Shown in pieces: positions 1-64,000 of a stretch of 64,000 bases of DNA. This DNA comes from Methanocella arvoryzae MRE50 (GTDB taxonomy: Archaea > Halobacteriota > Methanocellia > Methanocellales > Methanocellaceae): assembly GCF_000063445.1 (NCBI RefSeq), contig NC_009464.1:2232001-2296000 (forward strand). The letters run 5' to 3'. The position numbers and the translations under genes are program-made. The notes beneath the pieces were generated by a model, which made no database searches, was not told where the DNA came from, and was given only the letters and a program-made list of their open reading frames with translations. The stretch's first letter is position 1. Each line of letters opens with the position of its first letter.

Positions 1-123
1 TCCCCCGAAGATCAGAAGAGGGCAACGGCCGCAGAGCCCGAAACCCGGCAGGAAGGCAGGAAACCCGGCCCCGCCTCGAGGAGCCGCCCTCAGCCTGATT
101 CTGAGCCGGGCTCCAGCCTCTGA
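1..123 (+). CDS. 3' end of an upstream gene, disordered C-terminal tail (partial)
   Basis: Frame 1 is open from the window edge to a TGA at 121-123. It encodes about 40 residues rich in Pro, Glu, Arg and Ser (the last residues are SEPGSSL), which looks like a disordered protein tail. No domain is visible, so no function can be given. A second forward frame is also open here, so the reading frame is not certain. The gap to the next start is about 57 bases and shows no clear terminator. Confidence 0.35.
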   Translation, partial: SPEDQKRATAAEPETRQEGRKPGPASRSRPQPDSEPGSSL

Positions 124-180
124 AAACTTTCACCCTCCTAGCAAAAACATGATTTACTATACCACCATCACATGCAGCAT

Positions 181-2403
181 ATGAAGATCGCCGAGCTTAA
201 CCTGCCCCAGGCACTAAAGGATTTCTACACCGGGTCCGGCATCCCGGAGCTCTACCCGCCCCAGGCTGAAGCGATCAGACAAGGGCTGCTCGACGGCAAA
301 AACCTGCTCGCCGCCATCCCGACGGCCAGCGGGAAAACGCTGCTGGCGGAGATGGCTATGCTCAAGTCCATCGCCGAAGGCGGCAAGGCGATCTACATCG
401 TGCCCCTGAAGGCACTGGCCTCCGAGAAGTACGACCGCTTTCTAGAATTTTCTAAGCTGCCGATCAAGCCGGACGGCGTCAAAGTCGGCATCGCCACAGG
501 CGACTTCGACTCCCGTGACGAATACCTCGGAGAGAAGGATATCATAGTCGCCACATCAGAAAAAACCGACTCCCTGCTCCGCAACGGCGCGTCCTGGCTG
601 TCCGGCCTGAGCGTGGTCGTCGCCGACGAGGTCCACCTCATAGACTCGCCAAACCGCGGGCCTACCCTGGAGGTCACTCTCGCCAAGCTGAGGAAGATCA
701 ACGTGAACCTGCAGATCCTGGCGCTGTCCGCGACGATAGGCAACGCTAAGGCACTGGCGAAGTGGATGGACGCCGCCCTCGTCCAGAGCGAATGGCGGCC
801 CACAACCCTGAAGGAAGGCGTCTTCTACGGCCGGGCGATCACCTTCAAAAAAGAAAAGCGCACCGTCAATAACGCCGGCCCCGACGAAGTGAATTCGCTG
901 GTGGCAGACACGCTCGAAGAGGGCGGCCAGTGCCTCGTCTTCGCCAACACAAGGAAGAGCAGCGAAAGCATCGCCCAGAAAGTCGCCCGCTCCCTCTCGA
1001 AAAAGCTCCAGCCCGCAGAGAAGGAGCAATTAGCGAAGCTCAAGCAGGACGTCCTGCGCCACGCGGAAACTGACACTTGCGAGAAGCTCGCCGAATGCGT
1101 CGGCAACGGCGTCGCCTTCCACCACGCAGGCCTCAAGGGAGAGCACCGCCGCATAGTGGAAGACGGGTTCAGGCAGAACATCCTCAAAGTCATCGCATGC
1201 ACACCCACGCTGGCCGCAGGCCTCAACCTCCCGGCGAGAAGAGTGATCATAAGAGACTACAAACGGTTCGACGTGAACTACGGCAGCGTCCCCATCCCCG
1301 TGCTGGAATACAAGCAGATGGCCGGCCGGGCAGGCAGGCCGAGGCTCGACCCCTACGGGGAAGCCGTCCTAATCGCCAAAAACTACGACGAGTTCGGGGA
1401 ACTCATGGAGAACTACATCAACGCCGACCCCGAACACATCACCTCAAAGCTCGGCACCGAGCCCGCCATGCGGGCCCACGCCCTCTCCGCAGTGGCGACA
1501 GACTTCTGCCGCAGCCGCCAGGACCTGAAGGCGTTCATGGACACCACCTTCTTCGCTTACCAGCGAGGAGACTTATCCCACGTCATCGACAACGTGCTGA
1601 ACTTCCTCCTCGAAGAGAACATGATCATCGAAAGCAAAGGCGGCAGCCTAAAAGCCACCGATCTCGGCTCGCTGGTATCCAAACTCTACATCGACCCCCT
1701 CTCAGCCGCACTCATAGCCGAAGGCCTCGAGAAGGCGAAAAAACGGCCCGACGTGGCAGAATTCGGCCTGCTCCACCTCATCTGCTCCACCCCCGACGTC
1801 AAATCCCTGTACCTGCGCCGGGGCGACTACTCCTGGATCATCCGGTATGCCGACGAGCACGCGTCCGACTTCCTCTCCGACGTGCCCGACAGCTACGGCG
1901 ACGACGTGGAGTTTGAGCAGTTCCTCGCAGGCGTGAAAACCGCCGCGCTGGCCGAAATGTGGATCAACGAGAAGAGCGAGGAAGCCATCACCACCTTCTT
2001 CAACATCGGCCCCGGAGACATCAGGAACCTCATGGAAACATGCACCTGGCTCATGCACGGCACCGCAGAAATATCCGCCCTGCTCGGGGCGCCAGCCACT
2101 CGCACGGCAAGAGAACTGGCCATCAGGATAGAAAACGGCGCCAGCCGCGAACTGCTCGACCTGATCACGCTGAAAGGCGTAGGCCGCGTCAGGGCGAGAA
2201 AACTCTACGACGCAGGCTACACCAGCAGGGATAAGCTCAAAGCCGCAGAAATCCCCGCTATCGCAGCCATACCGGGCATCGGGGACAAGCTCGCCGTCAG
2301 CATCATGAGCCAGCTGGGCAGAAAAGTTGATCATACCCCCCCGGAGACGGAGGAGCAGCCCCAGGTGTCCGGCCAGAGCACGCTCTTCAGTTTCGACGGC
2401 TGA
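181..2403 (+). CDS. hel308: ATP-dependent DNA helicase Hel308 (Ski2-like)
   Basis: This is a 3'-5' DNA helicase thought to act at stalled replication forks. It shows the whole superfamily-2 motif set: LYPPQ near residue 27, Walker A (PTASGKT) near 50, DEVH near 152, SAT near 186, AGLNLPARR near 350 and QMAGRAGRP near 382. The C-terminal region contains helix-hairpin-helix motifs (GVGRVRARK and IPGIGDK), as in Hel308 domain 5. Length (740 aa) is normal for the family. An ATG at 172 gives three extra residues, but the ATG at 181 gives the usual MKI start. The last residues, QSTLFSFDG, resemble a PCNA-interacting (PIP) peptide. It is followed by cgi121, and their co-occurrence suggests a genome-maintenance locus. 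Confidence 0.93.
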   Translation: MKIAELNLPQALKDFYTGSGIPELYPPQAEAIRQGLLDGKNLLAAIPTASGKTLLAEMAMLKSIAEGGKAIYIVPLKALASEKYDRFLEFSKLPIKPDGVKVGIATGDFDSRDEYLGEKDIIVATSEKTDSLLRNGASWLSGLSVVVADEVHLIDSPNRGPTLEVTLAKLRKINVNLQILALSATIGNAKALAKWMDAALVQSEWRPTTLKEGVFYGRAITFKKEKRTVNNAGPDEVNSLVADTLEEGGQCLVFANTRKSSESIAQKVARSLSKKLQPAEKEQLAKLKQDVLRHAETDTCEKLAECVGNGVAFHHAGLKGEHRRIVEDGFRQNILKVIACTPTLAAGLNLPARRVIIRDYKRFDVNYGSVPIPVLEYKQMAGRAGRPRLDPYGEAVLIAKNYDEFGELMENYINADPEHITSKLGTEPAMRAHALSAVATDFCRSRQDLKAFMDTTFFAYQRGDLSHVIDNVLNFLLEENMIIESKGGSLKATDLGSLVSKLYIDPLSAALIAEGLEKAKKRPDVAEFGLLHLICSTPDVKSLYLRRGDYSWIIRYADEHASDFLSDVPDSYGDDVEFEQFLAGVKTAALAEMWINEKSEEAITTFFNIGPGDIRNLMETCTWLMHGTAEISALLGAPATRTARELAIRIENGASRELLDLITLKGVGRVRARKLYDAGYTSRDKLKAAEIPAIAAIPGIGDKLAVSIMSQLGRKVDHTPPETEEQPQVSGQSTLFSFDG

Positions 2404-2599
2404 AGCTTATCCGTAGCAGCCATTTAAACGTGGCTGGCAGTCCCCAGCGCTTGGACAGCAAGAGAAGCTATTTGCGAACGCAGCCCGAAAAGAACATGGG
2501 CGCGGGACCGCCGAAGACGCGAATAAAAACGCTTATAAAAACGACACCTTAAAAACGATTCTAACTCTTGCGACTCCAGCTCCCCGCCCTCCTCTCCGG

Positions 2600-2612
2600 G
2601 ATACTTTTATCA
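2600..2612 (+). promoter_or_regulatory. TATA-like promoter element of cgi121
   Basis: The AT-rich string ATACTTTTATC lies about 28 bases before the ATG at 2636. This spacing predicts a transcript that starts almost at the start codon (leaderless). The 230-base gap to the previous stop supports a separate promoter. It is predicted from sequence only. Confidence 0.4.
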
Positions 2613-2635
2613 GTTTCCAGGCCATCTATACAGTG

Positions 2636-3148
2636 ATGGCTCCCCTCATCATCACCGGCGGAAAGAAACACATCGCCGACGTCAAAACATTTCTCAAAGC
2701 CGCAGCCGACATCGGCGCCAGCTACGGCGTCACCGTGCAGGCCGTGAACGCAGACGCCATTGCAGGCAGGATGCACCTGGAGTACGCCACAAAAAAGGCG
2801 ATCGAGTCTTTCAGGCAGAAGCGAAACCTGGCCCGTGACCTGGGTATGGAAATCATGCTCTACCTCAGGGGCCGCAGGCAGATCGAAAGAGCGCTCGACC
2901 TGGGCGTCAAACAGGGCGACAACAACGTGGCCATCCTTATCATAGGAGACGACGCCGAAAAAGCCCTGCCGGCAGCTATGGAACTGCTGGATGCCGTAGA
3001 CGAAAAAGTCGTCGACTACTCGCATGATAAAGACCTTCTGCTGATGAAGCTTTACGAGATCACGCCGGCGGAGATCGAGATCGTGGGCCGCGACCGGATA
3101 CCTGAACTGGTCAGAGAACGGTCGGCGCTGTTAGAGTTCGAGAAATAA
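2636..3148 (+). CDS. cgi121: KEOPS complex subunit Cgi121
   Basis: This is the small Cgi121 subunit of the KEOPS complex, which makes the t6A modification of ANN-decoding tRNAs; family work indicates that Cgi121 binds the tRNA substrate. Family features seen are the HLEYATKKAIESF segment, the N-x-AR-x-LGMEI-x-LYLRG-RRQI stretch and the GVKQGDNNVAILIIGD segment in the middle. Length (170 aa) is typical. A GTG at 2633 directly precedes the ATG at 2636; the ATG is preferred. No other KEOPS subunit is nearby. It is co-directional with hel308 but about 230 bases away, so it is probably transcribed alone. Confidence 0.9.
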   Translation: MAPLIITGGKKHIADVKTFLKAAADIGASYGVTVQAVNADAIAGRMHLEYATKKAIESFRQKRNLARDLGMEIMLYLRGRRQIERALDLGVKQGDNNVAILIIGDDAEKALPAAMELLDAVDEKVVDYSHDKDLLLMKLYEITPAEIEIVGRDRIPELVRERSALLEFEK

Positions 3149-3218
3149 TAGTTTCAAAACGCAGCAGGCAATCTCTTATTATGCCAGCAGCCAATTCACC
3201 TTTTAAGAGCTGGTCACC

Positions 3219-3803
3219 TTGAACTCCAAATCCAGATATCCGCCTGAAGCGCTGGAATTCAAATATCCTGCGACCGGCATTTGCGGCTTGTCCTGCCGCC
3301 TCTGCCCCCGGTACCACTCTACGGCTGAAAGCCGGTGCGGAGGCTGCAAATCCGAGAGTCGCACGGCTGCAGGCTGCCCCTTCATCACCTGCGCCCGCAA
3401 GAAAGGCGTGGAAGCCTGCGTTGACTGCAAGGAAGGCGAGCACTGCGAACGCTGGAAAAAGCACAGGGAATCAGGTAAAGAGCGCGACTCCTTTGTCTGT
3501 TACGCCCGCCTGGAGGATAACATCGCCTACCAGCAGAAACACGGGCTCGAAGCGTTCGAGCAGGCACAGGAAAAGCGCTGCGAACTGCTAAGACAACTGA
3601 TAGCAGGCTACGACGACGGGAGGTCCCGAAGCTTTCTCTGCATAGCGGCCACCCTCCTGGACGATGCGGCGATCCAGGCTGCACTTGCTGCAGGCAGCGA
3701 AATCCCTGCCGATCTGAAAGCCGGAGAGAAGGCCCGGAGAATGCGGGCCATCCTCGAAAGGCTGGCCGGAGAAAAAGGGCTTACGCTAAAGTTGAGAAAA
3801 TAG
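3219..3803 (+). CDS. cysteine-rich DUF3795-type protein
   Basis: This 194-residue protein has a Cys-rich N-terminal half with CGLSCRLCPRY near residue 22, CGGC near 40, CPF-x2-C near 53, and C-x2-C and C motifs near 67-75. The pattern matches DUF3795 proteins, which are presumed metal or Fe-S binders of unknown function. The C-terminal half is helical and charged with no recognised domain. The apparent start is TTG at 3219; no ATG or GTG lies upstream in frame near the conserved region. It has no close operon partner. Downstream is the first foldback element, and the next gene (fdhD) converges on it. Confidence 0.7.
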   Translation: MNSKSRYPPEALEFKYPATGICGLSCRLCPRYHSTAESRCGGCKSESRTAAGCPFITCARKKGVEACVDCKEGEHCERWKKHRESGKERDSFVCYARLEDNIAYQQKHGLEAFEQAQEKRCELLRQLIAGYDDGRSRSFLCIAATLLDDAAIQAALAAGSEIPADLKAGEKARRMRAILERLAGEKGLTLKLRK

Positions 3804-3836
3804 TACGATGGTAGTATATGGTTGCTCCTGTGTGGT

Positions 3837-4142
3837 GAGATAGTAAGACGATCGCTGCGCTGTGCAAAACCTCACAGATTTCACGGATTGAAACAGAATC
3901 CACAGATTCCTAATGGATAGCACAGATGATGCAGAATCTGATGATACTGATGGATTTCAAAGATAACTAATAATATTCTGATTGATTGTCTTATGATTGC
4001 TGTCGGTGATCGATTATTATAGAGTATTCTATCTGTGATATCGTGTAGTAATCTGTGGATTCAGCAGAGGAATCTGTGGAATCAATCGTAATCCGTGGAA
4101 TCTGTGTGGATTGGCACAGCGCAGCGTTCGTCTTACTGTCTC
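3837..4142. repeat. Foldback element A, copy 1 (MITE-like, 29-bp terminal inverted repeats)
   Basis: The 29-bp ends at 3837-3865 and 4114-4142 are inverted copies with two mismatches; both carry the GCTGCGCTGTGC core. Inside the ends are degenerate CACAGATT words (left arm) and AATCTGTGG words (right arm) at about 9-base spacing, around an AT-rich centre. The interior is homologous in inverse orientation to the copy at 10467-10745, including non-palindromic loop sequence such as TTGTCTTATGATTGC. This shows it is a dispersed element and not a locally formed hairpin. It fills the gap between the convergent DUF3795 and fdhD genes. No coding capacity was seen. Confidence 0.8.
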
Positions 4143-4157
4143 CCGTCGCCCTTAAAA

Positions 4158-4910
4158 CTAAATAATGATCCGTTCCGGCGCTGAGAAGGCTTTCAGCTTC
4201 TCCGTATTCGCGAAGCAGCACAGCGTGATGTTCGTCCGGCGGGCGCTGTCGATGCCTGAGCTGATGGGCGCTGCCTTGGACATTATGAGCGGGATGCCTG
4301 CCCTGACCGCCTTCATGACCATGCCCGCGGGCTGTCTGCCAGAAGAAATGAGGAACATTTTAGAGAGGTCGTCACCGTTTAGGGTGGCCATGCCCACGAC
4401 CTTGTCGATGGCGTTGTGCCGGCCGATGTCCAGCGCCTTATACTTCAGCCTCCCCTCAGCATCCACGAGGCTGGCGCTGTGGGCACCCTTAGTCCTGTCC
4501 TGGGTCTCGTCGTAGAGGTACTTCATGCTGTCGAGCAGCACGTCAACCTTGAACTGCTGATCGACGGGCAGATGTACGTCCTCGTCCCGCTTTTCCCAGT
4601 TGACGCCGATGCACCCGGACGAGCGGAGCTCGTACCACAGGTCGAAGTGCTCGAATGACCTGACTTTCAGGAAGACCTGGCCGTTTTTCTCCATGACGTC
4701 CTCAATGTCTCCCCTGTCCTTGACTGCCCCCTCAGTGACCATATAGCCCACCGCCAGCTCCTTGTGGAGATCGGGGGTAGTCACTATGGACGAGAGTTTG
4801 GTGCCGTTGATGATGAGGTCAATGGTCTGCTCGATCATGACCGGATCAATTGCGTCTTCTTTGCCGTTTCTCGAAATCTTGACAGAGGCGTACTCCATGA
4901 CCGTTTCCAT
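4158..4910 (-). CDS. fdhD: FdhD-type formate dehydrogenase accessory sulfurtransferase
   Basis: FdhD transfers sulfur to the molybdenum/tungsten bis-MGD cofactor of formate dehydrogenases. Conserved family segments are LHKELAVGYMVTEG, DIGRHNAIDKVVG and SSGRQPAGMVMKAVRAGIP. The ATG at 4910 is chosen because GGTGAG lies 7 bases upstream (complement 4917-4922); an ATG at 4952 would span the promoter. Unusually, the region of the family's CxxC sulfur-transfer pair has only one cysteine (GCIG, near residue 100). It is divergent from a Tfx-type regulator over a 50-base gap, suggesting shared control. No formate dehydrogenase subunit is in the window. Assignment to the family is firm; activity with one cysteine is uncertain. 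Confidence 0.88.
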   Translation of the reverse strand: METVMEYASVKISRNGKEDAIDPVMIEQTIDLIINGTKLSSIVTTPDLHKELAVGYMVTEGAVKDRGDIEDVMEKNGQVFLKVRSFEHFDLWYELRSSGCIGVNWEKRDEDVHLPVDQQFKVDVLLDSMKYLYDETQDRTKGAHSASLVDAEGRLKYKALDIGRHNAIDKVVGMATLNGDDLSKMFLISSGRQPAGMVMKAVRAGIPLIMSKAAPISSGIDSARRTNITLCCFANTEKLKAFSAPERIII

Positions 4911-4960
4911 TAGCCTCTCACCTACCCAAAGATTTAATGTCAGTATAAGCATATGAATTC
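4911..4960. promoter_or_regulatory. Divergent fdhD / tfx control region
   Basis: Only 50 bases separate the fdhD and tfx start codons. The region holds ATTTAATG and GTATAAGC, which can act as TATA elements for opposite directions, and the fdhD Shine-Dalgarno. One regulator bound here could affect both genes. Tfx itself is a plausible binder, by inference from the neighbourhood. Confidence 0.45.
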
Positions 4961-5371
4961 ATGATGGCTTATAAATCATTCCTCACCAAACGGCAGCTTA
5001 CTGTGCTTCGCCTGCGACAGGCAGGCCTCACCCAGGAAGAGATCGCGAAGCGCATTAAGACCACCAGGGCGAATATCAGCCTCATCGAGAAGAGGGCGAA
5101 GGAGAACATCGAGCGCTCCAAAGAGACGATCAAAGAGTGGAACAGCGTCATCTCTCCAGTCCGCATCACCGTGAAAAAAGGCACAGACGTCATGACCATC
5201 CCCGAGATCGTGTTCGCCGAGGCGGACAGGTCAGGCGTCCATGTGCGCACCGACTCTATCGGGCTGATCACCCTCATCAAAAAAGAGAAGAGCGACGCCA
5301 TATCCAACCGCATGGTAGTCCGGGACTTCGAAGTGGACATCACCAACTCCGGAGAAGTGACCCTGCTTTGA
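4961..5371 (+). CDS. tfx: Tfx family DNA-binding transcriptional regulator
   Basis: The N-terminal helix-turn-helix (FLTKRQLTVLRLR, then LTQEEIAKRIKTTRANISLIEK, residues 7-45) and overall length of 136 aa match Tfx, the Methanothermobacter protein that binds the promoter of the molybdenum formylmethanofuran dehydrogenase operon. The C-terminal domain (about 60-136) is the family's conserved ligand-like domain. Tandem ATG codons lie at 4961 and 4964. It is divergent from fdhD and overlaps the next gene by two bases at its TGA, so it is probably co-translated with the DUF1786 gene. The position next to a molybdoenzyme accessory gene suggests a role in molybdenum or formate control, which is inferred. 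Confidence 0.85.
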   Translation: MMAYKSFLTKRQLTVLRLRQAGLTQEEIAKRIKTTRANISLIEKRAKENIERSKETIKEWNSVISPVRITVKKGTDVMTIPEIVFAEADRSGVHVRTDSIGLITLIKKEKSDAISNRMVVRDFEVDITNSGEVTLL

Positions 5372-6390
5372 GCGACGTTTTCGCCATCGACGTAGGCTCA
5401 GGTACTCAGGACATCCTTATCTCAGACTATCGCCTGTCAAAGCCGGCCGTTAAGCTCGTGATGCCGGCGCCGACCCAGCTCTTCGCCTCCCGCATCCGCA
5501 AATCCCGAAAAGACGTTTTCTGCGACGGCTACGTCATGGGCGGAGGAGCCATCACCGGAGCACTGAGAGCCCACACAGAGAAGCACCGGGTAGTCATGAC
5601 GCCCGAAGCAGCCCGCACCGTCCGGGACGACCTGGAGCAGGTCAAAGAAAGGGGCATCGAGATCGGCGACGAGTCGGACATGAAAGGCTCTTACCTTAAA
5701 CTGACGCTGATGGACGTCGACATGACAGCCTGGGAAGCCGGCCTCGCCATGCTGAACTACACCTTGCCCAAAGACATCGTCGTGGCAGTGGCTGTACAGG
5801 ACCACGGCGTGGCCCCGAAAGGCATGAGTGACCGGGAGTTCAGGTTCGAGCACATTGGCAAAAAAGTCAGGAAGGGCGCCACATTCAAGGACTTCATCTT
5901 CACGAAGAAGACGAACAAGTTCTCACGGGTAAGCGCAGTCATCCAGTCTTTAAAAGATCAGGGCTATGAGAACGTCCTCGTCATGGACACCAAGATCGCC
6001 GGCATCTACGGTGGATTATATGGCGAAAAGCTGCCCGCCATCGTCATGGACGTGGGCAACGGCCACACCACCGCCGCCTCCATCGCAGAGGACGGCACGA
6101 TCGTGGGAATATTCGAGCACCACACCGCCTCGCTGACGCCCGCCAAAATGAGGCTATACTTAGAAAAGCTGGCGGAAGGTACCCTGACCAACGAGGAAAT
6201 CTTCGAGGATGAGGGCCATGGGGCATACGTCAAAGAGCCAGTAAAGCCCGTTTCCATCATCGCCACCGGCCCCCGCCGGGATTTGGCGCTCAAGACGAAG
6301 CTGCCGATCAAGTTCGCCTCGCCGCTGGACGATGTCTACATGGTCGGGCCTGTGGGTATGATAAGAGCTTATCAGGCTCTAAAAGCCTAA
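5368..6390 (+). CDS. DUF1786 family protein, ASKHA-like fold
   Basis: The gene starts at a TTG (5368) that overlaps the tfx stop codon, giving 340 residues; the sequence upstream in the same frame is out-of-frame tfx. The N-terminus (FAIDVGSGTQDI) and a central motif (VMDVGNGHTTAA) look like the two phosphate-binding loops of ASKHA nucleotide-binding proteins (actin/sugar kinase/Hsp70). This matches DUF1786, whose members are sometimes labelled pyruvate formate-lyase activating-like without direct proof. Tight coupling with tfx, and divergence from fdhD, link it to formate or metal cofactor biology by context only. The biochemical function is unknown. Confidence 0.75.
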   Translation: MSDVFAIDVGSGTQDILISDYRLSKPAVKLVMPAPTQLFASRIRKSRKDVFCDGYVMGGGAITGALRAHTEKHRVVMTPEAARTVRDDLEQVKERGIEIGDESDMKGSYLKLTLMDVDMTAWEAGLAMLNYTLPKDIVVAVAVQDHGVAPKGMSDREFRFEHIGKKVRKGATFKDFIFTKKTNKFSRVSAVIQSLKDQGYENVLVMDTKIAGIYGGLYGEKLPAIVMDVGNGHTTAASIAEDGTIVGIFEHHTASLTPAKMRLYLEKLAEGTLTNEEIFEDEGHGAYVKEPVKPVSIIATGPRRDLALKTKLPIKFASPLDDVYMVGPVGMIRAYQALKA

Positions 6391-6562
6391 CGCCAGCCAA
6401 AGACTGGTTGATTTTAGTTCGCAAGGGCGCAGGGTCGCAAAGACGCTAAGAAGTCTACTGTAATGTTTATCATTTGCGCCTTTCTGGCTGTCCCATAATT
6501 CGTGTTCGTTATACAATAAGGAGATAAGTATCCTTTTTAGAGAAACCGTATAATCTTATCCC

Positions 6563-6613
6563 CGATGTTCGCCCGCCAGGACGCCTGCAATTGCAGGCGT
6601 CCGATGCGGGCGA
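6563..6613. repeat. Repeat B (REP-like double hairpin), copy 1
   Basis: The pattern is GATGTTCGCC, spacer, GACGCCTGC-AATT-GCAGGCGTC, spacer, GGGCGA. The inner perfect stem has a 4-base loop. Related copies lie at 6850-6897 (inverse), 10342-10389 and 34731-34765. It resembles bacterial REP sequences in size and form, but no RAYT transposase is present here. Confidence 0.65.
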
Positions 6614-6849
6614 TGTGTTGACGATCGCTGCGCTGTGCTTGAACACAGATTGCTCAGATAGCACAGATTGACACAGATGATCATCGAATCAGACTGATAA
6701 AAGCGACCCTTGCCTGTTCTATCTTTTGTGTTCATCTGTGCAATCTGTACAATCTGTTAAATCTGTGTCCCAGCACAGCGCAGCGATCGTATTGCTGTCT
6801 CACCAAATTCGGACAATCAGAGAACGCAGAGCGCAGCGATCATATACGG

Positions 6850-6897
6850 ATCGCCTTCGAGAACGCCTGCCAAGGCAGGCGTTCAAAAGGCGAACAT
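6850..6897. repeat. Repeat B (REP-like double hairpin), copy 2
   Basis: This copy is inverse to copy 1. The inner stem is GAACGCCTGC-CAAG-GCAGGCGTTC, flanked by CGCCTTC and AAGGCGAACATC. Together with copy 1 it forms the third layer of the nested palindrome. Confidence 0.65.
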
Positions 6898-7076
6898 CCT
6901 AAAAGGATACAGTTGTAGGTTTGGGTAGCAGATTATCTTAACAGGCAACCAAAATGAATTATGAGACAGTCTGCGTTGCGCCTTTGCGGCTTTGCGCCCT
7001 TGCGAATTAAAACTAGGGCGGCCTGTCGCCGACATTTATGAGCTATTTCTGTTTTGAAAAATAGAAAGAGGAGATG

Positions 7077-8768
7077 TTACATCTCCTCTATGGCCGCTAT
7101 TCCAAGCATGCCCAGCGATGCCGCCAGCGCCTTTCTCGACGCCTCGACCAGCGCCAGCCGTGCCTCTTTCAGCTCCGGCTCGGCGATGAGCACCGGGGAG
7201 ACCCGGTAGAACTGGTTGAATGCTTCTGCGAGTTCTCTGGCGTATATGGCGATGACGTGGGGCTTGAGCTCGGTGGAGGCGTTCTTGATCACGTAGGGCA
7301 TCATGGCGATCTTCTTTACCAGCGCCGCCTCTTCGGGCTCCCTCAGCATGGATGCATCGTACTCGCCTGGCTTCGCCTTTTCCAGGATGCTGCAGCACCT
7401 GGCGTGGGCGTACTGGATGAACGGGGCGCCCTGCTTCTCGAAGTCCAGCGCCGTTTCCCACTTGAAGGTGATCGACTTCTCGGGCGCCACGCGCACGATG
7501 TCAAAGCGCACTGCACCGATGCCGACGGCTTCTGCGATCTGCCTCTTCTTCTCCTCGGGGATGTCCTTCCTGCGCTTGTCAACTTCTACGTAAGCCCTTT
7601 CGACTGCCTCATCCAGAAGGTCGTCCAAATTCACAACGACTCCTTTGCGGGTGGACATGCGGCCCTCGGGCAGCGAGACGAAGGAGTAGAATACTATGGT
7701 TGGGGCCTTCTTCTCGCCCAAAATGCTTAACGCCGCGTTCAGGCGCTGCATGGCGAGCTTCTGGTCCTCGCCGAGGACGTTGATCGCCCTGTCACACCGG
7801 GCTAATTTCCAGACGTGGAAGGCGATGTCCCTCGTCGTATAGAGGGAGGTGCCATCCGCCCTGGTCAGGACGAATTCCTTGTCCATGCCGAAGCTCGACA
7901 GGTCCAGGGCGAGAGCGCCATCCTTGGTGGTGGCGTACTGCGATTCTGCCAGCTTTTTCACGGCCTTGTTGACCGAGCCGTCCCGGACGAAGTCGGACTC
8001 CCACACAAACCTGTCGTAGAACACGTTCATCCTGGCGAGCGTCATCTTCTGGCCCTCGAGGCACCGCTCGACCATTTCCCTGAACTTGACCGCCGTGGCG
8101 GGGTCCATGTGCTCGTAGGCGTTCAGGATCTCGGAGATCTCCTTCTCCACAGCCTCGTCGGACTTTCTCAGGTCGGTGGCCGCCCTGTAGACCTCGACGA
8201 TCTCGTGGTCTGGCTTGTCGGTGTCGGGCTTCCCCGGCTTGATCCGGTCCAGGTGGTCGTAGCCCCAGACGATGGTGGCTTCCTGCTTGCCCATGTCGTC
8301 CACGTAGTACTGGACTTCCAGGTCGTAGCCTCCGGCGCGGAGGAGCCGGGCGAGGGTGTCGCCGATGATCGGGTTACGCCCTCTGCCCACGTGCAGCGGC
8401 CCGGTGGGATTGGCAGAAGTGTGCTCTAAAATGACTTTGATGCCGTTGGGCTCCAGCTCGAAGAACTTCTTCTCGGACAGTATTTCTTTCAGTGAATCGG
8501 TGATGTACTTCTGGCTGGCGTAAAAGTTGATGTAGGCGCCTGTAGCTTCCACCCGGTCGATGTATTCGCTCTTGCCCATCTTTTCCACGATGGCGGCTGC
8601 GATCTCCTTCGGGTTCTTTTTCAGCTCCTTGGCGAGCCGGAAGGGCAGCGACGAGCTGACGTCGGCGTGCTGCGACTCGACGAGGCTCATGTCTTCCACC
8701 GTGTAGCCGGCGTCGGCGACCGCCTGCTTCATGAGGCGGCCGGCTTCCTCTAACAATTTAAGGTACAT
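7077..8768 (-). CDS. argS: arginyl-tRNA synthetase
   Basis: This class I aminoacyl-tRNA synthetase charges tRNA-Arg. The ATP site motif HVGRGRN (HIGH equivalent, after SANPTGPL) lies near residue 125, and the GRMSTRKG motif (KMSKS equivalent) lies near 378. An N-terminal Add-1-type domain and a C-terminal DALR anticodon-binding domain (from about 440, with AREL-x-EAFNQFY) are present. Length (563 aa) is normal. The ATG at 8768 has GAGGGTG about 8 bases upstream. It lies 15 bases after the aRF1 gene in the same direction, so the two form a translation operon. Confidence 0.95.
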   Translation of the reverse strand: MYLKLLEEAGRLMKQAVADAGYTVEDMSLVESQHADVSSSLPFRLAKELKKNPKEIAAAIVEKMGKSEYIDRVEATGAYINFYASQKYITDSLKEILSEKKFFELEPNGIKVILEHTSANPTGPLHVGRGRNPIIGDTLARLLRAGGYDLEVQYYVDDMGKQEATIVWGYDHLDRIKPGKPDTDKPDHEIVEVYRAATDLRKSDEAVEKEISEILNAYEHMDPATAVKFREMVERCLEGQKMTLARMNVFYDRFVWESDFVRDGSVNKAVKKLAESQYATTKDGALALDLSSFGMDKEFVLTRADGTSLYTTRDIAFHVWKLARCDRAINVLGEDQKLAMQRLNAALSILGEKKAPTIVFYSFVSLPEGRMSTRKGVVVNLDDLLDEAVERAYVEVDKRRKDIPEEKKRQIAEAVGIGAVRFDIVRVAPEKSITFKWETALDFEKQGAPFIQYAHARCCSILEKAKPGEYDASMLREPEEAALVKKIAMMPYVIKNASTELKPHVIAIYARELAEAFNQFYRVSPVLIAEPELKEARLALVEASRKALAASLGMLGIAAIEEM

Positions 8769-8783
8769 GTCTCAACACCCTCT

Positions 8784-10037
8784 TTAGGAGCCTGTGTGGT
8801 ACCGCAGTATGGCTGCGATGCCGCCGAACGCGTTGTACAGCTGCTCCCCTTCCTCAAAGTCAGTGCTGACGAACTCTACCTCAGTGTTCATCTGCTCGGC
8901 GATCAGCGAGAGCTCCTCGACGATGTCGATGTTCTCCGATATTGTGAGAGACGACTGGCACTTCGGGCACCTCTCGCCCACGGTCGGAGTTTCGCCTACC
9001 CTGTACTTGATCGACTTGGTAGTGGTGTAGTCGCAGCTGCCGCTCTGGCACTTGATCGTGAGCCTGCTCTTCCTGAGGTCCTCCGAGAGCAGCAGCACCT
9101 CGACGGCGCCCATCTGAAGGTTGGTCCTGACTGAGTCCTCACCGTAGGCGGCGAGGCCGCGCTCTGCAATCAGTTCCTTCATGAACTTCTCCAGGAGCTT
9201 CTTCTCCTTAACCACGTCGAGGTTGGAGAGCGTGTCCGTGGCGGCGTCCATGAGCTCGGTCAGCCCGGATTCATCCGTGTAGGCCACGTCGTACAGGCCG
9301 AGGATCTTGGGCTGCAGTTCATGGTGCAGGTACTCGCCCTTCACGAACTCTTCCTTGGTCGGAGTGGGGCCGCCGATTAGGATGCCCTGGAAATCTTTCC
9401 TGTCGATGGCGAGGAAAATATCGTTGGCCGCGTCACCGACACGCTTGTTGAACTCGTTGATGGCGATGAGACGGAGCTGCTGGAAACGGTGAGACGACTG
9501 GCCACCCTTCCTCTGCTTGCCCGGCACAGTACTTGTCAGGTGCCGCAGCGGAGTAATATGCTTGCCCTTCAGGGTGCCGATGGTGGCCTCCCTGCGGTCG
9601 ATGACGATCAGGCCGAAGGTCTTCTTGTCCACCAGCATTTCCTCGAGCTTCTCCAGCTCGAAGTTGCTGCCGCACCGGTAAGAGTACGAGGTGATAGGCT
9701 GGGGCGGCTCGACGACGATGGACTCCATGGACTCCTTGTTGCCGCCCAGCGACACAGCGCCGGTAAAGATGACCATCCCATTCTCGGGAGGCTCCTTGAA
9801 ATACTTGAGCTTGGCCATGATCGACTCCAGCGCGCTCTGCACGTTGTCCCGGGTGGATTTGGACTTGATGTTGGCTGCCGAACCGTGCTCATCCCTGAGA
9901 TAGGCGACTACATCGGAGATCCTCTTATCGTGCGGGATGTAGAGCGAAATGAGCTCTGTGCCCTGGCCCTGCTTATTCCGAAGCTCTTCGAGCTTCCTCT
10001 TAAATTCATACTTGTGTCTTTGGTCTTCGGACGACAT
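8784..10037 (-). CDS. prf1: peptide chain release factor aRF1
   Basis: aRF1 recognises all three stop codons and triggers peptide release. The NIKS stop-decoding motif is at residues 56-59 and the catalytic GGQ at 178-180, with a later zinc-binding region (C-x4-C ... C-x2-C) near 340-370. Length from the ATG at 10037 (417 aa) fits the archaeal family; a TTG at 10064 would add nine residues but the ATG has GAGG about 11 bases upstream. It is the first gene of an operon with argS. The gap upstream to RNase J is filled with element-A repeats. Confidence 0.96.
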   Translation of the reverse strand: MSSEDQRHKYEFKRKLEELRNKQGQGTELISLYIPHDKRISDVVAYLRDEHGSAANIKSKSTRDNVQSALESIMAKLKYFKEPPENGMVIFTGAVSLGGNKESMESIVVEPPQPITSYSYRCGSNFELEKLEEMLVDKKTFGLIVIDRREATIGTLKGKHITPLRHLTSTVPGKQRKGGQSSHRFQQLRLIAINEFNKRVGDAANDIFLAIDRKDFQGILIGGPTPTKEEFVKGEYLHHELQPKILGLYDVAYTDESGLTELMDAATDTLSNLDVVKEKKLLEKFMKELIAERGLAAYGEDSVRTNLQMGAVEVLLLSEDLRKSRLTIKCQSGSCDYTTTKSIKYRVGETPTVGERCPKCQSSLTISENIDIVEELSLIAEQMNTEVEFVSTDFEEGEQLYNAFGGIAAILRYHTGS

Positions 10038-10341
10038 ATGATACGTATCCTCTTGTTCAGTCAATGTTCAGTTTAATTGATCGATATGCGAGCCGCTCGC
10101 TGCGAAAAAATGGGCAGGCTAAGCTGGCCTCAAAATGAAATAGAACGGTGCGCTAGTCACGCCTCACGGCCACGATAGCGACGGCTACATTGAGAATGAC
10201 CGCTTTGTCGCCACAGAAAATGCCGTGATACACGCACATACTGGACAGAGTTTACCCGGGGCGAATATATATAATTTGCGATGAGAAGGGACGGCTGGTC
10301 CGAGCGTCGAAGGGTAAGTATAGTTATAGTTCCTGTGCTCG

Positions 10342-10389
10342 GATGTTCGCCATTTGAACGCCTGCGAATGCAGGCGTTCTGGAAGGCGA
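10342..10389. repeat. Repeat B (REP-like double hairpin), copy 3
   Basis: The pattern is GATGTTCGCC, spacer, GAACGCCTGC-GAAT-GCAGGCGTTC, spacer, AAGGCGAT. It sits directly beside the outer left tip of the element-A cluster, the same neighbour relationship as in the 6.4-7.0 kb palindrome. Confidence 0.65.
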
Positions 10390-10390
10390 T

Positions 10391-10800
10391 TAGCAGACGA
10401 ACGCTGCGCTGTGCTATCCACTATTACAGTGATACTCGCATATTGTTATCTCAGTGTAGATTAACGTAGACGAACGCTGCGCTGTGCTAGTCCTCACAGA
10501 TGCCACAGATTCTGACTGATTCCACAGATTTCTCTGCTGAATCCACAGATTACTACACGATATCACAGAGGGAATACGCTAATACTATTCGAACACCGAT
10601 GCAATCATAAGACAATCGATCATAATATTTTTTATGTATCAGTGAAATCCGCCATCATCTGTGCTATCCATTAGGAATCTGTGGAATCTATTTCAATCCG
10701 TGAAATCTGTGAGGCTTTGCACAGCGCAGCGTTCGTCTGCTATCTCGATAGAACATGTGCAATCAGGTGGCGCACAGCGCAGCGTTCATCTCGCTGTCTA
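10391..10800. repeat. Foldback element A, copy 2, with a nested second pair of ends
   Basis: The inner unit 10467-10745 is homologous, in reverse orientation, to the element at 3837-4142 over most of its length, including the loop. An outer pair of ACGCTGCGCTGTGC-type ends lies at 10391-10410 and 10771-10790, so one element appears to be inserted into, or duplicated within, another. The sequence beyond the outer right end (ACCACACAGGAGCAATC) also matches the sequence before the left end of copy 1, so the true element may extend about 15 bases further. It fills most of the gap between RNase J and aRF1. Confidence 0.75.
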
Positions 10801-10873
10801 CCACACAGGAGCAATCCGAAAATAGAAAATGGGCGGCGAGGTATAACTTTCCCCCGCACGCCGGATGAGCTTT

Positions 10874-12211
10874 TTAAAGGGTCAGCTCTTGCCCGTTTCT
10901 CAGGATGTGTACGGTCTGGCCGAACTCGTACCCTGTGTCCTCGGCCATCTCTACGTAAGCGGTGTGCATGTTGAGTGTGCCGTGGGTGGGTATGACGTGC
11001 TCGGGCCTGACCATCCTCAGGAGTTCCCAGTGGTCCTCCTTGTAGGCATGGCCGGAGACGTGAACGCGGTCGTAAATTCTCGCGCCTCTCTGCTTTAGTT
11101 TCGTCTCGCACATGTACCGGTTGGCGATGTTCAGCTGGTTGGGTATGACGTTTGCGGAGAAGATCACCTTGTCTCCCGCCTCCATCTGGAAGTCAAGTTC
11201 TCCGCTGGCAATGCGACCGAGGACTGCGCCAGGCTCTCCCTGGTGGCCGGTGACTATGGGCAGGTATTTGTTTTTGCCTTCCCTGATGATCTGTTTGGCA
11301 GTCGAATCTACCGCCCGGCGGTTGCCGCAGATCTTCAGGTTGTCGGGCTTTTTCACGTAGCCCATCCTTAGCGCGGTGCCATAGTACCTCTCCATGCTGC
11401 TGCCCATGAGCACAGGGACACGGTCCATCTTCGCTGCCGCCTCTATGACGGCTGTAAGGCGGGCGATGTGGGAAGCGAACGTGGTGACCAGCACTCCGCT
11501 CTCGGTCTCCTCCGTGCCGAGCAGGGCGTCCCAGACGAGGTCTTTAGCGATCTGCTCCGAGGGAGTCTTGCCCGAGTGGTCGGAGTCAAGGCCTTCCGTG
11601 ATCATGGCAAACACCCCATCCCTGCCTATCTGCTTGAGCCGTTTGAAGTCGGGCAGCTCGCCCAGCGTCGGAGTCCTGTCGATCTTGAAGTCGCACGCGT
11701 ACAAAATTATGCCGTATGGCGTGTGCAAAGCGGCGAAAGCACTGTCGATGATGCTGTGCTGCACTCTGATGAGCTCGACTGATATGTTCCTGGACAGGTC
11801 GTAGATCTCGCCGCACATCATGGGGACCAGCTTATTGGTGACCTTAAACTTCCGCTCGGACTTGATCTCCTGCCTTATCAGCTCAGTCGTGAACGGGGTG
11901 CCGATAATCGGGCACTTGTACCGGTGGGCCAGCTTGGGCACCGCTCCGATGTGATCGAGGTGGCCGTGCGTACATACAATGCCGACTACGTTGCCGTCGA
12001 CGTTCTTGAGGATCTTGTCGTCCGGAATGGCCCCCATCTGGATGAGATCCAGGGAGTGCATGTTCTCCATTTCCGTGTCTTCGTGGATCTGGATCCGGTC
12101 CAGCCGGACGCCCATGTCCATGATGACAATCTCTTTCCCCACTCTTATGGCGGTCATGTTGCGGCCTACTTCTTCGTAGCCGCCGACCGCTATGATTCCT
12201 ACATCTTTCAT
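10874..12211 (-). CDS. archaeal RNase J (beta-CASP metallo-ribonuclease)
   Basis: This is a metallo-beta-lactamase/beta-CASP ribonuclease with expected 5'-3' exonuclease activity in RNA decay. The zinc motif HGHLDH is at residues 82-87; later motifs are the beta-CASP region with GHQGEPGAVLGRI near 322 and a final HVSGHAYKEDH-type segment with PTHGT near 410-425. Length (445 aa) fits archaeal RNase J and not the longer KH-domain CPSF proteins. The ATG at 12211 has GGTGT about 9 bases upstream. It is monocistronic, with long gaps on both sides; the downstream gap is mostly foldback repeat. Confidence 0.92.
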   Translation of the reverse strand: MKDVGIIAVGGYEEVGRNMTAIRVGKEIVIMDMGVRLDRIQIHEDTEMENMHSLDLIQMGAIPDDKILKNVDGNVVGIVCTHGHLDHIGAVPKLAHRYKCPIIGTPFTTELIRQEIKSERKFKVTNKLVPMMCGEIYDLSRNISVELIRVQHSIIDSAFAALHTPYGIILYACDFKIDRTPTLGELPDFKRLKQIGRDGVFAMITEGLDSDHSGKTPSEQIAKDLVWDALLGTEETESGVLVTTFASHIARLTAVIEAAAKMDRVPVLMGSSMERYYGTALRMGYVKKPDNLKICGNRRAVDSTAKQIIREGKNKYLPIVTGHQGEPGAVLGRIASGELDFQMEAGDKVIFSANVIPNQLNIANRYMCETKLKQRGARIYDRVHVSGHAYKEDHWELLRMVRPEHVIPTHGTLNMHTAYVEMAEDTGYEFGQTVHILRNGQELTL

Positions 12212-12599
12212 GAAAATTACACCTTTTTCTTGACGAACAAATGAGACATTTTACCAGGCGCCGGATACTTTTCTTCCAGCCTGAACCACTCCCGGGGAGG
12301 GGCTATAGCAAAATGAGCTTTTTACTGCCGAAGGCAGTATCGGATTTCTATCCCGCAGGATTACCGAATCCATTTCGTGGTTGTCGTGATAGTCAGACTC
12401 ACATATATAATTTTGCATAAGCGGAGACTGGGCAGTCGATAATGGTAAGATGGCAATTGTATCTGCTGCCGGAGCTGTATACCGACCTTACATTATCCGG
12501 TATAAGTCAGGTATAAGGCTTGCCTATGAAAGGCCGGGACTATGTTTTTTGTGGCTAAAAAAGAGAGAGCACAGGCCTTTCGGCCTGTACAGTACGAAC
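12212..12599. other. Gene-free gap between mer and RNase J
   Basis: This 388-base gap holds the RNase J promoter side, a short hairpin TACTGCC-GAA-GGCAGTA near 12325-12341 with a T-run on its 5' side, and the mer terminator at 12554-12590. I see no coding sequence and none of the foldback families here. Confidence 0.5.
12554..12590 (-). terminator. Terminator of mer
   Basis: On the minus strand the hairpin ACAGGCC-GAAA-GGCCTGT is followed by a pyrimidine-rich tract ending in TTTTTT. It lies a few bases after the mer stop codon, which suits a highly expressed single gene. Confidence 0.75.
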
Positions 12600-13571
12600 T
12601 TATACGATGTATTTGCCGATGAGGCGGATAGCCCTGTTCTTGTCTGCGCCGATCGGGGAGCCTGCGACGATCTGAGTGCAGCCAGCTGCGGTCAGGCCGG
12701 CGATCTTCTCGTTCATTTCCTGCGGGGTGCCGTAGATGGAGAACGCGTCGATCATGGCGTCGTTGACTGCGCCGAATGCGGTCTTGAAGTCGCCCTTGGC
12801 GAGGCCGCCCTTGATGGTCTCGACTGCGGCGAGGTCCAGGCCGTGCCTCTGGAGGACGGGGACCGGGGAGCCTGCAGCGATGAACGCTACGACGGGCTTG
12901 ACTGCGCTCTTGGCCTTCTTGCTCTCAGTGTCGATGGAGAAGGATGTGTACGCAGCGATGTCGAACTTCTTCTCGCCAGCGGCCTTCTTGATGATGGGCA
13001 CTGCGAAGGCGAAGTCCTTCGGGTTGGATGCGTTGATCAGGACACCGTCACCGATCTTGCCGGCGGTCTCCAGCATCTTCTCACCCTGTGCACCGATGTA
13101 CACGGGGATGTTCTTCTGCTTGGGCTTGTAAGCGAGCTGAGCGCCTGCAAACTTGAAGATCTTGTTCTCCGGGGTGGATACTGCCTCGCCGGCCCACATC
13201 TTCTTGCAGATGAGGACAGCTTCGGTCAGCCTGGCGACCGGGGTCTCCATGGCCATGCCGATCTTCGGGAGGGTGCTCAGGTCACCGGGGCCGATACCCA
13301 GGGTTGCCCTGCCGTTGGAGATCTCGTCAACGCTCGCGATTGCCGAGGCAGTGACTGCCGGGCTGGCAGTGAAGGCGTTGGTGATGCCGGGACCCAGCTT
13401 GATGCGGGACGTCTTGTCCGCGATCAGGGCGAGCATCTCGAAGACGTTACGGTTGTTGTAGTGGTCGGTGATCCACAGGTAGTCAAGGCCGTTGTCTTCT
13501 GCGTACTTACAATAGTTGATTAGTTCCGTGTAGGGAACGTTCGGAACAAACTCTATGCCGAAAGTTGCCAT
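12600..13571 (-). CDS. mer: F420-dependent 5,10-methylenetetrahydromethanopterin reductase
   Basis: Mer reduces methylene-H4MPT to methyl-H4MPT with F420H2, a core step of methanogenesis in the cytoplasm. The protein is a luciferase-like TIM barrel: FGIEFVPNVPY at the N-terminus, DYLWITDHYNNRNVFEML near 30-47, and GPGITNAFTASPAV near 58 match the family. Length (323 aa) is standard. The ATG at 13571 has GAGGT about 9 bases upstream. It is transcribed alone, with a strong terminator downstream. It is the best single evidence that the organism is a methanogen or close relative. Confidence 0.96.
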   Translation of the reverse strand: MATFGIEFVPNVPYTELINYCKYAEDNGLDYLWITDHYNNRNVFEMLALIADKTSRIKLGPGITNAFTASPAVTASAIASVDEISNGRATLGIGPGDLSTLPKIGMAMETPVARLTEAVLICKKMWAGEAVSTPENKIFKFAGAQLAYKPKQKNIPVYIGAQGEKMLETAGKIGDGVLINASNPKDFAFAVPIIKKAAGEKKFDIAAYTSFSIDTESKKAKSAVKPVVAFIAAGSPVPVLQRHGLDLAAVETIKGGLAKGDFKTAFGAVNDAMIDAFSIYGTPQEMNEKIAGLTAAGCTQIVAGSPIGADKNRAIRLIGKYIV

Positions 13572-13616
13572 AATTATACCTCAAGTTATTATGTTATAAG
13601 CATACTTGTTTAAAAG

Positions 13617-13680
13617 AATATCGGTTTTAGACCTGTCACTTAATGGCCTGCGCAAGAAAAATTCTAAAACCGCCGATATT
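13617..13680. promoter_or_regulatory. Inverted repeat upstream of the mer promoter
   Basis: GAATATCGGTTTTAGA (13617-13632) is complementary to TCTAAAACCGCCGATATT (13663-13680) apart from a small bulge. It lies just upstream of the TTTTAAAC TATA candidate of mer and about 60 bases after the deoC stop codon. It could be an operator or upstream element of mer, or a rho-independent-like end of deoC, although no T-run follows on the deoC side. Confidence 0.4.
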
Positions 13681-13739
13681 TAAGCCGCTGTCAATTTTTC
13701 GATACTGTCTCAAGGGGATTATCGGGAAAGCTTTAATAC

Positions 13740-14414
13740 CTAGTAGCTGCTTTCGCCCCGGGCGCCCGTCACGATGGCGATTCCAGAACTGGTGCCAATC
13801 CTGGAAGCTCCGGCTTCCGTAAATGCTTTTGCCTGCTCGTAGGTCCGGATTCCCCCTGACGCCTTGATCAGTATGTCCGGCACCGCCTCCCGGATCAGCC
13901 GCACGTCCTCCAGCCTGGCACCTGAGGGGCCATATCCAGTGGAGGTCTTGACAAACGCCGCCCCGCACTTTTTAGCTGTCCTGGCGGCGAGAACCTTCTG
14001 CTCGTCGGTCAGGTAGCATGTCTCTATGATTACCTTGACTGCGGCCGAGCCCGACACTTTGACGACTGTCCGGATGTCCTTCTCGAACAGGTCCAGCATC
14101 CCCGAGCGCAGGTACCCGACGTTGATCACCATGTCGATCTCGTCCGCGCCGTATTCCACTGCGTCCCAGGTCTCCTCTCTCTTTGCGTCCGTCAGCGCAG
14201 ATCCGAACGGGAAGCCGACCACGGAGCACACTTTCACCGGCGAGTTATGCGCGTCGAGGTACTCCCGGACAAAGGAAGTCCAGCAGGTCGCGGTACAGAC
14301 GGAGGCGAAGCCGTACTCGACTGCTTCAGCGCACAGCTTTTCAATGTCCTCCTGAGTGGCGTCCGGCCGGAGCAGCGTGTGATCGATGAGCCTGGCGATG
14401 TCCCTGTTTTCCAT
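13740..14414 (-). CDS. deoC: deoxyribose-phosphate aldolase
   Basis: DeoC cleaves 2-deoxyribose 5-phosphate to glyceraldehyde 3-phosphate and acetaldehyde. Family motifs are LIDHTLLRPDAT near residue 9, VVGFPFGS near 65, the catalytic Asp in DEIDMVINVG (D94), the Schiff-base lysine in FVKTSTG (K156) and IKASGGIRT near 183. The start at 14414 (MENRDIARL) gives the normal length of 224 aa; a GTG further upstream would overlap the terminator hairpin of the surface protein. No clear Shine-Dalgarno is present, consistent with a leaderless mRNA. It is co-directional with, but probably independent of, the surface protein gene. Confidence 0.94.
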   Translation of the reverse strand: MENRDIARLIDHTLLRPDATQEDIEKLCAEAVEYGFASVCTATCWTSFVREYLDAHNSPVKVCSVVGFPFGSALTDAKREETWDAVEYGADEIDMVINVGYLRSGMLDLFEKDIRTVVKVSGSAAVKVIIETCYLTDEQKVLAARTAKKCGAAFVKTSTGYGPSGARLEDVRLIREAVPDILIKASGGIRTYEQAKAFTEAGASRIGTSSGIAIVTGARGESSY

Positions 14415-14467
14415 GAACAGGAATAGGCGATCAATAGCTAAAATGGCTTTCGGTAAAATAGAAAAGG

Positions 14468-14488
14468 GATGAGGCACGGTGCCTCATC
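14468..14488 (-). terminator. Terminator of the surface protein gene
   Basis: The sequence GATGAGGCAC-GGT-GCCTCATC is a near-perfect hairpin 12 bases after the surface protein stop codon. On the minus strand it is followed by the pyrimidine-rich CCCTTTTCTATTTT. Confidence 0.7.
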
Positions 14489-14499
14489 TCAAACTTAGT

Positions 14500-17400
14500 T
14501 TACTTCCTTATTCCGAAGTAGTAGGCTCCCAGGCCGCCCAGTACTAACACCGCGAGGAACAGGGCGTACATCCACAAGTTGTCGCCCGGCTGGGTCTGTG
14601 CCGTGGTCGTCGGCTCCGGGGTGGCCGTAACCGTCGGTGTCGGAGTGATCTCCGGGGTCGGGGTAACTTCCGGCGTCGGAGTAATCTCCGGAGTCGGAGT
14701 TACCGTCGGCGTCGGGGTAGGAGTTGGCGTCGCGGTCGGGGAGATTATGCTCCACACGTACTGGATGGTGCCAGGCGGGAAGTAGGCGAAGCTGGAGCCG
14801 TTCTTCGTGTTACCCGCGTTATCAATGGCGCCATAGTACACGTAGTGCGAGCCACCGTACGGAACAGTCACCGGTCCGGTGTAGACCTTCCACTCAGACC
14901 CGTCGATGCTGTACATCACGCTGCTGAGGCCTGAGGTCAGATCACTGGAGGTGACCGTCAGGGCCGCGTCCCCTTCGAACCAGCCGAGGCTGCTCCTGGG
15001 GCCGTCCAGTTTGCCGGACAGCTCAGGCGCTGTCTTGTCTACCTTGAAGCTGAACTGCTTCGCGGTTTCCACGTTACCCGCGTTGTCCACCGATCTGTAC
15101 TCAACGGTGGTCACGCCGTCAGCCGATACGGTCACAGGGGCGGTGTACGTTGTCCAGGTTACGCCATTGTCAAGGCTGTACTCGATAGCCCTTAGACCGG
15201 CGGAGCCGGCATCCATGGCCGACAAGGTCACTACCACGTCAGACACGTACCACGCGTTGTTGCCCACTATGCCGACCAGAGACGCGCTCGAGACCGGGGC
15301 AGTCTTGTCAATGTTAAAGGTAACCGACCTGGCCTCTTCGACGTTGTCAGCATTATCGATAGAGCGGTAGTATACCGTGGTCGCGCCCTCCACAGAGAAT
15401 ACTACCGGCGCGGTGTATGCCGTCCAGGTGGTGCCGTCGGTGCTGTACTCAGTACCCTTGACTCTCGAGAGCCCGTCGCTTGCCGACAGAATCATAGTCA
15501 CGTCGCCCCTGTACCAGCCGTCGCTGCCGGTGGTGCCCGAGAGGCGGTAGCCGGTTGCGGGTGCAGTCATGTCGATGTTGATGTTGTCGACAGTGGCCGT
15601 GGCAGTGTTGCCTGCAACGTCTGTCGCAGTGCTGGTTACTGACTGGTCTGCTCCCTCGTCGCTGAAAGTCCTGCTTTCGGGGCTGATCGAGGCAACCGTG
15701 GAGGTCGCATCGGCAGCGGTGAAGGTCACAGTTACCGGGGCTTTGTACCATCCATGAGCGTTCGGAGCGCGGTCCGGGGTGCCGGAGATGGTTGGAGCAG
15801 TCGTGTCTACCTTGACGGTGAACCTCATCTCTTCGGAGTTGCCCGCCCTGTCAGTTGCAGTGGCGACAACTTCGTACCCGGTCGAGTCAGTGCTCACGGT
15901 TACGTCGGAAGCCGAATGCTGGAAGACGCCCGAGGTGCTATCCTCGAAGGTGAAATGGAACGCCGGGTAACCAGTGTACCAGCTTGCAGACGGAGCCGGG
16001 CTCACGCTGATCGTCGGCTTTACGGTATCGATCCGGATAACCTTGCTCTTCTTATCTTCCTCATTACCCGCATTGTCCACCGAATAGTACTTTACAGAAG
16101 TGTTGCCTTCCGAAGCTATGTTCACGGAGGTGCCCGGGGTGTAGGTCATCCAGCTTCCAGCTACGCCATTGACGACAAGCTGGTAGTATATGGTCTTTAC
16201 GTCAGAGGTTGCGTCCTCTGCCGTGAACGATATGTCCACAGGGGCGTTGTACCATTTCCTGCTGTCAGCGGGCCTGGACAGCGTCAGAGTGGTCGAAGGC
16301 TGAGTCTTGTCTGACTTGAAGGTCACCGATTTGTTCGCTTCGAGATTATCGGCGTTATCGATAGAGCGGTAGTACACCGTGGTTACGCCCTCCGCGGAGA
16401 ACGTCACAGGCGCAGTGTACGCGGTCCAGGTGGTGCCGTCGGTACTATACTCAATACCCTTGACGCCTGAGAGCCCGTCGCTTGCCGACAGGGTCATGGT
16501 CACGTCACTGGTGTACCAGCCGTCGCTGCCGATGGTTCCGGAGAGGCTGTGAGTGGTGACCGGTGCGGTCATGTCGATATTAATATTTCTAACTGTGGCT
16601 GTCGCGGTGTGGCCCACTTTATCCGTAGCGGTGCTCGAAGCCGACTGGCCGGCCCCCTCGCCCGACAGGGTTGTGCTTGCCGGATTGACCGTGGCAATGC
16701 CAGAGGTAGCGTCCGAAGCGGTGAAGGTTACGGTCACCGGGGCCTTGTACCAGCCCTGAGCGTTAGGCGCACGGTCCGGGGCGCCGGAGATGGATGGGGC
16801 GGTCGTATCTACTTTAACGGTGAACTTCTTCTCCTCCCTGTTGCCTGCCTTGTCTGTAACCCATGCCAGGATCTCAGTGCCGGTGGTGTCACCCTGCGTT
16901 ACAGTGGCAGGCGAGTGCTGGTAAACGCCGGAGCGGTCGTCAGCAAAGGTGAAAGTGAAGGTGGGCTTGCTGGTGTACCAGCCGGCAGATGGTTTCGGGC
17001 TGACCGATATGGTCGGCTTGCCGGTATCAATCTTGACTGTCAGAGTCTTCTCCTCTTCTTCCCTGCCCACATTGTCCACAGAGTAATATTTTATCGTGTG
17101 GACACCCTGGCCCGTTACCGAAAAGCTGGCGGTGTTTCCATTTACTTTCTTCCAGCTGCCATCGCTCTTCTTATAGCGGATGTAATCGACGCCGGATCCG
17201 GCGCCATCATTTGCGGTCAGTGTAATAACAACATCGCTTCTGAACCAGCCGTCAACGCCGCCTGTGCCCGATGATGAAGCAGTCGTGATCGGTGCAGAGC
17301 GGTCGATCCTCACCTGCAAAGTGTTAGTGCTTTCAACATTACCTGCCTTATCTACCGCGTAGTATTTCAGGATGTTAATGCCTTCTGAGCTTATGTCGAA

Positions 17401-17658
17401 CGTGGCCGAATCGCCCTTCTTTTTGATGTACGGCGCTCCATTGATGCTGTACATGATATAATCGACATTTTTGTCATCCTTTGCTTTTATGTGAATACTG
17501 ACAGTACTGTCATGCCAGTTGTTCCCATACTCATCTTCATCTACGACCCAGGAAGTGGGCGCTTTGTTGTCTGCCTTGTCTGCCGCAAGTGTGGCCGGCA
17601 TCAGCGATACCAATAGTGCGATAGCTACAGCTACCACTACCAGTGTTCTAAACTTCAG
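14500..17658 (-). CDS. large surface-anchored protein of 11 Ig-like (OmpL47-type) domains
   Basis: The protein has a signal peptide (KFRT, a hydrophobic stretch, ATLAA), then eleven tandem domains of 75-95 residues. Each begins near a D-x-TAP motif and contains WY, D-x-SGV and VDNAGN-type motifs, as in OmpL47/Big-type Ig-like domains. A Thr-Pro linker (about 60 residues), one transmembrane helix and FGIRK end the protein, so it is displayed outside the cell. Domains 3-6 and 7-10 are a duplicated block of about 1.0 kb. The first standard start is GTG at 17637, but this loses the charged n-region. CTG at 17658, six bases after GGGGGT, gives a complete signal peptide, so I use it. Adhesin or envelope role is inferred. 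Confidence 0.8.
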   Translation of the reverse strand: MKFRTLVVVAVAIALLVSLMPATLAADKADNKAPTSWVVDEDEYGNNWHDSTVSIHIKAKDDKNVDYIMYSINGAPYIKKKGDSATFDISSEGINILKYYAVDKAGNVESTNTLQVRIDRSAPITTASSSGTGGVDGWFRSDVVITLTANDGAGSGVDYIRYKKSDGSWKKVNGNTASFSVTGQGVHTIKYYSVDNVGREEEEKTLTVKIDTGKPTISVSPKPSAGWYTSKPTFTFTFADDRSGVYQHSPATVTQGDTTGTEILAWVTDKAGNREEKKFTVKVDTTAPSISGAPDRAPNAQGWYKAPVTVTFTASDATSGIATVNPASTTLSGEGAGQSASSTATDKVGHTATATVRNINIDMTAPVTTHSLSGTIGSDGWYTSDVTMTLSASDGLSGVKGIEYSTDGTTWTAYTAPVTFSAEGVTTVYYRSIDNADNLEANKSVTFKSDKTQPSTTLTLSRPADSRKWYNAPVDISFTAEDATSDVKTIYYQLVVNGVAGSWMTYTPGTSVNIASEGNTSVKYYSVDNAGNEEDKKSKVIRIDTVKPTISVSPAPSASWYTGYPAFHFTFEDSTSGVFQHSASDVTVSTDSTGYEVVATATDRAGNSEEMRFTVKVDTTAPTISGTPDRAPNAHGWYKAPVTVTFTAADATSTVASISPESRTFSDEGADQSVTSTATDVAGNTATATVDNINIDMTAPATGYRLSGTTGSDGWYRGDVTMILSASDGLSRVKGTEYSTDGTTWTAYTAPVVFSVEGATTVYYRSIDNADNVEEARSVTFNIDKTAPVSSASLVGIVGNNAWYVSDVVVTLSAMDAGSAGLRAIEYSLDNGVTWTTYTAPVTVSADGVTTVEYRSVDNAGNVETAKQFSFKVDKTAPELSGKLDGPRSSLGWFEGDAALTVTSSDLTSGLSSVMYSIDGSEWKVYTGPVTVPYGGSHYVYYGAIDNAGNTKNGSSFAYFPPGTIQYVWSIISPTATPTPTPTPTVTPTPEITPTPEVTPTPEITPTPTVTATPEPTTTAQTQPGDNLWMYALFLAVLVLGGLGAYYFGIRK
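15000..16999. repeat. Tandem block duplication of about 1.0 kb inside the surface protein gene
   Basis: Sequences near 15480-15800 and 16480-16800 are closely similar, as are those near 16014 and 17013, giving an offset of 999-1002 bases. This corresponds to four Ig-like domains. Boundaries are approximate. Similarity is enough for recombination to gain or lose a block. Confidence 0.65.
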
Positions 17659-17899
17659 CTTTATACCCCCAGTATTTATACTCTATTCGGAAATAATCCG
17701 ATACCTCGTTGCTCCAGGCTTCCTTATCTAAGTGTGTCGAGAGCAACCCTTGGCTGTGCAAGAGTTTATTTGTTTTATTCTTATTTAAATCTAACTACTA
17801 TTACGTAATTTCAGAAATGTAAGCCAAATCTATCGAGCAGATATAATATTGAATTTCTCATGTGCCTGAGCCTCTACAAAATAAGCAAAATACCTGTGC
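17659..17899. other. Promoter region of the surface protein gene and end of the TPR gene
   Basis: This short gap contains the GGGGGT Shine-Dalgarno (17665-17670), AT-rich promoter-like sequence (TTTATTTAAAT type on the minus strand near 17770-17795), and a stem GCCTGAGC (17864-17871) / GCTCAGGC (17897-17904) that overlaps the TPR stop codon and may end that transcript. Confidence 0.45.
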
Positions 17900-19006
17900 T
17901 CAGGCCTCGTTATCCATTTCCTGCCTGATCCTCTCGAAAATCTCCGGGTCCAGCTCTACAGCCTTAGAGATACACGCGGCCGCCTCTTCCCGGCGCCCTG
18001 CCATGCCCAGCAGCAGCCCTTTCCTGTACCATGCCTCGACGTAATCCGGATATATTTCAATCGCCGCGTCAAAGCATTCCACGGCGGCATCGTATTTTTC
18101 CATCCTGCCCAGCAGTACGCCTTTCATATACCAGGCCATATGGTTCCCGGGATTGAGCTCTATCGCCTTAGAATAAGCCTCGATCGCTTCTTCGGCCCGC
18201 TCCTGCATCTCCTGTGCCCAGCCCTGGTATAGCCAGGCATCGGACAGGTCGGGCGCTATCTCCGCCGCTTTGCGGAAGGCTCCCGCGGCCTCCTCGTACT
18301 TTTCCGACAGCAGCATCAGGCGGCCTTTCCCCAGCCACGCGTCGGGCAGCGAAGGCGCCACGGCCGACGCCCGGTCGTAGCACCGCAGCGATCCTGTCAT
18401 GTCCCCCATGCTGGCCAGCACTTCGGCTTTGCCGCACCAGGCTTTGCCATGGTCGGGGTTGATCTCGATAGCCCGGTCGAAGGAGCGGATCGCCCTGTCG
18501 AAGTCGCCCATGGAGCACTCGCAGGCGCCCCGGTACTGCCACATGTCCGCGTTGAACGGCTCCAGCTCGATGCTTTTCTCGAGGCACGCGATGGCCTCCT
18601 GGGTTTCGCCCAGCGCCGCCAGCGCCCGGGCCCTCCCGTACCAGGCCATCGTGTACTTCTGATCGGCTTTAATGGCCTTGAGGCAGGCCTGTCCCTCGTC
18701 CTCGTACATGCCCAGCCTCCTGAACAGGAGGCTTTTACTGTACCAGTACTTCGGGTTTCCGGGACACAGCGTGACCGCAGCCTCCAGGCACCCGAAAGCC
18801 TCCTCGAGCCGCCCCAGCTCCACGAGCACGAGGCCTTTGCAGTTGTGGGACTCCGCGTACTCCGGGTCTGCCTCGATCGCTCTGTCGAACAGCGCCAGAG
18901 AGTCCTGCAGCTTACCGGCGCTGACCAGCTCCAGTGCCTTGCTCAGGATCTCCCCTGCACCCGGGGCTTTCTTCGTCTGTCGTTCGTTCGCGGGCTCCGC
19001 TGACAT
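17900..19006 (-). CDS. TPR-repeat protein
   Basis: After a polar N-terminus of about 20 residues, the rest of this 368-residue protein is about ten consecutive 34-residue TPR units (for example ALFDRAIEADPEYAES, AIEAYSKAIELNPGNHMAWY). There is no signal peptide or membrane helix, so it is a cytoplasmic protein-interaction scaffold. The ATG at 19006 follows GGTGA at a normal distance. Partner and process cannot be told from sequence. The next gene downstream is the surface protein, but a stem at the end of the TPR gene suggests they are separate. Confidence 0.88.
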   Translation of the reverse strand: MSAEPANERQTKKAPGAGEILSKALELVSAGKLQDSLALFDRAIEADPEYAESHNCKGLVLVELGRLEEAFGCLEAAVTLCPGNPKYWYSKSLLFRRLGMYEDEGQACLKAIKADQKYTMAWYGRARALAALGETQEAIACLEKSIELEPFNADMWQYRGACECSMGDFDRAIRSFDRAIEINPDHGKAWCGKAEVLASMGDMTGSLRCYDRASAVAPSLPDAWLGKGRLMLLSEKYEEAAGAFRKAAEIAPDLSDAWLYQGWAQEMQERAEEAIEAYSKAIELNPGNHMAWYMKGVLLGRMEKYDAAVECFDAAIEIYPDYVEAWYRKGLLLGMAGRREEAAACISKAVELDPEIFERIRQEMDNEA

Positions 19007-19162
19007 TTTTCACCTTCCGTCCGGAAATTTTATAAAAGGTATGCAGCCCGGTGGTTAAAAGGCTTTCGTAGTCCTGCAGGCAAAAAGACAGCACAGTGTT
19101 CATTGGCGTTCGCGAGACCTGAATTATTTCAGACTATGACAAAAATAGTTCTGGCTACACAA

Positions 19163-19176
19163 GGGTTATAAGGATG
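19163..19176 (+). promoter_or_regulatory. TATA-like element of ilvE
   Basis: GGGTTATAAGG lies about 30 bases upstream of the ilvE ATG at 19203. No Shine-Dalgarno is visible, which suits a leaderless transcript. Confidence 0.4.
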
Positions 19177-19202
19177 GGGGCTAATATTGTCAGGGTATTT
19201 TT

Positions 19203-20075
19203 ATGACCGAGTATATCTACATCGACGGCAGGTTCTACGACAAGGAGAACGCCAGGATATCGGTTTTCGATCATGGCCTTTTATACGGTGACGGTGTCTT
19301 CGAAGGGATCAGAGCGTACAACGGCAGGGTGTTCAAGCTCGATGAGCACGTGGACCGCCTGTACGACGGCGCTAAGGCGATCATGCTCACACCCACGCTC
19401 TCCAAGGACGAGATGAAGCAGGCTATCCTGGAAACGCTGAGAAAGAACGAACTTAAGGACGCATACATTCGCCCTATCATCACCCGGGGCATGGGCGACC
19501 TGGGCCTCGACCCCAGAAAGTGTGCTAAGTCCAGCGTCATCATCATCGCGGTCACCTGGGGCGCCATGTACGGCGACCTGTACGAGAAGGGCCTGACCGC
19601 CGTGTCCGTATCTGTCAGGCGCAATGCTTCCGAGGCACTGCCGACTAACATCAAGTCGCTGAACTACCTGAACAACATTCTCGCCAAGATCGAGGCCAAC
19701 GAGAAGGGCGGCGACGAGGCGATCATCTTCGACGTCCGGGGCAACGTGGCCGAGGGCTCGGGCGACAACATCTTCGTCATCAAGGGCGGGAAAATCTACA
19801 CTCCCTTCATCCAGCAGAACCTGAACGGCATCACCAGGGCCAGCGTTCTGGAGCTTTGCGACAAGTACCGGATTCCGCTTGTCGAGCAGAACCTGGGCTA
19901 CTTTGACCTGTATACCGCAGACGAGGTCTTCGTCACCGGCACTGCCGCTGAAATCGGCCCCATCACGAAGATCGACGGCCGCATCATCGGCGACGGCAAG
20001 CCGGGCCCGATCACCAGAAAGCTTATGAAGGCTTACACAGAGCTTACGAAGACTACCGGAACGCCCATCTATTAG
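19203..20075 (+). CDS. ilvE: branched-chain amino acid aminotransferase
   Basis: This fold-type IV PLP enzyme exchanges amino groups between Leu/Ile/Val and 2-oxoglutarate. It shows [20 protein letters not shown] at the N-terminus, the PLP lysine in [10 protein letters not shown] (K151), EGSGDNIF near 195 and the [10 protein letters not shown] phosphate-binding segment near 255. Length (290 aa) is typical. D-amino acid aminotransferase and aminodeoxychorismate lyase share the fold, but the motifs favour IlvE. It is a single gene with a terminator that overlaps its stop codon. Confidence 0.92.
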
Positions 20076-20095
20076 GCGTTCCTACAACCTTTTTT
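20058..20095 (+). terminator. Terminator overlapping the ilvE stop codon
   Basis: GGAACGCC (20058-20065) pairs with GGCGTTCC (20075-20082), and a six-T run follows at 20090-20095. The left arm is coding sequence (last codons of ilvE) and the stop codon lies in the loop. Confidence 0.65.
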
Positions 20096-20287
20096 GAGCC
20101 TTCGGAAGGTACGGATGCTCAGCCAGCAGCCTTTCTCACACTGAGATCCGGCATATTTTCTGACGGCCTGCAGGACACTTCTCCGGGCTTTTCTCCGGGG
20201 AACTTTTATACGCCATGATTCTCATATATTGACTGTTGGCCAACCGCTAAGGCCGGCACCACTATCTGCTGAGGACGGAAACGCCCG

Positions 20288-21733
20288 ATGAACGACTATC
20301 TTGCTCTCGCACCTGTCATCCTGCCGGTGATCGGCGCCCTGATCGCGCTCGCAGCCTACCGGTTTTATAAAAAGGCCTTCGAAGCCTTCGTTATTGTATA
20401 CTCCGTCTTCCTGTTCACCATCAACCTGGGCTACCTGCTCCTGCTACACCAGGGCATGAAACCGCTGTCGTACGGGCCGCTAACGCTGGACGCCTCAGGC
20501 ATGCTGATCAGCACCGTCGTCTGCTTCCTGGGCACCCTGGTCATGTTTTACTCCTTCGCCTACAAACGAAGGCCTCAGTATGACAGCACCTACTTTGCCG
20601 CCTACCTGATGATGATGGGCTTCATGAGCGGGCTCGCCTGTTCGAGCAATGTCGTGATCATGCTCATCTTCCTCGAGGCCTCGACCGTCATCAGCGCCGT
20701 GCTCGTCCTCTTCGGGAGAACCAAACGCTCGATCCAGGCCGCCACCGTCTACCTGACCATCAGCATCTTCGAAGTGCTCTTAGTCATGTACGGCGCTTTC
20801 ATCCTCTACAATCACACCGGCTCCTTCGACGTGCTGACCAGCATGTCACTAATCCCCGACAGTGACAAGTTCCTGCTCGCGCTGCTGTTCCTGTTCGGGT
20901 TCGGCACTAAGGCAGGCCTGCTGCCTCTCGGCCTGATCTGGCTGCCTCCCGCTCACTCGGAAGCCCCTCCGCCGATCAGCGCCACCATGTCGGGCATCCT
21001 CATCAGCGCCAGCGTCATCGCCATGATACGGGCCGTCTACCCGTTCTACGGGTCCTCCGGCTTCGACACCCTCATGCTCATCGTGGTGGGCTTCGGCGCC
21101 CTCAACCTGATCGTCGGCATGATCATGGCCCTGTTCCAGGAAGACCTGAAACGGGTGCTCGCATACTCCAGCATCAGCCAGATGGGCTACATCATCATGG
21201 GCCTCGGCCTGGCGACCACTCTGGGAGCCTACGGTGCCCTGTTCCACATCACCAACCACATGCTGTTCAAAGGCGCCCTGTTCCTGATCTCCGGAGCCCT
21301 CATCCTCGGCGTCAATACTCGCCAGCTGCACAAGATGGGTGGCTTGTGGAAGCGCATGCCTATCACGGCCATCTGCTTTGCGATCGCAGGACTCGCCATG
21401 GCCGGCCTGCCCTTCCTGAACGGGGCTGTCAGCAAAGGGGCCATAGAAGAGGCGACGATGGAAGCGGCACATCTCTGGTGGGGCTACGAGTGGTTCGCCT
21501 ACCTGCAGATACTGGGCAGCATAGTGACCTTCGCCTACCTGTTCAGGGCCTTCTACCTGATCTTCCTGGGCAAGGAGAAGCCGGGATTCGAGAAATCCTC
21601 CGACCCTCCCCTGTACATGCTCCTCCCCATCCTGATCATGGTGGCGCTCTGCGTAATTCTGGGCCTGTTCCCCGGACTCGTAGAGGGCTTAATCCAGATG
21701 GCGGCCGCCTCGCTGCTGCATACGGGTGTATGA
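20288..21733 (+). CDS. proton-conducting antiporter-like membrane subunit (NuoL/M/N, MrpD family)
   Basis: This 481-residue protein has about 14 membrane helices and the signature residues of the complex I/Mrp antiporter family: a Glu in helix 5 (FLEAST), a Lys in GFGTKAGLLPLG followed by WLPPAHSEAPPPISA, and the LAYSSISQMGYI segment with HITNHMLFKGALF. Such subunits move H+ or Na+ in complex I, Fpo and group 4 membrane hydrogenases. No other subunit of such a complex is nearby. The next gene, which starts at the base after its stop codon, is a hydrogenase maturation protease, so it probably belongs to a membrane-bound [NiFe] hydrogenase encoded elsewhere. A TTTTATACG element lies near 20203. 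Confidence 0.85.
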   Translation: MNDYLALAPVILPVIGALIALAAYRFYKKAFEAFVIVYSVFLFTINLGYLLLLHQGMKPLSYGPLTLDASGMLISTVVCFLGTLVMFYSFAYKRRPQYDSTYFAAYLMMMGFMSGLACSSNVVIMLIFLEASTVISAVLVLFGRTKRSIQAATVYLTISIFEVLLVMYGAFILYNHTGSFDVLTSMSLIPDSDKFLLALLFLFGFGTKAGLLPLGLIWLPPAHSEAPPPISATMSGILISASVIAMIRAVYPFYGSSGFDTLMLIVVGFGALNLIVGMIMALFQEDLKRVLAYSSISQMGYIIMGLGLATTLGAYGALFHITNHMLFKGALFLISGALILGVNTRQLHKMGGLWKRMPITAICFAIAGLAMAGLPFLNGAVSKGAIEEATMEAAHLWWGYEWFAYLQILGSIVTFAYLFRAFYLIFLGKEKPGFEKSSDPPLYMLLPILIMVALCVILGLFPGLVEGLIQMAAASLLHTGV

Positions 21734-22213
21734 ATGGCAGAAGACCTTGTCGAAGCCCTGAAAGCCCGCCTTAAAGGCATTCCTGCAGACCGGATCGTCT
21801 TTGTGGGAGTCGGCAACAGGTTCCGGGGCGACGACGCCGCCGGGCCGCTGGTCATTGATCTGCTGGCTGAAAAGGTGCCTCACGCCATCGACGCAGGCAG
21901 CGCCCCTGAAAACATCACGGGAGCGATCAAGAAGCTGAAGCCGAAGGCCATAGTCATCATCGACGCGCTGATTTTCAAGGACGCCCCGCCCGGCAGCGCC
22001 TTCATCGTGGAAAGCGAAGAGATCGCCCAGAGAGGGTTTTCACATACGCTGTCGCTGGACTTCGTAATGGACTATCTGCGAGAGGATACCGGGGCGGACG
22101 TATTCTTAATCGGCGTGCAGCCCGGATACCTCGGGGACACGGAAGGCTTATCGCCCGGCATGCGGGAAGCATTAGAAAAGATCGCAACTACAATACTTGA
22201 TGCGATAGCGTAG
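21734..22213 (+). CDS. hydrogenase maturation protease (HycI/HyaD family)
   Basis: This endopeptidase removes the C-terminal peptide of the [NiFe] hydrogenase large subunit after nickel insertion. Family features are VGVGNRFRGDDAAGPLV (metal-binding acid near residue 29), DAGSAPENIT near 55, the IIDAL segment near 77 and the conserved His in FSHTLSLDFV near 101. Length (159 aa) is typical. Its ATG abuts the stop codon of the antiporter-like gene, so the two are co-transcribed. The HypC, HypA and HypE maturation proteins are encoded about 19 kb downstream. The substrate hydrogenase is not in the window. Confidence 0.88.
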   Translation: MAEDLVEALKARLKGIPADRIVFVGVGNRFRGDDAAGPLVIDLLAEKVPHAIDAGSAPENITGAIKKLKPKAIVIIDALIFKDAPPGSAFIVESEEIAQRGFSHTLSLDFVMDYLREDTGADVFLIGVQPGYLGDTEGLSPGMREALEKIATTILDAIA

Positions 22214-22246
22214 ACCCGGCTGAAAACTATCCGGGCGATTGTTCAG

Positions 22247-22513
22247 TCACCTGACTTCAAAGCCCTGGTGCCCCGCTCTCTCTATCTCCGTCACCTTTAT
22301 GTCCCTGACCTGGGATACGACCGGCCCCTGCCGGAGCAGTTCCAGCAGCTTGTCGATCTGGTGATCGTCGCCTTCGAGGACCGCGTGCACCTTACCGTCA
22401 GGCATATTTTCGACGTAGCCCTTGATGCCGAGCAAAAGCGCGTTCTTTCTGGTAAAAGCCCTGTAGCCGACCTTCTGGACCCGGCCGGAGATCAGCACGT
22501 CTACCGCTTTCAT
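22247..22513 (-). CDS. acyP: acylphosphatase
   Basis: This small ferredoxin-like enzyme hydrolyses acyl phosphates. The phosphate-binding loop GRVQKVGYRAF (catalytic Arg) and the catalytic Asn region GIKGYVENMPDG are present. Length (88 aa) is standard. It lies 43 bases after the GAPDH gene, but a terminator sits between them, so it may depend on readthrough or a promoter of its own. One substrate of acylphosphatases, 1,3-bisphosphoglycerate, is also a GAPDH metabolite, which makes the pairing notable. Confidence 0.9.
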   Translation of the reverse strand: MKAVDVLISGRVQKVGYRAFTRKNALLLGIKGYVENMPDGKVHAVLEGDDHQIDKLLELLRQGPVVSQVRDIKVTEIERAGHQGFEVR

Positions 22514-22525
22514 ATCCGCCCTGAA

Positions 22526-22553
22526 AGAAAAAGTGGCCGGAGGAATCTCCGGC
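22526..22553 (-). terminator. Terminator of the GAPDH gene
   Basis: On the minus strand GCCGGAG-ATTC-CTCCGGC is followed by CACTTTTTCTTTC. It lies directly after the GAPDH stop codon. Confidence 0.65.
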
Positions 22554-22556
22554 GTC

Positions 22557-23612
22557 TTACAGGCTCAGCTTCCACGGGTTGAAGCTGCCGAGGCCAAGCG
22601 TCTTGTTGGTCTTCTCCATGGACTTCGCGCCGTCCTTCTCGATGCCGGTCATTGCCCTGATGCAGTCGATGTTCTCCGGAATGACGTCGGACTCCTGGTG
22701 GATGGCCTGGAACAGGTTAAGCTCGCCTTCCTTATCCACAGAGACTGACTCTTCCCATATGACGTTCTCCATCATGTCGTTCCTGGGCCTGCCCAGTTCA
22801 CGGCCGAACTCGATGACGTCGGCGGTGGACTTGATGTTCAGCCAGGGCGGTATGAGCCAGATTCTCGGGTACTGCTTCAGCGTGGCGATCACGTCTTCTC
22901 TGGACGGCGTCTTGTTCAGGTTCATGTTGACGTAGTGCATGTGCATCAGAGTCGTCGGCAGCTTGACGGCTACCGTGTCGATCTTGATGTGCGGGAGCAC
23001 CGTATTCACGTCCGGCCCGTGGTGGGACGGGAGGTGGATCGGGTCGGGCACGATGGCGTTGATAGGCCCTCTCTTGATGTCGTTCGGGTCGCCGCCCCGG
23101 CGCATCATGGTCGCCCTGACCTTCTTGATGCCGTAGGCCTTGTCCAGTGCATACAGGAGACGGCAGAGGCCGGTGGTGTTGCAAGATACGACCCGGACGA
23201 ACTGCTTGCCGATCGCCTGGTCGTAGTTCGCCGCCGCGTTGAAGGACGTGCCGGCGACCTCGTGCTCTTCGCCGCCCTGGAAAATGGCGGGCTTGTTGAG
23301 CTTCTCGTACAGCTTCTTGTTCTCCTCGCCGATGCCTTCCGGAGCGCAGTCCACGATGATGTCCGCCTTCTTGATCATCTCTTCATTAGAGCCCGCGATG
23401 GATAAGCCAGCGGCCTTGAACTTAGATTCGGCCTTTGCAGGGTCTACGGCGTAAATAGCATAGCCCTTCTTAGCGGCGACGTACGCCTCATAGTCCGGCT
23501 TAGTCTTGGCGATTCCTACCAGTGTCATGTCATCCTGGCGCATGACTGCGTCTGCAACACGTTTTCCAATCGTACCATAACCGTTGAGCGCGACTTTGAT
23601 CTTGTCTGCCAT
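22557..23612 (-). CDS. gap: type II glyceraldehyde-3-phosphate dehydrogenase
   Basis: This archaeal phosphorylating GAPDH works in glycolysis and gluconeogenesis with NAD(P). The Rossmann motif LNGYGTIGKRVADAV is at residues 9-23, the catalytic Cys is in VVSCNTTGLCR (C144), and GGDPNDIKRGPINAI and PSHHGPDVNTV are archaeal family segments. The ATG at 23612 has GAGGAG 6-10 bases upstream; an upstream start at 23642 would cross this signal. Length from 23612 is 351 aa. It lies upstream of acyP in the same direction. Confidence 0.95.
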   Translation of the reverse strand: MADKIKVALNGYGTIGKRVADAVMRQDDMTLVGIAKTKPDYEAYVAAKKGYAIYAVDPAKAESKFKAAGLSIAGSNEEMIKKADIIVDCAPEGIGEENKKLYEKLNKPAIFQGGEEHEVAGTSFNAAANYDQAIGKQFVRVVSCNTTGLCRLLYALDKAYGIKKVRATMMRRGGDPNDIKRGPINAIVPDPIHLPSHHGPDVNTVLPHIKIDTVAVKLPTTLMHMHYVNMNLNKTPSREDVIATLKQYPRIWLIPPWLNIKSTADVIEFGRELGRPRNDMMENVIWEESVSVDKEGELNLFQAIHQESDVIPENIDCIRAMTGIEKDGAKSMEKTNKTLGLGSFNPWKLSL

Positions 23613-23816
23613 GAAAACTCCTCTTGCAAATATATTAAACACGTATGATATTATATTTTACTAAAAGCCGATAGGACAGTATGACCCGGTAGTATAAGAA
23701 GGTAATCGTCATAAAAGCGAAGAAACAGGGCAACTCCAGCCTGATATGCTGGATATCGCCTTCGGTTTTACGGTCCCTAAATAGATTTATACGATCAGGC
23801 GACTCTATGTTATCGC

Positions 23817-24374
23817 ATGGCCAACGTTAAGCGGCTAATCTTCGACGTCATTGTCGGGGCGTACGTGATCATAGCCTTATCGATCTTCTTACCGTGGGTG
23901 CTCCTGTCCATAGCACCACATAACGGCACCTTCCTGGCCATCTGCGACTTCCTCGGATGGTTCTACTCATACATGTGCCACCAGCTGCCCTTCCGCACGC
24001 TCTATTTCAACGACATCAGGATGCCGGTTTGCGCCAGGGACACTTCGATATACCTCGCCACCGCCCTCGGCCTCCTGTTCTTCCGGCTGAAAGGCTACGG
24101 CACGAAGGAGTTCAAGATGAACTACGTGCTGCTCGTCCTGCTGTTTTTACCCACAGCGCTGGACGGGTTCACCCAGCTCTTCGGCTTCCGGGAGAGCACC
24201 AACCTCCTAAGGCTCATCGCCGGCTTCCCATTCGGGTTAGGCTACGCATACCTCATCGTCTGGGCACTACCGCTTATCTACGTGCTCATCGACCTGATCC
24301 TGGCGGCCAAAAACAACGGGGATACCGACTCGGTGATCAAGCGCATTAAGAACATGGTCTGGCCCTTTAAATGA
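23817..24374 (+). CDS. DUF2085 membrane protein
   Basis: This 185-residue protein has four to five membrane helices. The DUF2085 pattern is clear: CHQLPFRTLYF with a following CARDTSIY (Cys pair facing a conserved His-Gln), and LDGFTQLFGFRESTNLLRLIAGFPFGLG. The family's function is unknown; the conserved Cys/His suggest redox or metal binding. A paralogue converges on it from 25283, with only a CACAGAG foldback array between them. Confidence 0.8.
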   Translation: MANVKRLIFDVIVGAYVIIALSIFLPWVLLSIAPHNGTFLAICDFLGWFYSYMCHQLPFRTLYFNDIRMPVCARDTSIYLATALGLLFFRLKGYGTKEFKMNYVLLVLLFLPTALDGFTQLFGFRESTNLLRLIAGFPFGLGYAYLIVWALPLIYVLIDLILAAKNNGDTDSVIKRIKNMVWPFK

Positions 24375-24421
24375 AATACCATAGAGGTACCTCCGACCAC
24401 GACAGTACTGCTCGCCTTTTC

Positions 24422-24640
24422 TCACCGCAGAGGTTCACGAAGTGGTTATTTTACCACAGAGGCACAGAGGTTCACAGAGCTACTGGTTTACCACAGAGGC
24501 ACAGAGGTTCACAGAGACTCACAGAGATTTACTTAATAGATGATTGACCTTTTATCCTTATAATAAAAAATCGCTCTCTGTGTTTCTCTGTGCCTCTGTG
24601 GTGAACCGTTCTCTGTGTTTCTCTGTGCCTCTGTGGTGAA
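24422..24640. repeat. Foldback array C (CACAGAG/CTCTGTG words), copy 1
   Basis: The left arm is a string of ACCACAGAGGCACAGAGG-type words, the right arm their complement (CTCTGTGTTTCTCTGTGCC), and the centre near 24530-24572 is AT-rich with TTAATAGATGATTG. It lies exactly between the 3' ends of two convergent DUF2085 genes. The same architecture and a similar centre recur at 42965, 43921 and 49971. Confidence 0.8.
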
Positions 24641-24671
24641 AAAAGCCGTGTCGGGCTATGGTTTCAAAATT

Positions 24672-25283
24672 TCACTTGGCGGTGTTATCGGGGCCGGCCG
24701 GCTGCTGCTGTTGTTGCTGCCCCGCATTTGTCGGGGGTACGTAGGGGGCGCTGCTGAATATTTCTTCGAGGTACGGCAGTACGTAGAGGGCGCTGGCGAG
24801 GCCGAAGATGGCGCCGGTGACAATTCTCCACTCACTGGTGCTCTCCACCATCCAGATGAGCTCGAAGCCGGGCCCGATGCCTCTGGGGAGGGGTACGCCG
24901 AACAGCTGGGCGAAGCCGTCTATGGCCATGGGTATGCACAGGATGACGAAATATTTCAAGCTCCAGATCTTGAGCCGCTTTCTAATGAACGCGAAGGATA
25001 TGCAGCCGGCGAGGAACGCGGCGTAGATGGCGAAGCACCTGGAGCACACGGTCATCTGGTAGCCGAACAAGAACAGTGACCTTTCGGGCAGCTGGTGGCA
25101 GGTGATCGTGTATAGGACGAATATGATGTGGGCGATCGACTGTAGAATCGGGTTGCCTGTGGCCATCAGGTAGGGGTAGCCTACGATGGGTATGACGAAG
25201 AGCAGGACAAGCGCTGTTAATATTAGCAGCCAGTGTTTCGCTAATACCATCACGAAATCGACAATCTTATCTTCCGCCTTCAT
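24672..25283 (-). CDS. DUF2085 membrane protein, second paralogue
   Basis: Several membrane helices and the motif CHQLPERSLFLFGYQ with CSRCFAIYAA, then AIDGFAQLFGVPLPRG and EWRIVTGAIFGL, mark this as DUF2085. It differs from the neighbour in having an extra Cys (CSRC). The C-terminus is a Gln-rich tail (QQQQQQ) and is probably cytoplasmic and disordered. The start is uncertain: ATG at 25283 is used, while GTG at 25289 is five bases after the GGTGA signal. Function is unknown. Confidence 0.78.
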   Translation of the reverse strand: MKAEDKIVDFVMVLAKHWLLILTALVLLFVIPIVGYPYLMATGNPILQSIAHIIFVLYTITCHQLPERSLFLFGYQMTVCSRCFAIYAAFLAGCISFAFIRKRLKIWSLKYFVILCIPMAIDGFAQLFGVPLPRGIGPGFELIWMVESTSEWRIVTGAIFGLASALYVLPYLEEIFSSAPYVPPTNAGQQQQQQPAGPDNTAK

Positions 25284-25379
25284 ACCCACTGAAGTCACCT
25301 GCGGAATAAGAGTCTGCGATAGTTTATATCTTTAATCCTTTCACCTCGCCTGTGGGCATGTCAGTCGCAGGCATCGCAA

Positions 25380-26537
25380 TCACAGGTCGAAATCGTGGCT
25401 TTCCTGGCCTTCCGCCGCCATCTCGGGGACTACGATGCCGAAGTAGTGGGTGACGAGGACGAGGACGATGGCGCCGAGGAACAGCCCCGAGATGCCGAAG
25501 ACGAGGGGGCCGAGAACATACGCGAACATGAGCAGGCCGGAGTGTACCTGGCCTCTAGCCATGAATGGCTGGATCACGAAAGACGGGATGGTCAGGACGA
25601 ACACGAAGATGGCGAGGACCATGAACAGGAAGTACCCGAAGTGGGTGAACAAAGTGCCCGCTATCAGGCTGCTGATCAACAGGTACAAGAACAGCGGGCC
25701 TGCCACCAGCCACATGCCCACGATGGGTATGAGCGCAGAAACGCCGCACAGTATTCCGAGCAGGATGGGGGAGGGGATCTGGAGCGACGGCACCGGGGCG
25801 AAGATGCTCAGCCCCTCGAAGACGACTGCCGCTATGATGGCGAAGAAGACGATGCTGAGCAGGTTGCCGAAGAACAGCTTCTGCAAGTCGGCGTCCACGG
25901 CGCTGGCGTACCGGGGCAGCAGCCTGTTATGCTCGTCCATGAGCTTCGGGAAGGTGCCGGCAAACCACCGCTGCATGTGGGCATCTTCCTTGAGCATGTA
26001 GAAGCCCACGAGGAAGATGATGAACAGCTTGAATGCGATGTCTACGATCGTGCTCCCGGTGGAAAAAGCGATCGCCTGTAGCAGAGGCAGGTTACCGGAG
26101 TACCCGGATATCGTCTTATACCAGTCCTGCCTGGTGATGTCCGTGACGCTCTCCAGCGTGAAGTTGCCGCTGGTCAAGTTGCTGTGCAGCTGGGAAAACG
26201 ACGTGGTCATGTTGGTCAGCGGCCCGGAGGGCAGCGCCGCCGTCAGCCCGTAGCTGTTGACCACCGCCATCAGCTGGGACATGCCCACCAGCAGCGTGTA
26301 GGCGATGAGGATGATCAGGGGCAGCGCCAGCATGAGCAGGCTTACGCTGACCAGAATGCCCTCGTTCTTTATGTACCGGCTCAGCCACTGCTTGATTGGC
26401 CGGGTAATGTAGTATACAAAGATGCCGTAGACGAACACGTCGAGGAACGGCCGCAGGATCCATACCAGGAGCAAAACGAGCGCTATGCCCAGAAGCAGCC
26501 ATTTGGCCTTGAATACCTTGGAGATTAAGCCTGCCAC
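25380..26537 (-). CDS. AI-2E family transporter (PerM/UPF0118), paralogue 1
   Basis: The 385-residue protein has the layout of the AI-2E family: two N-terminal helices, a non-membrane middle region (about 90-145), then five to six helices, with LGILCGVSALIPIVGMW and GPLVFGISGLFLGAIVLVLVTH segments typical of the family. Members export varied small molecules or ions, so the substrate is not known. A near-identically organised paralogue of the same length lies at 26798-27955. The two flank a small zinc-finger gene on the opposite strand. Transcription probably begins in the 47-base divergent gap. Confidence 0.85.
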   Translation of the reverse strand: MAGLISKVFKAKWLLLGIALVLLLVWILRPFLDVFVYGIFVYYITRPIKQWLSRYIKNEGILVSVSLLMLALPLIILIAYTLLVGMSQLMAVVNSYGLTAALPSGPLTNMTTSFSQLHSNLTSGNFTLESVTDITRQDWYKTISGYSGNLPLLQAIAFSTGSTIVDIAFKLFIIFLVGFYMLKEDAHMQRWFAGTFPKLMDEHNRLLPRYASAVDADLQKLFFGNLLSIVFFAIIAAVVFEGLSIFAPVPSLQIPSPILLGILCGVSALIPIVGMWLVAGPLFLYLLISSLIAGTLFTHFGYFLFMVLAIFVFVLTIPSFVIQPFMARGQVHSGLLMFAYVLGPLVFGISGLFLGAIVLVLVTHYFGIVVPEMAAEGQESHDFDL

Positions 26538-26548
26538 GAGAATATAAT

Positions 26549-26562
26549 AATGTTTATAAACC
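26549..26562 (+). promoter_or_regulatory. TATA-like element of the small zinc-finger gene
   Basis: TGTTTATAAACC lies about 28 bases before the ATG at 26585, predicting a leaderless transcript. The sequence is itself nearly palindromic, so it could serve both this gene and the divergent transporter. Confidence 0.4.
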
Positions 26563-26584
26563 TTAAAAAAGTTATGTAGATGCC

Positions 26585-26773
26585 ATGAGCGACTTTTTTA
26601 AAGGCAAGAAATGCTCGATCTGCGGCAAAGACGCCACCTGCGCCCACTTCGGCAGGTTCCTCTGCGGCTCTAAAGAGTGCATCGACGAAGCCCGGGAATC
26701 CAAAGAATGCGTGGGCAAGACCATGGGCCCGCAGGGTCCGGTCAGCGCCAAAGACCTGCTCAAGAAGCCTTAA
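26585..26773 (+). CDS. small Cys-rich zinc-binding protein
   Basis: This 62-residue protein carries C-x2-C at residues 10-13, C-x-H at 19-21, C-x4-C at 27-32 and a last Cys at 42, a pattern fit for one or two zinc sites. The C-terminal 20 residues are polar. No family can be named with certainty. A TATA-like element and a leaderless start suit a real gene. It lies between two AI-2E-type transporter paralogues on the opposite strand and is convergent with the downstream one, 25 bases away. Confidence 0.7.
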   Translation: MSDFFKGKKCSICGKDATCAHFGRFLCGSKECIDEARESKECVGKTMGPQGPVSAKDLLKKP

Positions 26774-26797
26774 TAGTCCGGGCTACCCTGGCAGGGC

Positions 26798-27955
26798 TTA
26801 CAGGTGTAAGTCATGCTTCTCGTGCCCTCCCCTGGCCATCTCGGGGACCACTACGCGGAAGTAGTGGGTGACGAGGACGAGGACGATGGCGCCGAGGAAC
26901 AGCCCCGAGATGCCGAAGACGATGGGCCCGAGGGTGTAGGCGAACATGAGGAGGCCTATGTGGAGTTTCCCGTGGCCTACGTATGGTCGGATCAGGAGTT
27001 CGGGCAGCGTCTGCACGAAGAGAAGTATTGAGATCACGATGACGAGGAAGTACGCAAGGTTCGGCATCAGGGTGCCGGCCATGAGGCTTCCGATGGCCAG
27101 GTAGGCCAGCAGCGGCGCAACTACCAGCCACATCCCGATCACCGGCAGCAGTGCAGAGGCGCCGCACAGTATTCCGAGCAGGATTGGGGAGGGGATCTGG
27201 AGCGACGGCACAGGGGCGAAGACGCTCAGCAGCTGAAAGACGACAGCCGCGACCACCGAGAAGATGACGATGCTGAGCAGGTTGCCGAAGAAGATCGCCT
27301 GCAGGTCAGCATCGACTGCCTTGCAGTACCTGATGAAAACACCGTTATGCTCTTCGATCAGCCGGGGGAAAGTATTGCAGAACCACTCCTTGAGGCGGTT
27401 GTCGTCTTTAAGCAGGTAATAGGCGACTACGAATACGAGGAAGAGCCTCAACAGTATGTCCACGAAGGTCGTGCCTGCCGCTATGATGATCTGCTCGACT
27501 TCAGGCAGCCAGCCGGAGTACCCGGAGAGCGCCTGGTACATCTGCTCCGGGGTCAGGTTAGCGAGATCGACCTCGGTGAGCCGGCCGGCAGAGAGGTTGC
27601 TGTGCATGCTTGAAAAGGAAGCCGTGACGTTCGCCAGTATCCCTGCCGGTATCGCCGACATCAGCCCCTGGTCGTCGACAACGGCGAGCAGCTGGGACAT
27701 GCCGATCAGCAGCGTGTAGGCCACGACGAGTATCAGCGGCAGGATCAGCAAAGTCAGGCAGGCAGTCACCAGCAGCGTCTCGTTCCTGATGTGCCGGCTC
27801 AGCCTGTTTTTGATCGGCCGGGAAATATAGTAGATGAAGATGCCGTAGACGACTATATCGAAGAAAGACCTCATGATCCAGAACAGCAGCAGCGTCAAGG
27901 CTATGCCGATCAGAAGCCATTTCGCCCGGTAAATCTTCCCCAGTAAGCCAGACAC
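26798..27955 (-). CDS. AI-2E family transporter (PerM/UPF0118), paralogue 2
   Basis: It has the same length (385 aa) and layout as the protein at 25380-26537, and many segments are shared (SPILLGILCGASALLPVIGMW, GPIVFGISGLFLGAIVLVLVTHYF). The middle extracellular or cytosolic region is the most divergent part. The pair arose by duplication; the small zinc protein lies between the copies. The substrate is unknown. Confidence 0.85.
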   Translation of the reverse strand: MSGLLGKIYRAKWLLIGIALTLLLFWIMRSFFDIVVYGIFIYYISRPIKNRLSRHIRNETLLVTACLTLLILPLILVVAYTLLIGMSQLLAVVDDQGLMSAIPAGILANVTASFSSMHSNLSAGRLTEVDLANLTPEQMYQALSGYSGWLPEVEQIIIAAGTTFVDILLRLFLVFVVAYYLLKDDNRLKEWFCNTFPRLIEEHNGVFIRYCKAVDADLQAIFFGNLLSIVIFSVVAAVVFQLLSVFAPVPSLQIPSPILLGILCGASALLPVIGMWLVVAPLLAYLAIGSLMAGTLMPNLAYFLVIVISILLFVQTLPELLIRPYVGHGKLHIGLLMFAYTLGPIVFGISGLFLGAIVLVLVTHYFRVVVPEMARGGHEKHDLHL

Positions 27956-28153
27956 GTCAGTAAAAATGCATATAATGGTTAAATACCTTATGTAATTGCC
28001 TTAAAATGAATTACGAAGTTAAATCTGACTCTGATTTGCGAATGGGCTTTAACCAAATCATATTCAAGTGCTTGCACTCATATTCCCGGATGCCCGGAAC
28101 ACTCTACCAGTGATATCGCAAAAAGGAGTAAAAAGGAAGACTATGGCATCACC

Positions 28154-29650
28154 TCAAAGGGAGATGCCGTAGATTTCCCCGTACTTCTCTTTCGCGTAGC
28201 GAATGAAGTGGTCCTCGGAAGGCTTTTCGCCAGTGGCGTTCTCGATCAGGTCCGAGGCGCAGTAGCGTTTACCGTGCCTGTGCACGTTGGCCCGGAGCCA
28301 GTCGAGGAGTGTTCTCGTATCGCCGGAGGCGATCCTGTCCTCCAGGCCGGGGATCTTCCGCCTGGCGGTGTTCCATAGCTGGGCGGCGTACAGGTTGCCC
28401 AGAGCGTACGTGGGGAAGTACCCGAACGAGCCCCACGCCCAGTGGACGTCCTGCAGGCAGCCCCGGGCATCGTCGGGGACTTCGATACCGAGGTACTGCT
28501 CGAACCGGTCGTTCCAGAACTCAGGTATCTCGCCCGCCTTCAGCCTGCCTTCGAAGATAGCGGACTCGATCTCGTACCGGAGCATGACGTGCAGGTTATA
28601 AGTCAGCTCGTCCGCATCCACCCGGATGTGAGACGGCCTGACCTTGTTGATGCCGCGGTGGAACGCCTTGAGAGAAAGCCTCTTCATGCCCGGGAAGGTC
28701 AGCTGCATCTGTGGATAGTAAAACGTCCAGAACGGCAGGCTGCGGCCCACGATGTTTTCCCACAGCCTCGACTGGGACTCGTGGATGCCCAGCGAAACCG
28801 ATTCAGCCAGCGGGGTGCCATAATACTTCTCCCTGAAGCCCTGCTCGTACAGCGCGTGGCCGGTCTCGTGGATGGCGGGGAAGATGGCGTAGACTGGATT
28901 CTCTTCCTCGTACTTGACAGTGATGCGGACGTCCCTCGCCGAACCAGTGGTAAAGGGGTGGGCGGAGATATCTATGCGCCCGCAGTTCAGGTCGTAGCCG
29001 ATCCCGAGGCACAGGTTCGTGATGAACCTGCGCTGCACGTCCCACGGGTAGCGGACCGACGGCATGGCACACTTCGGCTCTGGAGCGTTCAGGACCTTAT
29101 CCACCACGGGCACGAGCTTAGCTTTCAGCCGGGAAAAAAGCCCGTCCAGCTCCGCCGATCTCATGCAAGGCTCATATTCGTCGAGCAGAGCGTCGTACGG
29201 CCGATCCTCATAACCCACGTGCTCCGCCTCCTTCACCTTGAGATCGATCATCTTTTTGAGCCAGGGTGCCATGATCTTGAAGTCGCTTTCCTTCCGGGCC
29301 CTCGCCCACGCCTCCACTGACATGGAGCCGGTATGAGCGATCTCCTTGACGAGCTCCACAGGCATGCTCGACGCACGCTGCCACTTGCGCTCCGTCTCCC
29401 GCAGGATCACCTGGCCATCTGCCGAGAGTTCCTGCTTTTTCAGGGCTTTGATCAGGCTGCCCATCTTCTTAGACGTCAGCCGCTCATGAATGATCCCGAT
29501 AATGGCCGCCTTCTGCCTCGCCCGGTCCGGGGCGCCGCCCGAAGGCATGTAAGTCTGCTCGTCCCACCCGAGAACGCTGACAACCTGCTCAAGCGTGCTC
29601 AGGTCTCTGACCATCTCTAAGAATTCCTTGTACTCCTTACTCGCTGGCAT
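28154..29650 (-). CDS. carboxypeptidase Taq (M32 metallopeptidase)
   Basis: M32 enzymes remove C-terminal residues with a broad preference. The zinc motif HETGH is at residues 261-265, followed by the downstream HES motif (GIHESQSRLWEN) supplying the third ligand region, with DISAHPFTTG and DELTYNLHVMLRYE as further family signatures. Length (498 aa) is standard. The ATG at 29650 is preferred over a TTG at 29659. It is divergent from the GNAT gene. No operon partner is evident. Confidence 0.93.
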   Translation of the reverse strand: MPASKEYKEFLEMVRDLSTLEQVVSVLGWDEQTYMPSGGAPDRARQKAAIIGIIHERLTSKKMGSLIKALKKQELSADGQVILRETERKWQRASSMPVELVKEIAHTGSMSVEAWARARKESDFKIMAPWLKKMIDLKVKEAEHVGYEDRPYDALLDEYEPCMRSAELDGLFSRLKAKLVPVVDKVLNAPEPKCAMPSVRYPWDVQRRFITNLCLGIGYDLNCGRIDISAHPFTTGSARDVRITVKYEEENPVYAIFPAIHETGHALYEQGFREKYYGTPLAESVSLGIHESQSRLWENIVGRSLPFWTFYYPQMQLTFPGMKRLSLKAFHRGINKVRPSHIRVDADELTYNLHVMLRYEIESAIFEGRLKAGEIPEFWNDRFEQYLGIEVPDDARGCLQDVHWAWGSFGYFPTYALGNLYAAQLWNTARRKIPGLEDRIASGDTRTLLDWLRANVHRHGKRYCASDLIENATGEKPSEDHFIRYAKEKYGEIYGISL

Positions 29651-29758
29651 TAGCCCCAACTTTCGGGTTAATCAGACATGAACTTTCGGGCGAAGCCCGG
29701 CAGGAAGAGCGGTAAAGGTTGATATATACGACGAGTAATGATGGTTGAGACAGGGGAA

Positions 29759-30316
29759 ATGAAGATCGAGATAAGGGCAGAACGGGCCGGTGACGAAGCG
29801 TCTATCCGAGAAGTCGGCTTCCTCGCTTTCGGGGATGACGGCAACATCTGCATCGTCGACGTCCTGCGAAAATCGCCGTCATACGACAGGGAGCTATCCC
29901 TCGTATCCGTCATCTCCGACAGTATTGTCGGCCCCGACAGTATTGTCGGCCCCGACAGTATTGTCGGCCATATCCTGTTCAACCCGATGGTGATCCGGAC
30001 CCCGGACGGCGAAGTGCCTGCCCTGTACCTCGGCCCCATCGCCGTCAGGCCTGAGCTTCAGCGGCAGGGCATCGGCTCGGCGCTCATGCGGGCGGGGCTG
30101 GAAAAATGCAGGGAGAAAGGGCACCGGATCGTTTTACTCTCCGGTCACCCAGAATACTATCCCCGGTTCGGCTTTACGCCGGCCAGAGACAGGGGATTGG
30201 AAGCGCCAGAGTGGATACCAGATGAGGCATTCATGGTGCTCGAACTTGTGCCGGGTGCCTTGAACGGCGTACGCGGAACGGCTATAATACCTTACGAGTT
30301 CCCCGAATCGGAGTAA
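29759..30316 (+). CDS. GNAT family N-acetyltransferase with an in-frame 18-bp tandem repeat
   Basis: The protein has the GNAT fold: an N-terminal IRAERAGDEASIREV strand-helix, GPIAVRPELQRQGIGSALM as the acetyl-CoA loop (Q/R-x2-G-x-G) near residue 100, and HPEYYPRFGF near 135. It resembles YhbS-type enzymes; the acceptor is unknown. Between the second and third core strands it contains three copies of DSIVGP/H, coded by an 18-bp direct repeat, which look like a slippage insertion. An ATG pair at 29738 is possible, but a GATATATACG TATA element at 29721 predicts a transcript start near 29752, so the ATG at 29759 is preferred. Confidence 0.85.
   Translation: MKIEIRAERAGDEASIREVGFLAFGDDGNICIVDVLRKSPSYDRELSLVSVISDSIVGPDSIVGPDSIVGHILFNPMVIRTPDGEVPALYLGPIAVRPELQRQGIGSALMRAGLEKCREKGHRIVLLSGHPEYYPRFGFTPARDRGLEAPEWIPDEAFMVLELVPGALNGVRGTAIIPYEFPESE
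29918..29968 (+). repeat. 18-bp direct repeat, about 2.8 copies, inside the GNAT gene
   Basis: The unit GACAGTATTGTCGGCCCC occurs at 29918, 29936 and 29954 (the last copy lacks its final bases). The unit encodes DSIVGP and stays in frame. Each unit holds an imperfect palindrome, CCGACAGTATTGTCGG. Confidence 0.9.
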
Positions 30317-30355
30317 CGATGCATCTTATGCCAGTGAACGTAAACGATCGCCAGT

Positions 30356-31231
30356 TTATAGCACTAATTTAGCGACGTTATACCCTTTTCTGGCGCCGAT
30401 GGCCGCCGCAACCGTTTCGCACTTGGCCCGGAGCAGGTAGGCCATGTTTTTGAACCCGCGCTCGCCCAGCGACTCGTAGTTGGCCATGCCCTTGCTGATG
30501 ATGAGCGGATACGTCTCCAGCGCCTCGATCAGCTCGGCCGGGGCTTCCTCGAGGCTGACTCCCACGGCGTTGGAGCCAGTAGTCAGCACCCTGTCGACCT
30601 TTTTGTCCAGGCCCATGCGGACCACGTCTTCCATGGTGACGTCGGTCAGTATGTACTCTCCCCTGACAACTAAAGTGACCTTTGCGCCGAGAGCCTTCAG
30701 CTCCTCGATGAGCAGTTCGTCGAAGTAGATCTCGCCGCAGTTGTCGACAATGTAGAGAACGTCGCTGTTCATGGCGAGCTTCCTGATCTCCGCCGTGTGG
30801 TCGATGTCAAGGCCCTGCTCCACCATTCTCTCGTAGAAAGCCATGAAGTCCCCGGTTTCCACGTCATGCCCCTGCACTCCGAAGTCGAAGGTGTTGCCGA
30901 TGATGGTGGCCAGCACTGCGAGCCGGAATCTCTCTTCGGGCATCAGCCCGTCCATCTGCTGCCTGACATAAGGCACGGCCTCCATGGCCAGCTTGTTGCT
31001 CAGGATCTTCAGCTCCCTGTACGGGTCCTTATCGCCCAGGATATTGTAGGCTTTCCGGTGGATGCCCGTGGAAATTTTGATGGCGTCAGCGCCGGGGTAG
31101 AAGTTCTCGTTCAGGAACTCGAGGCCTCCCTGTACTGCCTTGAACCGCAGCTCGGGGTCTTTCGTCGAAAGCTCCGCCTCGTAGAGCACCCTGTTGAGCA
31201 GGCAGGGCGCGCACTGTGGACTCGTCTTCAT
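30356..31231 (-). CDS. DUF89/ARMT1-type metal-dependent phosphatase
   Basis: The family contains damage-control phosphatases acting on phosphometabolites with a divalent metal. Seen here are the archaeal N-terminal C-x2-C (residues 7-10), GNTFDFGVQGHD near 120, the metal site DNCGEIYFDELL near 168, and SKGMANYESLGE near 250. Length (291 aa) fits the archaeal subgroup. It converges on the GNAT gene with a 39-base gap. The natural substrate is not known. Confidence 0.88.
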   Translation of the reverse strand: MKTSPQCAPCLLNRVLYEAELSTKDPELRFKAVQGGLEFLNENFYPGADAIKISTGIHRKAYNILGDKDPYRELKILSNKLAMEAVPYVRQQMDGLMPEERFRLAVLATIIGNTFDFGVQGHDVETGDFMAFYERMVEQGLDIDHTAEIRKLAMNSDVLYIVDNCGEIYFDELLIEELKALGAKVTLVVRGEYILTDVTMEDVVRMGLDKKVDRVLTTGSNAVGVSLEEAPAELIEALETYPLIISKGMANYESLGERGFKNMAYLLRAKCETVAAAIGARKGYNVAKLVL

Positions 31232-31327
31232 GGTATCAGGAGTCAGAGTGGAGTTTGATCAAAAATACTTTTCCGGACGGTAAATTGCTGCGGGGCATAC
31301 CGTCAGCATCCGGATACAATCCCCTAT

Positions 31328-31342
31328 GAATTTTATATATTT
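31328..31342 (+). promoter_or_regulatory. TATA element of the GT4 gene
   Basis: TTTTATATATTTATG lies 25-35 bases upstream of the ATG at 31365. This argues against the in-frame ATG at 31326, which would lie in front of the promoter. Confidence 0.5.
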
Positions 31343-31364
31343 ATGGGGCCAATCAACTACAGCC

Positions 31365-32525
31365 ATGGAATCTCTGCGCATCGCCATGTTCTCCTGGGAG
31401 AGCCTCTACGGCCTGAAAGTCGGAGGGATCGCCCCTCACGTCACCGGGCTGGCGGAGGCGCTGGCCGGCCGGGGCCACGAGGTGCACGTGTTCACCCGGG
31501 ACGGGGGCTGCGGGCCATACGATATCGTCAACGACGTGAGGTACCACAGGGTTTCATGCAGCACTTGCAGCGGGATCGTAGGCCAGATGGACCGGATGTG
31601 CGGGGACATGGCAGAGCAGTTGCTCGCGACAGAGCGGCTGGCCGGGAAGTTCGACGTACTGCACGGCCACGACTGGCATCCCGTAACCGCGCTGGCGAGG
31701 CTGAAGAGCAAGGCCCGCCGGGACTTCGTCTTCACGTTTCACTCCACCGAATGGGGACGCAACGGCAACAGACATTCTGGCACCTACGAGCACGCAGAAA
31801 TTTCTCACCGGGAGTGGCTGGCCGGCTACGAGGCGAAGGCTATAATCGTCACTTCTCCCATCCTGAAGCGGGAAGTCCGGTCGCTTTATCGTATTCCGTC
31901 AGAAAAGCTGCACCTGATCCCCAACGGCATCACTCCGGGCACTGTCCGCCGCTCTGTCGACGCAGGAGAGATCAAGCGAAAGTACGGGATCCATCCATTC
32001 GCGCCCATGGCGCTGTTCGTGGGCAGGATGAGGTACCAGAAAGGCCCCGACCTGCTAGTGGAGGCGGTGCCCCACGTACTGCGCAGGCGGTGGGACGTGA
32101 AGTTCCTGTTCGCAGGCGAGGGCGACCACCGGGAAGCCTGCCAGCGAATGGCGCACGAGCTCGGGATAGCCGAGTCCTGCCGGTTCCCCGGCTACGTTCC
32201 TGACGACGACCTCAAGGACCTGTATAACGCCTGCGATCTGCTCGTGGTGCCGTCGAGGAACGAGCCCTTCGGCATCGTGGTACTGGAGGCCTGGGACGCC
32301 GGCAAGCCCGTCATCGGCACCGACGCAGTCCCCCTCATCGACAACTTCGTCAACGGCATCAAAGCCCGGCTGTATCCTGAATCACTCGCCTGGTGCATCA
32401 ATGAGGTGATCGGCAAGCCGAAGGCGCTACAGTGGATGGGCGCCCAGGGGCGGAAGATGATTGAAAGAGTATACAACTGGGGCAGTGTGGCTGAGAAGAC
32501 GGAAAGAGTGTACAGGAGTCTGTAA
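31365..32525 (+). CDS. GT4 family glycosyltransferase, glycogen-synthase-like
   Basis: This is a GT-B glycosyltransferase. The N-terminal domain has FSWESLYGLKVGGIAPHV (donor loop) and GHDWHPV; the C-terminal domain has LFVGRMRYQKGPDLL and the E-x7-E motif NEPFGIVVLEAWDAGKPVIG. Residue count is 386 from the ATG that follows the TATA element. It could make glycogen or act on lipid or protein glycans; the sequence does not decide. No partner gene lies beside it. Confidence 0.88.
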   Translation: MESLRIAMFSWESLYGLKVGGIAPHVTGLAEALAGRGHEVHVFTRDGGCGPYDIVNDVRYHRVSCSTCSGIVGQMDRMCGDMAEQLLATERLAGKFDVLHGHDWHPVTALARLKSKARRDFVFTFHSTEWGRNGNRHSGTYEHAEISHREWLAGYEAKAIIVTSPILKREVRSLYRIPSEKLHLIPNGITPGTVRRSVDAGEIKRKYGIHPFAPMALFVGRMRYQKGPDLLVEAVPHVLRRRWDVKFLFAGEGDHREACQRMAHELGIAESCRFPGYVPDDDLKDLYNACDLLVVPSRNEPFGIVVLEAWDAGKPVIGTDAVPLIDNFVNGIKARLYPESLAWCINEVIGKPKALQWMGAQGRKMIERVYNWGSVAEKTERVYRSL

Positions 32526-32598
32526 CCTACTAGTAGTCGGACAGGTTAAAGGGCCATATCACAAGCCTTATTAGTTTCATGATCTTAACACTAAGTCT

Positions 32599-33375
32599 AT
32601 GAAGCTACCAGAGTGGGACGATCTATCGAGCCTTGAGAAGGGTGCCCTGACGATGGCCACAATAATAGTCGGAGCCTTACTGGTAGTTACCGGATTATAC
32701 TGCCTGATGATCGTATCGATGGTTTACTGGGGAACCACGAATCAAATACCTGGAAAATACACGTACACAGTGACGATTCAGGACCTCAACAGCTGTACCT
32801 CCGACGGCGGGGTCGAGATACTCGTTCCTATACCATATGTAAACGGGCAGCAGGTCTTTTCAGACGAGGAACTCAACGATACCTGCAGAGACTGGCGCTG
32901 CGCGGTGAAGATGACCGATTACGGCAAGATGCTCTCGATAACCTGCCCTAACGAGACGCTGTACAATTTTGGGGTGCGCTACACCAAGAATGCTAATAAC
33001 CTGATACCGGCCAGTTCAGCCAGAGACGTCTTCCCCGGGCCGTATACCGGGACAATCAGTCAGAACTCTGCATTGTTTGACAGAGAGCTGACCGCATATG
33101 AAAGCTCTACCCGGCATGCGCCCGCTTATAAAAACTGGATTAATTATAGCGATCCAGATGGGTGGGCTATTGGTAATACCACAGTAGCTATCAACGGCAA
33201 GATATGGAAACCTGAAAAGCGCAAGTCGATCGTCGTGGACATGTACTTCGAAGCCCTGGGGCCTGTGCCAGATGGCTGCCAGCCCCCACAATACCTATTC
33301 TGCTCTTATGCAGAGATGGAGCAGACAAACAATTCCACCTACTCGCCGGTAGTGCTGAGCTATGGGCCATTCTAG
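32599..33375 (+). CDS. hypothetical protein with one N-terminal membrane anchor
   Basis: A hydrophobic helix at residues 18-45 (ATIIVGALLVVTGLYCLMIV) follows a short cytoplasmic segment; the remaining 210 residues have several N-x-S/T sites and three to four Cys and are presumably outside the cell. No family is recognised. Base composition is somewhat more AT-rich than its neighbours. It is alone, and the downstream gap is a CCTC-type repeat. Confidence 0.6.
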   Translation: MKLPEWDDLSSLEKGALTMATIIVGALLVVTGLYCLMIVSMVYWGTTNQIPGKYTYTVTIQDLNSCTSDGGVEILVPIPYVNGQQVFSDEELNDTCRDWRCAVKMTDYGKMLSITCPNETLYNFGVRYTKNANNLIPASSARDVFPGPYTGTISQNSALFDRELTAYESSTRHAPAYKNWINYSDPDGWAIGNTTVAINGKIWKPEKRKSIVVDMYFEALGPVPDGCQPPQYLFCSYAEMEQTNNSTYSPVVLSYGPF

Positions 33376-33404
33376 TACTCCATGAAAAAATTCAGGAATA
33401 ATAC

Positions 33405-33525
33405 CTCTCAGACCTTTCCACACTCCCCGACCTCCTCTCTGACCTCTCCGCCCTCCCAGACCTCCCGGCCTGAAAATCCTCCCCGGCCTCCCGGGAACTC
33501 CCCGACCTCCAGGTTTTGGGGGCTT
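33405..33525. repeat. Repeat G (GAGGTC words), half copy
   Basis: This pyrimidine-rich stretch is, in reverse complement, closely similar to 59360-59460, with shared strings such as GGGAGTGTGGAAAGGTCTGA and GGGGAGGATTTTCAGG. Only one arm is present. It lies between convergent genes. Confidence 0.65.
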
Positions 33526-33570
33526 CACTTAAAAAACCCTTTTTCAAGAGCCGAATCCTGATTCGATGCC

Positions 33571-34353
33571 TTAGCCGATTGTACTCAGGAATTGTACTAC
33601 TGATCGATGGAATTTAACCGGCTCCTCGTCGTGGATCGTGTGCCCACACTCCGGGAACTCTACCAGCTTCGTGTTCGGCCTTTTCGCCGCCATGTCTCTG
33701 GCATGATCCGTTCCGAGCACCCAGCTCCTGTGGCCGTGTACCAGTAGCGCCGGGCACTTCGAGGCCAGCCAGTCCTGCCACCAGTCGCCGGCGATCAGTT
33801 CCATTGATCTGGCCAGCTTATCGTAGTTGAACCGGAAGCCCCAGCCGTCAGGGTACTCGACAAGGCTCTCCTGGAAGTACGAGTCATTCTTGAAGCCCAT
33901 CTGCTCAGCCCATTCCAGTACATGTCGCATGCTGTCGAAGCGCAGCGGCCAGCCGTGAGTGGCCGGGCCAAACCTGGGGACGACAGCGCCGATATCCTCG
34001 ATGATCAGCGCTTTGACTAGATCAGGCTGCCATGCTGCGAGCTGATATGCGTTCAGGCCGCCCAGCGAATGCCCCAGCACGACTGCGGGCCCGAGGTTCA
34101 GCTTCTTTAAAAAGATGGCAGCATCCCGAACGTAGGCCTCCCTGGAATAATCGTCAGGCTGCTCGCTCCACCCGTGGCCCCGCTGATCGAGGGCGATCAC
34201 CCGCCACTTATTATGCAGCGCTTCAGCCAGCCCGGCAAACGACCGGGCACAGCCGTAGTGGCCATGCAGCGCCAGCAAAGGCTCCCCTTTTCCCCCATAA
34301 TCGACGTACGACAGCCGCACGCCGTCCAGATCTACGAACTGCCTCACAGGCAT
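33571..34353 (-). CDS. alpha/beta hydrolase
   Basis: The protein shows the alpha/beta hydrolase fold with the oxyanion region LLALHGHYG near residue 27, DQRGHGWSEQP near 56, the nucleophile elbow GHSLGG (S96), an acid in LLVHGHRSWVLGTDHA near 216, and the catalytic His in PECGHTIHDEEP near 243. Length is 260 aa. It could be an esterase, lipase or C-C hydrolase; the substrate cannot be told. It is flanked by GAGG/CCTC repeat elements on both sides. Confidence 0.85.
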   Translation of the reverse strand: MPVRQFVDLDGVRLSYVDYGGKGEPLLALHGHYGCARSFAGLAEALHNKWRVIALDQRGHGWSEQPDDYSREAYVRDAAIFLKKLNLGPAVVLGHSLGGLNAYQLAAWQPDLVKALIIEDIGAVVPRFGPATHGWPLRFDSMRHVLEWAEQMGFKNDSYFQESLVEYPDGWGFRFNYDKLARSMELIAGDWWQDWLASKCPALLVHGHRSWVLGTDHARDMAAKRPNTKLVEFPECGHTIHDEEPVKFHRSVVQFLSTIG

Positions 34354-34439
34354 GCCTGCACGTATGGCGCTTACCGCAGATAAAGTATCGGGGTGTCCGG
34401 GGCGAAAGTATAGTTTTTACTGTTACTTTTTGGGCATTA

Positions 34440-34700
34440 GTCATTCAGATCCTCCGTAGCCTCCGGTTCCTCACTGTTCTCCTCTCTGACCTCCTGACCT
34501 CTCTGACCTCTCCCTGAGATCGTTCTCTCTGATCTCCGGCGCCTCGGAAACCTCCCTGTTGTCCGGCTTGCGCACACGTACCATGGAAAATGTGAGGTTG
34601 GGGAGTGACCGGAGGTCCGGGAGACTTTTTTCAAACTGGGAGGTCAGGGAGGTCTAAGAGGTCTGAGAGTAGGAATGTGAGGGACCGGAGGATTGGAGAG
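34440..34700. repeat. Repeat G (GAGGTC words), copy with both arms
   Basis: A pyrimidine-rich arm (34440-34555, CTCTGACCTC words) is followed by a purine-rich arm (34595-34700, GGGAGGTCAGGGAGGTCT words). The purine arm matches the reverse complement of 59500-59575. It fills part of the gap upstream of the hydrolase gene. Confidence 0.65.
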
Positions 34701-34730
34701 GGAAAACCGGCTGTCGGGGATCGTCTTGAG

Positions 34731-34765
34731 AAAGCCTGCGAATGCAGGCGTTCAACAGGCGAAAA
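34731..34765. repeat. Repeat B (REP-like hairpin), copy 4
   Basis: AAAGCCTGC-GAAT-GCAGGCGTTC followed by AACAGGCGAAAATC matches repeat B in its right half; the left flank is degenerate. Confidence 0.55.
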
Positions 34766-34853
34766 TCAAGGCAAAGGAACTGTGCAAAATGTTTTAGGAA
34801 TGACTCGCGGATGAAAAGGGTATTTTCAAGTAGGGGTATGAAAAATTGAAAGT

Positions 34854-35045
34854 TGGCCCTGAGCAGGTCGAAAATACCGCCAGGCTCGCCAAGGTGCCAA
34901 GCCCGCCAAGAGATAACTTTTTCATGGAACGCCAGTGTGCCAGGATCATCAAGCCTTACTAAGCTATTCATATTAATTCTGATCGAAAAAGCCCTTGGCG
35001 AGCTTGGCTTCCTGGCGTGCCTGGCGGCCCTATAACCATAGCCGA
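34854..35045. repeat. Foldback array D (GCCAAG/CTTGGC words), copy 1
   Basis: The left arm has CGCCAAGGTGCCAAGCC, the right arm CCCTTGGCGAGCTTGGC, and the centre is AT-rich. It is homologous to 57066-57262 outside the words too: GGTCGAAAATACCGCCA at the left end, TTTTTCATGGAACGCCA inside, and AACCATAGCCGA with TTTTTCATAG at the right end. It lies between two minus-strand genes. Confidence 0.75.
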
Positions 35046-35137
35046 TATAACACATTTTTCATAGTAGTCCGATCGGTGAGCGGCAGTACGCTCAAGTCTG
35101 AACAATGAAAAATTTTTCATGCGACTATACTCTGCAT

Positions 35138-35746
35138 CTATCTTTTCGCTACCGGCTGCCTGATCACGGTCTTCATCTTCTCCGGCGCCGCCCGGCGGGG
35201 GTCGCTCAGGTATATCTCATGGTGCTTGCCAGTCTTCTCGTAGCCGCTCTCGTCGATGAAAGCATGGAGCTTCGCTACGGTCGGCCCTTCCTCTGAGTAA
35301 GGCCCGATGTGCATGATCTGGGCGCACATTCCTTCGGCATACTTTTCCAGCCGGACCTTATCGATGGCAGCCGGGGCCTTCTTTTTCCTGACTTCCGCCA
35401 CGGCCTCGGCGAACAGGGCTTCGGTCACGAACTCGGGCTGCATCATCATCGACGTCCACTTCCATGCATCCTTGTTCTCGTAGAAGTGCTCCATGTCGTC
35501 CGCCCACCACAGGCCTTCCAGCGGCATGACTGCATAGTCTATGCCCTGTCGCTTCTTGATCATGAATTTCAAGGTGTAGGCGAGCGGGAACAGCGTCTCC
35601 ATGGCATCTACGTACTCCTACGAGGTGCCAGGGTAGCCCTGCCCGTCGATCATCAAATACTGGAGTTCCGGGACTTCGACTATCACCGGCTTCGCCGGCG
35701 GATTGTACAAATCCTTGCGCTCTTTCTTATAGTCAAGCTTCGGCAT
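35138..35746 (-). pseudogene. GyrI-like small-molecule-binding protein with an in-frame TAG at codon 43
   Basis: The ATG at 35746 opens MPKLDYKKERKDLYNPP, a typical start of GyrI-like proteins, and the frame continues through PELQYLMIDGQGYPGTS to a TAG at 35618-35620. It then resumes in the same frame with EYVDAMETLFPLAYTLKFMI and runs to the stop at 35138. Ignoring the TAG the protein is about 202 aa, the normal length. A single C-to-T (CAG) or G-to-T (GAG) change explains the stop. Either the gene is a recent pseudogene, or the 154-residue 3' part is translated from the ATG at 35602, or the TAG is read through. TAG is an ordinary stop in several genes here (for example ilvE), which argues against recoding. 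Confidence 0.85.
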
Positions 35747-35835
35747 ATGATCCCGTATCACTAAGGGAGAGACAAGAAGAAAAAGCTGCCGTCACCGGCC
35801 CGGGCGACAGCTGTAATCTGGCGCTCACCGGATAG

Positions 35836-36903
35836 TCAGTCGGCTGCTGCAGGGTTGAACGCTATGGTCTTCCCGTTTCCACTGACTATCATGTTGAGCG
35901 TCTTGAGCAGGGTGCCGTCAGGGAGGCTGACCACTTTGACCTCACTGTGCTCGTGTGTCACATACATGAGCTTGCCATCCGGGGTAATCTCGATCATCAT
36001 GGGCTTTTCCCCTACGGGGATATAGCCGGCGAGCCCGTATGTCTGCGTGTCCAGCGCGACGATCCGGTTTCCGTCGTAGTGCGCCAGGTACAGGCGGCTG
36101 CCGTCGGGGCTGTAAGCCACGCCCTGGTAGGACGTGCCGTTCAGGGAGATAGTCTCCTTCACTGACAGGCTCTGCAGGTCGACGATTGGGACGAAGCTCC
36201 CATCCCGTATGCCTACTGCTGCCTGCTTACCGTCCGGGCTGACATCGAGGCCTGCCGCCTGCCCTGCCAAGGCTACCTGCTCACCTTTCCACGTGGTGCT
36301 GCCCTGAGGCAGATCTCTGGACAGCAGGTTTATCGTCATCTCGAGTCTGCCTGTCTGCGTGTTGGTCACCTGAAGTGCGCATCTCGCCCAGTCAGTCGTG
36401 AAGACGTATTTTCCGTCTTTGCTGGTTCCTATGTCCATGGCGGTGACGCCTTCCACAAAAGCCGACTCGTTGCCCTTACCCCTTGCCAGATCTATGATCG
36501 AGAGGCCGCCATCGCAGACGACAAACAGGCGCTTATCGTCAGGGCTGACGGCGAGGTGCCCGGTCGTCGGCGCTCTGGTGGGGATGCTTCCGGTGATCTT
36601 ATTTGTTCTGGCATCGATTATGGACACGTTACGGCCATTGCTGACGTAAACCCGGCCGCCGTCGCGGCTTACGGCGGCACCGAGCGGTCTTGCAGGCATT
36701 TCGATTTTCGCGACGGTGGCACCAGAAGTCTGGTTCAGCACAGAGACGATGCCAGCATCAGCCTGGCATATGTAAGCTCTGGGCTCAGTGAACTTTCCCT
36801 GTACCGGCAGGCCTGACAGGCAGCCGGAGAAGGCTGAAAAGGCCAGTACAATAGTACATAACATTGCAATTAGTGCGGTTCGCGAAAGTCTGGACAAGGG
36901 CAC
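35836..36903 (-). CDS. secreted YVTN-type beta-propeller lipoprotein
   Basis: A signal peptide with a lipobox-like end (FSAFSGC, C28) is followed by about seven beta-propeller repeats with YVSNGRNVSIIDARTNKI, LAVSPDDKRLFVV and GVAYSPDGSRLYLAHY motifs typical of YVTN/YncE-like proteins. It is probably attached to the outer face of the membrane. Such proteins are common in methanogen envelopes; the ligand is unknown. Length is 355 aa. It is likely monocistronic. Confidence 0.82.
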   Translation of the reverse strand: MPLSRLSRTALIAMLCTIVLAFSAFSGCLSGLPVQGKFTEPRAYICQADAGIVSVLNQTSGATVAKIEMPARPLGAAVSRDGGRVYVSNGRNVSIIDARTNKITGSIPTRAPTTGHLAVSPDDKRLFVVCDGGLSIIDLARGKGNESAFVEGVTAMDIGTSKDGKYVFTTDWARCALQVTNTQTGRLEMTINLLSRDLPQGSTTWKGEQVALAGQAAGLDVSPDGKQAAVGIRDGSFVPIVDLQSLSVKETISLNGTSYQGVAYSPDGSRLYLAHYDGNRIVALDTQTYGLAGYIPVGEKPMMIEITPDGKLMYVTHEHSEVKVVSLPDGTLLKTLNMIVSGNGKTIAFNPAAAD

Positions 36904-37049
36904 ACCTGCTATATCGATAAAAATATCACGGCCCTGAATATTTAATTTTACTTGCGTATACTATTGATTATATACAGTAATATCCGTGATACTAGTATCC
37001 GTGAAACGCAGAGCCGTAAAAAGAAAATGGAGTGTTATTACGCGGTTAT

Positions 37050-38204
37050 TTACTGTAATATCCCGTCCTTCATGAGCAGCTTTTTCGACCCGTCCCTGTA
37101 CTCGACTTCGACTGTCTCTGAAGGTGCGGTCACGAAGTCCCAGTGCATGTTGCTCATGATGGCGCCGCCGTACCCCTCGCTCATGCCGAAGGCCACGTGG
37201 ACCGAGCCGCCGATCTTCTCGTCGGTCAGGATGTAGCCTATTGACCTGTCTATTACCGGGTTCAGGCCTATGCCGAGCTCGGCGACTTTGAGGGCGTTAG
37301 GTGCTCCGTACTTCTGCATGTCTACTTCCACGAACTTGGAGAGCGTGTCCCGGAGGACCTCCTGCCCCTCCTCCGCCGTGCATTTTTCGGGCACCAGCAT
37401 GCCATCCTTGAAGTACAGCCGGGCGCCTCTGATGAGCACGCTTCTGGTGAGATCGTCGATGGTGACCGGGCAGTAGATGGTACCCTCGCCATGCGTTTCC
37501 ACCGGGGCGACGAAGACCTCGCCGGCGGGCAGGTTTCCTCCGACATCGCCGCTCGCCTCTTTCTCCGGGGACCAGGTGGCATCGTCGGGGTTGAGCCTGC
37601 GGCCCTCGATGTCCAGCCAGAAGTCAGTGCCGTGCTTATCGGTAACATGCACCCGCCTGGCGCCGTCAAGGATGCTCATGACGTGCTCGCAGTCCGCTCT
37701 CAGCTTCTTATAGTCGATGTTGCAGCCGCCGATGACCAGCCGCTCCAGCACGTCCAGGGGCACGTCGTACATTTTTGCCATGCCTTCCGTCGCCCAGCCC
37801 ATGTAGATCCACGGTTTGCCGGGCTTGCTGTAGATGATCTGCAGAATCGGGTACATGCCCTCTGATCTGGCCTGCAGCTTTTCCCGGAAACTGGTTTTGA
37901 TGGACGGGTCGCTATATGGCTCTATTACGATGTACTTGTCCATCGCCTCGAGCGCGCCTTTCAGTATTTTTGGCGTGCGCTTGAACTGGTCCACGCTACA
38001 AGTCTCTAATAGCCGCTTCTGGTAGTCGTTGGATACCGCCGAGATGAATGGCTGCCCGCCCTTCTTCGCTACCTGGATCCCGATCTCTTCCAGAAATTCC
38101 TGCTGGTGGGCGCCGCCTGTGATGTATACGGCTTCGCCGTCAGAAACGTGAATCGCATCTATGATGTGAGCTGCCAGCTCAGGAAACATTTCTCTGCTGA
38201 CCAT
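37050..38204 (-). CDS. M29 family aminopeptidase
   Basis: M29 (AmpS/aminopeptidase T) enzymes are dinuclear-metal aminopeptidases. The family signature NLPAGEVFVAPVE, the ELGIGLNP segment, and DEKIGGSVHVAFG with SNMHWDFV at the C-terminus, which carry the metal ligands, are all present. The start at 38204 (MVSREMFPELA) gives 384 aa; a start at 38252 would run into AT-rich promoter sequence. The gene stands alone, in line with its neighbours on the minus strand. Confidence 0.9.
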   Translation of the reverse strand: MVSREMFPELAAHIIDAIHVSDGEAVYITGGAHQQEFLEEIGIQVAKKGGQPFISAVSNDYQKRLLETCSVDQFKRTPKILKGALEAMDKYIVIEPYSDPSIKTSFREKLQARSEGMYPILQIIYSKPGKPWIYMGWATEGMAKMYDVPLDVLERLVIGGCNIDYKKLRADCEHVMSILDGARRVHVTDKHGTDFWLDIEGRRLNPDDATWSPEKEASGDVGGNLPAGEVFVAPVETHGEGTIYCPVTIDDLTRSVLIRGARLYFKDGMLVPEKCTAEEGQEVLRDTLSKFVEVDMQKYGAPNALKVAELGIGLNPVIDRSIGYILTDEKIGGSVHVAFGMSEGYGGAIMSNMHWDFVTAPSETVEVEYRDGSKKLLMKDGILQ

Positions 38205-38294
38205 GATTATAAGAGATGTATTAAAAGTGATAAAATGATCGCCAGACTTCACCGTTCGCTGAAGCCTGACTGTTCCCCGGCCTGAAACTCGGCC

Positions 38295-38687
38295 CTATTT
38301 CCGCAGGTCTCTAAACATGCGGTAGGCGACGTATACGAAGATCAGCCCGAGCATTCCGGACATGATCCACTCGTTCGTGGAAGCCCCCGGCGTGAGCATG
38401 AGCGAGGTGATGTAGTACAGAACCGAGATCTCAATGAGTGCCTCGATGGCCAGTATAGCGTAGAATATCCTGTTCTTCGGCGCTCTCTCCTCCTCGAGAG
38501 ACTCCAGACGGATGTTGCCAGGCTCGACTCCGAGGAACCGCATGTAGTTGCGCAGCTCCTGCCTGTCCAGGTCGTCTTCGAGGGAGGTTAGCTTCATGCC
38601 ACGCCTGCGCTCGTTGATCTCTCTCACCTTTCTGTTGACCAGGTCAAGCTTTCGGGCATGGGAGTCCGTCCCCGTTTTTCGGTTCAT
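38295..38687 (-). CDS. small hypothetical membrane protein
   Basis: From the ATG at 38687 this 130-residue protein has a basic, helical N-terminal half (residues 1-70, possible coiled coil) and two membrane helices (about 72-95 and 106-124). No family was recognised. An ATG at 38732 would add 15 residues but lies within AT-rich sequence. The next gene downstream is the M29 peptidase. Confidence 0.55.
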   Translation of the reverse strand: MNRKTGTDSHARKLDLVNRKVREINERRRGMKLTSLEDDLDRQELRNYMRFLGVEPGNIRLESLEEERAPKNRIFYAILAIEALIEISVLYYITSLMLTPGASTNEWIMSGMLGLIFVYVAYRMFRDLRK

Positions 38688-38789
38688 GAAGTGTACCTGT
38701 TTATGATAGAATAAATACGTTCTCGTATACACAGAATAAAATTCGACAATAATTGATGTTGTGATAAATATAATCTATTCGCCCATGTC

Positions 38790-40034
38790 TCAGAAATAGT
38801 CAGTCAGCTTCCGCTGCTGCCTCATATACTTGTACAAATTGCTGGCTCCTGTCCAGGCCTTGATCGGGGAGTAAAGCAGGCCCGCTATGGCAGTGGTCGC
38901 CTTCTCCAGCGTGTCGAACTTCTGGGGTACTGTGATCAGCGCCTCTTTTGTCAGTTCTCTGAATCGCCACACGCCTAAGGGTATCCAGTCGTTCTTGACC
39001 TCCATAAACACGATAGCGCCGGCCTGCCTGCCGATCCTGTCCAGGTGCTCCAGCACCGGTGCCCGGGCCGCGTAGTAGGCGCCGGCGATGTTGGACGCAT
39101 AGCTCTTCCGCCCGTCGTACAGCTCAAAGTCGGCGTCACACCGGTAATTCGGAGCGCTGAGGTGCCACAGTTCCAGCCCTTCGAACATCCACGGCGTGGG
39201 GGTAAGCAGGACTACGACGTTGTTCGCCAGCGCCTCGGCTCTGAACACCATGTACTCGTCAATGGTCGGGTAGTATCGGACACGATCGACGAGCGCTTTG
39301 CCAATAATATCGTCCACCGCTGTGATGCTCCATCCTGTGGGGACCAGCCTTCTGTCTGACTTCACCCCAAGCAACCCTACAGAGAACAGCCTGGTGATCT
39401 GACGCTGGGATATTCCCGCTTCATGAAGTTCCGCTATCCCCGGGGCAGCCCTGTAGTCCGTATCTGAGACTACCTTATCCACCTTGCGGGGCACGGATGG
39501 ATTGTCTATCACTGTGAACTGTTTCAGGTCAGCCGAAGGCCCGCTGGGAGCCTCCCTCATCGAGAACGATACACGGGTATCGGGTTTTTTCTCGAACGAG
39601 GCCTCCGTGTCGACGGGCTTGTCCGAGAGCACGATCTCCTGGATCTTCTCCAGCATGCCCCGCGGGTCGGCCGCACTATGGATATTCATGAGCGACTTAC
39701 TCCTGATCAGCTGAAACCGGTTGCTCAGGATCTGGTCGAACGAGTCTCCCAGCCACTCTTCCGAGTCCATGTGCATGGTATCGCCAGACACCGGGGGGAT
39801 CAGCGGGCCAGCCAGCACCTTGGGATACCCATAGCTGCCGATGAACACGCCCGGCGGGGCAGACCCCGCTATGTCGCTCTTCTCCAGCGACTTCAGGTCC
39901 ATGAAAGTCCTCGCCTTGATCAGGATCGGGCAGACCTTCTTGCCGCAGAGGCCCATAAAACCCCTGCACCTGGCGCACAGCGACTCTCTGCCGGCCTCCC
40001 TGTACTCAGCCTTAAACGTGACCTGCTTCTGCAC
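38790..40034 (-). CDS. nreA: Nre family DNA repair protein NreA
   Basis: NreA is an archaeal DNA-repair factor that binds the PCNA clamp. An N-terminal zinc-binding site (C20, C23, C30, C35) and the FIGSYGYPKVLAGPL core fit the family, and the C-terminal residues QRKLTDYF (407-414) are a textbook PIP box. Length is 414 aa. The start is GTG at 40034 with a weak AGGT upstream. A terminator of the preceding gene lies between it and the hypothetical at 40142. Confidence 0.92.
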   Translation of the reverse strand: MQKQVTFKAEYREAGRESLCARCRGFMGLCGKKVCPILIKARTFMDLKSLEKSDIAGSAPPGVFIGSYGYPKVLAGPLIPPVSGDTMHMDSEEWLGDSFDQILSNRFQLIRSKSLMNIHSAADPRGMLEKIQEIVLSDKPVDTEASFEKKPDTRVSFSMREAPSGPSADLKQFTVIDNPSVPRKVDKVVSDTDYRAAPGIAELHEAGISQRQITRLFSVGLLGVKSDRRLVPTGWSITAVDDIIGKALVDRVRYYPTIDEYMVFRAEALANNVVVLLTPTPWMFEGLELWHLSAPNYRCDADFELYDGRKSYASNIAGAYYAARAPVLEHLDRIGRQAGAIVFMEVKNDWIPLGVWRFRELTKEALITVPQKFDTLEKATTAIAGLLYSPIKAWTGASNLYKYMRQQRKLTDYF

Positions 40035-40092
40035 AGGAAAACCTAAGCGGGGCTATTCAATAAGAGTTGCGCGTGCGGGGCGAAAATAATGT

Positions 40093-40125
40093 AAAAAAGA
40101 GGCAGCCTCCCGAGACAGGCTGCCG
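40093..40125 (-). terminator. Terminator of the anchored hypothetical gene
   Basis: On the minus strand GGCAGCCT-GTCTCGGG-AGGCTGCC is followed by CTTTTTT. It lies 17 bases after the stop codon of the gene at 40142-41119. Confidence 0.75.
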
Positions 40126-40141
40126 GGTTACTCAGGCCTAC

Positions 40142-41119
40142 TTACTTCGTGTAGTAGGTCAGGTTGATGTTGTTGTACAGCTGGTACTGGCTGATCTTGC
40201 CGTCGAAGTAGTCCATTACCGGCGCCGCTCTGGCGTCGATGGTGTAGTAGTCGTTGAACCCTTCTGCCGGCGGTATCAGGGAGATGTAGAACTTGTCGTA
40301 GTCACCGTAGCTGCCAGCGCAGGCCCTGAGGGCCGCTTCGATTTCATTGTAGATGTCCTCGGCTGTGGCGTTCCGTTTGAGGGCCATGACGACGCTGACG
40401 ACCCTCTCGTCCGCAATGGTGCCTTCCTGTAGACTGATCGGGCGCAGGTAGCCGCTCTGGTTCAGCGTCTCGACGAAGAACTGAGTCCTGCTCGCAGGCT
40501 CAGTGAAACTGCCTTTGCGGCCCTCACCATTGTAGATGTTCTTACTGATTTTCAGGCTGCTGTTATTCGGGTGCAGACTCTCGGTCTCGGGGGTGACCAG
40601 CAGGGCTTTTTGTGCCAGTTCAGTCTTCGTTATGTCTCCAAGGAGGTACTGGTCGACCATAGTACGCTCTAAAGCGTAAATGTCGACTTTAAAAGTCTGC
40701 TCGTTGATCAGCTGCGAGGTATCTACGACGCCCACCATCAGCGGATCTTTGGTGTCGAAAACCTCGTGCACAGAGGTAAAGCCGGCGGCCAGCAGGTCGG
40801 ATATGTCGTTCTGGCCGTACTGTTTGTATACATAAACCAACGCGGTCTCTTCGCCCATGATCATCTGGGTGGCCCCGCCGCCGAACTTGTGGCCGGTGCC
40901 CAGGACCTTGTCTTTCAACAGGGAGAACTTTTCCAGCACGTCTGTCGTAGTGGGAGTCTTTTCTGGCGGGGGTGTGGCGGTAGGCAGCGCCGACGTGGTT
41001 ACCCCCGTGGTGTTGCCTGAACTCTGCTGTGAGGGCGCCAGCATATTCAGCGCTGCGAACACTGAGGCGCCAATTAGTATCAAGCCGATTCCAATGGCAA
41101 GTAACGCGTTTCTTTTCAT
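40142..41119 (-). CDS. membrane-anchored extracytoplasmic hypothetical protein
   Basis: A signal-anchor helix (residues 5-27, LLAIGIGLILIGASVFAAL) is followed by a Thr/Pro-rich linker and a soluble domain of about 265 residues. The domain includes GGGATQMIMGEETALVYVYKQ and a final segment with many Tyr residues. No family was recognised. A strong terminator follows. It is divergent from hypC over a 236-base gap. Confidence 0.6.
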   Translation of the reverse strand: MKRNALLAIGIGLILIGASVFAALNMLAPSQQSSGNTTGVTTSALPTATPPPEKTPTTTDVLEKFSLLKDKVLGTGHKFGGGATQMIMGEETALVYVYKQYGQNDISDLLAAGFTSVHEVFDTKDPLMVGVVDTSQLINEQTFKVDIYALERTMVDQYLLGDITKTELAQKALLVTPETESLHPNNSSLKISKNIYNGEGRKGSFTEPASRTQFFVETLNQSGYLRPISLQEGTIADERVVSVVMALKRNATAEDIYNEIEAALRACAGSYGDYDKFYISLIPPAEGFNDYYTIDARAAPVMDYFDGKISQYQLYNNINLTYYTK

Positions 41120-41355
41120 AGTGTAACCTCTTCAACCATTGTATGATATAAAAACCAAATATATAAATGTGCGGGCTTTTGGTGTGCAAAAAGGCGGAAA
41201 TCTGCCGCAAGCACCACATAATCGGGCACAGGCAGGCAAACGGTGACCCTGTCAGCTCTGCCGATATCGCGGCCGGCCGATGGAAATGTATTTTAACGAC
41301 CATGTTAATATGACAGAAGAACACGCTCCGGCAACTAAGCCGGAAAGAGGGTATT

Positions 41356-41583
41356 ATGTGTCTTGCTGTTGTGGCTCAGCTGAAAGAGATTAAGGAAAAC
41401 GTCGCCGTTGCCGATTTCGGCGGCCTGACCCAGGAGATCCGCCTCGACCTCATCGAGGAGCCGAAGGTCGACGACTGGGTTCTGGTACACACCGGATTCG
41501 CCATCCAGCGGATCGACGAGAAAGAAGCGCTGGAAATGATCAAGATCATGAACGAGATCGCCGAGATCAACGAGGCGGCCTGA
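41356..41583 (+). CDS. hypC: hydrogenase maturation chaperone HypC
   Basis: HypC holds the Fe(CN)2CO unit for the [NiFe] hydrogenase active site. The essential Cys2 is present (MCLAVVAQL), as are VADFGG and VDDWVLVHTGFAIQRI. Length (75 aa) is typical. It starts an operon hypC-hypA-hypE with gaps of 7 bases and then an overlap. HypB, HypD and HypF are not in the window. Confidence 0.95.
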   Translation: MCLAVVAQLKEIKENVAVADFGGLTQEIRLDLIEEPKVDDWVLVHTGFAIQRIDEKEALEMIKIMNEIAEINEAA

Positions 41584-41590
41584 ACTTATT

Positions 41591-41932
41591 ATGCACGAGC
41601 TAAGTATCGCCACCGACCTGATCAACACTGCGTTAGAGACCGCGAAGCAGAACAACGCCCGCGAAGTCATCAGCATCACGGTGGAGATCGGCGAGCTGGC
41701 GCTGATTAACCCGGAGCAGCTTCAGTTCATGTACCAGGTGCTGACTGAGGAAAACCTGCTCAAGGGCTCGGAGCTGATCATCATCAACGTGCCGGCGGTG
41801 GCCGAATGCCAGTGCGGCTACAAAGGCCCCGTGCCGGACAAGACCACGTGTGCCTGCCCGAACTGCGGCCTCACCATGAGGGCCGTCGAAGGCCGGGACA
41901 TCTGTTTAAAGACCATGGAGATCGAGGTATGA
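41591..41932 (+). CDS. hypA: hydrogenase nickel insertion protein HypA
   Basis: HypA carries nickel. The N-terminal MHE nickel site (MHELSIATDLI), and a zinc site of two C-x-C/C-x2-C pairs (CQCG near residue 73 and CPNCG near 93) are present. Length (113 aa) is typical. Its stop codon overlaps the hypE start (ATGA). Confidence 0.95.
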   Translation: MHELSIATDLINTALETAKQNNAREVISITVEIGELALINPEQLQFMYQVLTEENLLKGSELIIINVPAVAECQCGYKGPVPDKTTCACPNCGLTMRAVEGRDICLKTMEIEV

Positions 41933-42939
41933 CCTCAGCAGAGAAAGTAAGCCTCATTCATGGGGCTGGCGGCGAAATGATGCAGTCCCTCATCGGCAGC
42001 GTCTTCGCCGGCATCAGGAACAACAACGCCGGAGGCATCGGCCTGGAAGCGCTGGACGACGGCGCCGCCATACCGTTCGGCGACAAGTACATCGTTTTAA
42101 CCACTGACAACCACGTCATCAAGCCCGTCTTCTTCCCGGGCGGCGACATCGGCCGCCTCTCTATCTCGGGCACCGTCAACGACCTCGCTATGATGGGCGC
42201 TAAGCCCATAGCGCTGACGAACGGAGTAGTCATACCGGAAGGCTTCCCCATCGACGACCTGAAGACGATCGTCCGATCGGTCGACGAAGCGCTCGCAGAG
42301 GTAGGCGCCGCCATCGTCACCGGAGACACAAAAGTGCTCCCCAAAGAGGCGCTCGACAGCATCATCATCAACACTTCGGGCATCGGCATCACCGACCGCC
42401 CCATCCGGGACTCCGGCCTCAACCCCGGCAACAAGATCATCGTAACTGGCACCATCGGAGATCACGGCATCTCCCTGATCGCCCACCGCGAAGGCTTCAA
42501 GTTCGGCTCTGAGCTGAAGTCGGACTGCGCCCCCATATGGAAGACTATAGAGGCAGCCCTGAAAGTCGGCGGCATCACCGCCATGAAAGACCCGACCAGG
42601 GGAGGCGTCGCCAACGTCTTAAATGAAATGGCGAAGAAGAGCCACGTCTCCATCCACGTGCAGGAAGACCTGCTGCCAGTAAGAAGGGATGTAAGGGCAG
42701 CCGCAGACATGCTCGGCATCGACCCGCTGGAAGTCGCCAACGAAGGCAAAGCCGTGATCGGCGTCGAAGCCGGCATGGCCGACGTAGTGCTCGCCGCCAT
42801 CCGGAAGACGAAGTACGGCAAAGACGCGGTGATCATAGGCGAGGCCAGAGAAGGCAGCGGCGTGATCATGCACACCAAGATCGGCGGCCAGCGCTTCATC
42901 GAGCCGCCCCTCGGCGACCCAGTACCACGGGTCTGCTGA
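41929..42939 (+). CDS. hypE: carbamoyl-dehydratase HypE
   Basis: HypE converts a carbamoyl group on its own C-terminal Cys to the cyanide ligand of the hydrogenase iron. The C-terminus is PRVC, the expected thiocyanate-forming tail. GGEMMQSLIG, LDDGAAIPFG, MGAKPIALTNG and DPTRGGVANVLNEMA are PurM-like ATP-binding segments. The start overlaps the hypA stop by four bases. Length is 336 aa. It is the last gene of the operon, followed by a CACAGAG array. Confidence 0.95.
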   Translation: MTSAEKVSLIHGAGGEMMQSLIGSVFAGIRNNNAGGIGLEALDDGAAIPFGDKYIVLTTDNHVIKPVFFPGGDIGRLSISGTVNDLAMMGAKPIALTNGVVIPEGFPIDDLKTIVRSVDEALAEVGAAIVTGDTKVLPKEALDSIIINTSGIGITDRPIRDSGLNPGNKIIVTGTIGDHGISLIAHREGFKFGSELKSDCAPIWKTIEAALKVGGITAMKDPTRGGVANVLNEMAKKSHVSIHVQEDLLPVRRDVRAAADMLGIDPLEVANEGKAVIGVEAGMADVVLAAIRKTKYGKDAVIIGEAREGSGVIMHTKIGGQRFIEPPLGDPVPRVC

Positions 42940-42964
42940 GGCTCTAATTTTTTCTTCTTTATTG

Positions 42965-43164
42965 ACCACAGAGGCACAGAGTGCCACAGAGACTCACAGA
43001 GAGACGGCTCACCACAGAGACACAGAGACGCACAGAGACTTTTTTAATAAGTGATTGCTATCAGATGATCTATATAAATATCTCTGTGGTTCTCTGTGCC
43101 TCTATGGTAAACCGTTCTCTGTGAGTCTCTGCGGTAACCAGTACTCTGTGAGCCTCTGTGGTTA
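42965..43164. repeat. Foldback array C (CACAGAG words), copy 2
   Basis: Left-arm ACCACAGAGACACAGAGACG words, centre with TTTTTAATAAGTGATTGC, and right-arm CTCTGTGGTTCTCTGTGCC words. It lies between hypE and carS. From 43165 to the carS start at 43334 I see only AT-rich sequence and a likely promoter. Confidence 0.8.
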
Positions 43165-43333
43165 ATAAAAGACCGTATTACTATCACACTCTGAGCGGTA
43201 ATCTCGGTTGTTATTCAATCAGCTCTATCAGCGGTTCTGCATTTGCAGTTATTTTCACCTCTGTGGTCGTTTAGAAAAACCTTATTATACCATTATACCA
43301 ATCTCCTGTCACTCAAATTTCCCGGGGCTAAAA

Positions 43334-43891
43334 ATGATAGACGTCATCATTCTCGCGATCTGGCTGATGATTCCGGCCGGGCTTGCCAACCCGTTTGCCG
43401 CGCTGTTCGGCGGCGGCACTCCGATCGACTTCGGGAAGAACTTCAAGGATAACAGGCGGATCCTGGGAGATGGCAAGACTTACCGGGGCCTCATCTTCGG
43501 ATCGCTCTGCGGCACGCTCATCGGACTCTTACAAATATTGCTGGCCCCGCACATTGCCCCGTACCTGGCCGGCTTTATCGACCCCTCGCTGCTCGTGGGG
43601 TACTCTTATATCGCGCTGATCACGATGCCGTTCGGCGCCCTGCTGGGAGACATCGTCAAAAGCTTCTTCAAACGCCGCCTCGGCTTCGAGCGCGGCGCCA
43701 TGCTCCCCATCGCAGACCAGCTCGACTTCGTGGCCGGAGCCTGGGTTTTGACATTCCTCCTGGACCCTGAGTGGCTGCTGGCCAATTTCACCATCTGGGT
43801 CGCGATTGCGGTCATCCTCATCATCCCTGTATTCCACGTAGCTTTCAACATCGCAGGGTATAAACTCGGGAAGAAAGACGTGCCCTGGTGA
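43334..43891 (+). CDS. carS: CDP-archaeol synthase
   Basis: CarS activates the archaeal lipid digeranylgeranylglyceryl phosphate with CTP, making CDP-archaeol, at the membrane. The GGGTPIDFGKNFKDNRRILGD segment near residues 25-45, GDIVKSFFKRRLGFERG near 105 and about five membrane helices match the CarS/DUF46 family. The ATG at 43334 gives 185 aa, the family length; earlier in-frame codons encode unrelated sequence. It stands between two foldback arrays. Confidence 0.93.
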   Translation: MIDVIILAIWLMIPAGLANPFAALFGGGTPIDFGKNFKDNRRILGDGKTYRGLIFGSLCGTLIGLLQILLAPHIAPYLAGFIDPSLLVGYSYIALITMPFGALLGDIVKSFFKRRLGFERGAMLPIADQLDFVAGAWVLTFLLDPEWLLANFTIWVAIAVILIIPVFHVAFNIAGYKLGKKDVPW

Positions 43892-43920
43892 GAGGGACAT
43901 ACAGAAAAATTTTTACTCGG

Positions 43921-44060
43921 AGTGCACAGAGACGCACAGAGATTTTTCAATAGATAATTTGGTAGCGACCATTTATAAAGTAAGCCTCTGTGCGTCTCTG
44001 TGTCTCTGTGGTGACTATCTCTGTGAATCTCTGTGCGTCTCTGTGCCTCTGTGGTCAATA
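43921..44060. repeat. Foldback array C (CACAGAG words), copy 3
   Basis: A short left arm (CACAGAGACGCACAGAG), a centre with TTTTTCAATAGATAATTTGG, and a longer right arm of CTCTGTG words. It lies between carS and pyrE. The arms are unequal, which suggests word gain or loss. Confidence 0.75.
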
Positions 44061-44169
44061 GTCGCCGTGTCTGCCGCCGTTGTCCATTCCTCAGTTCTAA
44101 AGCTGTCAAAAGTTTGATATACAGGGATACTGCTTTCTACTCTCGCTCAAAATAATCGAGGTTATTTTT

Positions 44170-44697
44170 ATGGACACAGAGCTCGTGGAAATGCTGAAGC
44201 AGACTGGAGCGGTGAAGTTCGGGGACTTCACGCTGTCGTCGGGCAGGAAGAGCACCTATTACGTGGATAAGTACATCTTTGAGACTAACCCTGTGTGCCT
44301 GTCGGTGATCGGGGATCGTATCGCGAAGCTTATACCCGCAGGTACCCGGCGGCTGGCGGGCATCGAGATCGGTTCCATTCCCCTGGCTGCCGTGGCCAGC
44401 GTTAAAAGCGGGATGCCGTTCGTCGTGGTCAGGAAGGCTACCAAGGGCTACGGGACTAACAAGCTGATCGAGGGCGTCTGGCAGAAGGGCGAGAAGGTCT
44501 TCGTGGTCGAAGACGTGGTGACTACTGCAAGGGGAGCGCTCGGCGCGATTCACACGCTCCGGGAAGCCGGGCTGGCGGTCGACGAGATGGTCTGCGTCGT
44601 GGATCGGGAAGAGGGCGGCCGGGAGAGCCTGGAGCAAGAGGGCGTCAAAGTCCGATCACTTGTCAAGTCCAGCGAACTGCTCGGTTACAAGCCTTGA
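44170..44697 (+). CDS. pyrE: orotate phosphoribosyltransferase
   Basis: PyrE adds phosphoribosyl to orotate in UMP synthesis. The PRPP-binding motif VFVVEDVVTTARGAL is near residue 113; GDFTLSSGRKSTYYVD near 18 and KATKGYGTNKLIEG near 89 are family segments. Length (175 aa) is normal for archaea. It is monocistronic here, with a foldback array upstream. Confidence 0.94.
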   Translation: MDTELVEMLKQTGAVKFGDFTLSSGRKSTYYVDKYIFETNPVCLSVIGDRIAKLIPAGTRRLAGIEIGSIPLAAVASVKSGMPFVVVRKATKGYGTNKLIEGVWQKGEKVFVVEDVVTTARGALGAIHTLREAGLAVDEMVCVVDREEGGRESLEQEGVKVRSLVKSSELLGYKP

Positions 44698-44826
44698 ATT
44701 GACAGTTTTGATGACCCGGGTCACGAACGGTATGATATCCGGCGTGACCTGCATGATTTTTTGCTCTTTTGATAAATAGACCTTTTACTTTCACAGGCAG
44801 ATGATCTGTCGAGGTGTGATGTGAGT

Positions 44827-44955
44827 ATGACTCTGACTTTACCGTTCCTGCCCTGTCTGGCAGTGTTTAATCCACTGTCCAGCATAGTATCGACGCTGGC
44901 CTTCGGCAGCTTTGGCTTCTACACTGGCTTTCTGCCGCCGCTGGGATGGACTTGA
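44827..44955 (+). CDS. possible small hydrophobic peptide gene (42 aa)
   Basis: An ATG at 44827 follows GAGGTG (44811-44816) by ten bases and opens a 42-codon frame ending in TGA at 44953. The peptide is hydrophobic with Phe, Leu and Pro (TLPFLPCLAVFNPLSS at the start). No family is recognised. It lies in the gap between pyrE and a convergent regulator. Evidence is only the ribosome-binding site and the open frame. Confidence 0.25.
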   Translation: MTLTLPFLPCLAVFNPLSSIVSTLAFGSFGFYTGFLPPLGWT

Positions 44956-44973
44956 GGGCTGACAGGCTGCGGC

Positions 44974-45753
44974 TCAGTATTTTTTCGCAGCGGCTTTGTA
45001 ATAGTCAACCAGATCTCTGCCCCACTTTAACGTGGCTGGATCGTGGCCGACTATATTACTTTGAGTATCGAATGTGCCATCGATAAAGTATGTCGAAAAG
45101 TACAGGGTAGAATCCGTCAATATCAACGGTGTCTTAATATCGCCGTCGAACACATAATCATGATAGTTGGAACACTCATAGAACTCTTTTAAGATCTTAT
45201 TATGATCGTTCATCATCTTCTCGACGACCCGATCTGTCAGGACCATCTCTACAGGGGTCCCGCTTTTAGCTTTCTTAAGGATTGTGTCAACAATCTCATC
45301 ATCGTAGATCGATGACAGTCCCGATATCTCATTTGCCTCCCTGATAATCTTCAACAGCATTTTTGTAGTTCGGTTCATATCCTCAGTATCATCCTTAATG
45401 TACTCGGCAGTATGCAGTTCCCCGATCCGCCGCCTGAATTCTTCAGGAATGCACCCGATATCGTGCAACCTCCAGAAGCTGCCCAGCCGGTCGAACACTT
45501 CGGCTGTGTTGGCCAGCGGACAGTAGTTATTAAGTATAATAGATCCCTGTATTGTCAGGGCGAATGTCTTTTTCTCAGCCGTAATCAGATCGTACTCCAG
45601 CAGCTCTCTGAGTCTTGTGGACAGCTGAGAGGGGCCCACGCCTAAGTGGTCTCTTAGTTCTGAGTGCGTTTTCGGTCCGCTTTCAAGATAAATCAGGATA
45701 TCTCGCCTCAACTTCGAAGAGGCAAGCAAACTGAGAAGATCGCTATCCCTCAT
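44974..45753 (-). CDS. FilR1-type winged-helix transcriptional regulator
   Basis: The N-terminal winged helix (LASSKLRRDILIYL, then ELRDHLGVGPSQLSTRLREL) is followed by a FilR1-like middle domain (DUF1724), with GTPVEMVLTDRVVEKM and LILTDSTLYFSTYFIDGTFD and a terminal WGRDLVDYYK. This family regulates methanogenesis and related functions in Methanomicrobia. The start MRDSDLL (45753, 259 aa) is preferred because a TATA-like AAAATATATATCAC sits at 45795-45808, too near an ATG at 45786. It is a distant relative of the two regulators at 60-62.7 kb. Target genes are unknown. Confidence 0.82.
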   Translation of the reverse strand: MRDSDLLSLLASSKLRRDILIYLESGPKTHSELRDHLGVGPSQLSTRLRELLEYDLITAEKKTFALTIQGSIILNNYCPLANTAEVFDRLGSFWRLHDIGCIPEEFRRRIGELHTAEYIKDDTEDMNRTTKMLLKIIREANEISGLSSIYDDEIVDTILKKAKSGTPVEMVLTDRVVEKMMNDHNKILKEFYECSNYHDYVFDGDIKTPLILTDSTLYFSTYFIDGTFDTQSNIVGHDPATLKWGRDLVDYYKAAAKKY

Positions 45754-45915
45754 GTACTTACTTTCCCACCAATTAATCGAAAACATTTTATTGTGATATA
45801 TATTTTACTATTCATAGAGAGATTTACAAAACTACATAAATATTATAATCTCTTTATCGCCTCTCCCGGAGCATTTTAAACCTGTATCTGATCAAGCCGT
45901 TGGGCGTGTGGCACT

Positions 45916-46021
45916 TGCCGAATGCTGCGCTGTGCTGGTTGGCACAATTATACGGATACGCAAAAACAGTTATCTATATAAAGAATAGCACATCCCGGCG
46001 TTCGTCTTGCAGTCTCACCGC
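45916..46021. repeat. Degenerate short element A (ends only)
   Basis: GCCGAATGCTGCGCTGTGC near 45919 faces GCGTTCGTCTTGCAGTCTCACC near 45996, with about 60 bases between them. The ends match element A but the CACAGATT words and the conserved loop are missing. The rest of the gap 45754-46134 is AT-rich and shows no gene. Confidence 0.5.
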
Positions 46022-46134
46022 AGAAAAGATCAGAATAACTATACAATTTTCTGCATATTACCTGATCGAAGCCCATATCTGCAAGCCTATAAAGTTATTA
46101 CCGATCACAGCGATATGCACTTGGCTGATCATTA

Positions 46135-47436
46135 ATGAAAGTGCTTGTCATTGGCTCGGGCGGCAGGGAACACGCTATTGTAGAAGCGCTCGCGAGAAGC
46201 GAGTACCATCCGAAAATCTACGCAGTAATGGGTAATGCCAACCCTGGCATCAGGCGCCGGGCGGAGGACTACCTGCTGGAAAAAGAGACGAACGTGCCTG
46301 CGATCGTCCAGTACGCGCAGGACTGTAACGTCGACATGGCTATCATTGGGCCGGAGTCGCCTCTGGCTGCCGGGCTGGCCGACGAGCTGGAGCTGAATGG
46401 CATTCCCGTGGTAGGCCCCCGGAAAGATGCGGCCAGGATCGAGTTCGACAAGGCCTGGACCCGGGAGTTCATGGCCCGCAACAATATAAAAGGCCTGCCG
46501 AAGTTCAAGGTTTACGATGATTATGATGACGCCTGCAGGTACCTTGAGGACAACCCCGACGTCGTGGTAAAGCCTGCCGGGCTGACCGGCGGCAAGGGCG
46601 TCAAGGTCATGGGCGAGCACATGCACACCCTCGAAGAGGCCCGGGAATACGTGAAATCAGTGCTCGAGCACGACCGCGTCGTCATTGAAGAGCGGCTGAA
46701 GGGCGAAGAAGTGACGATCATGGCTTTCGTGGACGGAAAACACGTCGCCCCGATGCCTACCGTTCAGGATCACAAGCGAGCCTACGAGGACGATCAGGGC
46801 CCGAATACCGGCGGCATGGGCTCTTACACCGACAATATTGATCTGCTGCCCTTCATGACTTTGGACGATTACAATGAAGGCGTGGCGATCATGGAGCAGA
46901 CGGTCAAAGCCATGGAGAAAGACGTCGGAGTCCCGTATAAAGGCGTCCTCTACGGGCAGTTCATGATCACCAGAGACGGCATGAAGGTAGTCGAGTTTAA
47001 CGCGAGGTTCGGCGACCCTGAGGCGATGAACGTGCTTTCCCTCCTGAAGACCGATTTTGTCGATATTTGCGAGGCAATCGTGGACGGCAGCCTGGACAAA
47101 CTCAAGATCGAGTTCGAGCGCAGCGCTACGGTCTGTAAGTACGTCGTACCTGCCGGATACCCCGATAACCCTGTGAAAGACGCTCCTCTCACGGTAGTTG
47201 AAAAGCCGGAGTACCTCGTCTACTACGCGAGCGTCAACGAAAGGGATGGTAAAGTGTATACCACTTCGTCCCGCTCTCTTGCCATTGTGGGTGTGGCCGA
47301 CACTATCGCCGACGCCGAAATCCTGTCTGAGGAAGGCCTCTCGAACGTGCAGGGCGAGTTCCACTGCCGGCATGACATCGGCAAAGAACGCCTTATACGC
47401 AAGCGTATCGAGCATATGGATGCTATCCGGGGATAG
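46135..47436 (+). CDS. purD: phosphoribosylamine-glycine ligase (GAR synthetase)
   Basis: PurD makes glycinamide ribonucleotide in purine synthesis. The N-terminal KVLVIGSGGREHAI and the ATP-grasp segments VVKPAGLTGGKGVKV (near 142), PTVQDHKRAYEDDQGPNTGG (near 203) and FNARFGDPEAMNVL (near 288) are diagnostic. Length (433 aa) is normal. It is followed by a histidine kinase after 66 bases; they may be co-transcribed, though their functions do not suggest it. Confidence 0.95.
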   Translation: MKVLVIGSGGREHAIVEALARSEYHPKIYAVMGNANPGIRRRAEDYLLEKETNVPAIVQYAQDCNVDMAIIGPESPLAAGLADELELNGIPVVGPRKDAARIEFDKAWTREFMARNNIKGLPKFKVYDDYDDACRYLEDNPDVVVKPAGLTGGKGVKVMGEHMHTLEEAREYVKSVLEHDRVVIEERLKGEEVTIMAFVDGKHVAPMPTVQDHKRAYEDDQGPNTGGMGSYTDNIDLLPFMTLDDYNEGVAIMEQTVKAMEKDVGVPYKGVLYGQFMITRDGMKVVEFNARFGDPEAMNVLSLLKTDFVDICEAIVDGSLDKLKIEFERSATVCKYVVPAGYPDNPVKDAPLTVVEKPEYLVYYASVNERDGKVYTTSSRSLAIVGVADTIADAEILSEEGLSNVQGEFHCRHDIGKERLIRKRIEHMDAIRG

Positions 47437-47502
47437 GCGGACTCCAGTCCCGGGTATTTCTATATTAAATTATTTATGGCATAGGATGAAATTTATCATG
47501 AA

Positions 47503-49107
47503 ATGGAATCCCTGCAGTTTTCCGGCGCCAGAGACAGCCTTGTCAATGCTATAGAGCACCTGCCTGAAGCCTTCCTGTTTTTCAGTACCACGGGCGCCAT
47601 CCTGTACGCTAACGCCCGTGCGAGAGAACTGCTGGAGGAGAATGAAAATCCCTCTACCGTTAATGCTATTCTTGGGCTGCAGACTGATGAGGTATCCCCG
47701 TCGGTCAAAAGTGAGGATTCGGGAGGCATAACGCTTAAAAGCGCCCTCAAAGAGCCGGAAACTGGCAGGCAGATCTATCTAAACCTGTTGAACACGCCAG
47801 CGGGTGCTGTAATGATCTCGAACTATTCCACCACTCGTGAAGAGCGCGAGGATGCAAAAATTATTGAGTGCAACGAGCTGCTGAAGCTGACTAACTATGT
47901 CCAGAGCCAGATCACCCGGTCTATGAATATCGACGAGACCCTGGACGCTGTGGTCAAAAACGTCCCCAGAATGGTGGGGCTGGAAAACTGCATCATCTTC
48001 ATGATAGAGGACGGGGAGATCGTCGAGATCAAGACTACCGAAGGCATCAGGAACCGGCTCCGCGGAATGCGGATCAGGATGGAAGATCTGATCGCCACTA
48101 AAGAGGCGGTGGACAAATCTCAGCCCATCGTGGTCGAGGACGTAGCCCAGTACAAGAGACTGTCAAGCAAGATGGTCGATCTGCTCGCGCCCACCACCGG
48201 CCTTATCCTGCCTCTCGCTGCCCGGGGGAAGGTCATCGGCGTGATGTGGCTGTATAACACGAAAAAGCCCAGAAGGTATAGCGCTGACGATATTTCACGG
48301 GCGAACGCCCTGTCCAACCAGGTGGCCACTGCCGTCGATAACGCCATGCTTTTCGATGAGCTCTCCCAGGCCAAGAGTGAGCTCGAGATATCCTACGAGA
48401 GGCTGAAAAGCCTGGACCGGATGAAGATGGAGTTTTTCACCCTGATCTCCCACGAGCTGCGCACCCCGCTCACCACTATCAAGGGCTATGCTGAGCTGCT
48501 GAAGGATGGTACGCTGGGCCCCGTCAACGATGAGCAGCGCGACCGGCTCAGCAGGATCGATGCAAGCGTAGACCGTCTTACCGGCATAGTCGAGAGCCTG
48601 TCTGACCTGTCCGGCGTGGCATCCAGACAGTACGCGGGCGAAAAGATCCCGGTATCGCTGAACGAGCTTATCGAGGAAGTTGTCCGGGGGATCGATTTTC
48701 TGGCAGACCTGAAAAAGCTGAAGATCACTCTGGACGTGCCCTTAACGCTCCCCATGATCAGTGCAGATCGCAGCCGGATTCAGCAGGTGCTGCTCAACGT
48801 CCTCAACAACGCGATCAAGTACACGCCTGACGGCGGCCAGATCAGCATCTCAGTAAGAGACGAGTGCGACCACTTACTGATAGCCGTACGAGATACGGGC
48901 ATAGGCATCCCTAAGGAGGATATCGAGAACATTTTCTCCGGCTTCTACCACTCCGGCTACAAACTCTCCTACGAGTATAAAGGGGCAGGCCTCGGCCTCG
49001 CCATCTCCCGGAAGATAGTCGAGAGCCACGGGGGCAAAATCTGGGCGGATAGCGAACCGGGCAAAGGCAGCACCTTCTTCATCTCACTGCCCAAGCAATC
49101 ATCATAA
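47503..49107 (+). CDS. soluble PAS-GAF sensor histidine kinase
   Basis: Domains in order: a PAS-like domain (about 10-105), a GAF domain (about 135-285), the HisKA dimerisation domain with the phospho-His in LISHELRTPL (H317), and the HATPase domain with the N box NVLNNAIKYTPDGG, the G1 box DTGIGIP and the G2 box GAGLGLAISRKI (430-534). No membrane helix is present, so it senses a cytoplasmic signal. No response regulator is beside it. Length is 534 aa. Confidence 0.92.
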   Translation: MESLQFSGARDSLVNAIEHLPEAFLFFSTTGAILYANARARELLEENENPSTVNAILGLQTDEVSPSVKSEDSGGITLKSALKEPETGRQIYLNLLNTPAGAVMISNYSTTREEREDAKIIECNELLKLTNYVQSQITRSMNIDETLDAVVKNVPRMVGLENCIIFMIEDGEIVEIKTTEGIRNRLRGMRIRMEDLIATKEAVDKSQPIVVEDVAQYKRLSSKMVDLLAPTTGLILPLAARGKVIGVMWLYNTKKPRRYSADDISRANALSNQVATAVDNAMLFDELSQAKSELEISYERLKSLDRMKMEFFTLISHELRTPLTTIKGYAELLKDGTLGPVNDEQRDRLSRIDASVDRLTGIVESLSDLSGVASRQYAGEKIPVSLNELIEEVVRGIDFLADLKKLKITLDVPLTLPMISADRSRIQQVLLNVLNNAIKYTPDGGQISISVRDECDHLLIAVRDTGIGIPKEDIENIFSGFYHSGYKLSYEYKGAGLGLAISRKIVESHGGKIWADSEPGKGSTFFISLPKQSS

Positions 49108-49167
49108 GGCCCGCATTTCACGCTTCGATGGCTTACCACATCCAGTTCTGCGCAGATTCATGATCAG

Positions 49168-49177
49168 CTATAAAGCC
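49168..49177 (+). promoter_or_regulatory. TATA-like element of the HAD hydrolase gene
   Basis: GCTATAAAGC lies about 27 bases upstream of the ATG at 49199 and so predicts a leaderless transcript; it argues against an earlier in-frame ATG at 49160. Confidence 0.4.
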
Positions 49178-49198
49178 AGCCCTGCCCATGATATTTTG

Positions 49199-49912
49199 AT
49201 GGCGGAGCATTGCATCATCAATATTTCGAGGTTTCGGGCAGTCTTGTTCGACATGGACGGGGTGATCACGGACACGATGCCTGTCCACCTGAAAGCCTGG
49301 CAGGAAGCGTTCAAGCCTTACGGCGTGACCGTGGAGAAGATGGACGTGTACTTAAGGGAAGGCATGACGTCTAAGACTATGGCCGAAAGCATAGCGGGCG
49401 AAAAGCAAAAGTCCCTGACCGCCGAAGAGCTCGAAAAGATCGTGGCGGCCAAGTCAGCCTTTTTTGACAGGGAGGTATCGGCGCACGTCAAAGTGTTCGA
49501 GGGCGTGCCCGGCATTTTGCGCATGATCCGCAACAATGGCATAAAAACAGCCCTCGTCACAGGCAGCCGCGCCCAGTCTGTGAAGGCGGTCCTGCACAAA
49601 GCGGGGATAGAGGACCTATTTGACCTCATCATCACTGGCGACGATACGAAAACAGGCAAGCCGAGCCCAGATCCGTACCTGACCGCCATGCGCAGACTGG
49701 GCATCAGCCGGATCAACTGCGTCGTGGTGGAGAACGCCCCGCTCGGCATTCAGTCCGCAAAAGCCGCCGGCGCCGAATACGTGATCGCCGTGACCACCTC
49801 CCTCGACGCGTCTTACCTCAAAGACGCCGACGACGTCATGGCCTCCGTCGCCGAGCTCGAAACCTGCCTCGCCAGACGCTTCGCCGCCCTGCCCGGGCCA
49901 GCAAGCCCGTAA
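49199..49912 (+). CDS. HAD superfamily hydrolase, beta-phosphoglucomutase-like
   Basis: Motif I is FDMDGVITDTMPVH near residue 19, with the two catalytic Asp; motif II is LVTGS near 119; motif III is the Lys of TKTGKPSPDPYL near 149; motif IV is VVENAPLGIQSAKAAG near 171, where the usual ED pair is VEN. The cap domain after motif I is helical, as in the subclass I HAD phosphatases and beta-phosphoglucomutases. The substrate is not known. It converges on the TPR gene over a CACAGAG array. Confidence 0.85.
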   Translation: MAEHCIINISRFRAVLFDMDGVITDTMPVHLKAWQEAFKPYGVTVEKMDVYLREGMTSKTMAESIAGEKQKSLTAEELEKIVAAKSAFFDREVSAHVKVFEGVPGILRMIRNNGIKTALVTGSRAQSVKAVLHKAGIEDLFDLIITGDDTKTGKPSPDPYLTAMRRLGISRINCVVVENAPLGIQSAKAAGAEYVIAVTTSLDASYLKDADDVMASVAELETCLARRFAALPGPASP

Positions 49913-49970
49913 ACAGGGAACTTCAGGGCGTATTACCTTATGCCATATAGGTTCACCGGGTACTGTTTTA

Positions 49971-50183
49971 CCACAGAGGCACAGAGACGCACAGAGGTTC
50001 ACAGAGATTTGGTTTACCACAGAGGCACAGAGACGCAGAGAGGGTTATACTCTAACTGATTATATATGATGTACTATCCACAGATCTATATACTTCTCTG
50101 TGAGTCTCTGTGTTTCTCTGTGCCTCTGTGGTAAACAGTACTCTGTGAACCTCTGTGTTACTCTGTGCCTCTGTGGTTAATAG
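49971..50183. repeat. Foldback array C (CACAGAG words), copy 4
   Basis: ACCACAGAGGCACAGAGACG words on the left, a centre with AACTGATTATATATGATG, and CTCTGTGCCTCTGTGGT words on the right. It lies between convergent HAD and TPR genes. The remaining bases of the gap (49913-50223) show nothing else. Confidence 0.8.
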
Positions 50184-50223
50184 TTCTCTGCGTTCTCTAT
50201 GTTAAGCATAGCACCACTAGGAA

Positions 50224-51798
50224 CTACATCTCCCTGAGCTCGGGATATTTCTCCGTATAGGTTTCGCGGAAGCGCTTCGCCTCGGCGCAATCTGTTTTGC
50301 TGAGGATCCTGTTGATGTGCCAGTAGGCGAACCGGATGCCGGCCCAGTATTCTGCGTTTTCCGAACTGGTCATGCAGGCGCGAAGGGTATGTAGTGCGTG
50401 GGCGTAGTCGCCTGCTCTGGCCTGGGCGAGCCCGAGGTTGCCGAGCAGATCTGCCACGGATCTGTAGTCGCCGCGCTCGGAAGCAGTGTTCAGCGCTCTC
50501 CTGTAGTACTCGACAGCTTTGCCGGGATCATTGCCAGGCCCCCGGATGGCGCTGCGGTAGCTGCTGACAAGCAGCATACACTGACTGGTACGTGCTCCCC
50601 TCAGACTGACCGCGAGTTCCTCAACGGTCTGGAACTCCTGATCAGCTCTGGCTTCGTCACCTATCTGCATGGCGCACGAGCCGATGCTGTTGTGGATGGT
50701 GGCCAGATCCCCGGGATCGCTTACGTAACTGACTGCCTTCTCGAAGCTGGCCATGGCGTTGACGTACTCGCCTTTCTCGTACAGCACCACTCCCGCGTAA
50801 TACTCGGCCATACCTTTGAGCCTCGCTGAAATCCCGGGCACTTCGGCGCTTTCTCTCAGGGCTCTGGCGGCGAGGTCGTAGTCGCCATCCATTGTGGCTA
50901 TACACCCCTTGACCATACCTATATGAGCTCTCTCTTCCGGGCTGGCGGCGCTCTTCAGGGCGGCGATAGCATACGCTTCGGCAATGCCCGGCCTGCCCGC
51001 GCGCACATAGTTCAGCGCCATGATCGCATTGTACAGGTATTGTAGCGCCCGGCAGGCCCCGGCCGGGGTTGTGTCGGAGAGCATGGCAGCTGTCTGCTGC
51101 GAAGGGCTGAGGTTGAACAGAATGATGCCCAGGCTTACGATCAGGTCACGCTCGCAGGGATCGTTCAGCGTGCAGGCAGTTTTTAGCCTGCGGATCATTT
51201 TCTGCAGCCATGCTGCTTCTCTGTCCCTCCTGTCCGTATCAAGGTATCGCAGGTAACCGGGAGCGCTGGATAGCTTATCTATCGTGCCTCTCAGGCGGCT
51301 GGCTTCCTGCCCTGAGAGTAAGCCTCGGTTTCTGAACTCCCAGATTAGCCATGACATGTAATCGGCCAGCGCTTCTGGCGGCTGCAAACCTGCCAGTTCG
51401 CCAATGCCGGGCTCGCCGAACTTCCTCCTGGGCAGCCTGACCAGCTTTGGAGCAATGGCATCTTCGATTCGCCGGTCCAGCGCCTGCAGGAACCTGGCGA
51501 AGCCGGAGTCAAACGTGCCTGCATCCGGCAACATGCCTGGCCTCCGGCTAAGCATCTCGTACACGTACCTTGAATATGTAACAGTCCCTTCCTCACCGGA
51601 ATCTGCCCGCAGGGTGTCATGGGTGGCTATAAGTGAGACCATCGCCTCGATCTGCTCCTCATTCAGAATCCCGCCGAAACTTTCCCCGGCTGACCGGAGA
51701 AGGATTAACTGCAGCACGTCGTCGGCCAGCCCGTCGGTCCTGCTGTGCTGGGCGCCGCTGCTGCTCAGCAAAAGCTCAAGAAAACGTCTCGACGGCAC
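50224..51798 (-). CDS. TPR-containing protein of unknown function
   Basis: The N-terminal 250 residues have no recognised domain and are helical. The C-terminal half holds about six TPR-like helices pairs (for example YYAGVVLYEKGEYVNAMASF, ADLLGNLGLAQARAGDYAHA). No signal or membrane helix is seen. Length is 524 aa. It starts about 55 bases from the end of aroC and lies in the same direction, so it could be transcribed with aroA-aroC. Function is unknown; TPR arrays suggest a protein-binding scaffold. Confidence 0.78.
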   Translation of the reverse strand: MPSRRFLELLLSSSGAQHSRTDGLADDVLQLILLRSAGESFGGILNEEQIEAMVSLIATHDTLRADSGEEGTVTYSRYVYEMLSRRPGMLPDAGTFDSGFARFLQALDRRIEDAIAPKLVRLPRRKFGEPGIGELAGLQPPEALADYMSWLIWEFRNRGLLSGQEASRLRGTIDKLSSAPGYLRYLDTDRRDREAAWLQKMIRRLKTACTLNDPCERDLIVSLGIILFNLSPSQQTAAMLSDTTPAGACRALQYLYNAIMALNYVRAGRPGIAEAYAIAALKSAASPEERAHIGMVKGCIATMDGDYDLAARALRESAEVPGISARLKGMAEYYAGVVLYEKGEYVNAMASFEKAVSYVSDPGDLATIHNSIGSCAMQIGDEARADQEFQTVEELAVSLRGARTSQCMLLVSSYRSAIRGPGNDPGKAVEYYRRALNTASERGDYRSVADLLGNLGLAQARAGDYAHALHTLRACMTSSENAEYWAGIRFAYWHINRILSKTDCAEAKRFRETYTEKYPELREM

Positions 51799-51853
51799 TA
51801 TACCTACCCTGTACGGAAATACGTCCGTCCGGGGTTGAGGTTTGCGGCCGGTT

Positions 51854-52972
51854 TCAGCGATTTCGGCTGGCGTCGACGGCTCCTGCGCTCACGGGATTGA
51901 TCAGTCCGCCCGAGATCATCTGATCCACTATCACGAGGGCGACCATAGCTTCGGCGACCGGCACCGCCCTGGGCACGATCGACGGGTCGTGGCGGCCTGT
52001 GATCTCTATGATCGTCTCGGCTCCTGTCTCCAGGTTAACCGTGCGCTGGGGCCGGGATATTGACGGAGTAGGCTTGATGGCAGCCCGGCAGACGATCGGC
52101 ATGCCCGTGCTGATGCCCCCGAGAATGCCGCCGCACCTGTTGGTCTTAGTCCTGACCTTGCCATCCTCAGTACAGAACTCATCGTTCATCTCGCTGCCCC
52201 GCATTCCGGCAGATGCGATTCCGGCGCCTATCTCCACAGCCTTTACCCCGCCGATGCCCATCAGTGCGTAAGCGAGACAGGCGTCGAGCTTGTCAAAGGC
52301 CGGAGTTCCTACCCCTGCAGGGACGCCAGTGGCCACGATCTCGACGATGCCCCCGACGCTGTCCGACGCCTCCCGGGCGGCCGAGACTTCGCGGAGCATG
52401 GCGTCTGCCGCTGAAAGATCGGCACATCTTACCGGGTTCTTCCAAACGTTGGCCTTGATCTCCTCAATAGTGGCAGGTTTCGCCCTGACGTTGCCGATCG
52501 CGACTGTGTGAGCGTGGACTTCTACGCCGTAGAGCGATAACAGCTTTTTAGCCACGGCGCCGCCGGCGACCCTTGACAGTGTCTCCCTGCCCGAAGAGCG
52601 GCCTCCTCCGCGGTAGTCCCGCATGCCATACTTTTCCATGTACCCGAAATCGGCATGGCCGGGCCTCGCAATATTCCTGATATTCTCATACGCTGCAGAT
52701 CTGGCGTCCGCGTTGCGGACGAGCATGGCGATCGGAGTGCCGGTCGTCAGCCCTTCGAATACGCCCGACAGTATTTCCACCATGTCTGCCTCTTTGCGCT
52801 GGGTGGTGACTTCGCTCTGGCCCGGTTTTCGTTTGTCTAGCTCAGCCTGGACGTCCGCCTCAGTCAGGGGCAGCCCTGCAGGGCATCCGTCAATAACGAC
52901 GCCCAGCCCTGGGCCGTGGCTCTCCCCAAACGTGGTGATCCTGAAAGCGTTTCCAAAGGTGTTCCCGGTCAT
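51854..52972 (-). CDS. aroC: chorismate synthase
   Basis: AroC makes chorismate from 5-enolpyruvylshikimate 3-phosphate with reduced [21 protein letters not shown] at residue 13, the [21 protein letters not shown] signature near 120, and [13 protein letters not shown] near 285 are diagnostic. Length is 372 aa. Its start overlaps the aroA stop by four bases (ATGA), so the two final steps of the shikimate pathway are translationally coupled. Confidence 0.96.
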
Positions 52973-54237
52973 ACTTCTACCTTCGCCCCGAGCTTCCCGA
53001 GATCGGCGAAAAACGCCGGGTAGGATATGTCCACTGATTCTGCGGTGCTGATCGTCGTCTGGCCGTCGGCTGCGAGACCTGCCACTGCCAGTGCCATGAC
53101 AATCCTGTGATCATCATGGCCGTCTACAGTAGCTCCGGTGAGCCTGCCGCCCTCGATGTCGAGCCCGTCCTGCCTCTCCTCGATCTGCACGCCCATCTTC
53201 CGCAACTCCGTGGCCATAGCCCGAAGCCTGTCTGTCTCCTTATATCGTACGTGCTCAGCGTTGTTGATATGGGTGGTGCCCTCGGCGCACGCGGCCAGCA
53301 CTGCCAGCGTGGGCACCAGGTCAGGCGTCTGCCCGGCGTCGATGTCGATGCCGTGCAGGCGGCCGCCTTCTACCGTAACCGTGCCCATTTCCTCATCCCA
53401 GAAGACGTTGGCACCCATGTCCAGCAGGTGTTCGAGAATGGCAGCGTCTCCCTGCTTTGACGGGAACAGGTTACCCACAGTCACCCTCGAGCCGGTGACC
53501 GCCGCCGCAGCCAGCGGGTACGAGGCGGAAGAAAAGTCCCCTGGCACCCTGTATTCGCCGAGGTTGTAGTCCTGGCAGCACTGGATGCGGAACTCCTCGA
53601 AGTTGGTCTCTATCCTGCAGCCGGCCTTCTCCAGCATCTCCAGAGTAACTTCTACGTAGGGCTTCGATTTCAGTTCTCCCTCTATCAGGATTGTAGTGTC
53701 ATTCTTTGCGAAGGGACAGGAGATCAGCAGCGAGGATATGAACTGGGAGCTGATGCTGCCGTTAATGGAGATCCGGCCGCCTTTCATGACGCCGTGGATG
53801 ATCAGCGGCGCGGTGCCTGTGCCCCGGGTAGAATAGCAGACCGCCCCGAGGTCGTTCAGCGCCTTAATCAACGGGCCGTTCGGCCGCTTGCGCAGAGAGC
53901 TGTCACCTGTGAACACAGTGGCGCCTTCCGCCAGCGCTGCGATGGACGAGCACAGCCTCAGCGTAGTACCGCTGTTCTTCGCATCGATCACGTCCTCCGG
54001 GACCCTGGGCTTGCCTATGACGCCTGCGATCTCCACGGTGTCCCCGGAGATCCTGATGTCCGCCCCGAAAGCCCTGCACGCGGAGACGGTGGCCAGCGTG
54101 TCGGCAGAGAGTAGCGGACCTGTGATCTTAGCATAGTGCCCCATGCTGCCGATGGCGATGGCACGGTGGGTGTAGCTCTTCGACGGCGGAGCATCCACGC
54201 TGCCCCAGACGTCGGACTTCGAAATCCTCGCGATCAT
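52969..54237 (-). CDS. aroA: 3-phosphoshikimate 1-carboxyvinyltransferase (EPSP synthase)
   Basis: AroA joins phosphoenolpyruvate to shikimate 3-phosphate. [14 protein letters not shown] near residue 17, the GNSGTT-equivalent [11 protein letters not shown] near 85 and [15 protein letters not shown] near 377 are family motifs. The start at 54237 gives 422 aa, the normal length; upstream codons cross AT-rich promoter sequence, including AATTATATACG near 54262. It is the first gene of aroA-aroC. Confidence 0.95.
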
Positions 54238-54257
54238 CAGATTGTAAATGGAAAATA

Positions 54258-54273
54258 CATCGTATATAATTTT
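54258..54273 (-). promoter_or_regulatory. TATA-like element of aroA
   Basis: On the minus strand AAATTATATACGATG lies about 28 bases before the ATG at 54237 and suggests a leaderless aroA-aroC mRNA. Confidence 0.45.
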
Positions 54274-54389
54274 ATTTACCTTTACCATTTGGGGCCCCGC
54301 ACCCCGATCGCCCCGGAACACCCACTTTTTGCCAGTATCCTGCACCTGCACGGTAACCTATTTCCCCCATGACAATATCTTAGTGTGCA

Positions 54390-55028
54390 ATGCCACTGGT
54401 CCTTCCTGATCTGAGCAAAGTACCGATCACCGGTTTGAGCGGTATAGCGGCGATATTAGTCTTCTGCCTTTTCTCAGGCATCTCGATCGCCAGCTACCCT
54501 GGCGGCTTCACCCCGATAGACATGTGGCTGGGCGACTATGGCTTTCCGGATATAAACCCTGCGGGGGCCGCCTACTACAACCTGGGCTCAATGCTTACCG
54601 GGCTGCTGCTCATCGTGTTCTACACAGGACTGTACCAGCATAGTGTCGCAAGCCCTGCCCGCACTTCCCTCCGGACTGCGGGCCAGGCCGCAGGGGTATT
54701 CTCTGGCATATCGCTGTTTATCGCAGGGTACCTCACCCCGGCAGTCATGCCCGGCAACTTGATCGCATCCTACGCGTTCTTCGCGCTCACATTCCTGGCC
54801 ATCATATTTTTGCACATGGCGTTCAGATCCCGGCCTTTCTATAGCGAGGCTACGGCATGCATGGGCCTGGCATCGGTAGCGCTGATCGTGCTCCTCGGAG
54901 TCACCCAGGCTTTGGCCAGCATAGAACCTATTGTAGCCGAATGGTGTGCCCTCTTTGCGTTGATCTCATGGATTGGGCTGACTTCAAGGGACTCCTATCG
55001 CAGAGCCCGGGGCAGATGCCACGATTGA
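54390..55028 (+). CDS. DUF998-like membrane protein, tandem paralogue 1
   Basis: This 212-residue protein has about six membrane helices with short loops. Recognisable segments are MWLGDYGFPDINPAGAAYYN after helix 1 and NLGSMLTGLLLIVFYTGLY, which match DUF998-like proteins. It is the first of three tandem paralogues with the same layout (helix, D-x-W-x-D-x-G/N-x-NP-x-G, N-x-G-S, two helices, AEW or IAD motif in helix 5-6). The family function is unknown; a regulatory or transport role at the membrane is possible. Confidence 0.7.
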   Translation: MPLVLPDLSKVPITGLSGIAAILVFCLFSGISIASYPGGFTPIDMWLGDYGFPDINPAGAAYYNLGSMLTGLLLIVFYTGLYQHSVASPARTSLRTAGQAAGVFSGISLFIAGYLTPAVMPGNLIASYAFFALTFLAIIFLHMAFRSRPFYSEATACMGLASVALIVLLGVTQALASIEPIVAEWCALFALISWIGLTSRDSYRRARGRCHD

Positions 55029-55768
55029 CTGGCATTAAGACAGGCCCATTTCCTCCGGCCACGGGTAACAGAAAACTTAATCATGCTGGTATCCTATCTT
55101 TTTCAGCTTGTGGTACGACGATCGGTAGAATAAATTTAAAGTCAGTCAGCGGGGTGGCAGGATACCTGAGCATCATCATATTCTGTCTCTTCAGCCTGCT
55201 ATCCGTATACTTCATGTGGGACCGGTTCTCACCTTTCGACATGTGGATCGGAGACTTCGGCGACGATACTGAGAATCCTGCAGGCTACGTATTCTACAAT
55301 ACCGGATCAATGATCACCGGCATACTGCTCGCCCTGTTCTACCTTGGGCTGTCCGAGTGGCGGACCGATAGCCGGATCCGGAACTTTTCCCTGGGCGCGG
55401 GCATTTTGACAGGCGGCATCTCAGGCATTCTGATGTTCCTCGCGGGGTACGTATCGACGCACGAGCAGCCTCTGCACCTGCAACTCTCGGTGCTGTACTT
55501 CGCCTTATCCTTCTTCGCCATCATGTTCATCTGCCTCGCCCTGGCCGGTCTGCCACTATACGGTGAAGCAACACTCTGCATAGGCGTGACGACCCTGGCG
55601 CTGACACTGGTGCTGGCCTTTTCGTACCTGCTCGACATCGAGCCCATCATCGCCGAATGGTTCACGGGCTTCGCCCTGCTGACATGGATCGGGCTCACCG
55701 CCCGGGACTCTTTCACGCTGAGCAGAGAGAAAGACACAGTAAAACCTGCAGTATCGATGCAGGCATAG
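55016..55768 (+). CDS. DUF998-like membrane protein, tandem paralogue 2
   Basis: From the GVAGYLSIIIFCLFSLLSV segment onward it matches the layout of paralogue 1 (FDMWIGDFGDDTENPAGYVFYN, SMITGILLALFYLGL, IEPIIAEWFTGFALLTWIGLTARDS). The start is uncertain: ATG at 55016, which overlaps the previous gene by 13 bases and adds about 45 residues of non-conserved sequence, or GTG at 55154, which begins close to the first helix. Function is unknown. Confidence 0.6.
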   Translation: MPRLTGIKTGPFPPATGNRKLNHAGILSFSACGTTIGRINLKSVSGVAGYLSIIIFCLFSLLSVYFMWDRFSPFDMWIGDFGDDTENPAGYVFYNTGSMITGILLALFYLGLSEWRTDSRIRNFSLGAGILTGGISGILMFLAGYVSTHEQPLHLQLSVLYFALSFFAIMFICLALAGLPLYGEATLCIGVTTLALTLVLAFSYLLDIEPIIAEWFTGFALLTWIGLTARDSFTLSREKDTVKPAVSMQA

Positions 55769-55819
55769 TAACCTTTATCCGATCGGCAGCCAAAGACTTC
55801 TCGGGGGTAAACGGAGTCA

Positions 55820-56464
55820 ATGGAGATCAATCCATTACGCATACCTGTCGCCAGCATGGCAGGCATAGCTGCGATCATCATCTTTTCCGCGCTGGGAATA
55901 GCCTCGGCCCTTCAATACCCGGGCAGCTCCGCCTTTCTCGACACTCTCTGGCTCGATGACCCTGGCAACACAAACCTCAATCCTTATGGTGCCAGCTACT
56001 TCAACTCCGCCTGCATCCTCTCCGGACTGCTGCTCGTACTCTTTTACCTCGGCCTGATCCGCTGGCACAGCGACCACACAGTCCAGAAAGCCCTGCTTGC
56101 CATCGGCCAGCTATCCGGCATCACATCAGGCGCAGCCCTCCTCATGGCCGGCCTCAGACCAGCCCTATACGGCTCCGAGCACTACCTGTGGACCACGGTG
56201 TTCCTCGGCACCACCGCCATCGCCCTCCTCTTTATCACCGCTGCCTTCCTTGGGCACCTCTACTATGGCTGGCCCACACTCCTGATCGGCATCATGGGGA
56301 TGACCTTGTGTATGATAGCACTGATCCTCCGGCTCGTATCGATAGATATCGGGATCGCCGACCTGATCGCCGTAATACCGGCTTTCCTCTGGGTCGGGGC
56401 CTTCTCGGGGAATACCTACTCCCGGTTTGCTGGGGAAGAGCTGAAGATCAGCGTGGCCGGCTAA
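55820..56464 (+). CDS. DUF998-like membrane protein, tandem paralogue 3
   Basis: Six membrane helices, the loop WLDDPGNTNLNPYGASYFN, and SACILSGLLLVLFYLGLI mark this as the third paralogue. The ATG at 55820 gives 214 aa. It is more divergent at the C-terminus (IADLIAVIPAFLWVGA) than the first two are from each other. It is followed by a long repeat-filled gap. Confidence 0.7.
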   Translation: MEINPLRIPVASMAGIAAIIIFSALGIASALQYPGSSAFLDTLWLDDPGNTNLNPYGASYFNSACILSGLLLVLFYLGLIRWHSDHTVQKALLAIGQLSGITSGAALLMAGLRPALYGSEHYLWTTVFLGTTAIALLFITAAFLGHLYYGWPTLLIGIMGMTLCMIALILRLVSIDIGIADLIAVIPAFLWVGAFSGNTYSRFAGEELKISVAG

Positions 56465-56507
56465 GTTACGGCGACTCAGCAATACAATCGCTGCTGTTCG
56501 ATGGCGC

Positions 56508-56712
56508 AAAGTTGAAGAGGCGCAGAGAACGTAGGGGGAAGAGATCAAAGCCGCTAAGCCGCTAAGACTATCGTAAATTGTATGGTAAGTATTACTTCTG
56601 ATAAGCCTTTGCGGCCTGGTGTCTTTGATCTCTTCCCCCAAGATCGTAGCGCCTTAGCGTCTCTGCGACTCTTCCCCCTAAGTCCTCTGCGGCTTTGTAC
56701 CCTTGCGTCAAT
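56508..56712. repeat. Foldback array F (CGCAAAG/CTTTGCG words)
   Basis: The left arm (GAGGCGCAGAG, GGGGGAAGAGATCAAAG, CCGCTAAGCCGCTAAG) is complementary to the right arm (TCTTTGATCTCTTCCCCC, GCGCCTTAGCGTCTCTGCG). A related pair forms the outer layer of the nested palindrome at 6418-7008. It follows the third DUF998-like gene. Sequence 56713-56925 shows no gene. Confidence 0.7.
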
Positions 56713-56925
56713 GAAACCGAATGATAGACCCATGCGGATTACGATTTAGACTCGAGGTCACTGCGGCCAGCCAAGCCCATTTTTCTTATTCAAGACTTGA
56801 AAAACCGGTTCTTATAGCCGAATCTATCCGTGGCAATCGGTGGAATCCAGTATTCCTGTGTTTCCTCTCCGATCTATTGTGCAGATTCTATCGTTGAGGG
56901 AAACGCCACTGGAAAAGCTGGTACT

Positions 56926-57370
56926 CCAAAAACGCCAGACCGCCAAAAACGCCAAAAGTCGGGTGATGAACGGTGCCTTGATCAGGTATAAGAGGTGAAA
57001 AATCGGCAGTTTCCCTGATCTGCGCATATATCACCGCCAAGCACTCGCCTTAAGAAAAACTGAAAGATAGCCCGGCATAGGTCGAAAATACCGCCAAGCA
57101 CGCCAAGGAGCCAAGCTCGCCAAGTGCTAATTTTTCATGGAACGCCAAGCTAAATACGGGTGATTTGTGCGATTACGATCAAATAAATCTTGGCGCCCTT
57201 GGCCCCTTGGCGTGCTTGGCGGTCTTGCAACCATAGCCGAAACAACATGTTTTTCATAGGAACGCCATACACTGAATTGAATTAAATATAGTATCGTTTG
57301 GCGTATCTGGCGTATTTGGCGTTTTGGCGTTTTTTGGGTTACCAAACCTTCCATTGGCGTATTTGGCGTT
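56926..57370. repeat. Foldback array E (AACGCCAAA words) nested around array D copy 2
   Basis: CCAAAAACGCCAGACCGCC words at 56926-56960 face TGGCGTATTTGGCGTTTTGG words at 57297-57370. Between them lies array D copy 2 (57066-57262). This is a second example of one foldback family nested inside another. Confidence 0.7.
57066..57262. repeat. Foldback array D (GCCAAG/CTTGGC words), copy 2
   Basis: Homologous to 34854-35045: shared left end (GGTCGAAAATACCGCCA), inner TTTTTCATGGAACGCCA, and right end (AACCATAGCCGA, TTTTTCATAG). Words CGCCAAGGAGCCAAGC and CCTTGGCGTGCTTGGCGG form the arms. Confidence 0.75.
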
Positions 57371-57467
57371 TTTGAAACTGAGTCTTGCTGGCAGTTTTCC
57401 AGTTTCAATATATTGACTCATCCCAGAGCAAGCACTAGTTGACTATACACGGGGATACTGGGAATCT

Positions 57468-57500
57468 GTGAAGATTAGCACAGCGCAGCGTTCGTTTTCC
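57468..57500. repeat. Solo end of element A
   Basis: AATCTGTGAAGATTAGC followed by ACAGCGCAGCGTTCG matches the right end of element A. No left end is present, so it looks like a remnant. It lies about 120 bases upstream of the winged-helix gene. Confidence 0.55.
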
Positions 57501-57618
57501 TCCACGAGCCCATACACTCTTCCCGCGAAGCGGGGGCAGACAAAGTCTTATTAATAATTACAGCTTAAATAGTCTGAAGAGGCAAGCATTCGTATCGTAG
57601 GCGGAAATTGGTGTATTT

Positions 57619-57921
57619 ATGCTTATCAGCAAACTCGAGATGGAGATGGAGATGCTGGAACGCCACCTGCTGATTTTAAAGTTCGTGATCGAGCAGGAGC
57701 CCATCGGCATCATGAAGCTTTCGGAAGTGACCCGCCTTCCGAAACATAAAGTCAGGTATTCGCTCAGGGTACTGGAGCACGAAGGGCTCATCGGCCCCTC
57801 GATGCACGGGGCGGTCACGACTGAAAAGACGAAGAAGTTCATCGACGGCCTGGACGAGCGCATCGCCCGCCTCGGCCAGAAGTACGAGGAAGTCAAAAAG
57901 CTCGGCAGTGAAATGAAATGA
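57619..57921 (+). CDS. small winged-helix DNA-binding protein
   Basis: This 100-residue protein has a winged-helix core (HLLILKFVIEQEP, LSEVTRLPKHKVRYSLRVLEHEGLIG, residues 15-60), then a helical, charged C-terminus that may dimerise. Its stop codon overlaps the start of the next gene (ATGA), so it is very likely a co-translated regulator of, or with, the flavin oxidoreductase. No sensor domain is visible; the protein has no Cys, so it is not a thiol sensor by itself. Confidence 0.78.
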   Translation: MLISKLEMEMEMLERHLLILKFVIEQEPIGIMKLSEVTRLPKHKVRYSLRVLEHEGLIGPSMHGAVTTEKTKKFIDGLDERIARLGQKYEEVKKLGSEMK

Positions 57922-59279
57922 ACGGCCGGAGGATCGTGTTCGTCGGGGCAGGTGGCGCAGGGCTGACCGCAGCTTTCACCCTCGCCAGAAGAGCGCCTGA
58001 CGCGCAGATCACCGTCTTTTCTAAAGATCCCGTAGTAGCCTACAGCCAGTGCGGCATGCCTTTTGTCCTCGACCGCAAGATACTGGACTTTAACAAGCTC
58101 GTCATCTACCAGCCCCCCGTCTTCAAAGATTTAGGGCTGGACGTCCGCACTTCTACCGCTATAGAGGAGATCGACCTCGACGGCAGGGCCGTCACCACTG
58201 AAAAAGGAGAGCGCGTCGAGTACGACAGGCTGGTCATCGCCACCGGGTCCAGACCCTTCGTGCCCCCGGTGCCCGGCGTACACCTCCCGGGAGTGCATAC
58301 CCTTCTCACGCTGGAGGATGGCAAGGCGCTCTACGAGCGGCTGAAGGACGCCTTGAACGTCGTCATCATCGGCGGCGGCCCCATCGGCCTGGAGACGGCC
58401 CCGGCGTTCCTCGATGCTGGCGCAAAGCTGACGATCATCGAAAGAGTGCCGCAGCTCATGCCCTCGGCGCTGGACCCGGAGATGGCCGCCATCGTGCAGG
58501 CCCACCTCGAACAAAAGGGCGCCAGAGTCATCACCGGCAGGGGCGTCGACTCCATCAACGGCACAGCCCGGGTAGAGTCCGTCACCTGCGCCGGCGAAGT
58601 CATCCCGGCCGACTTAGTGCTGTTATCCGCGGGCATCCGCCCCAACACCGATCTCGCAAAGCAAGCCAGCATCGACCTCGGCGTGACCGGCGGCATCGTG
58701 GTCGACGAGTACTTCCGGGTAAGGCGAAACGGCAAAGTGCTGGACGACGTCCTCGCGGCCGGAGACTGCGCTGAAGTCACAGGACTGATCACCGGCAAGC
58801 CCGTCATCTACGCCGTGGGCAGCGTGGCCAACCGGCAGGCAAAATATGTGGCCGACAACCTGCTGGGCAAAAAGACTCCTTATCCACCGGTTCTGTGCCC
58901 CGCCGTCTGCGTGATCGGCGACCTCCACGTGGGCAACGTCGGCCTCACCACTCACGCCTGCGAGCAGGCCGGCATCACGCCTTTGACATTCAGCGCCAGA
59001 GGCGCCACCAGAGCCCGGTACTACCCCGGCGGCAAAACGGTCGACATCAAGCTCTTATCCGACGGCGACAGGCTCGTCGGTGGCCAGATCATCGGCGAAG
59101 AAGGCGTCGGCGGCCGAATCAATGTGCTATCCCTCGCCATAGGCAAAGGCATGAGCCCGGCAGACCTGGCCGGGGCCGAGACATGCTACGCGCCCCCGGT
59201 GTCGCCGCTGATAGATCCGCTGACCTACGCGGCAGAGATGCTGGCGCTGAAAGTGGCACGCGCGAAGAAGAGCCAGTAA
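57918..59279 (+). CDS. CoA-disulfide reductase / NADH oxidase-like flavoprotein
   Basis: The protein has FAD and NAD(P)H Rossmann motifs (VFVGAGGAGLTAAF at 8 and VVIIGGGPIGLETAP near 150), a conserved redox Cys in YSQCGMPFVL (C45) as in CoA-disulfide reductases and NADH oxidases, AAGDCAEV near 279 for FAD, and a C-terminal dimerisation domain. It lacks an added rhodanese domain. The substrate may be CoA disulfide, another disulfide, persulfide or oxygen. Length is 453 aa. The overlap with a winged-helix gene suggests a redox-responsive unit. Confidence 0.85.
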   Translation: MNGRRIVFVGAGGAGLTAAFTLARRAPDAQITVFSKDPVVAYSQCGMPFVLDRKILDFNKLVIYQPPVFKDLGLDVRTSTAIEEIDLDGRAVTTEKGERVEYDRLVIATGSRPFVPPVPGVHLPGVHTLLTLEDGKALYERLKDALNVVIIGGGPIGLETAPAFLDAGAKLTIIERVPQLMPSALDPEMAAIVQAHLEQKGARVITGRGVDSINGTARVESVTCAGEVIPADLVLLSAGIRPNTDLAKQASIDLGVTGGIVVDEYFRVRRNGKVLDDVLAAGDCAEVTGLITGKPVIYAVGSVANRQAKYVADNLLGKKTPYPPVLCPAVCVIGDLHVGNVGLTTHACEQAGITPLTFSARGATRARYYPGGKTVDIKLLSDGDRLVGGQIIGEEGVGGRINVLSLAIGKGMSPADLAGAETCYAPPVSPLIDPLTYAAEMLALKVARAKKSQ

Positions 59280-59340
59280 GGCCGGCGTCATCTAAATAAT
59301 GGCGACTCAGCCATGGAAGTTGTTTTACGGTGAATCTCAC

Positions 59341-59632
59341 GATAAGCCCTCGGAGGTCTGAGAGTTCCCGGGAGGTTGGGGAGGATTTTCAGGCTGGGAG
59401 GTTCGGGAGGGTAGCGAGGTTTGAGAGGAGGTCCGGGAGTGTGGAAAGGTCTGAGAGGATGATTTTTAATATAATTAATCCTCTCCGGCCTCCGGGTGCC
59501 TCACATAACCTCTCTCAGACCTCCCTTTCCTCCCTGACCTCCCACTTTGAAAGTCTCCCCGACCTCCAGGTACATCCAGACCTCCTCGCTTACCTCTCAG
59601 TACCTCCCTGACCTGAAAATCTTAGATGGGAA
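59341..59632. repeat. Repeat G (GAGGTC words), full copy
   Basis: A purine-rich arm (59341-59460) and a pyrimidine-rich arm (59480-59632) surround GATTTTTAATATAATTAATCC. The left arm is homologous to the reverse complement of 33405-33525, the right arm to the reverse complement of 34604-34680. It follows the flavoprotein stop codon. Confidence 0.75.
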
Positions 59633-59644
59633 ATGAGATAACGA

Positions 59645-59655
59645 ATTATATTTTA
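59645..59655 (+). promoter_or_regulatory. TATA-like element in front of the candidate non-coding RNA
   Basis: ATTATATTTTA between two convergent genes, where no promoter is needed for either. It predicts a start near 59672-59680. Confidence 0.45.
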
Positions 59656-59671
59656 GTAAAAATCCTTAGAA

Positions 59672-59905
59672 AAGGTGTCTCCTCCCCGCCGACCATTCTG
59701 TTCCCATCCCTTGTGGGACAGTGGCAGTCTGATCGGCGAGGACAGAGGTGGATTTGATTTCTAATCGTGACTTGTGATGCTATGGTGGAAGTTGTGGGAA
59801 TCTTTCCCGAGGACAAGCCGGAATTATCTGCTGGTGGTAAATTTACCGTCGTGCAGTAAATTTTGCTTCCCGGCCCAGACGCTTGCCAATTGTTAATTGG
59901 CTTGC
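59672..59905 (+). ncRNA. Candidate structured non-coding RNA
   Basis: Downstream of a TATA-like element lies a non-coding stretch with strong structure. Stem CGCCGA (59687-59692) / TCGGCG (59733-59738) encloses CCATTCTGTTCCCA (59693-59706) paired with TGGGACAGTGG (59714-59724), with an 8-base one-sided bulge CAGTCTGA. A second domain is CTTGT/ACAAG (59771, 59813) around GGGAA/TTCCC. A late hairpin GCCAATT-GTT-AATTGGC (59885-59901) could end the RNA. CGAGGACA occurs just after both main stems. It does not match the RNase P RNA, SRP RNA or known riboswitch signatures that I can recall. Confidence 0.4.
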
Positions 59906-60070
59906 TGGTATATATTAGTAAAGTGATCTAATTTTTGCCAAAAATTAAACGGGTCGTTTAATTATACATTTCGCTTAACGTCGGCTTTATAGTAATAATG
60001 GCTATATGGTCTATACTATAAATTATGTAAAATTATGCTGCAGGCGAGTAAAAATAGTATCGCCGGGAAA

Positions 60071-60856
60071 TTATTTAATTTTTATTTCCCTTGCCTTCTG
60101 CAGGTAGCTATCGAAAAGCTCCGCTCCCCACTTAGTCGCCGAAAGGTCGGAACTGAAAAGGCTGCTCATCGAGTCGAACGTGCCATTCTTATTGTACAGG
60201 TATATCGAAGTGAAATTGTCAGTGGTCACGAGTACCAGCCTGACGCTGTCGATCACGTACATTTTGGTGTTCTCCCGGCTCAGGAATTCGTGGAGGAATA
60301 CAGAATATTCTTTTTCGACTTTTTTATAGATGTTTTCAGGAATAATGATCGATACAGGTATTTTCATACTGGCAAGGCCCACGTAAATTTTGGGATACTG
60401 GGGGTCAAGCACCGGCGCAATGCCCATGATCTTCTTAGCCTTCGGCAGGTTATCGTAGATCTGGTCGTGGGCGGCCGTGATGTGCTCCATGGTGTTCCTT
60501 ATGACTTTGCAGTCCCCCAGCTCGTCGATCCTGTCGATCAGCCTGGCCGGTATGGGGCTCAAGTCGTGGGTGTTCAGGAATTCTCCGGTGTTCACGATGA
60601 CCTTCTCCAGATCGTCCATGGCCTCGAGCTTTTTTACCAGAATAGTGCCCGTTGTTGTCAGGACATACTTGCCGTCGTCCTTCGAGATCAGGTCGGCCTT
60701 GACCAGGTCCTTGATGCGGGGAATGATGCTGGCGGAGGTAACGTCAAAATGGGTCCTTATCTCAGCCAGGGACATCGGCCTTTCAGCCAGTATGTACAGT
60801 ATCCCTTTCCGTATATCTGATAACATAGTGGACTTTAACAGGCCATCCGACTTCAC
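60071..60856 (-). CDS. FilR1-type winged-helix regulator, left of ubiA
   Basis: It has an N-terminal winged helix (SDIRKGILYILAERPMSLAEI and onward, about 15-75) and a FilR1-like domain with GIAPVLDPQYPKIYVGL, PVSIIIPENIYKKVEKEY and LVLVTTDNFTSIYLYN, ending WGAELFDSYLQKAREI. The GTG at 60856 follows GGTGAG by five bases (261 aa); GTG at 60862 is an alternative. It is divergent from the ubiA-type gene, 240 bases away, and very similar to the regulator at 61998. A TATA-like TTTATATAG lies near 60905. Its target may be the prenyltransferase. Confidence 0.82.
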   Translation of the reverse strand: MKSDGLLKSTMLSDIRKGILYILAERPMSLAEIRTHFDVTSASIIPRIKDLVKADLISKDDGKYVLTTTGTILVKKLEAMDDLEKVIVNTGEFLNTHDLSPIPARLIDRIDELGDCKVIRNTMEHITAAHDQIYDNLPKAKKIMGIAPVLDPQYPKIYVGLASMKIPVSIIIPENIYKKVEKEYSVFLHEFLSRENTKMYVIDSVRLVLVTTDNFTSIYLYNKNGTFDSMSSLFSSDLSATKWGAELFDSYLQKAREIKIK

Positions 60857-61035
60857 CAGCACTCACCAAACCATAACTTACCAGTGATTTCAGGAGGTTA
60901 CTATATAAATTTCACGGCTGCTATCCGGCAATATTTACAATTTTATGATCATTTTTACTAACTATTGTTATATTGGAATTTCATTATAAACCAAAAAATA
61001 TTAATTTTCTGATTGTAATACCTCTATTTTAAAAT

Positions 61036-61068
61036 TAACCGGTTGTTAAAAAACCGGTTATTATATAT
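61036..61068. promoter_or_regulatory. Twin AACCGGTT palindromes next to the ubiA TATA box
   Basis: AACCGGTT, itself a perfect palindrome, occurs at 61037-61044 and 61052-61059, 15 bases apart, and is directly followed by TTATATATG (61060-61068). The layout fits an operator for a dimeric regulator, possibly one of the two flanking FilR1-type proteins. Confidence 0.5.
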
Positions 61069-61096
61069 GCATTTTTAATTCGGAGGTATCAGTATT

Positions 61097-61915
61097 CTGA
61101 ACTTTAAACCATACATAACTGTACTTAAACTGAAAAGCAGCCTGGTAGACCTGGCTGTCATAGCCGCTACATGTGCCATTCTGGGCACGTGGGACTACCG
61201 GGTAGCGATTGCCACCCTCGCGGGCGTCATGATCCACGGCGCCTGCGACATCATGAACGACATCTACGACGTCGAGATAGACAAGATCTGCAAGCCGAAA
61301 GGCATGATCGTCTCGGGCCAGATCCCGGTGAAGATTGCATGGGTCTACATGGGCTTGCTCTTCGCGGCGGCGCTCGCCATATCGCTCTGGCTGAGCCCCG
61401 TCCTGTTTGCCTGCTTCTTGGCCGGCATCGTGGTCGGGGGCGTCATGTACTCTCACCCCCTGTTCAGGTTCAAAGACCTGCCCGGCGTTGCTATGCTGGA
61501 CATGGCCGTCTGCTTCTCGCTGGAGTCGATAGGCATATGGAGTCTATATGCCCCGGTGGATAGTACTGCCCTGCTGGTCGCCGCTTACGTCTTCATCCTG
61601 ACCTTCTGCCTCACCTTCATGAAAGACTTCAAAGACGTGGCCGGGGATGTCAGCTCTCTGCCCCTCCTGCTGGGCACGGGCCGGGCTGCCAGAGTCTGCT
61701 GTGTATTGGCGCTGCTGCCGATCGTTCCTCTGATGTATCTGGCCTTGCAGTACCATTTCCTTGTGCTGGCGATCGTCGTCTACCTGTGGGCGGCAATCAG
61801 GTGTATCACAGTCCTGCTGGGCGACCCTGTTAAAGAGGGGGTGAAGCTCAAGGGCAGGATGATCACGGCGCTGACGGTGCCGAATTTTGTGATGCTGCTG
61901 ACAGCTATCATCTAA
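61097..61915 (+). CDS. UbiA family prenyltransferase with a non-standard start codon
   Basis: The first aspartate motif is NDIYDVEID (N54 onward), the second KDFKDVAGD near 184, and about eight membrane helices are present, as in UbiA-type enzymes that join polyprenyl groups to acceptors. In archaea this includes digeranylgeranylglyceryl phosphate synthase and others; the acceptor is not known. The first ATG in frame (61229) is inside helix 2 and loses helix 1. The frame is open upstream to GGAGGT at 61082-61087, and CTG (61097) or ATT (61094) lies 6-9 bases after it; the protein from there starts NFKPYITVLKLKSSLVDLAV. Length is then 272 aa, normal for the family. Confidence 0.82.
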   Translation: MNFKPYITVLKLKSSLVDLAVIAATCAILGTWDYRVAIATLAGVMIHGACDIMNDIYDVEIDKICKPKGMIVSGQIPVKIAWVYMGLLFAAALAISLWLSPVLFACFLAGIVVGGVMYSHPLFRFKDLPGVAMLDMAVCFSLESIGIWSLYAPVDSTALLVAAYVFILTFCLTFMKDFKDVAGDVSSLPLLLGTGRAARVCCVLALLPIVPLMYLALQYHFLVLAIVVYLWAAIRCITVLLGDPVKEGVKLKGRMITALTVPNFVMLLTAII

Positions 61916-61955
61916 ATTTAGGCAGCAAAACGCCGTATCGACTCTTACCGCGCAG

Positions 61956-61990
61956 GCACGGGGAATATGAGTTCTCCCGTGCTGGTTTTT
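61956..61990 (+). terminator. Terminator of the ubiA-type gene
   Basis: GCACGGG (61956-61962) pairs with CCCGTGC (61976-61982), followed by TGGTTTTT. It lies 40 bases after the ubiA stop codon and ends eight bases before the next regulator's start. Confidence 0.6.
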
Positions 61991-61997
61991 ACGAGTA

Positions 61998-62720
61998 TTG
62001 AAGACAGCTGAAGGGCCCGTATCCCTTGCCGAAATAAAAGAGCACTTCAACATTACGTCTGCCAATGCAATACCGCGTCTAAAAGACCTGGCGGAACTGA
62101 ACCTGGTCGTCAAGGAAGACGGTAAATACTGCCTGACTACTACGGGGCTGATCCTGGCCAAAAGGCTCCGGAGTATGGATAGTCTGGCGCAAATCCTCGT
62201 GAAGGGCGATCAGTTCCTGAACGGGCACGACTTATCCCCCATTCCGGATAAGCTGGTGGAAAGGATCGACGAGCTGGGGGATTGCAGTGTAATCAGCAAC
62301 GAAATGGAGAACATAACGGCCACCCATGGCCAGATCTACAATCGGTTACCGAATTCAAAACATATTGTGGGTATCTCTCCTGTACTTACTCAGGTATACC
62401 CGAAGATATATCTCGCTCAGGCAATGCGTGGAATACCGGTTTCACTCGTTGTTACGGAAAAGGTTTTTAATAGAATCGAAGATGAGTACCCGGATTTCCT
62501 GAAATCGTACCTGAGCTACCATAATGCAAAGATGTACGCAGTGGAAGATGCAAAACTGGCCCTGGTTGTGACGAACGACTTTTTATCGATGTACCTATAC
62601 AATAAAGGCGGCACTTTGAACATCATGAACAGTATCATAACCTTCGATGAATCGGCTACCAAGTGGGGTGCTGAGCTGTTCGCCGAATATTTGGCCCGAG
62701 CGCGTGAAATCCATGGCTAA
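61998..62720 (+). CDS. FilR1-type regulator, apparently 5'-truncated
   Basis: Alignment by eye with the regulator at 60071 is strong over almost the full length (for example VYPKIYLAQAMRGIPVSLVV, ESATKWGAELFAEYLARAREI). The first 15-18 residues, including helix 1 of the winged helix, are missing: the frame is closed by a TGA at 61968-61970 and the first possible start is TTG at 61998, directly after a terminator and without a Shine-Dalgarno. The 240-codon body has no stop or frameshift. It may be a recent 5'-truncated duplicate, or be translated as a protein with a shortened DNA-binding domain. Confidence 0.65.
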   Translation: MKTAEGPVSLAEIKEHFNITSANAIPRLKDLAELNLVVKEDGKYCLTTTGLILAKRLRSMDSLAQILVKGDQFLNGHDLSPIPDKLVERIDELGDCSVISNEMENITATHGQIYNRLPNSKHIVGISPVLTQVYPKIYLAQAMRGIPVSLVVTEKVFNRIEDEYPDFLKSYLSYHNAKMYAVEDAKLALVVTNDFLSMYLYNKGGTLNIMNSIITFDESATKWGAELFAEYLARAREIHG

Positions 62721-63084
62721 GGGAAAACTCGTCGGGCCCAGTTCCTCCTCCTTTTAATAATTCTGGCAACTACCGTTCCATATGTGTAAATGATGCCGGA
62801 CTATATAGTAGAATGGCAGGATACTGTCCAGAGAGACAATTGAGGCACTATTGTCCGATCAGATACGAGCAGTACCATGCCATCGTGGCAGGCATTCGTC
62901 TTGAATACTTCTATATGGTATAAAATTAGCATCATCAATTGTTAACTATATTTCCTATCTAAAGCTAGTGGTGGTAATACCACCACAATTATAAATATTT
63001 TAAGTTACTATTTTCCGTTGTAATCGCTTGAATAGTGGCCGGCTGTAAAGGCTGGCTGTCGGGCGGTTAAGGAAGTTTGATCAA
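62721..63084. other. Regulatory gap upstream of the secreted protein gene
   Basis: This 364-base AT-rich gap has no open frame of note. It contains the operator-like palindrome at 62968 and the TATA element at 62989, and then about 65 bases of leader before the ATG at 63085. A possible second TATA-like sequence, TGGTATAAAATTA, is at 62916-62928. Confidence 0.5.
62968..62986. promoter_or_regulatory. Operator-like palindrome GTGGTGGT-AAT-ACCACCAC
   Basis: Perfect 8-base arms around a 3-base centre lie two bases upstream of AATTATAAATATTTT (62987-63001), the likely TATA box of the secreted protein gene. Spacing next to the TATA box suggests direct control of TBP/TFB recruitment by a dimeric regulator. 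Confidence 0.55.
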
Positions 63085-63525
63085 ATGGTAAAGAAGAACA
63101 GAATTATGACTCTGCTGCTCGCCGCGACAGTGCTCGCTGTGTTCGCCAGCAGCTTTGCAAGTGCAGCTACGGTATCGATACCTGATGGCAAGAGCAGGAT
63201 CTACAGTAACGCGGCTGTCCAGTGGACAGGCGATATTGGATCCACGAACATTAACCTGGGCGATGCCCTTAGCTGGAATGTACAGTATAAAAATGAGATG
63301 GGCGAAACAATAAACGCAATGAGCAATTATAAATTCGGTAGCATGGGGATGGTAAATGGTCACACTTATGCATACAATATAAACGGTGGCTCGACCTGGA
63401 CGTCTAGCAGTGCATTCACGACCACTACTTCCTCCCAGTATATGTACGATATCTACAGGGATCACTACTACTGGAGCGATTCCCGGTGTGCAGAAACATC
63501 GTACGTTATGCAGGATCTCTATTAA
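63085..63525 (+). CDS. small secreted hypothetical protein
   Basis: A clear signal peptide (KKNRIMTLLLAATVLAVFASSFASA) directs this 146-residue protein outside the cell; the mature part is about 118 residues, rich in Ser, Thr, Tyr and Asn, with one Cys near the end (SRCAETS). No family is recognised. The next gene, 33 bases downstream, is an ABC-2-type permease, so it may be exported by or act with that transporter. The palindrome and TATA box upstream imply regulated expression. Confidence 0.6.
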   Translation: MVKKNRIMTLLLAATVLAVFASSFASAATVSIPDGKSRIYSNAAVQWTGDIGSTNINLGDALSWNVQYKNEMGETINAMSNYKFGSMGMVNGHTYAYNINGGSTWTSSSAFTTTTSSQYMYDIYRDHYYWSDSRCAETSYVMQDLY

Positions 63526-63558
63526 GTTGCCCAACCTTTTACGTTTTTTGGTGGTACC

Positions 63559-64000
63559 ATGAATAACGTCTTGATAGTAGCGAGAAAGGAGTTTGCTGAC
63601 ATCATCAAAAATCCTGCAGTAATCGTAGCCATTCTATCGTACGTAATATTAATATTATCGTATATATACATCGATTATAATTATCAGGATGAAATAGCAA
63701 GACGAATGATATTTCATAGAATGTATAGCCTTTATGTTGGTTTTGGCTGTATTGTTCCAGTCTTTATTGGTTTTGCCTCGATCGCCTCGGAATACGGTGG
63801 CACGCTGAATACACTGATCACCAAGCCACTATACAGGGACACAATAATCAATGGCAAGATGATCGCCTGCATATGCAGTATTCTTTGCATAAACGTCGTA
63901 TCTTTCCTATTTATGGTATCGCTGATGATCGCACTGTTTGGAGAAACGGCAAGCCAAACGTTGTTAAGCTCTTTTGACCAGATATCTGTACTCTTCTTAT
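63559..64000 (+). CDS. ABC-2 type transporter permease (3' end cut by the window)
   Basis: The ATG at 63559 opens VLIVARKEFADIIKNPAV, the typical N-terminus of ABC-2 permeases (a short cytoplasmic helix, then the first membrane helix, residues 18-38). It continues through YVGFGCIVPVFIGFASIASEYGGTLNTL and TKPLYRDTIINGKMIACI, which match such permeases. The frame runs open off the window end (147 codons). It is strongly AT-rich compared with most of the window, which hints at transfer. An ATPase partner may follow. Confidence 0.78.
   Translation, partial: MNNVLIVARKEFADIIKNPAVIVAILSYVILILSYIYIDYNYQDEIARRMIFHRMYSLYVGFGCIVPVFIGFASIASEYGGTLNTLITKPLYRDTIINGKMIACICSILCINVVSFLFMVSLMIALFGETASQTLLSSFDQISVLFL

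Follow-up and report, generated by a model that had tools for sequence, protein, structure and literature searches.

In the genome of Methanocella arvoryzae MRE50, the gap 6390-7077 between two convergent genes (ORF list) is filled by inverted repeats nested one inside another, and the question raised by this locus is how such a structure was assembled. Unless another locus is named, positions refer to the window, i.e., the whole stretch of 64,000 nucleotides that was analysed. The paired repeats lie at 6412-6456/6968-7012 (45 nt, 80%), 6488-6510/6947-6969, 6581-6600/6863-6882, and 6621-6670/6741-6790 (50 nt, 86%). The original prediction described four layers around one centre, each from a family found alone elsewhere, which had arisen either by elements entering the centre of an existing palindrome or by palindromes growing outward. 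The folding check that it proposed bears out the nesting, as the single strand 6405-7015 folds at -157 kcal/mol compared with -78 ± 4 in shuffles (z = -18). The centres of the repeats, however, do not exactly coincide, and the inner unit sits in the 3' arm of the outer one. The structure is made of three things rather than four layers, namely an outer hairpin, a MITE, and the cargo of the MITE, which are arranged as follows.

5137-6390, plus strand: upstream neighbour from the ORF list, pointing into the gap; start codon uncertain
6412-6483, no strand: outer CGCAAAG-word hairpin (family E), comprising the 5' arm, the loop, and the first word of the 3' arm; recognised as an inverted repeat, by the empty-site fold, and as a family standing alone elsewhere
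6480-6483, no strand: left 4-bp target copy, CTTT
6484-6973, no strand: MITE of probable IS1182 type, 490 bp; known from about 18 whole or partial genomic copies and from an autonomous partner type in a congener
6484-6501, plus strand: left terminal inverted repeat, CTGGCTGTCCCATAATTC
6569-6613, no strand: left REP-like hairpin (cargo)
6621-6790, no strand: element A (cargo), in which ACGATCGCTGCGCTGTGC end words flank a CACAGATT-word palindrome
6826-6843, minus strand: extra element-A end word, 53 bp past the first, as a direct repeat
6847-6894, no strand: right REP-like hairpin (cargo), in the opposite orientation to the left one
6956-6973, minus strand: right terminal inverted repeat, GAATTATGAGACAGTCTG
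6974-6977, no strand: right 4-bp target copy, CGTT, with one mismatch to the left copy
6974-7012, no strand: remaining 3' arm of the outer hairpin; recognised as an inverted repeat and by the empty-site fold
7077-8768, minus strand: argS-like ORF of 563 aa, directed toward the gap; taken from the ORF list and from orthologues in three relatives

The outer layer spans about 6412-7012 and is built of iterated CGCAAAG words. It belongs to a hairpin family with conserved ends, copies of which occur without the MITE, for example at L131 1878-2016, L137 9062-9254, and L146 12827-12974. When the empty site is rebuilt by joining the flanks and dropping one 4-bp copy, the resulting 132 bases form a hairpin with a stem of ~33 bp (z = -7.2). 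The loop is on the left side of the MITE, as is the opening word of the 3' arm, which places the insertion in that arm instead of at the centre. An empty orthologous site is not readable in three relatives (L151-L153, compared with window 6390-7077), where argS is present and is followed by a different downstream gene; thus, the palindrome gap is a point of rearrangement. A search of Rfam with the nested structure returned no family at the gathering score. One plant microRNA match stayed below threshold and was judged to be an artefact of the hairpin.

The boundaries of the inner unit emerged from a search of the own genome (a single contig of 3,179,916 bases) with the whole gap as query, which returned, besides one further near-full match, many that are bounded at query positions 82 and 569. 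Alignment of the copies delimits a unit of about 485-490 bp running from (C)AGGCTGTCYCATAATTC to an inverted copy of it; in the window its ends are CAGGCTGTCYCATAATTC, with the 4-bp target duplications beside them. The genome has at least 18 such units, whole or partial, with 81-87% identity across the unit; most lack the outer layer or have another one. Both ends are kept in 11 of them (the window, L031, L032, L033, L034, L039, L040, L041, L042, L044, and L050). Exact 4-bp direct duplications flank L031 (CTTA), L033 (ATAG), L034 (AGGG), L039 (AGAG), L040 (CTTG), and L050 (CTTG), while L032, L041, L042, and L044 are without a clean duplication. Shortened forms include L039, with its right side gone, and L050, with a length of 137 bp. 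Common insertion events may underlie L031 and L044, which have similar loops, as well as L039 and L045, which have similar flanks. No ORF of at least 80 aa, and hence no transposase, lies within 6484-6973 in the ORF list, and the ORFs in copies L040, L044, and L047 are those of other, later-inserted IS. Owing to terminal inverted repeats with constant boundaries in many dispersed copies and to exact 4-bp direct target-site duplications, the unit is identified as a MITE. A whole-unit search of 59 other genomes of the phylum found no match beyond the own genome, and the end pattern CAGGCTGTCTCATAATTCRTT was not found in GTDB contigs.

Nearly all MITE copies carry a REP-like hairpin and element A inside, together with a second, inverse REP-like hairpin where the right half is kept. 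The REP-like layer therefore consists of separate local hairpins, which flank element A as a pair. The end word of element A has 131 copies per strand of the genome compared with 0 for the reversed control, and element A also stands alone at many genome sites. REP-like hairpins are likewise dispersed, with inverted pairs among them, and occur without element A at window 34731, L137 9461, and L147 1304. The segment GTATCCTTTTTA (GTATCC) has no other convincing copy within the window; its pairing is shared by the window copy with a few others and has disappeared in, e.g., L034. Judged from these copies, the "GTATCC layer" is an interior segment of the MITE and not a family. The proposal that each layer is a family found alone thus holds for element A and the CGCAAAG hairpins, both of which stand alone in this same genome, but fails for the GTATCC segment. 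Similarly, the layers are not all separate families that entered a centre, since the MITE lies in an arm and the REP-like hairpins and element A are cargo in nearly every copy. Element-A end words were also seen in tandem, with regular spacings of 75 and 53 bp (G000:C1:526881-527272 and 36946-37068).

A plausible partner for the MITE was found in the congener Methanocella sp. PtaU1.Bin125. This genome harbours a 1.7-kb IS with the ends CAGGCTGTACCATAATTC...CAATTATGAGACAACCTG and a 475-aa transposase (L197/L200/L237) that belongs to the IS1182 family (NF033551, 400 bits against a cut-off of 270). Its ends are near-identical to those of the MITE over 18 bp. The IS is flanked by CTTGGCGCCCTTG/CAAGGGCGCCAAG and lies within a CGCCAAG-word palindrome, where a perfect 13-bp inverted arm directly adjoins each end; the flanks are inverted and form no direct 4-bp duplication, which is ambiguous with regard to IS1272-type replacement. 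The same congener has a MITE of ~150 bp with matching ends and the target-site duplication CAAG, placed in a CCAAG-word palindrome and free of REP-like hairpins and element A. An intermediate with fewer layers, as was to be looked for in other strains, is thereby available in the form of a unit with terminal inverted repeats only, but at another locus. Together with the layers that stand alone in the own genome, this means that the result named as refuting the prediction, an unchanged full structure with no layer ever alone, was not obtained. A second IS in this metagenome-assembled genome, 50% identical to the first, has the ends CAGGCTGTGCAAGAAC and a CTTC duplication and lies outside such palindromes. 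The element of PtaU1.Bin125 is likely the parent type of the MITE. In the own genome, no relative of the partner transposase was found at E <= 1e-20, and no MITE-like end pair surrounds a transposase gene. As no related IS1182 transposase is left there, mobilisation by a transposase of the PtaU1.Bin125 type, or by a lost close relative of it, is inferred from the matching ends. Transposases of the DDE_Tnp_1 type in the own genome were considered as partners and rejected; among the representatives checked, the ends differ where they were found, and the L158 group gave none.

A second transposase family has entered the MITE in its turn. One 1.39-kb ISH3-like IS is present in MITE copies L040, L041, and L047 and in the stand-alone elements A of L175 and L176. 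Its ends are CAGTATCC, and it is accompanied by duplications, e.g., GATTTA and GATTAC, that lie within CACAGATT words or next to them. All five copies of this IS (5/5) are in element A, which is unlikely by chance because element-A-like surroundings make up only 2.4% of non-ORF positions. A different but related IS lies within element A of L044. Both transposases have ISH3 (NF033541) as best match, at 98 and 113 bits, below the cut-off of 225. At about window 57450-57463, a remnant of the 1.39-kb IS adjoins one end of an element A. A match to GGCTGTCTCATACGTT within the ISH3-like IS corresponds to the start of the IS ORF and was judged to be due to chance.

On the whole, we give a probability of roughly 85% to the reading that a CGCAAAG hairpin was invaded by an IS1182-type MITE with a REP-element A-REP cassette and that nesting recurs via palindrome-preferring transposases. 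The iterated-word intergenic hairpin would have been present first, and the 490-bp non-autonomous MITE would then have entered its 3' arm with duplication of 4 bp. The inner layers would have arrived together, the MITE having spread as one unit with the cassette between its terminal inverted repeats. Preference of the IS1182-type transposase for iterated-word palindromes would make nesting recur, and ISH3-like transposons would in turn prefer element A within the MITE. Nesting would be mainly the outcome of palindrome-preferring transposition and cargo amplification. The suggestion that elements enter existing palindromes is largely right, as it holds for the MITE in CGCAAAG/CGCCAAG palindromes and for the ISH3-like IS in element A of other copies.

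The other route, outward growth of the palindromes, or one co-evolved structure, produced for example by replication slippage, by foldback or by selection favouring a long terminator or other structural RNA, would fit the position between convergent genes and the very stable fold. It is nevertheless highly improbable, since terminal inverted repeats with target duplications beside them show separate insertion events at defined boundaries. Moreover, copies of the inner unit are found at other loci lacking the outer layer, the outer family is likewise seen free of the inner unit, other copies do not preserve the GTATCC pairing, and the Rfam search gave no family at the gathering score.

Whether the MITE chooses its targets was assessed by counting the words CGCAAAG, CGCCAAG, and CGCTAAG, with one mismatch allowed, in 100 bases on either side of the insertion. 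At least five words are present at 8 of the 11 two-ended copies. After collapsing L031 and L044, which have a common loop sequence, 7 of 10 independent insertions lie in CGCAAAG/CGCCAAG palindromes, the exceptions being L033, L034, and L041. In a 464-kb genome sample with the MITE sites excluded, five words are reached at 4.0% of non-ORF positions and at 6.0% of non-ORF NAAG/CTTN sites; the non-ORF regions were delimited coarsely (by open frames of at least 150 codons), so that the enrichment of 70% over an expected 6.0% (binomial P about 3e-7) is an approximate figure. The MITE might have no target preference and be retained in intergenic palindromes simply because insertions there are harmless, and in fact its sites are intergenic and palindromes are common between genes. 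We consider this unlikely, as the enrichment holds against the non-ORF NAAG background and the partner IS and the MITE of the congener likewise lie in such palindromes. The pattern would accordingly reflect a bias of transposition and not selection on survivors. A variant of the favoured reading has somewhat better prospects, although we still lean against it: the enzyme could read a short NAAG/GCGC-type sequence multiplied by the word repeats instead of a palindrome or hairpin. Most duplications are NAAG/CTTN-like. The duplication also forms the loop of a mini-hairpin in the window (GCGC-CTTT-GCGC) and in L039 (GCGC-AGAG-GCGC), and the excess of such mini-stems over nine sites reaches significance relative to genome positions (P = 0.008) but not when compared with the remaining NAAG sites of the same palindromes (P = 0.10). 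NAAG alone, however, does not explain the enrichment, the partner IS lies exactly between perfect inverted arms, and for IS1272, a member of the same family, inverted repeats serve as targets even when they have no sequence in common (PMC5678879).

Palindrome targeting as such is already known for IS1182 relatives and REP-seeking IS. IS1272, a member of the IS1182 family, recognises inverted repeats as targets and replaces them without duplication; a model variant in which the loop is duplicated has been drawn, an outcome not reported for IS1272 (PMC5678879). A second paper agrees on IS1272 and cites a review according to which some IS1182 members target palindromes (PMC4923244). The present system resembles IS1272 in the family of its partner transposase and in the choice of inverted repeats. 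It differs in that several MITE copies have exact 4-bp duplications with the word palindrome retained, contrary to IS1272-type replacement, and in that the element is non-autonomous, carries palindromic cargo, and resides in an archaeal host. REP sequences are targeted by ISPsy8, ISPa11, ISPpu9/10, and ISRm19/22 (PMC1525189). These, too, are mobile elements choosing repeated extragenic palindromes, but they are bacterial and act in one tier, whereas the archaeal genome studied here combines several tiers with two or more transposase families. With prokaryotic MITEs, BIMEs, and REPINs the element shares its non-coding nature, bounding terminal inverted repeats, dispersal, and paired REP-like hairpins; it differs from them in its inner cargo, a family of word palindromes that has ends of its own. 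No description of an archaeal MITE that carries palindromic cargo, has 4-bp duplications, and hosts a second, nesting transposase family was found in the literature searched, so that the present case looks new.

In this way, a puzzling nested palindrome resolves into insertions that can be put in order, and its copies make a natural collection with which to study palindromic target recognition by a DDE transposase. Should the two transposase families indeed favour distinct families of word palindromes, nested palindromes of prokaryotes would document target choice, and the iterated-word palindromes, of which little has been described, would acquire a role as safe landing sites. A bolder version, which we regard as doubtful, holds that the IS1182-type, the ISH3-like, and an TATAGTCTTTACTGGAACTTTTTGGAC-ended element are each specialised on their own word-palindrome family, and that structure guides the IS1182-type enzyme, which would join at a small hairpin loop and duplicate it. 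If true, palindromes would become landing pads for further palindromes.

The element with ends of about TATAGTCTTTACTGGAACTTTTTGGAC is a further one bounded by terminal inverted repeats that also encloses REP hairpins and element A. It tends toward CGAAGTACA-word palindromes, a parallel case of nesting, and was located at the following sites.

L049 144-548
L114 1416-1751
L120 1416-1751
L139 around 5044

Additionally, many families of intergenic palindromes are made of iterated words of 7-9 nt, including CACAGATT, CGCAAAG, CGCCAAG, CACAGAGG, GGAGGTCAGAG, CACGGCGAC, and CGAAGTACA. No description of them was found in the literature searched, and the word sequences tried were absent from the texts of relevant papers. 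They have a common arm-loop-arm design, with roughly 30 strong ones in the 464-kb sample; examples are listed here, and others are in L131-L150.

window 24400-24650
window 34890-35000
window 42960-43160
window 49960-50210
L137 9511-9761
L150 2578-2961
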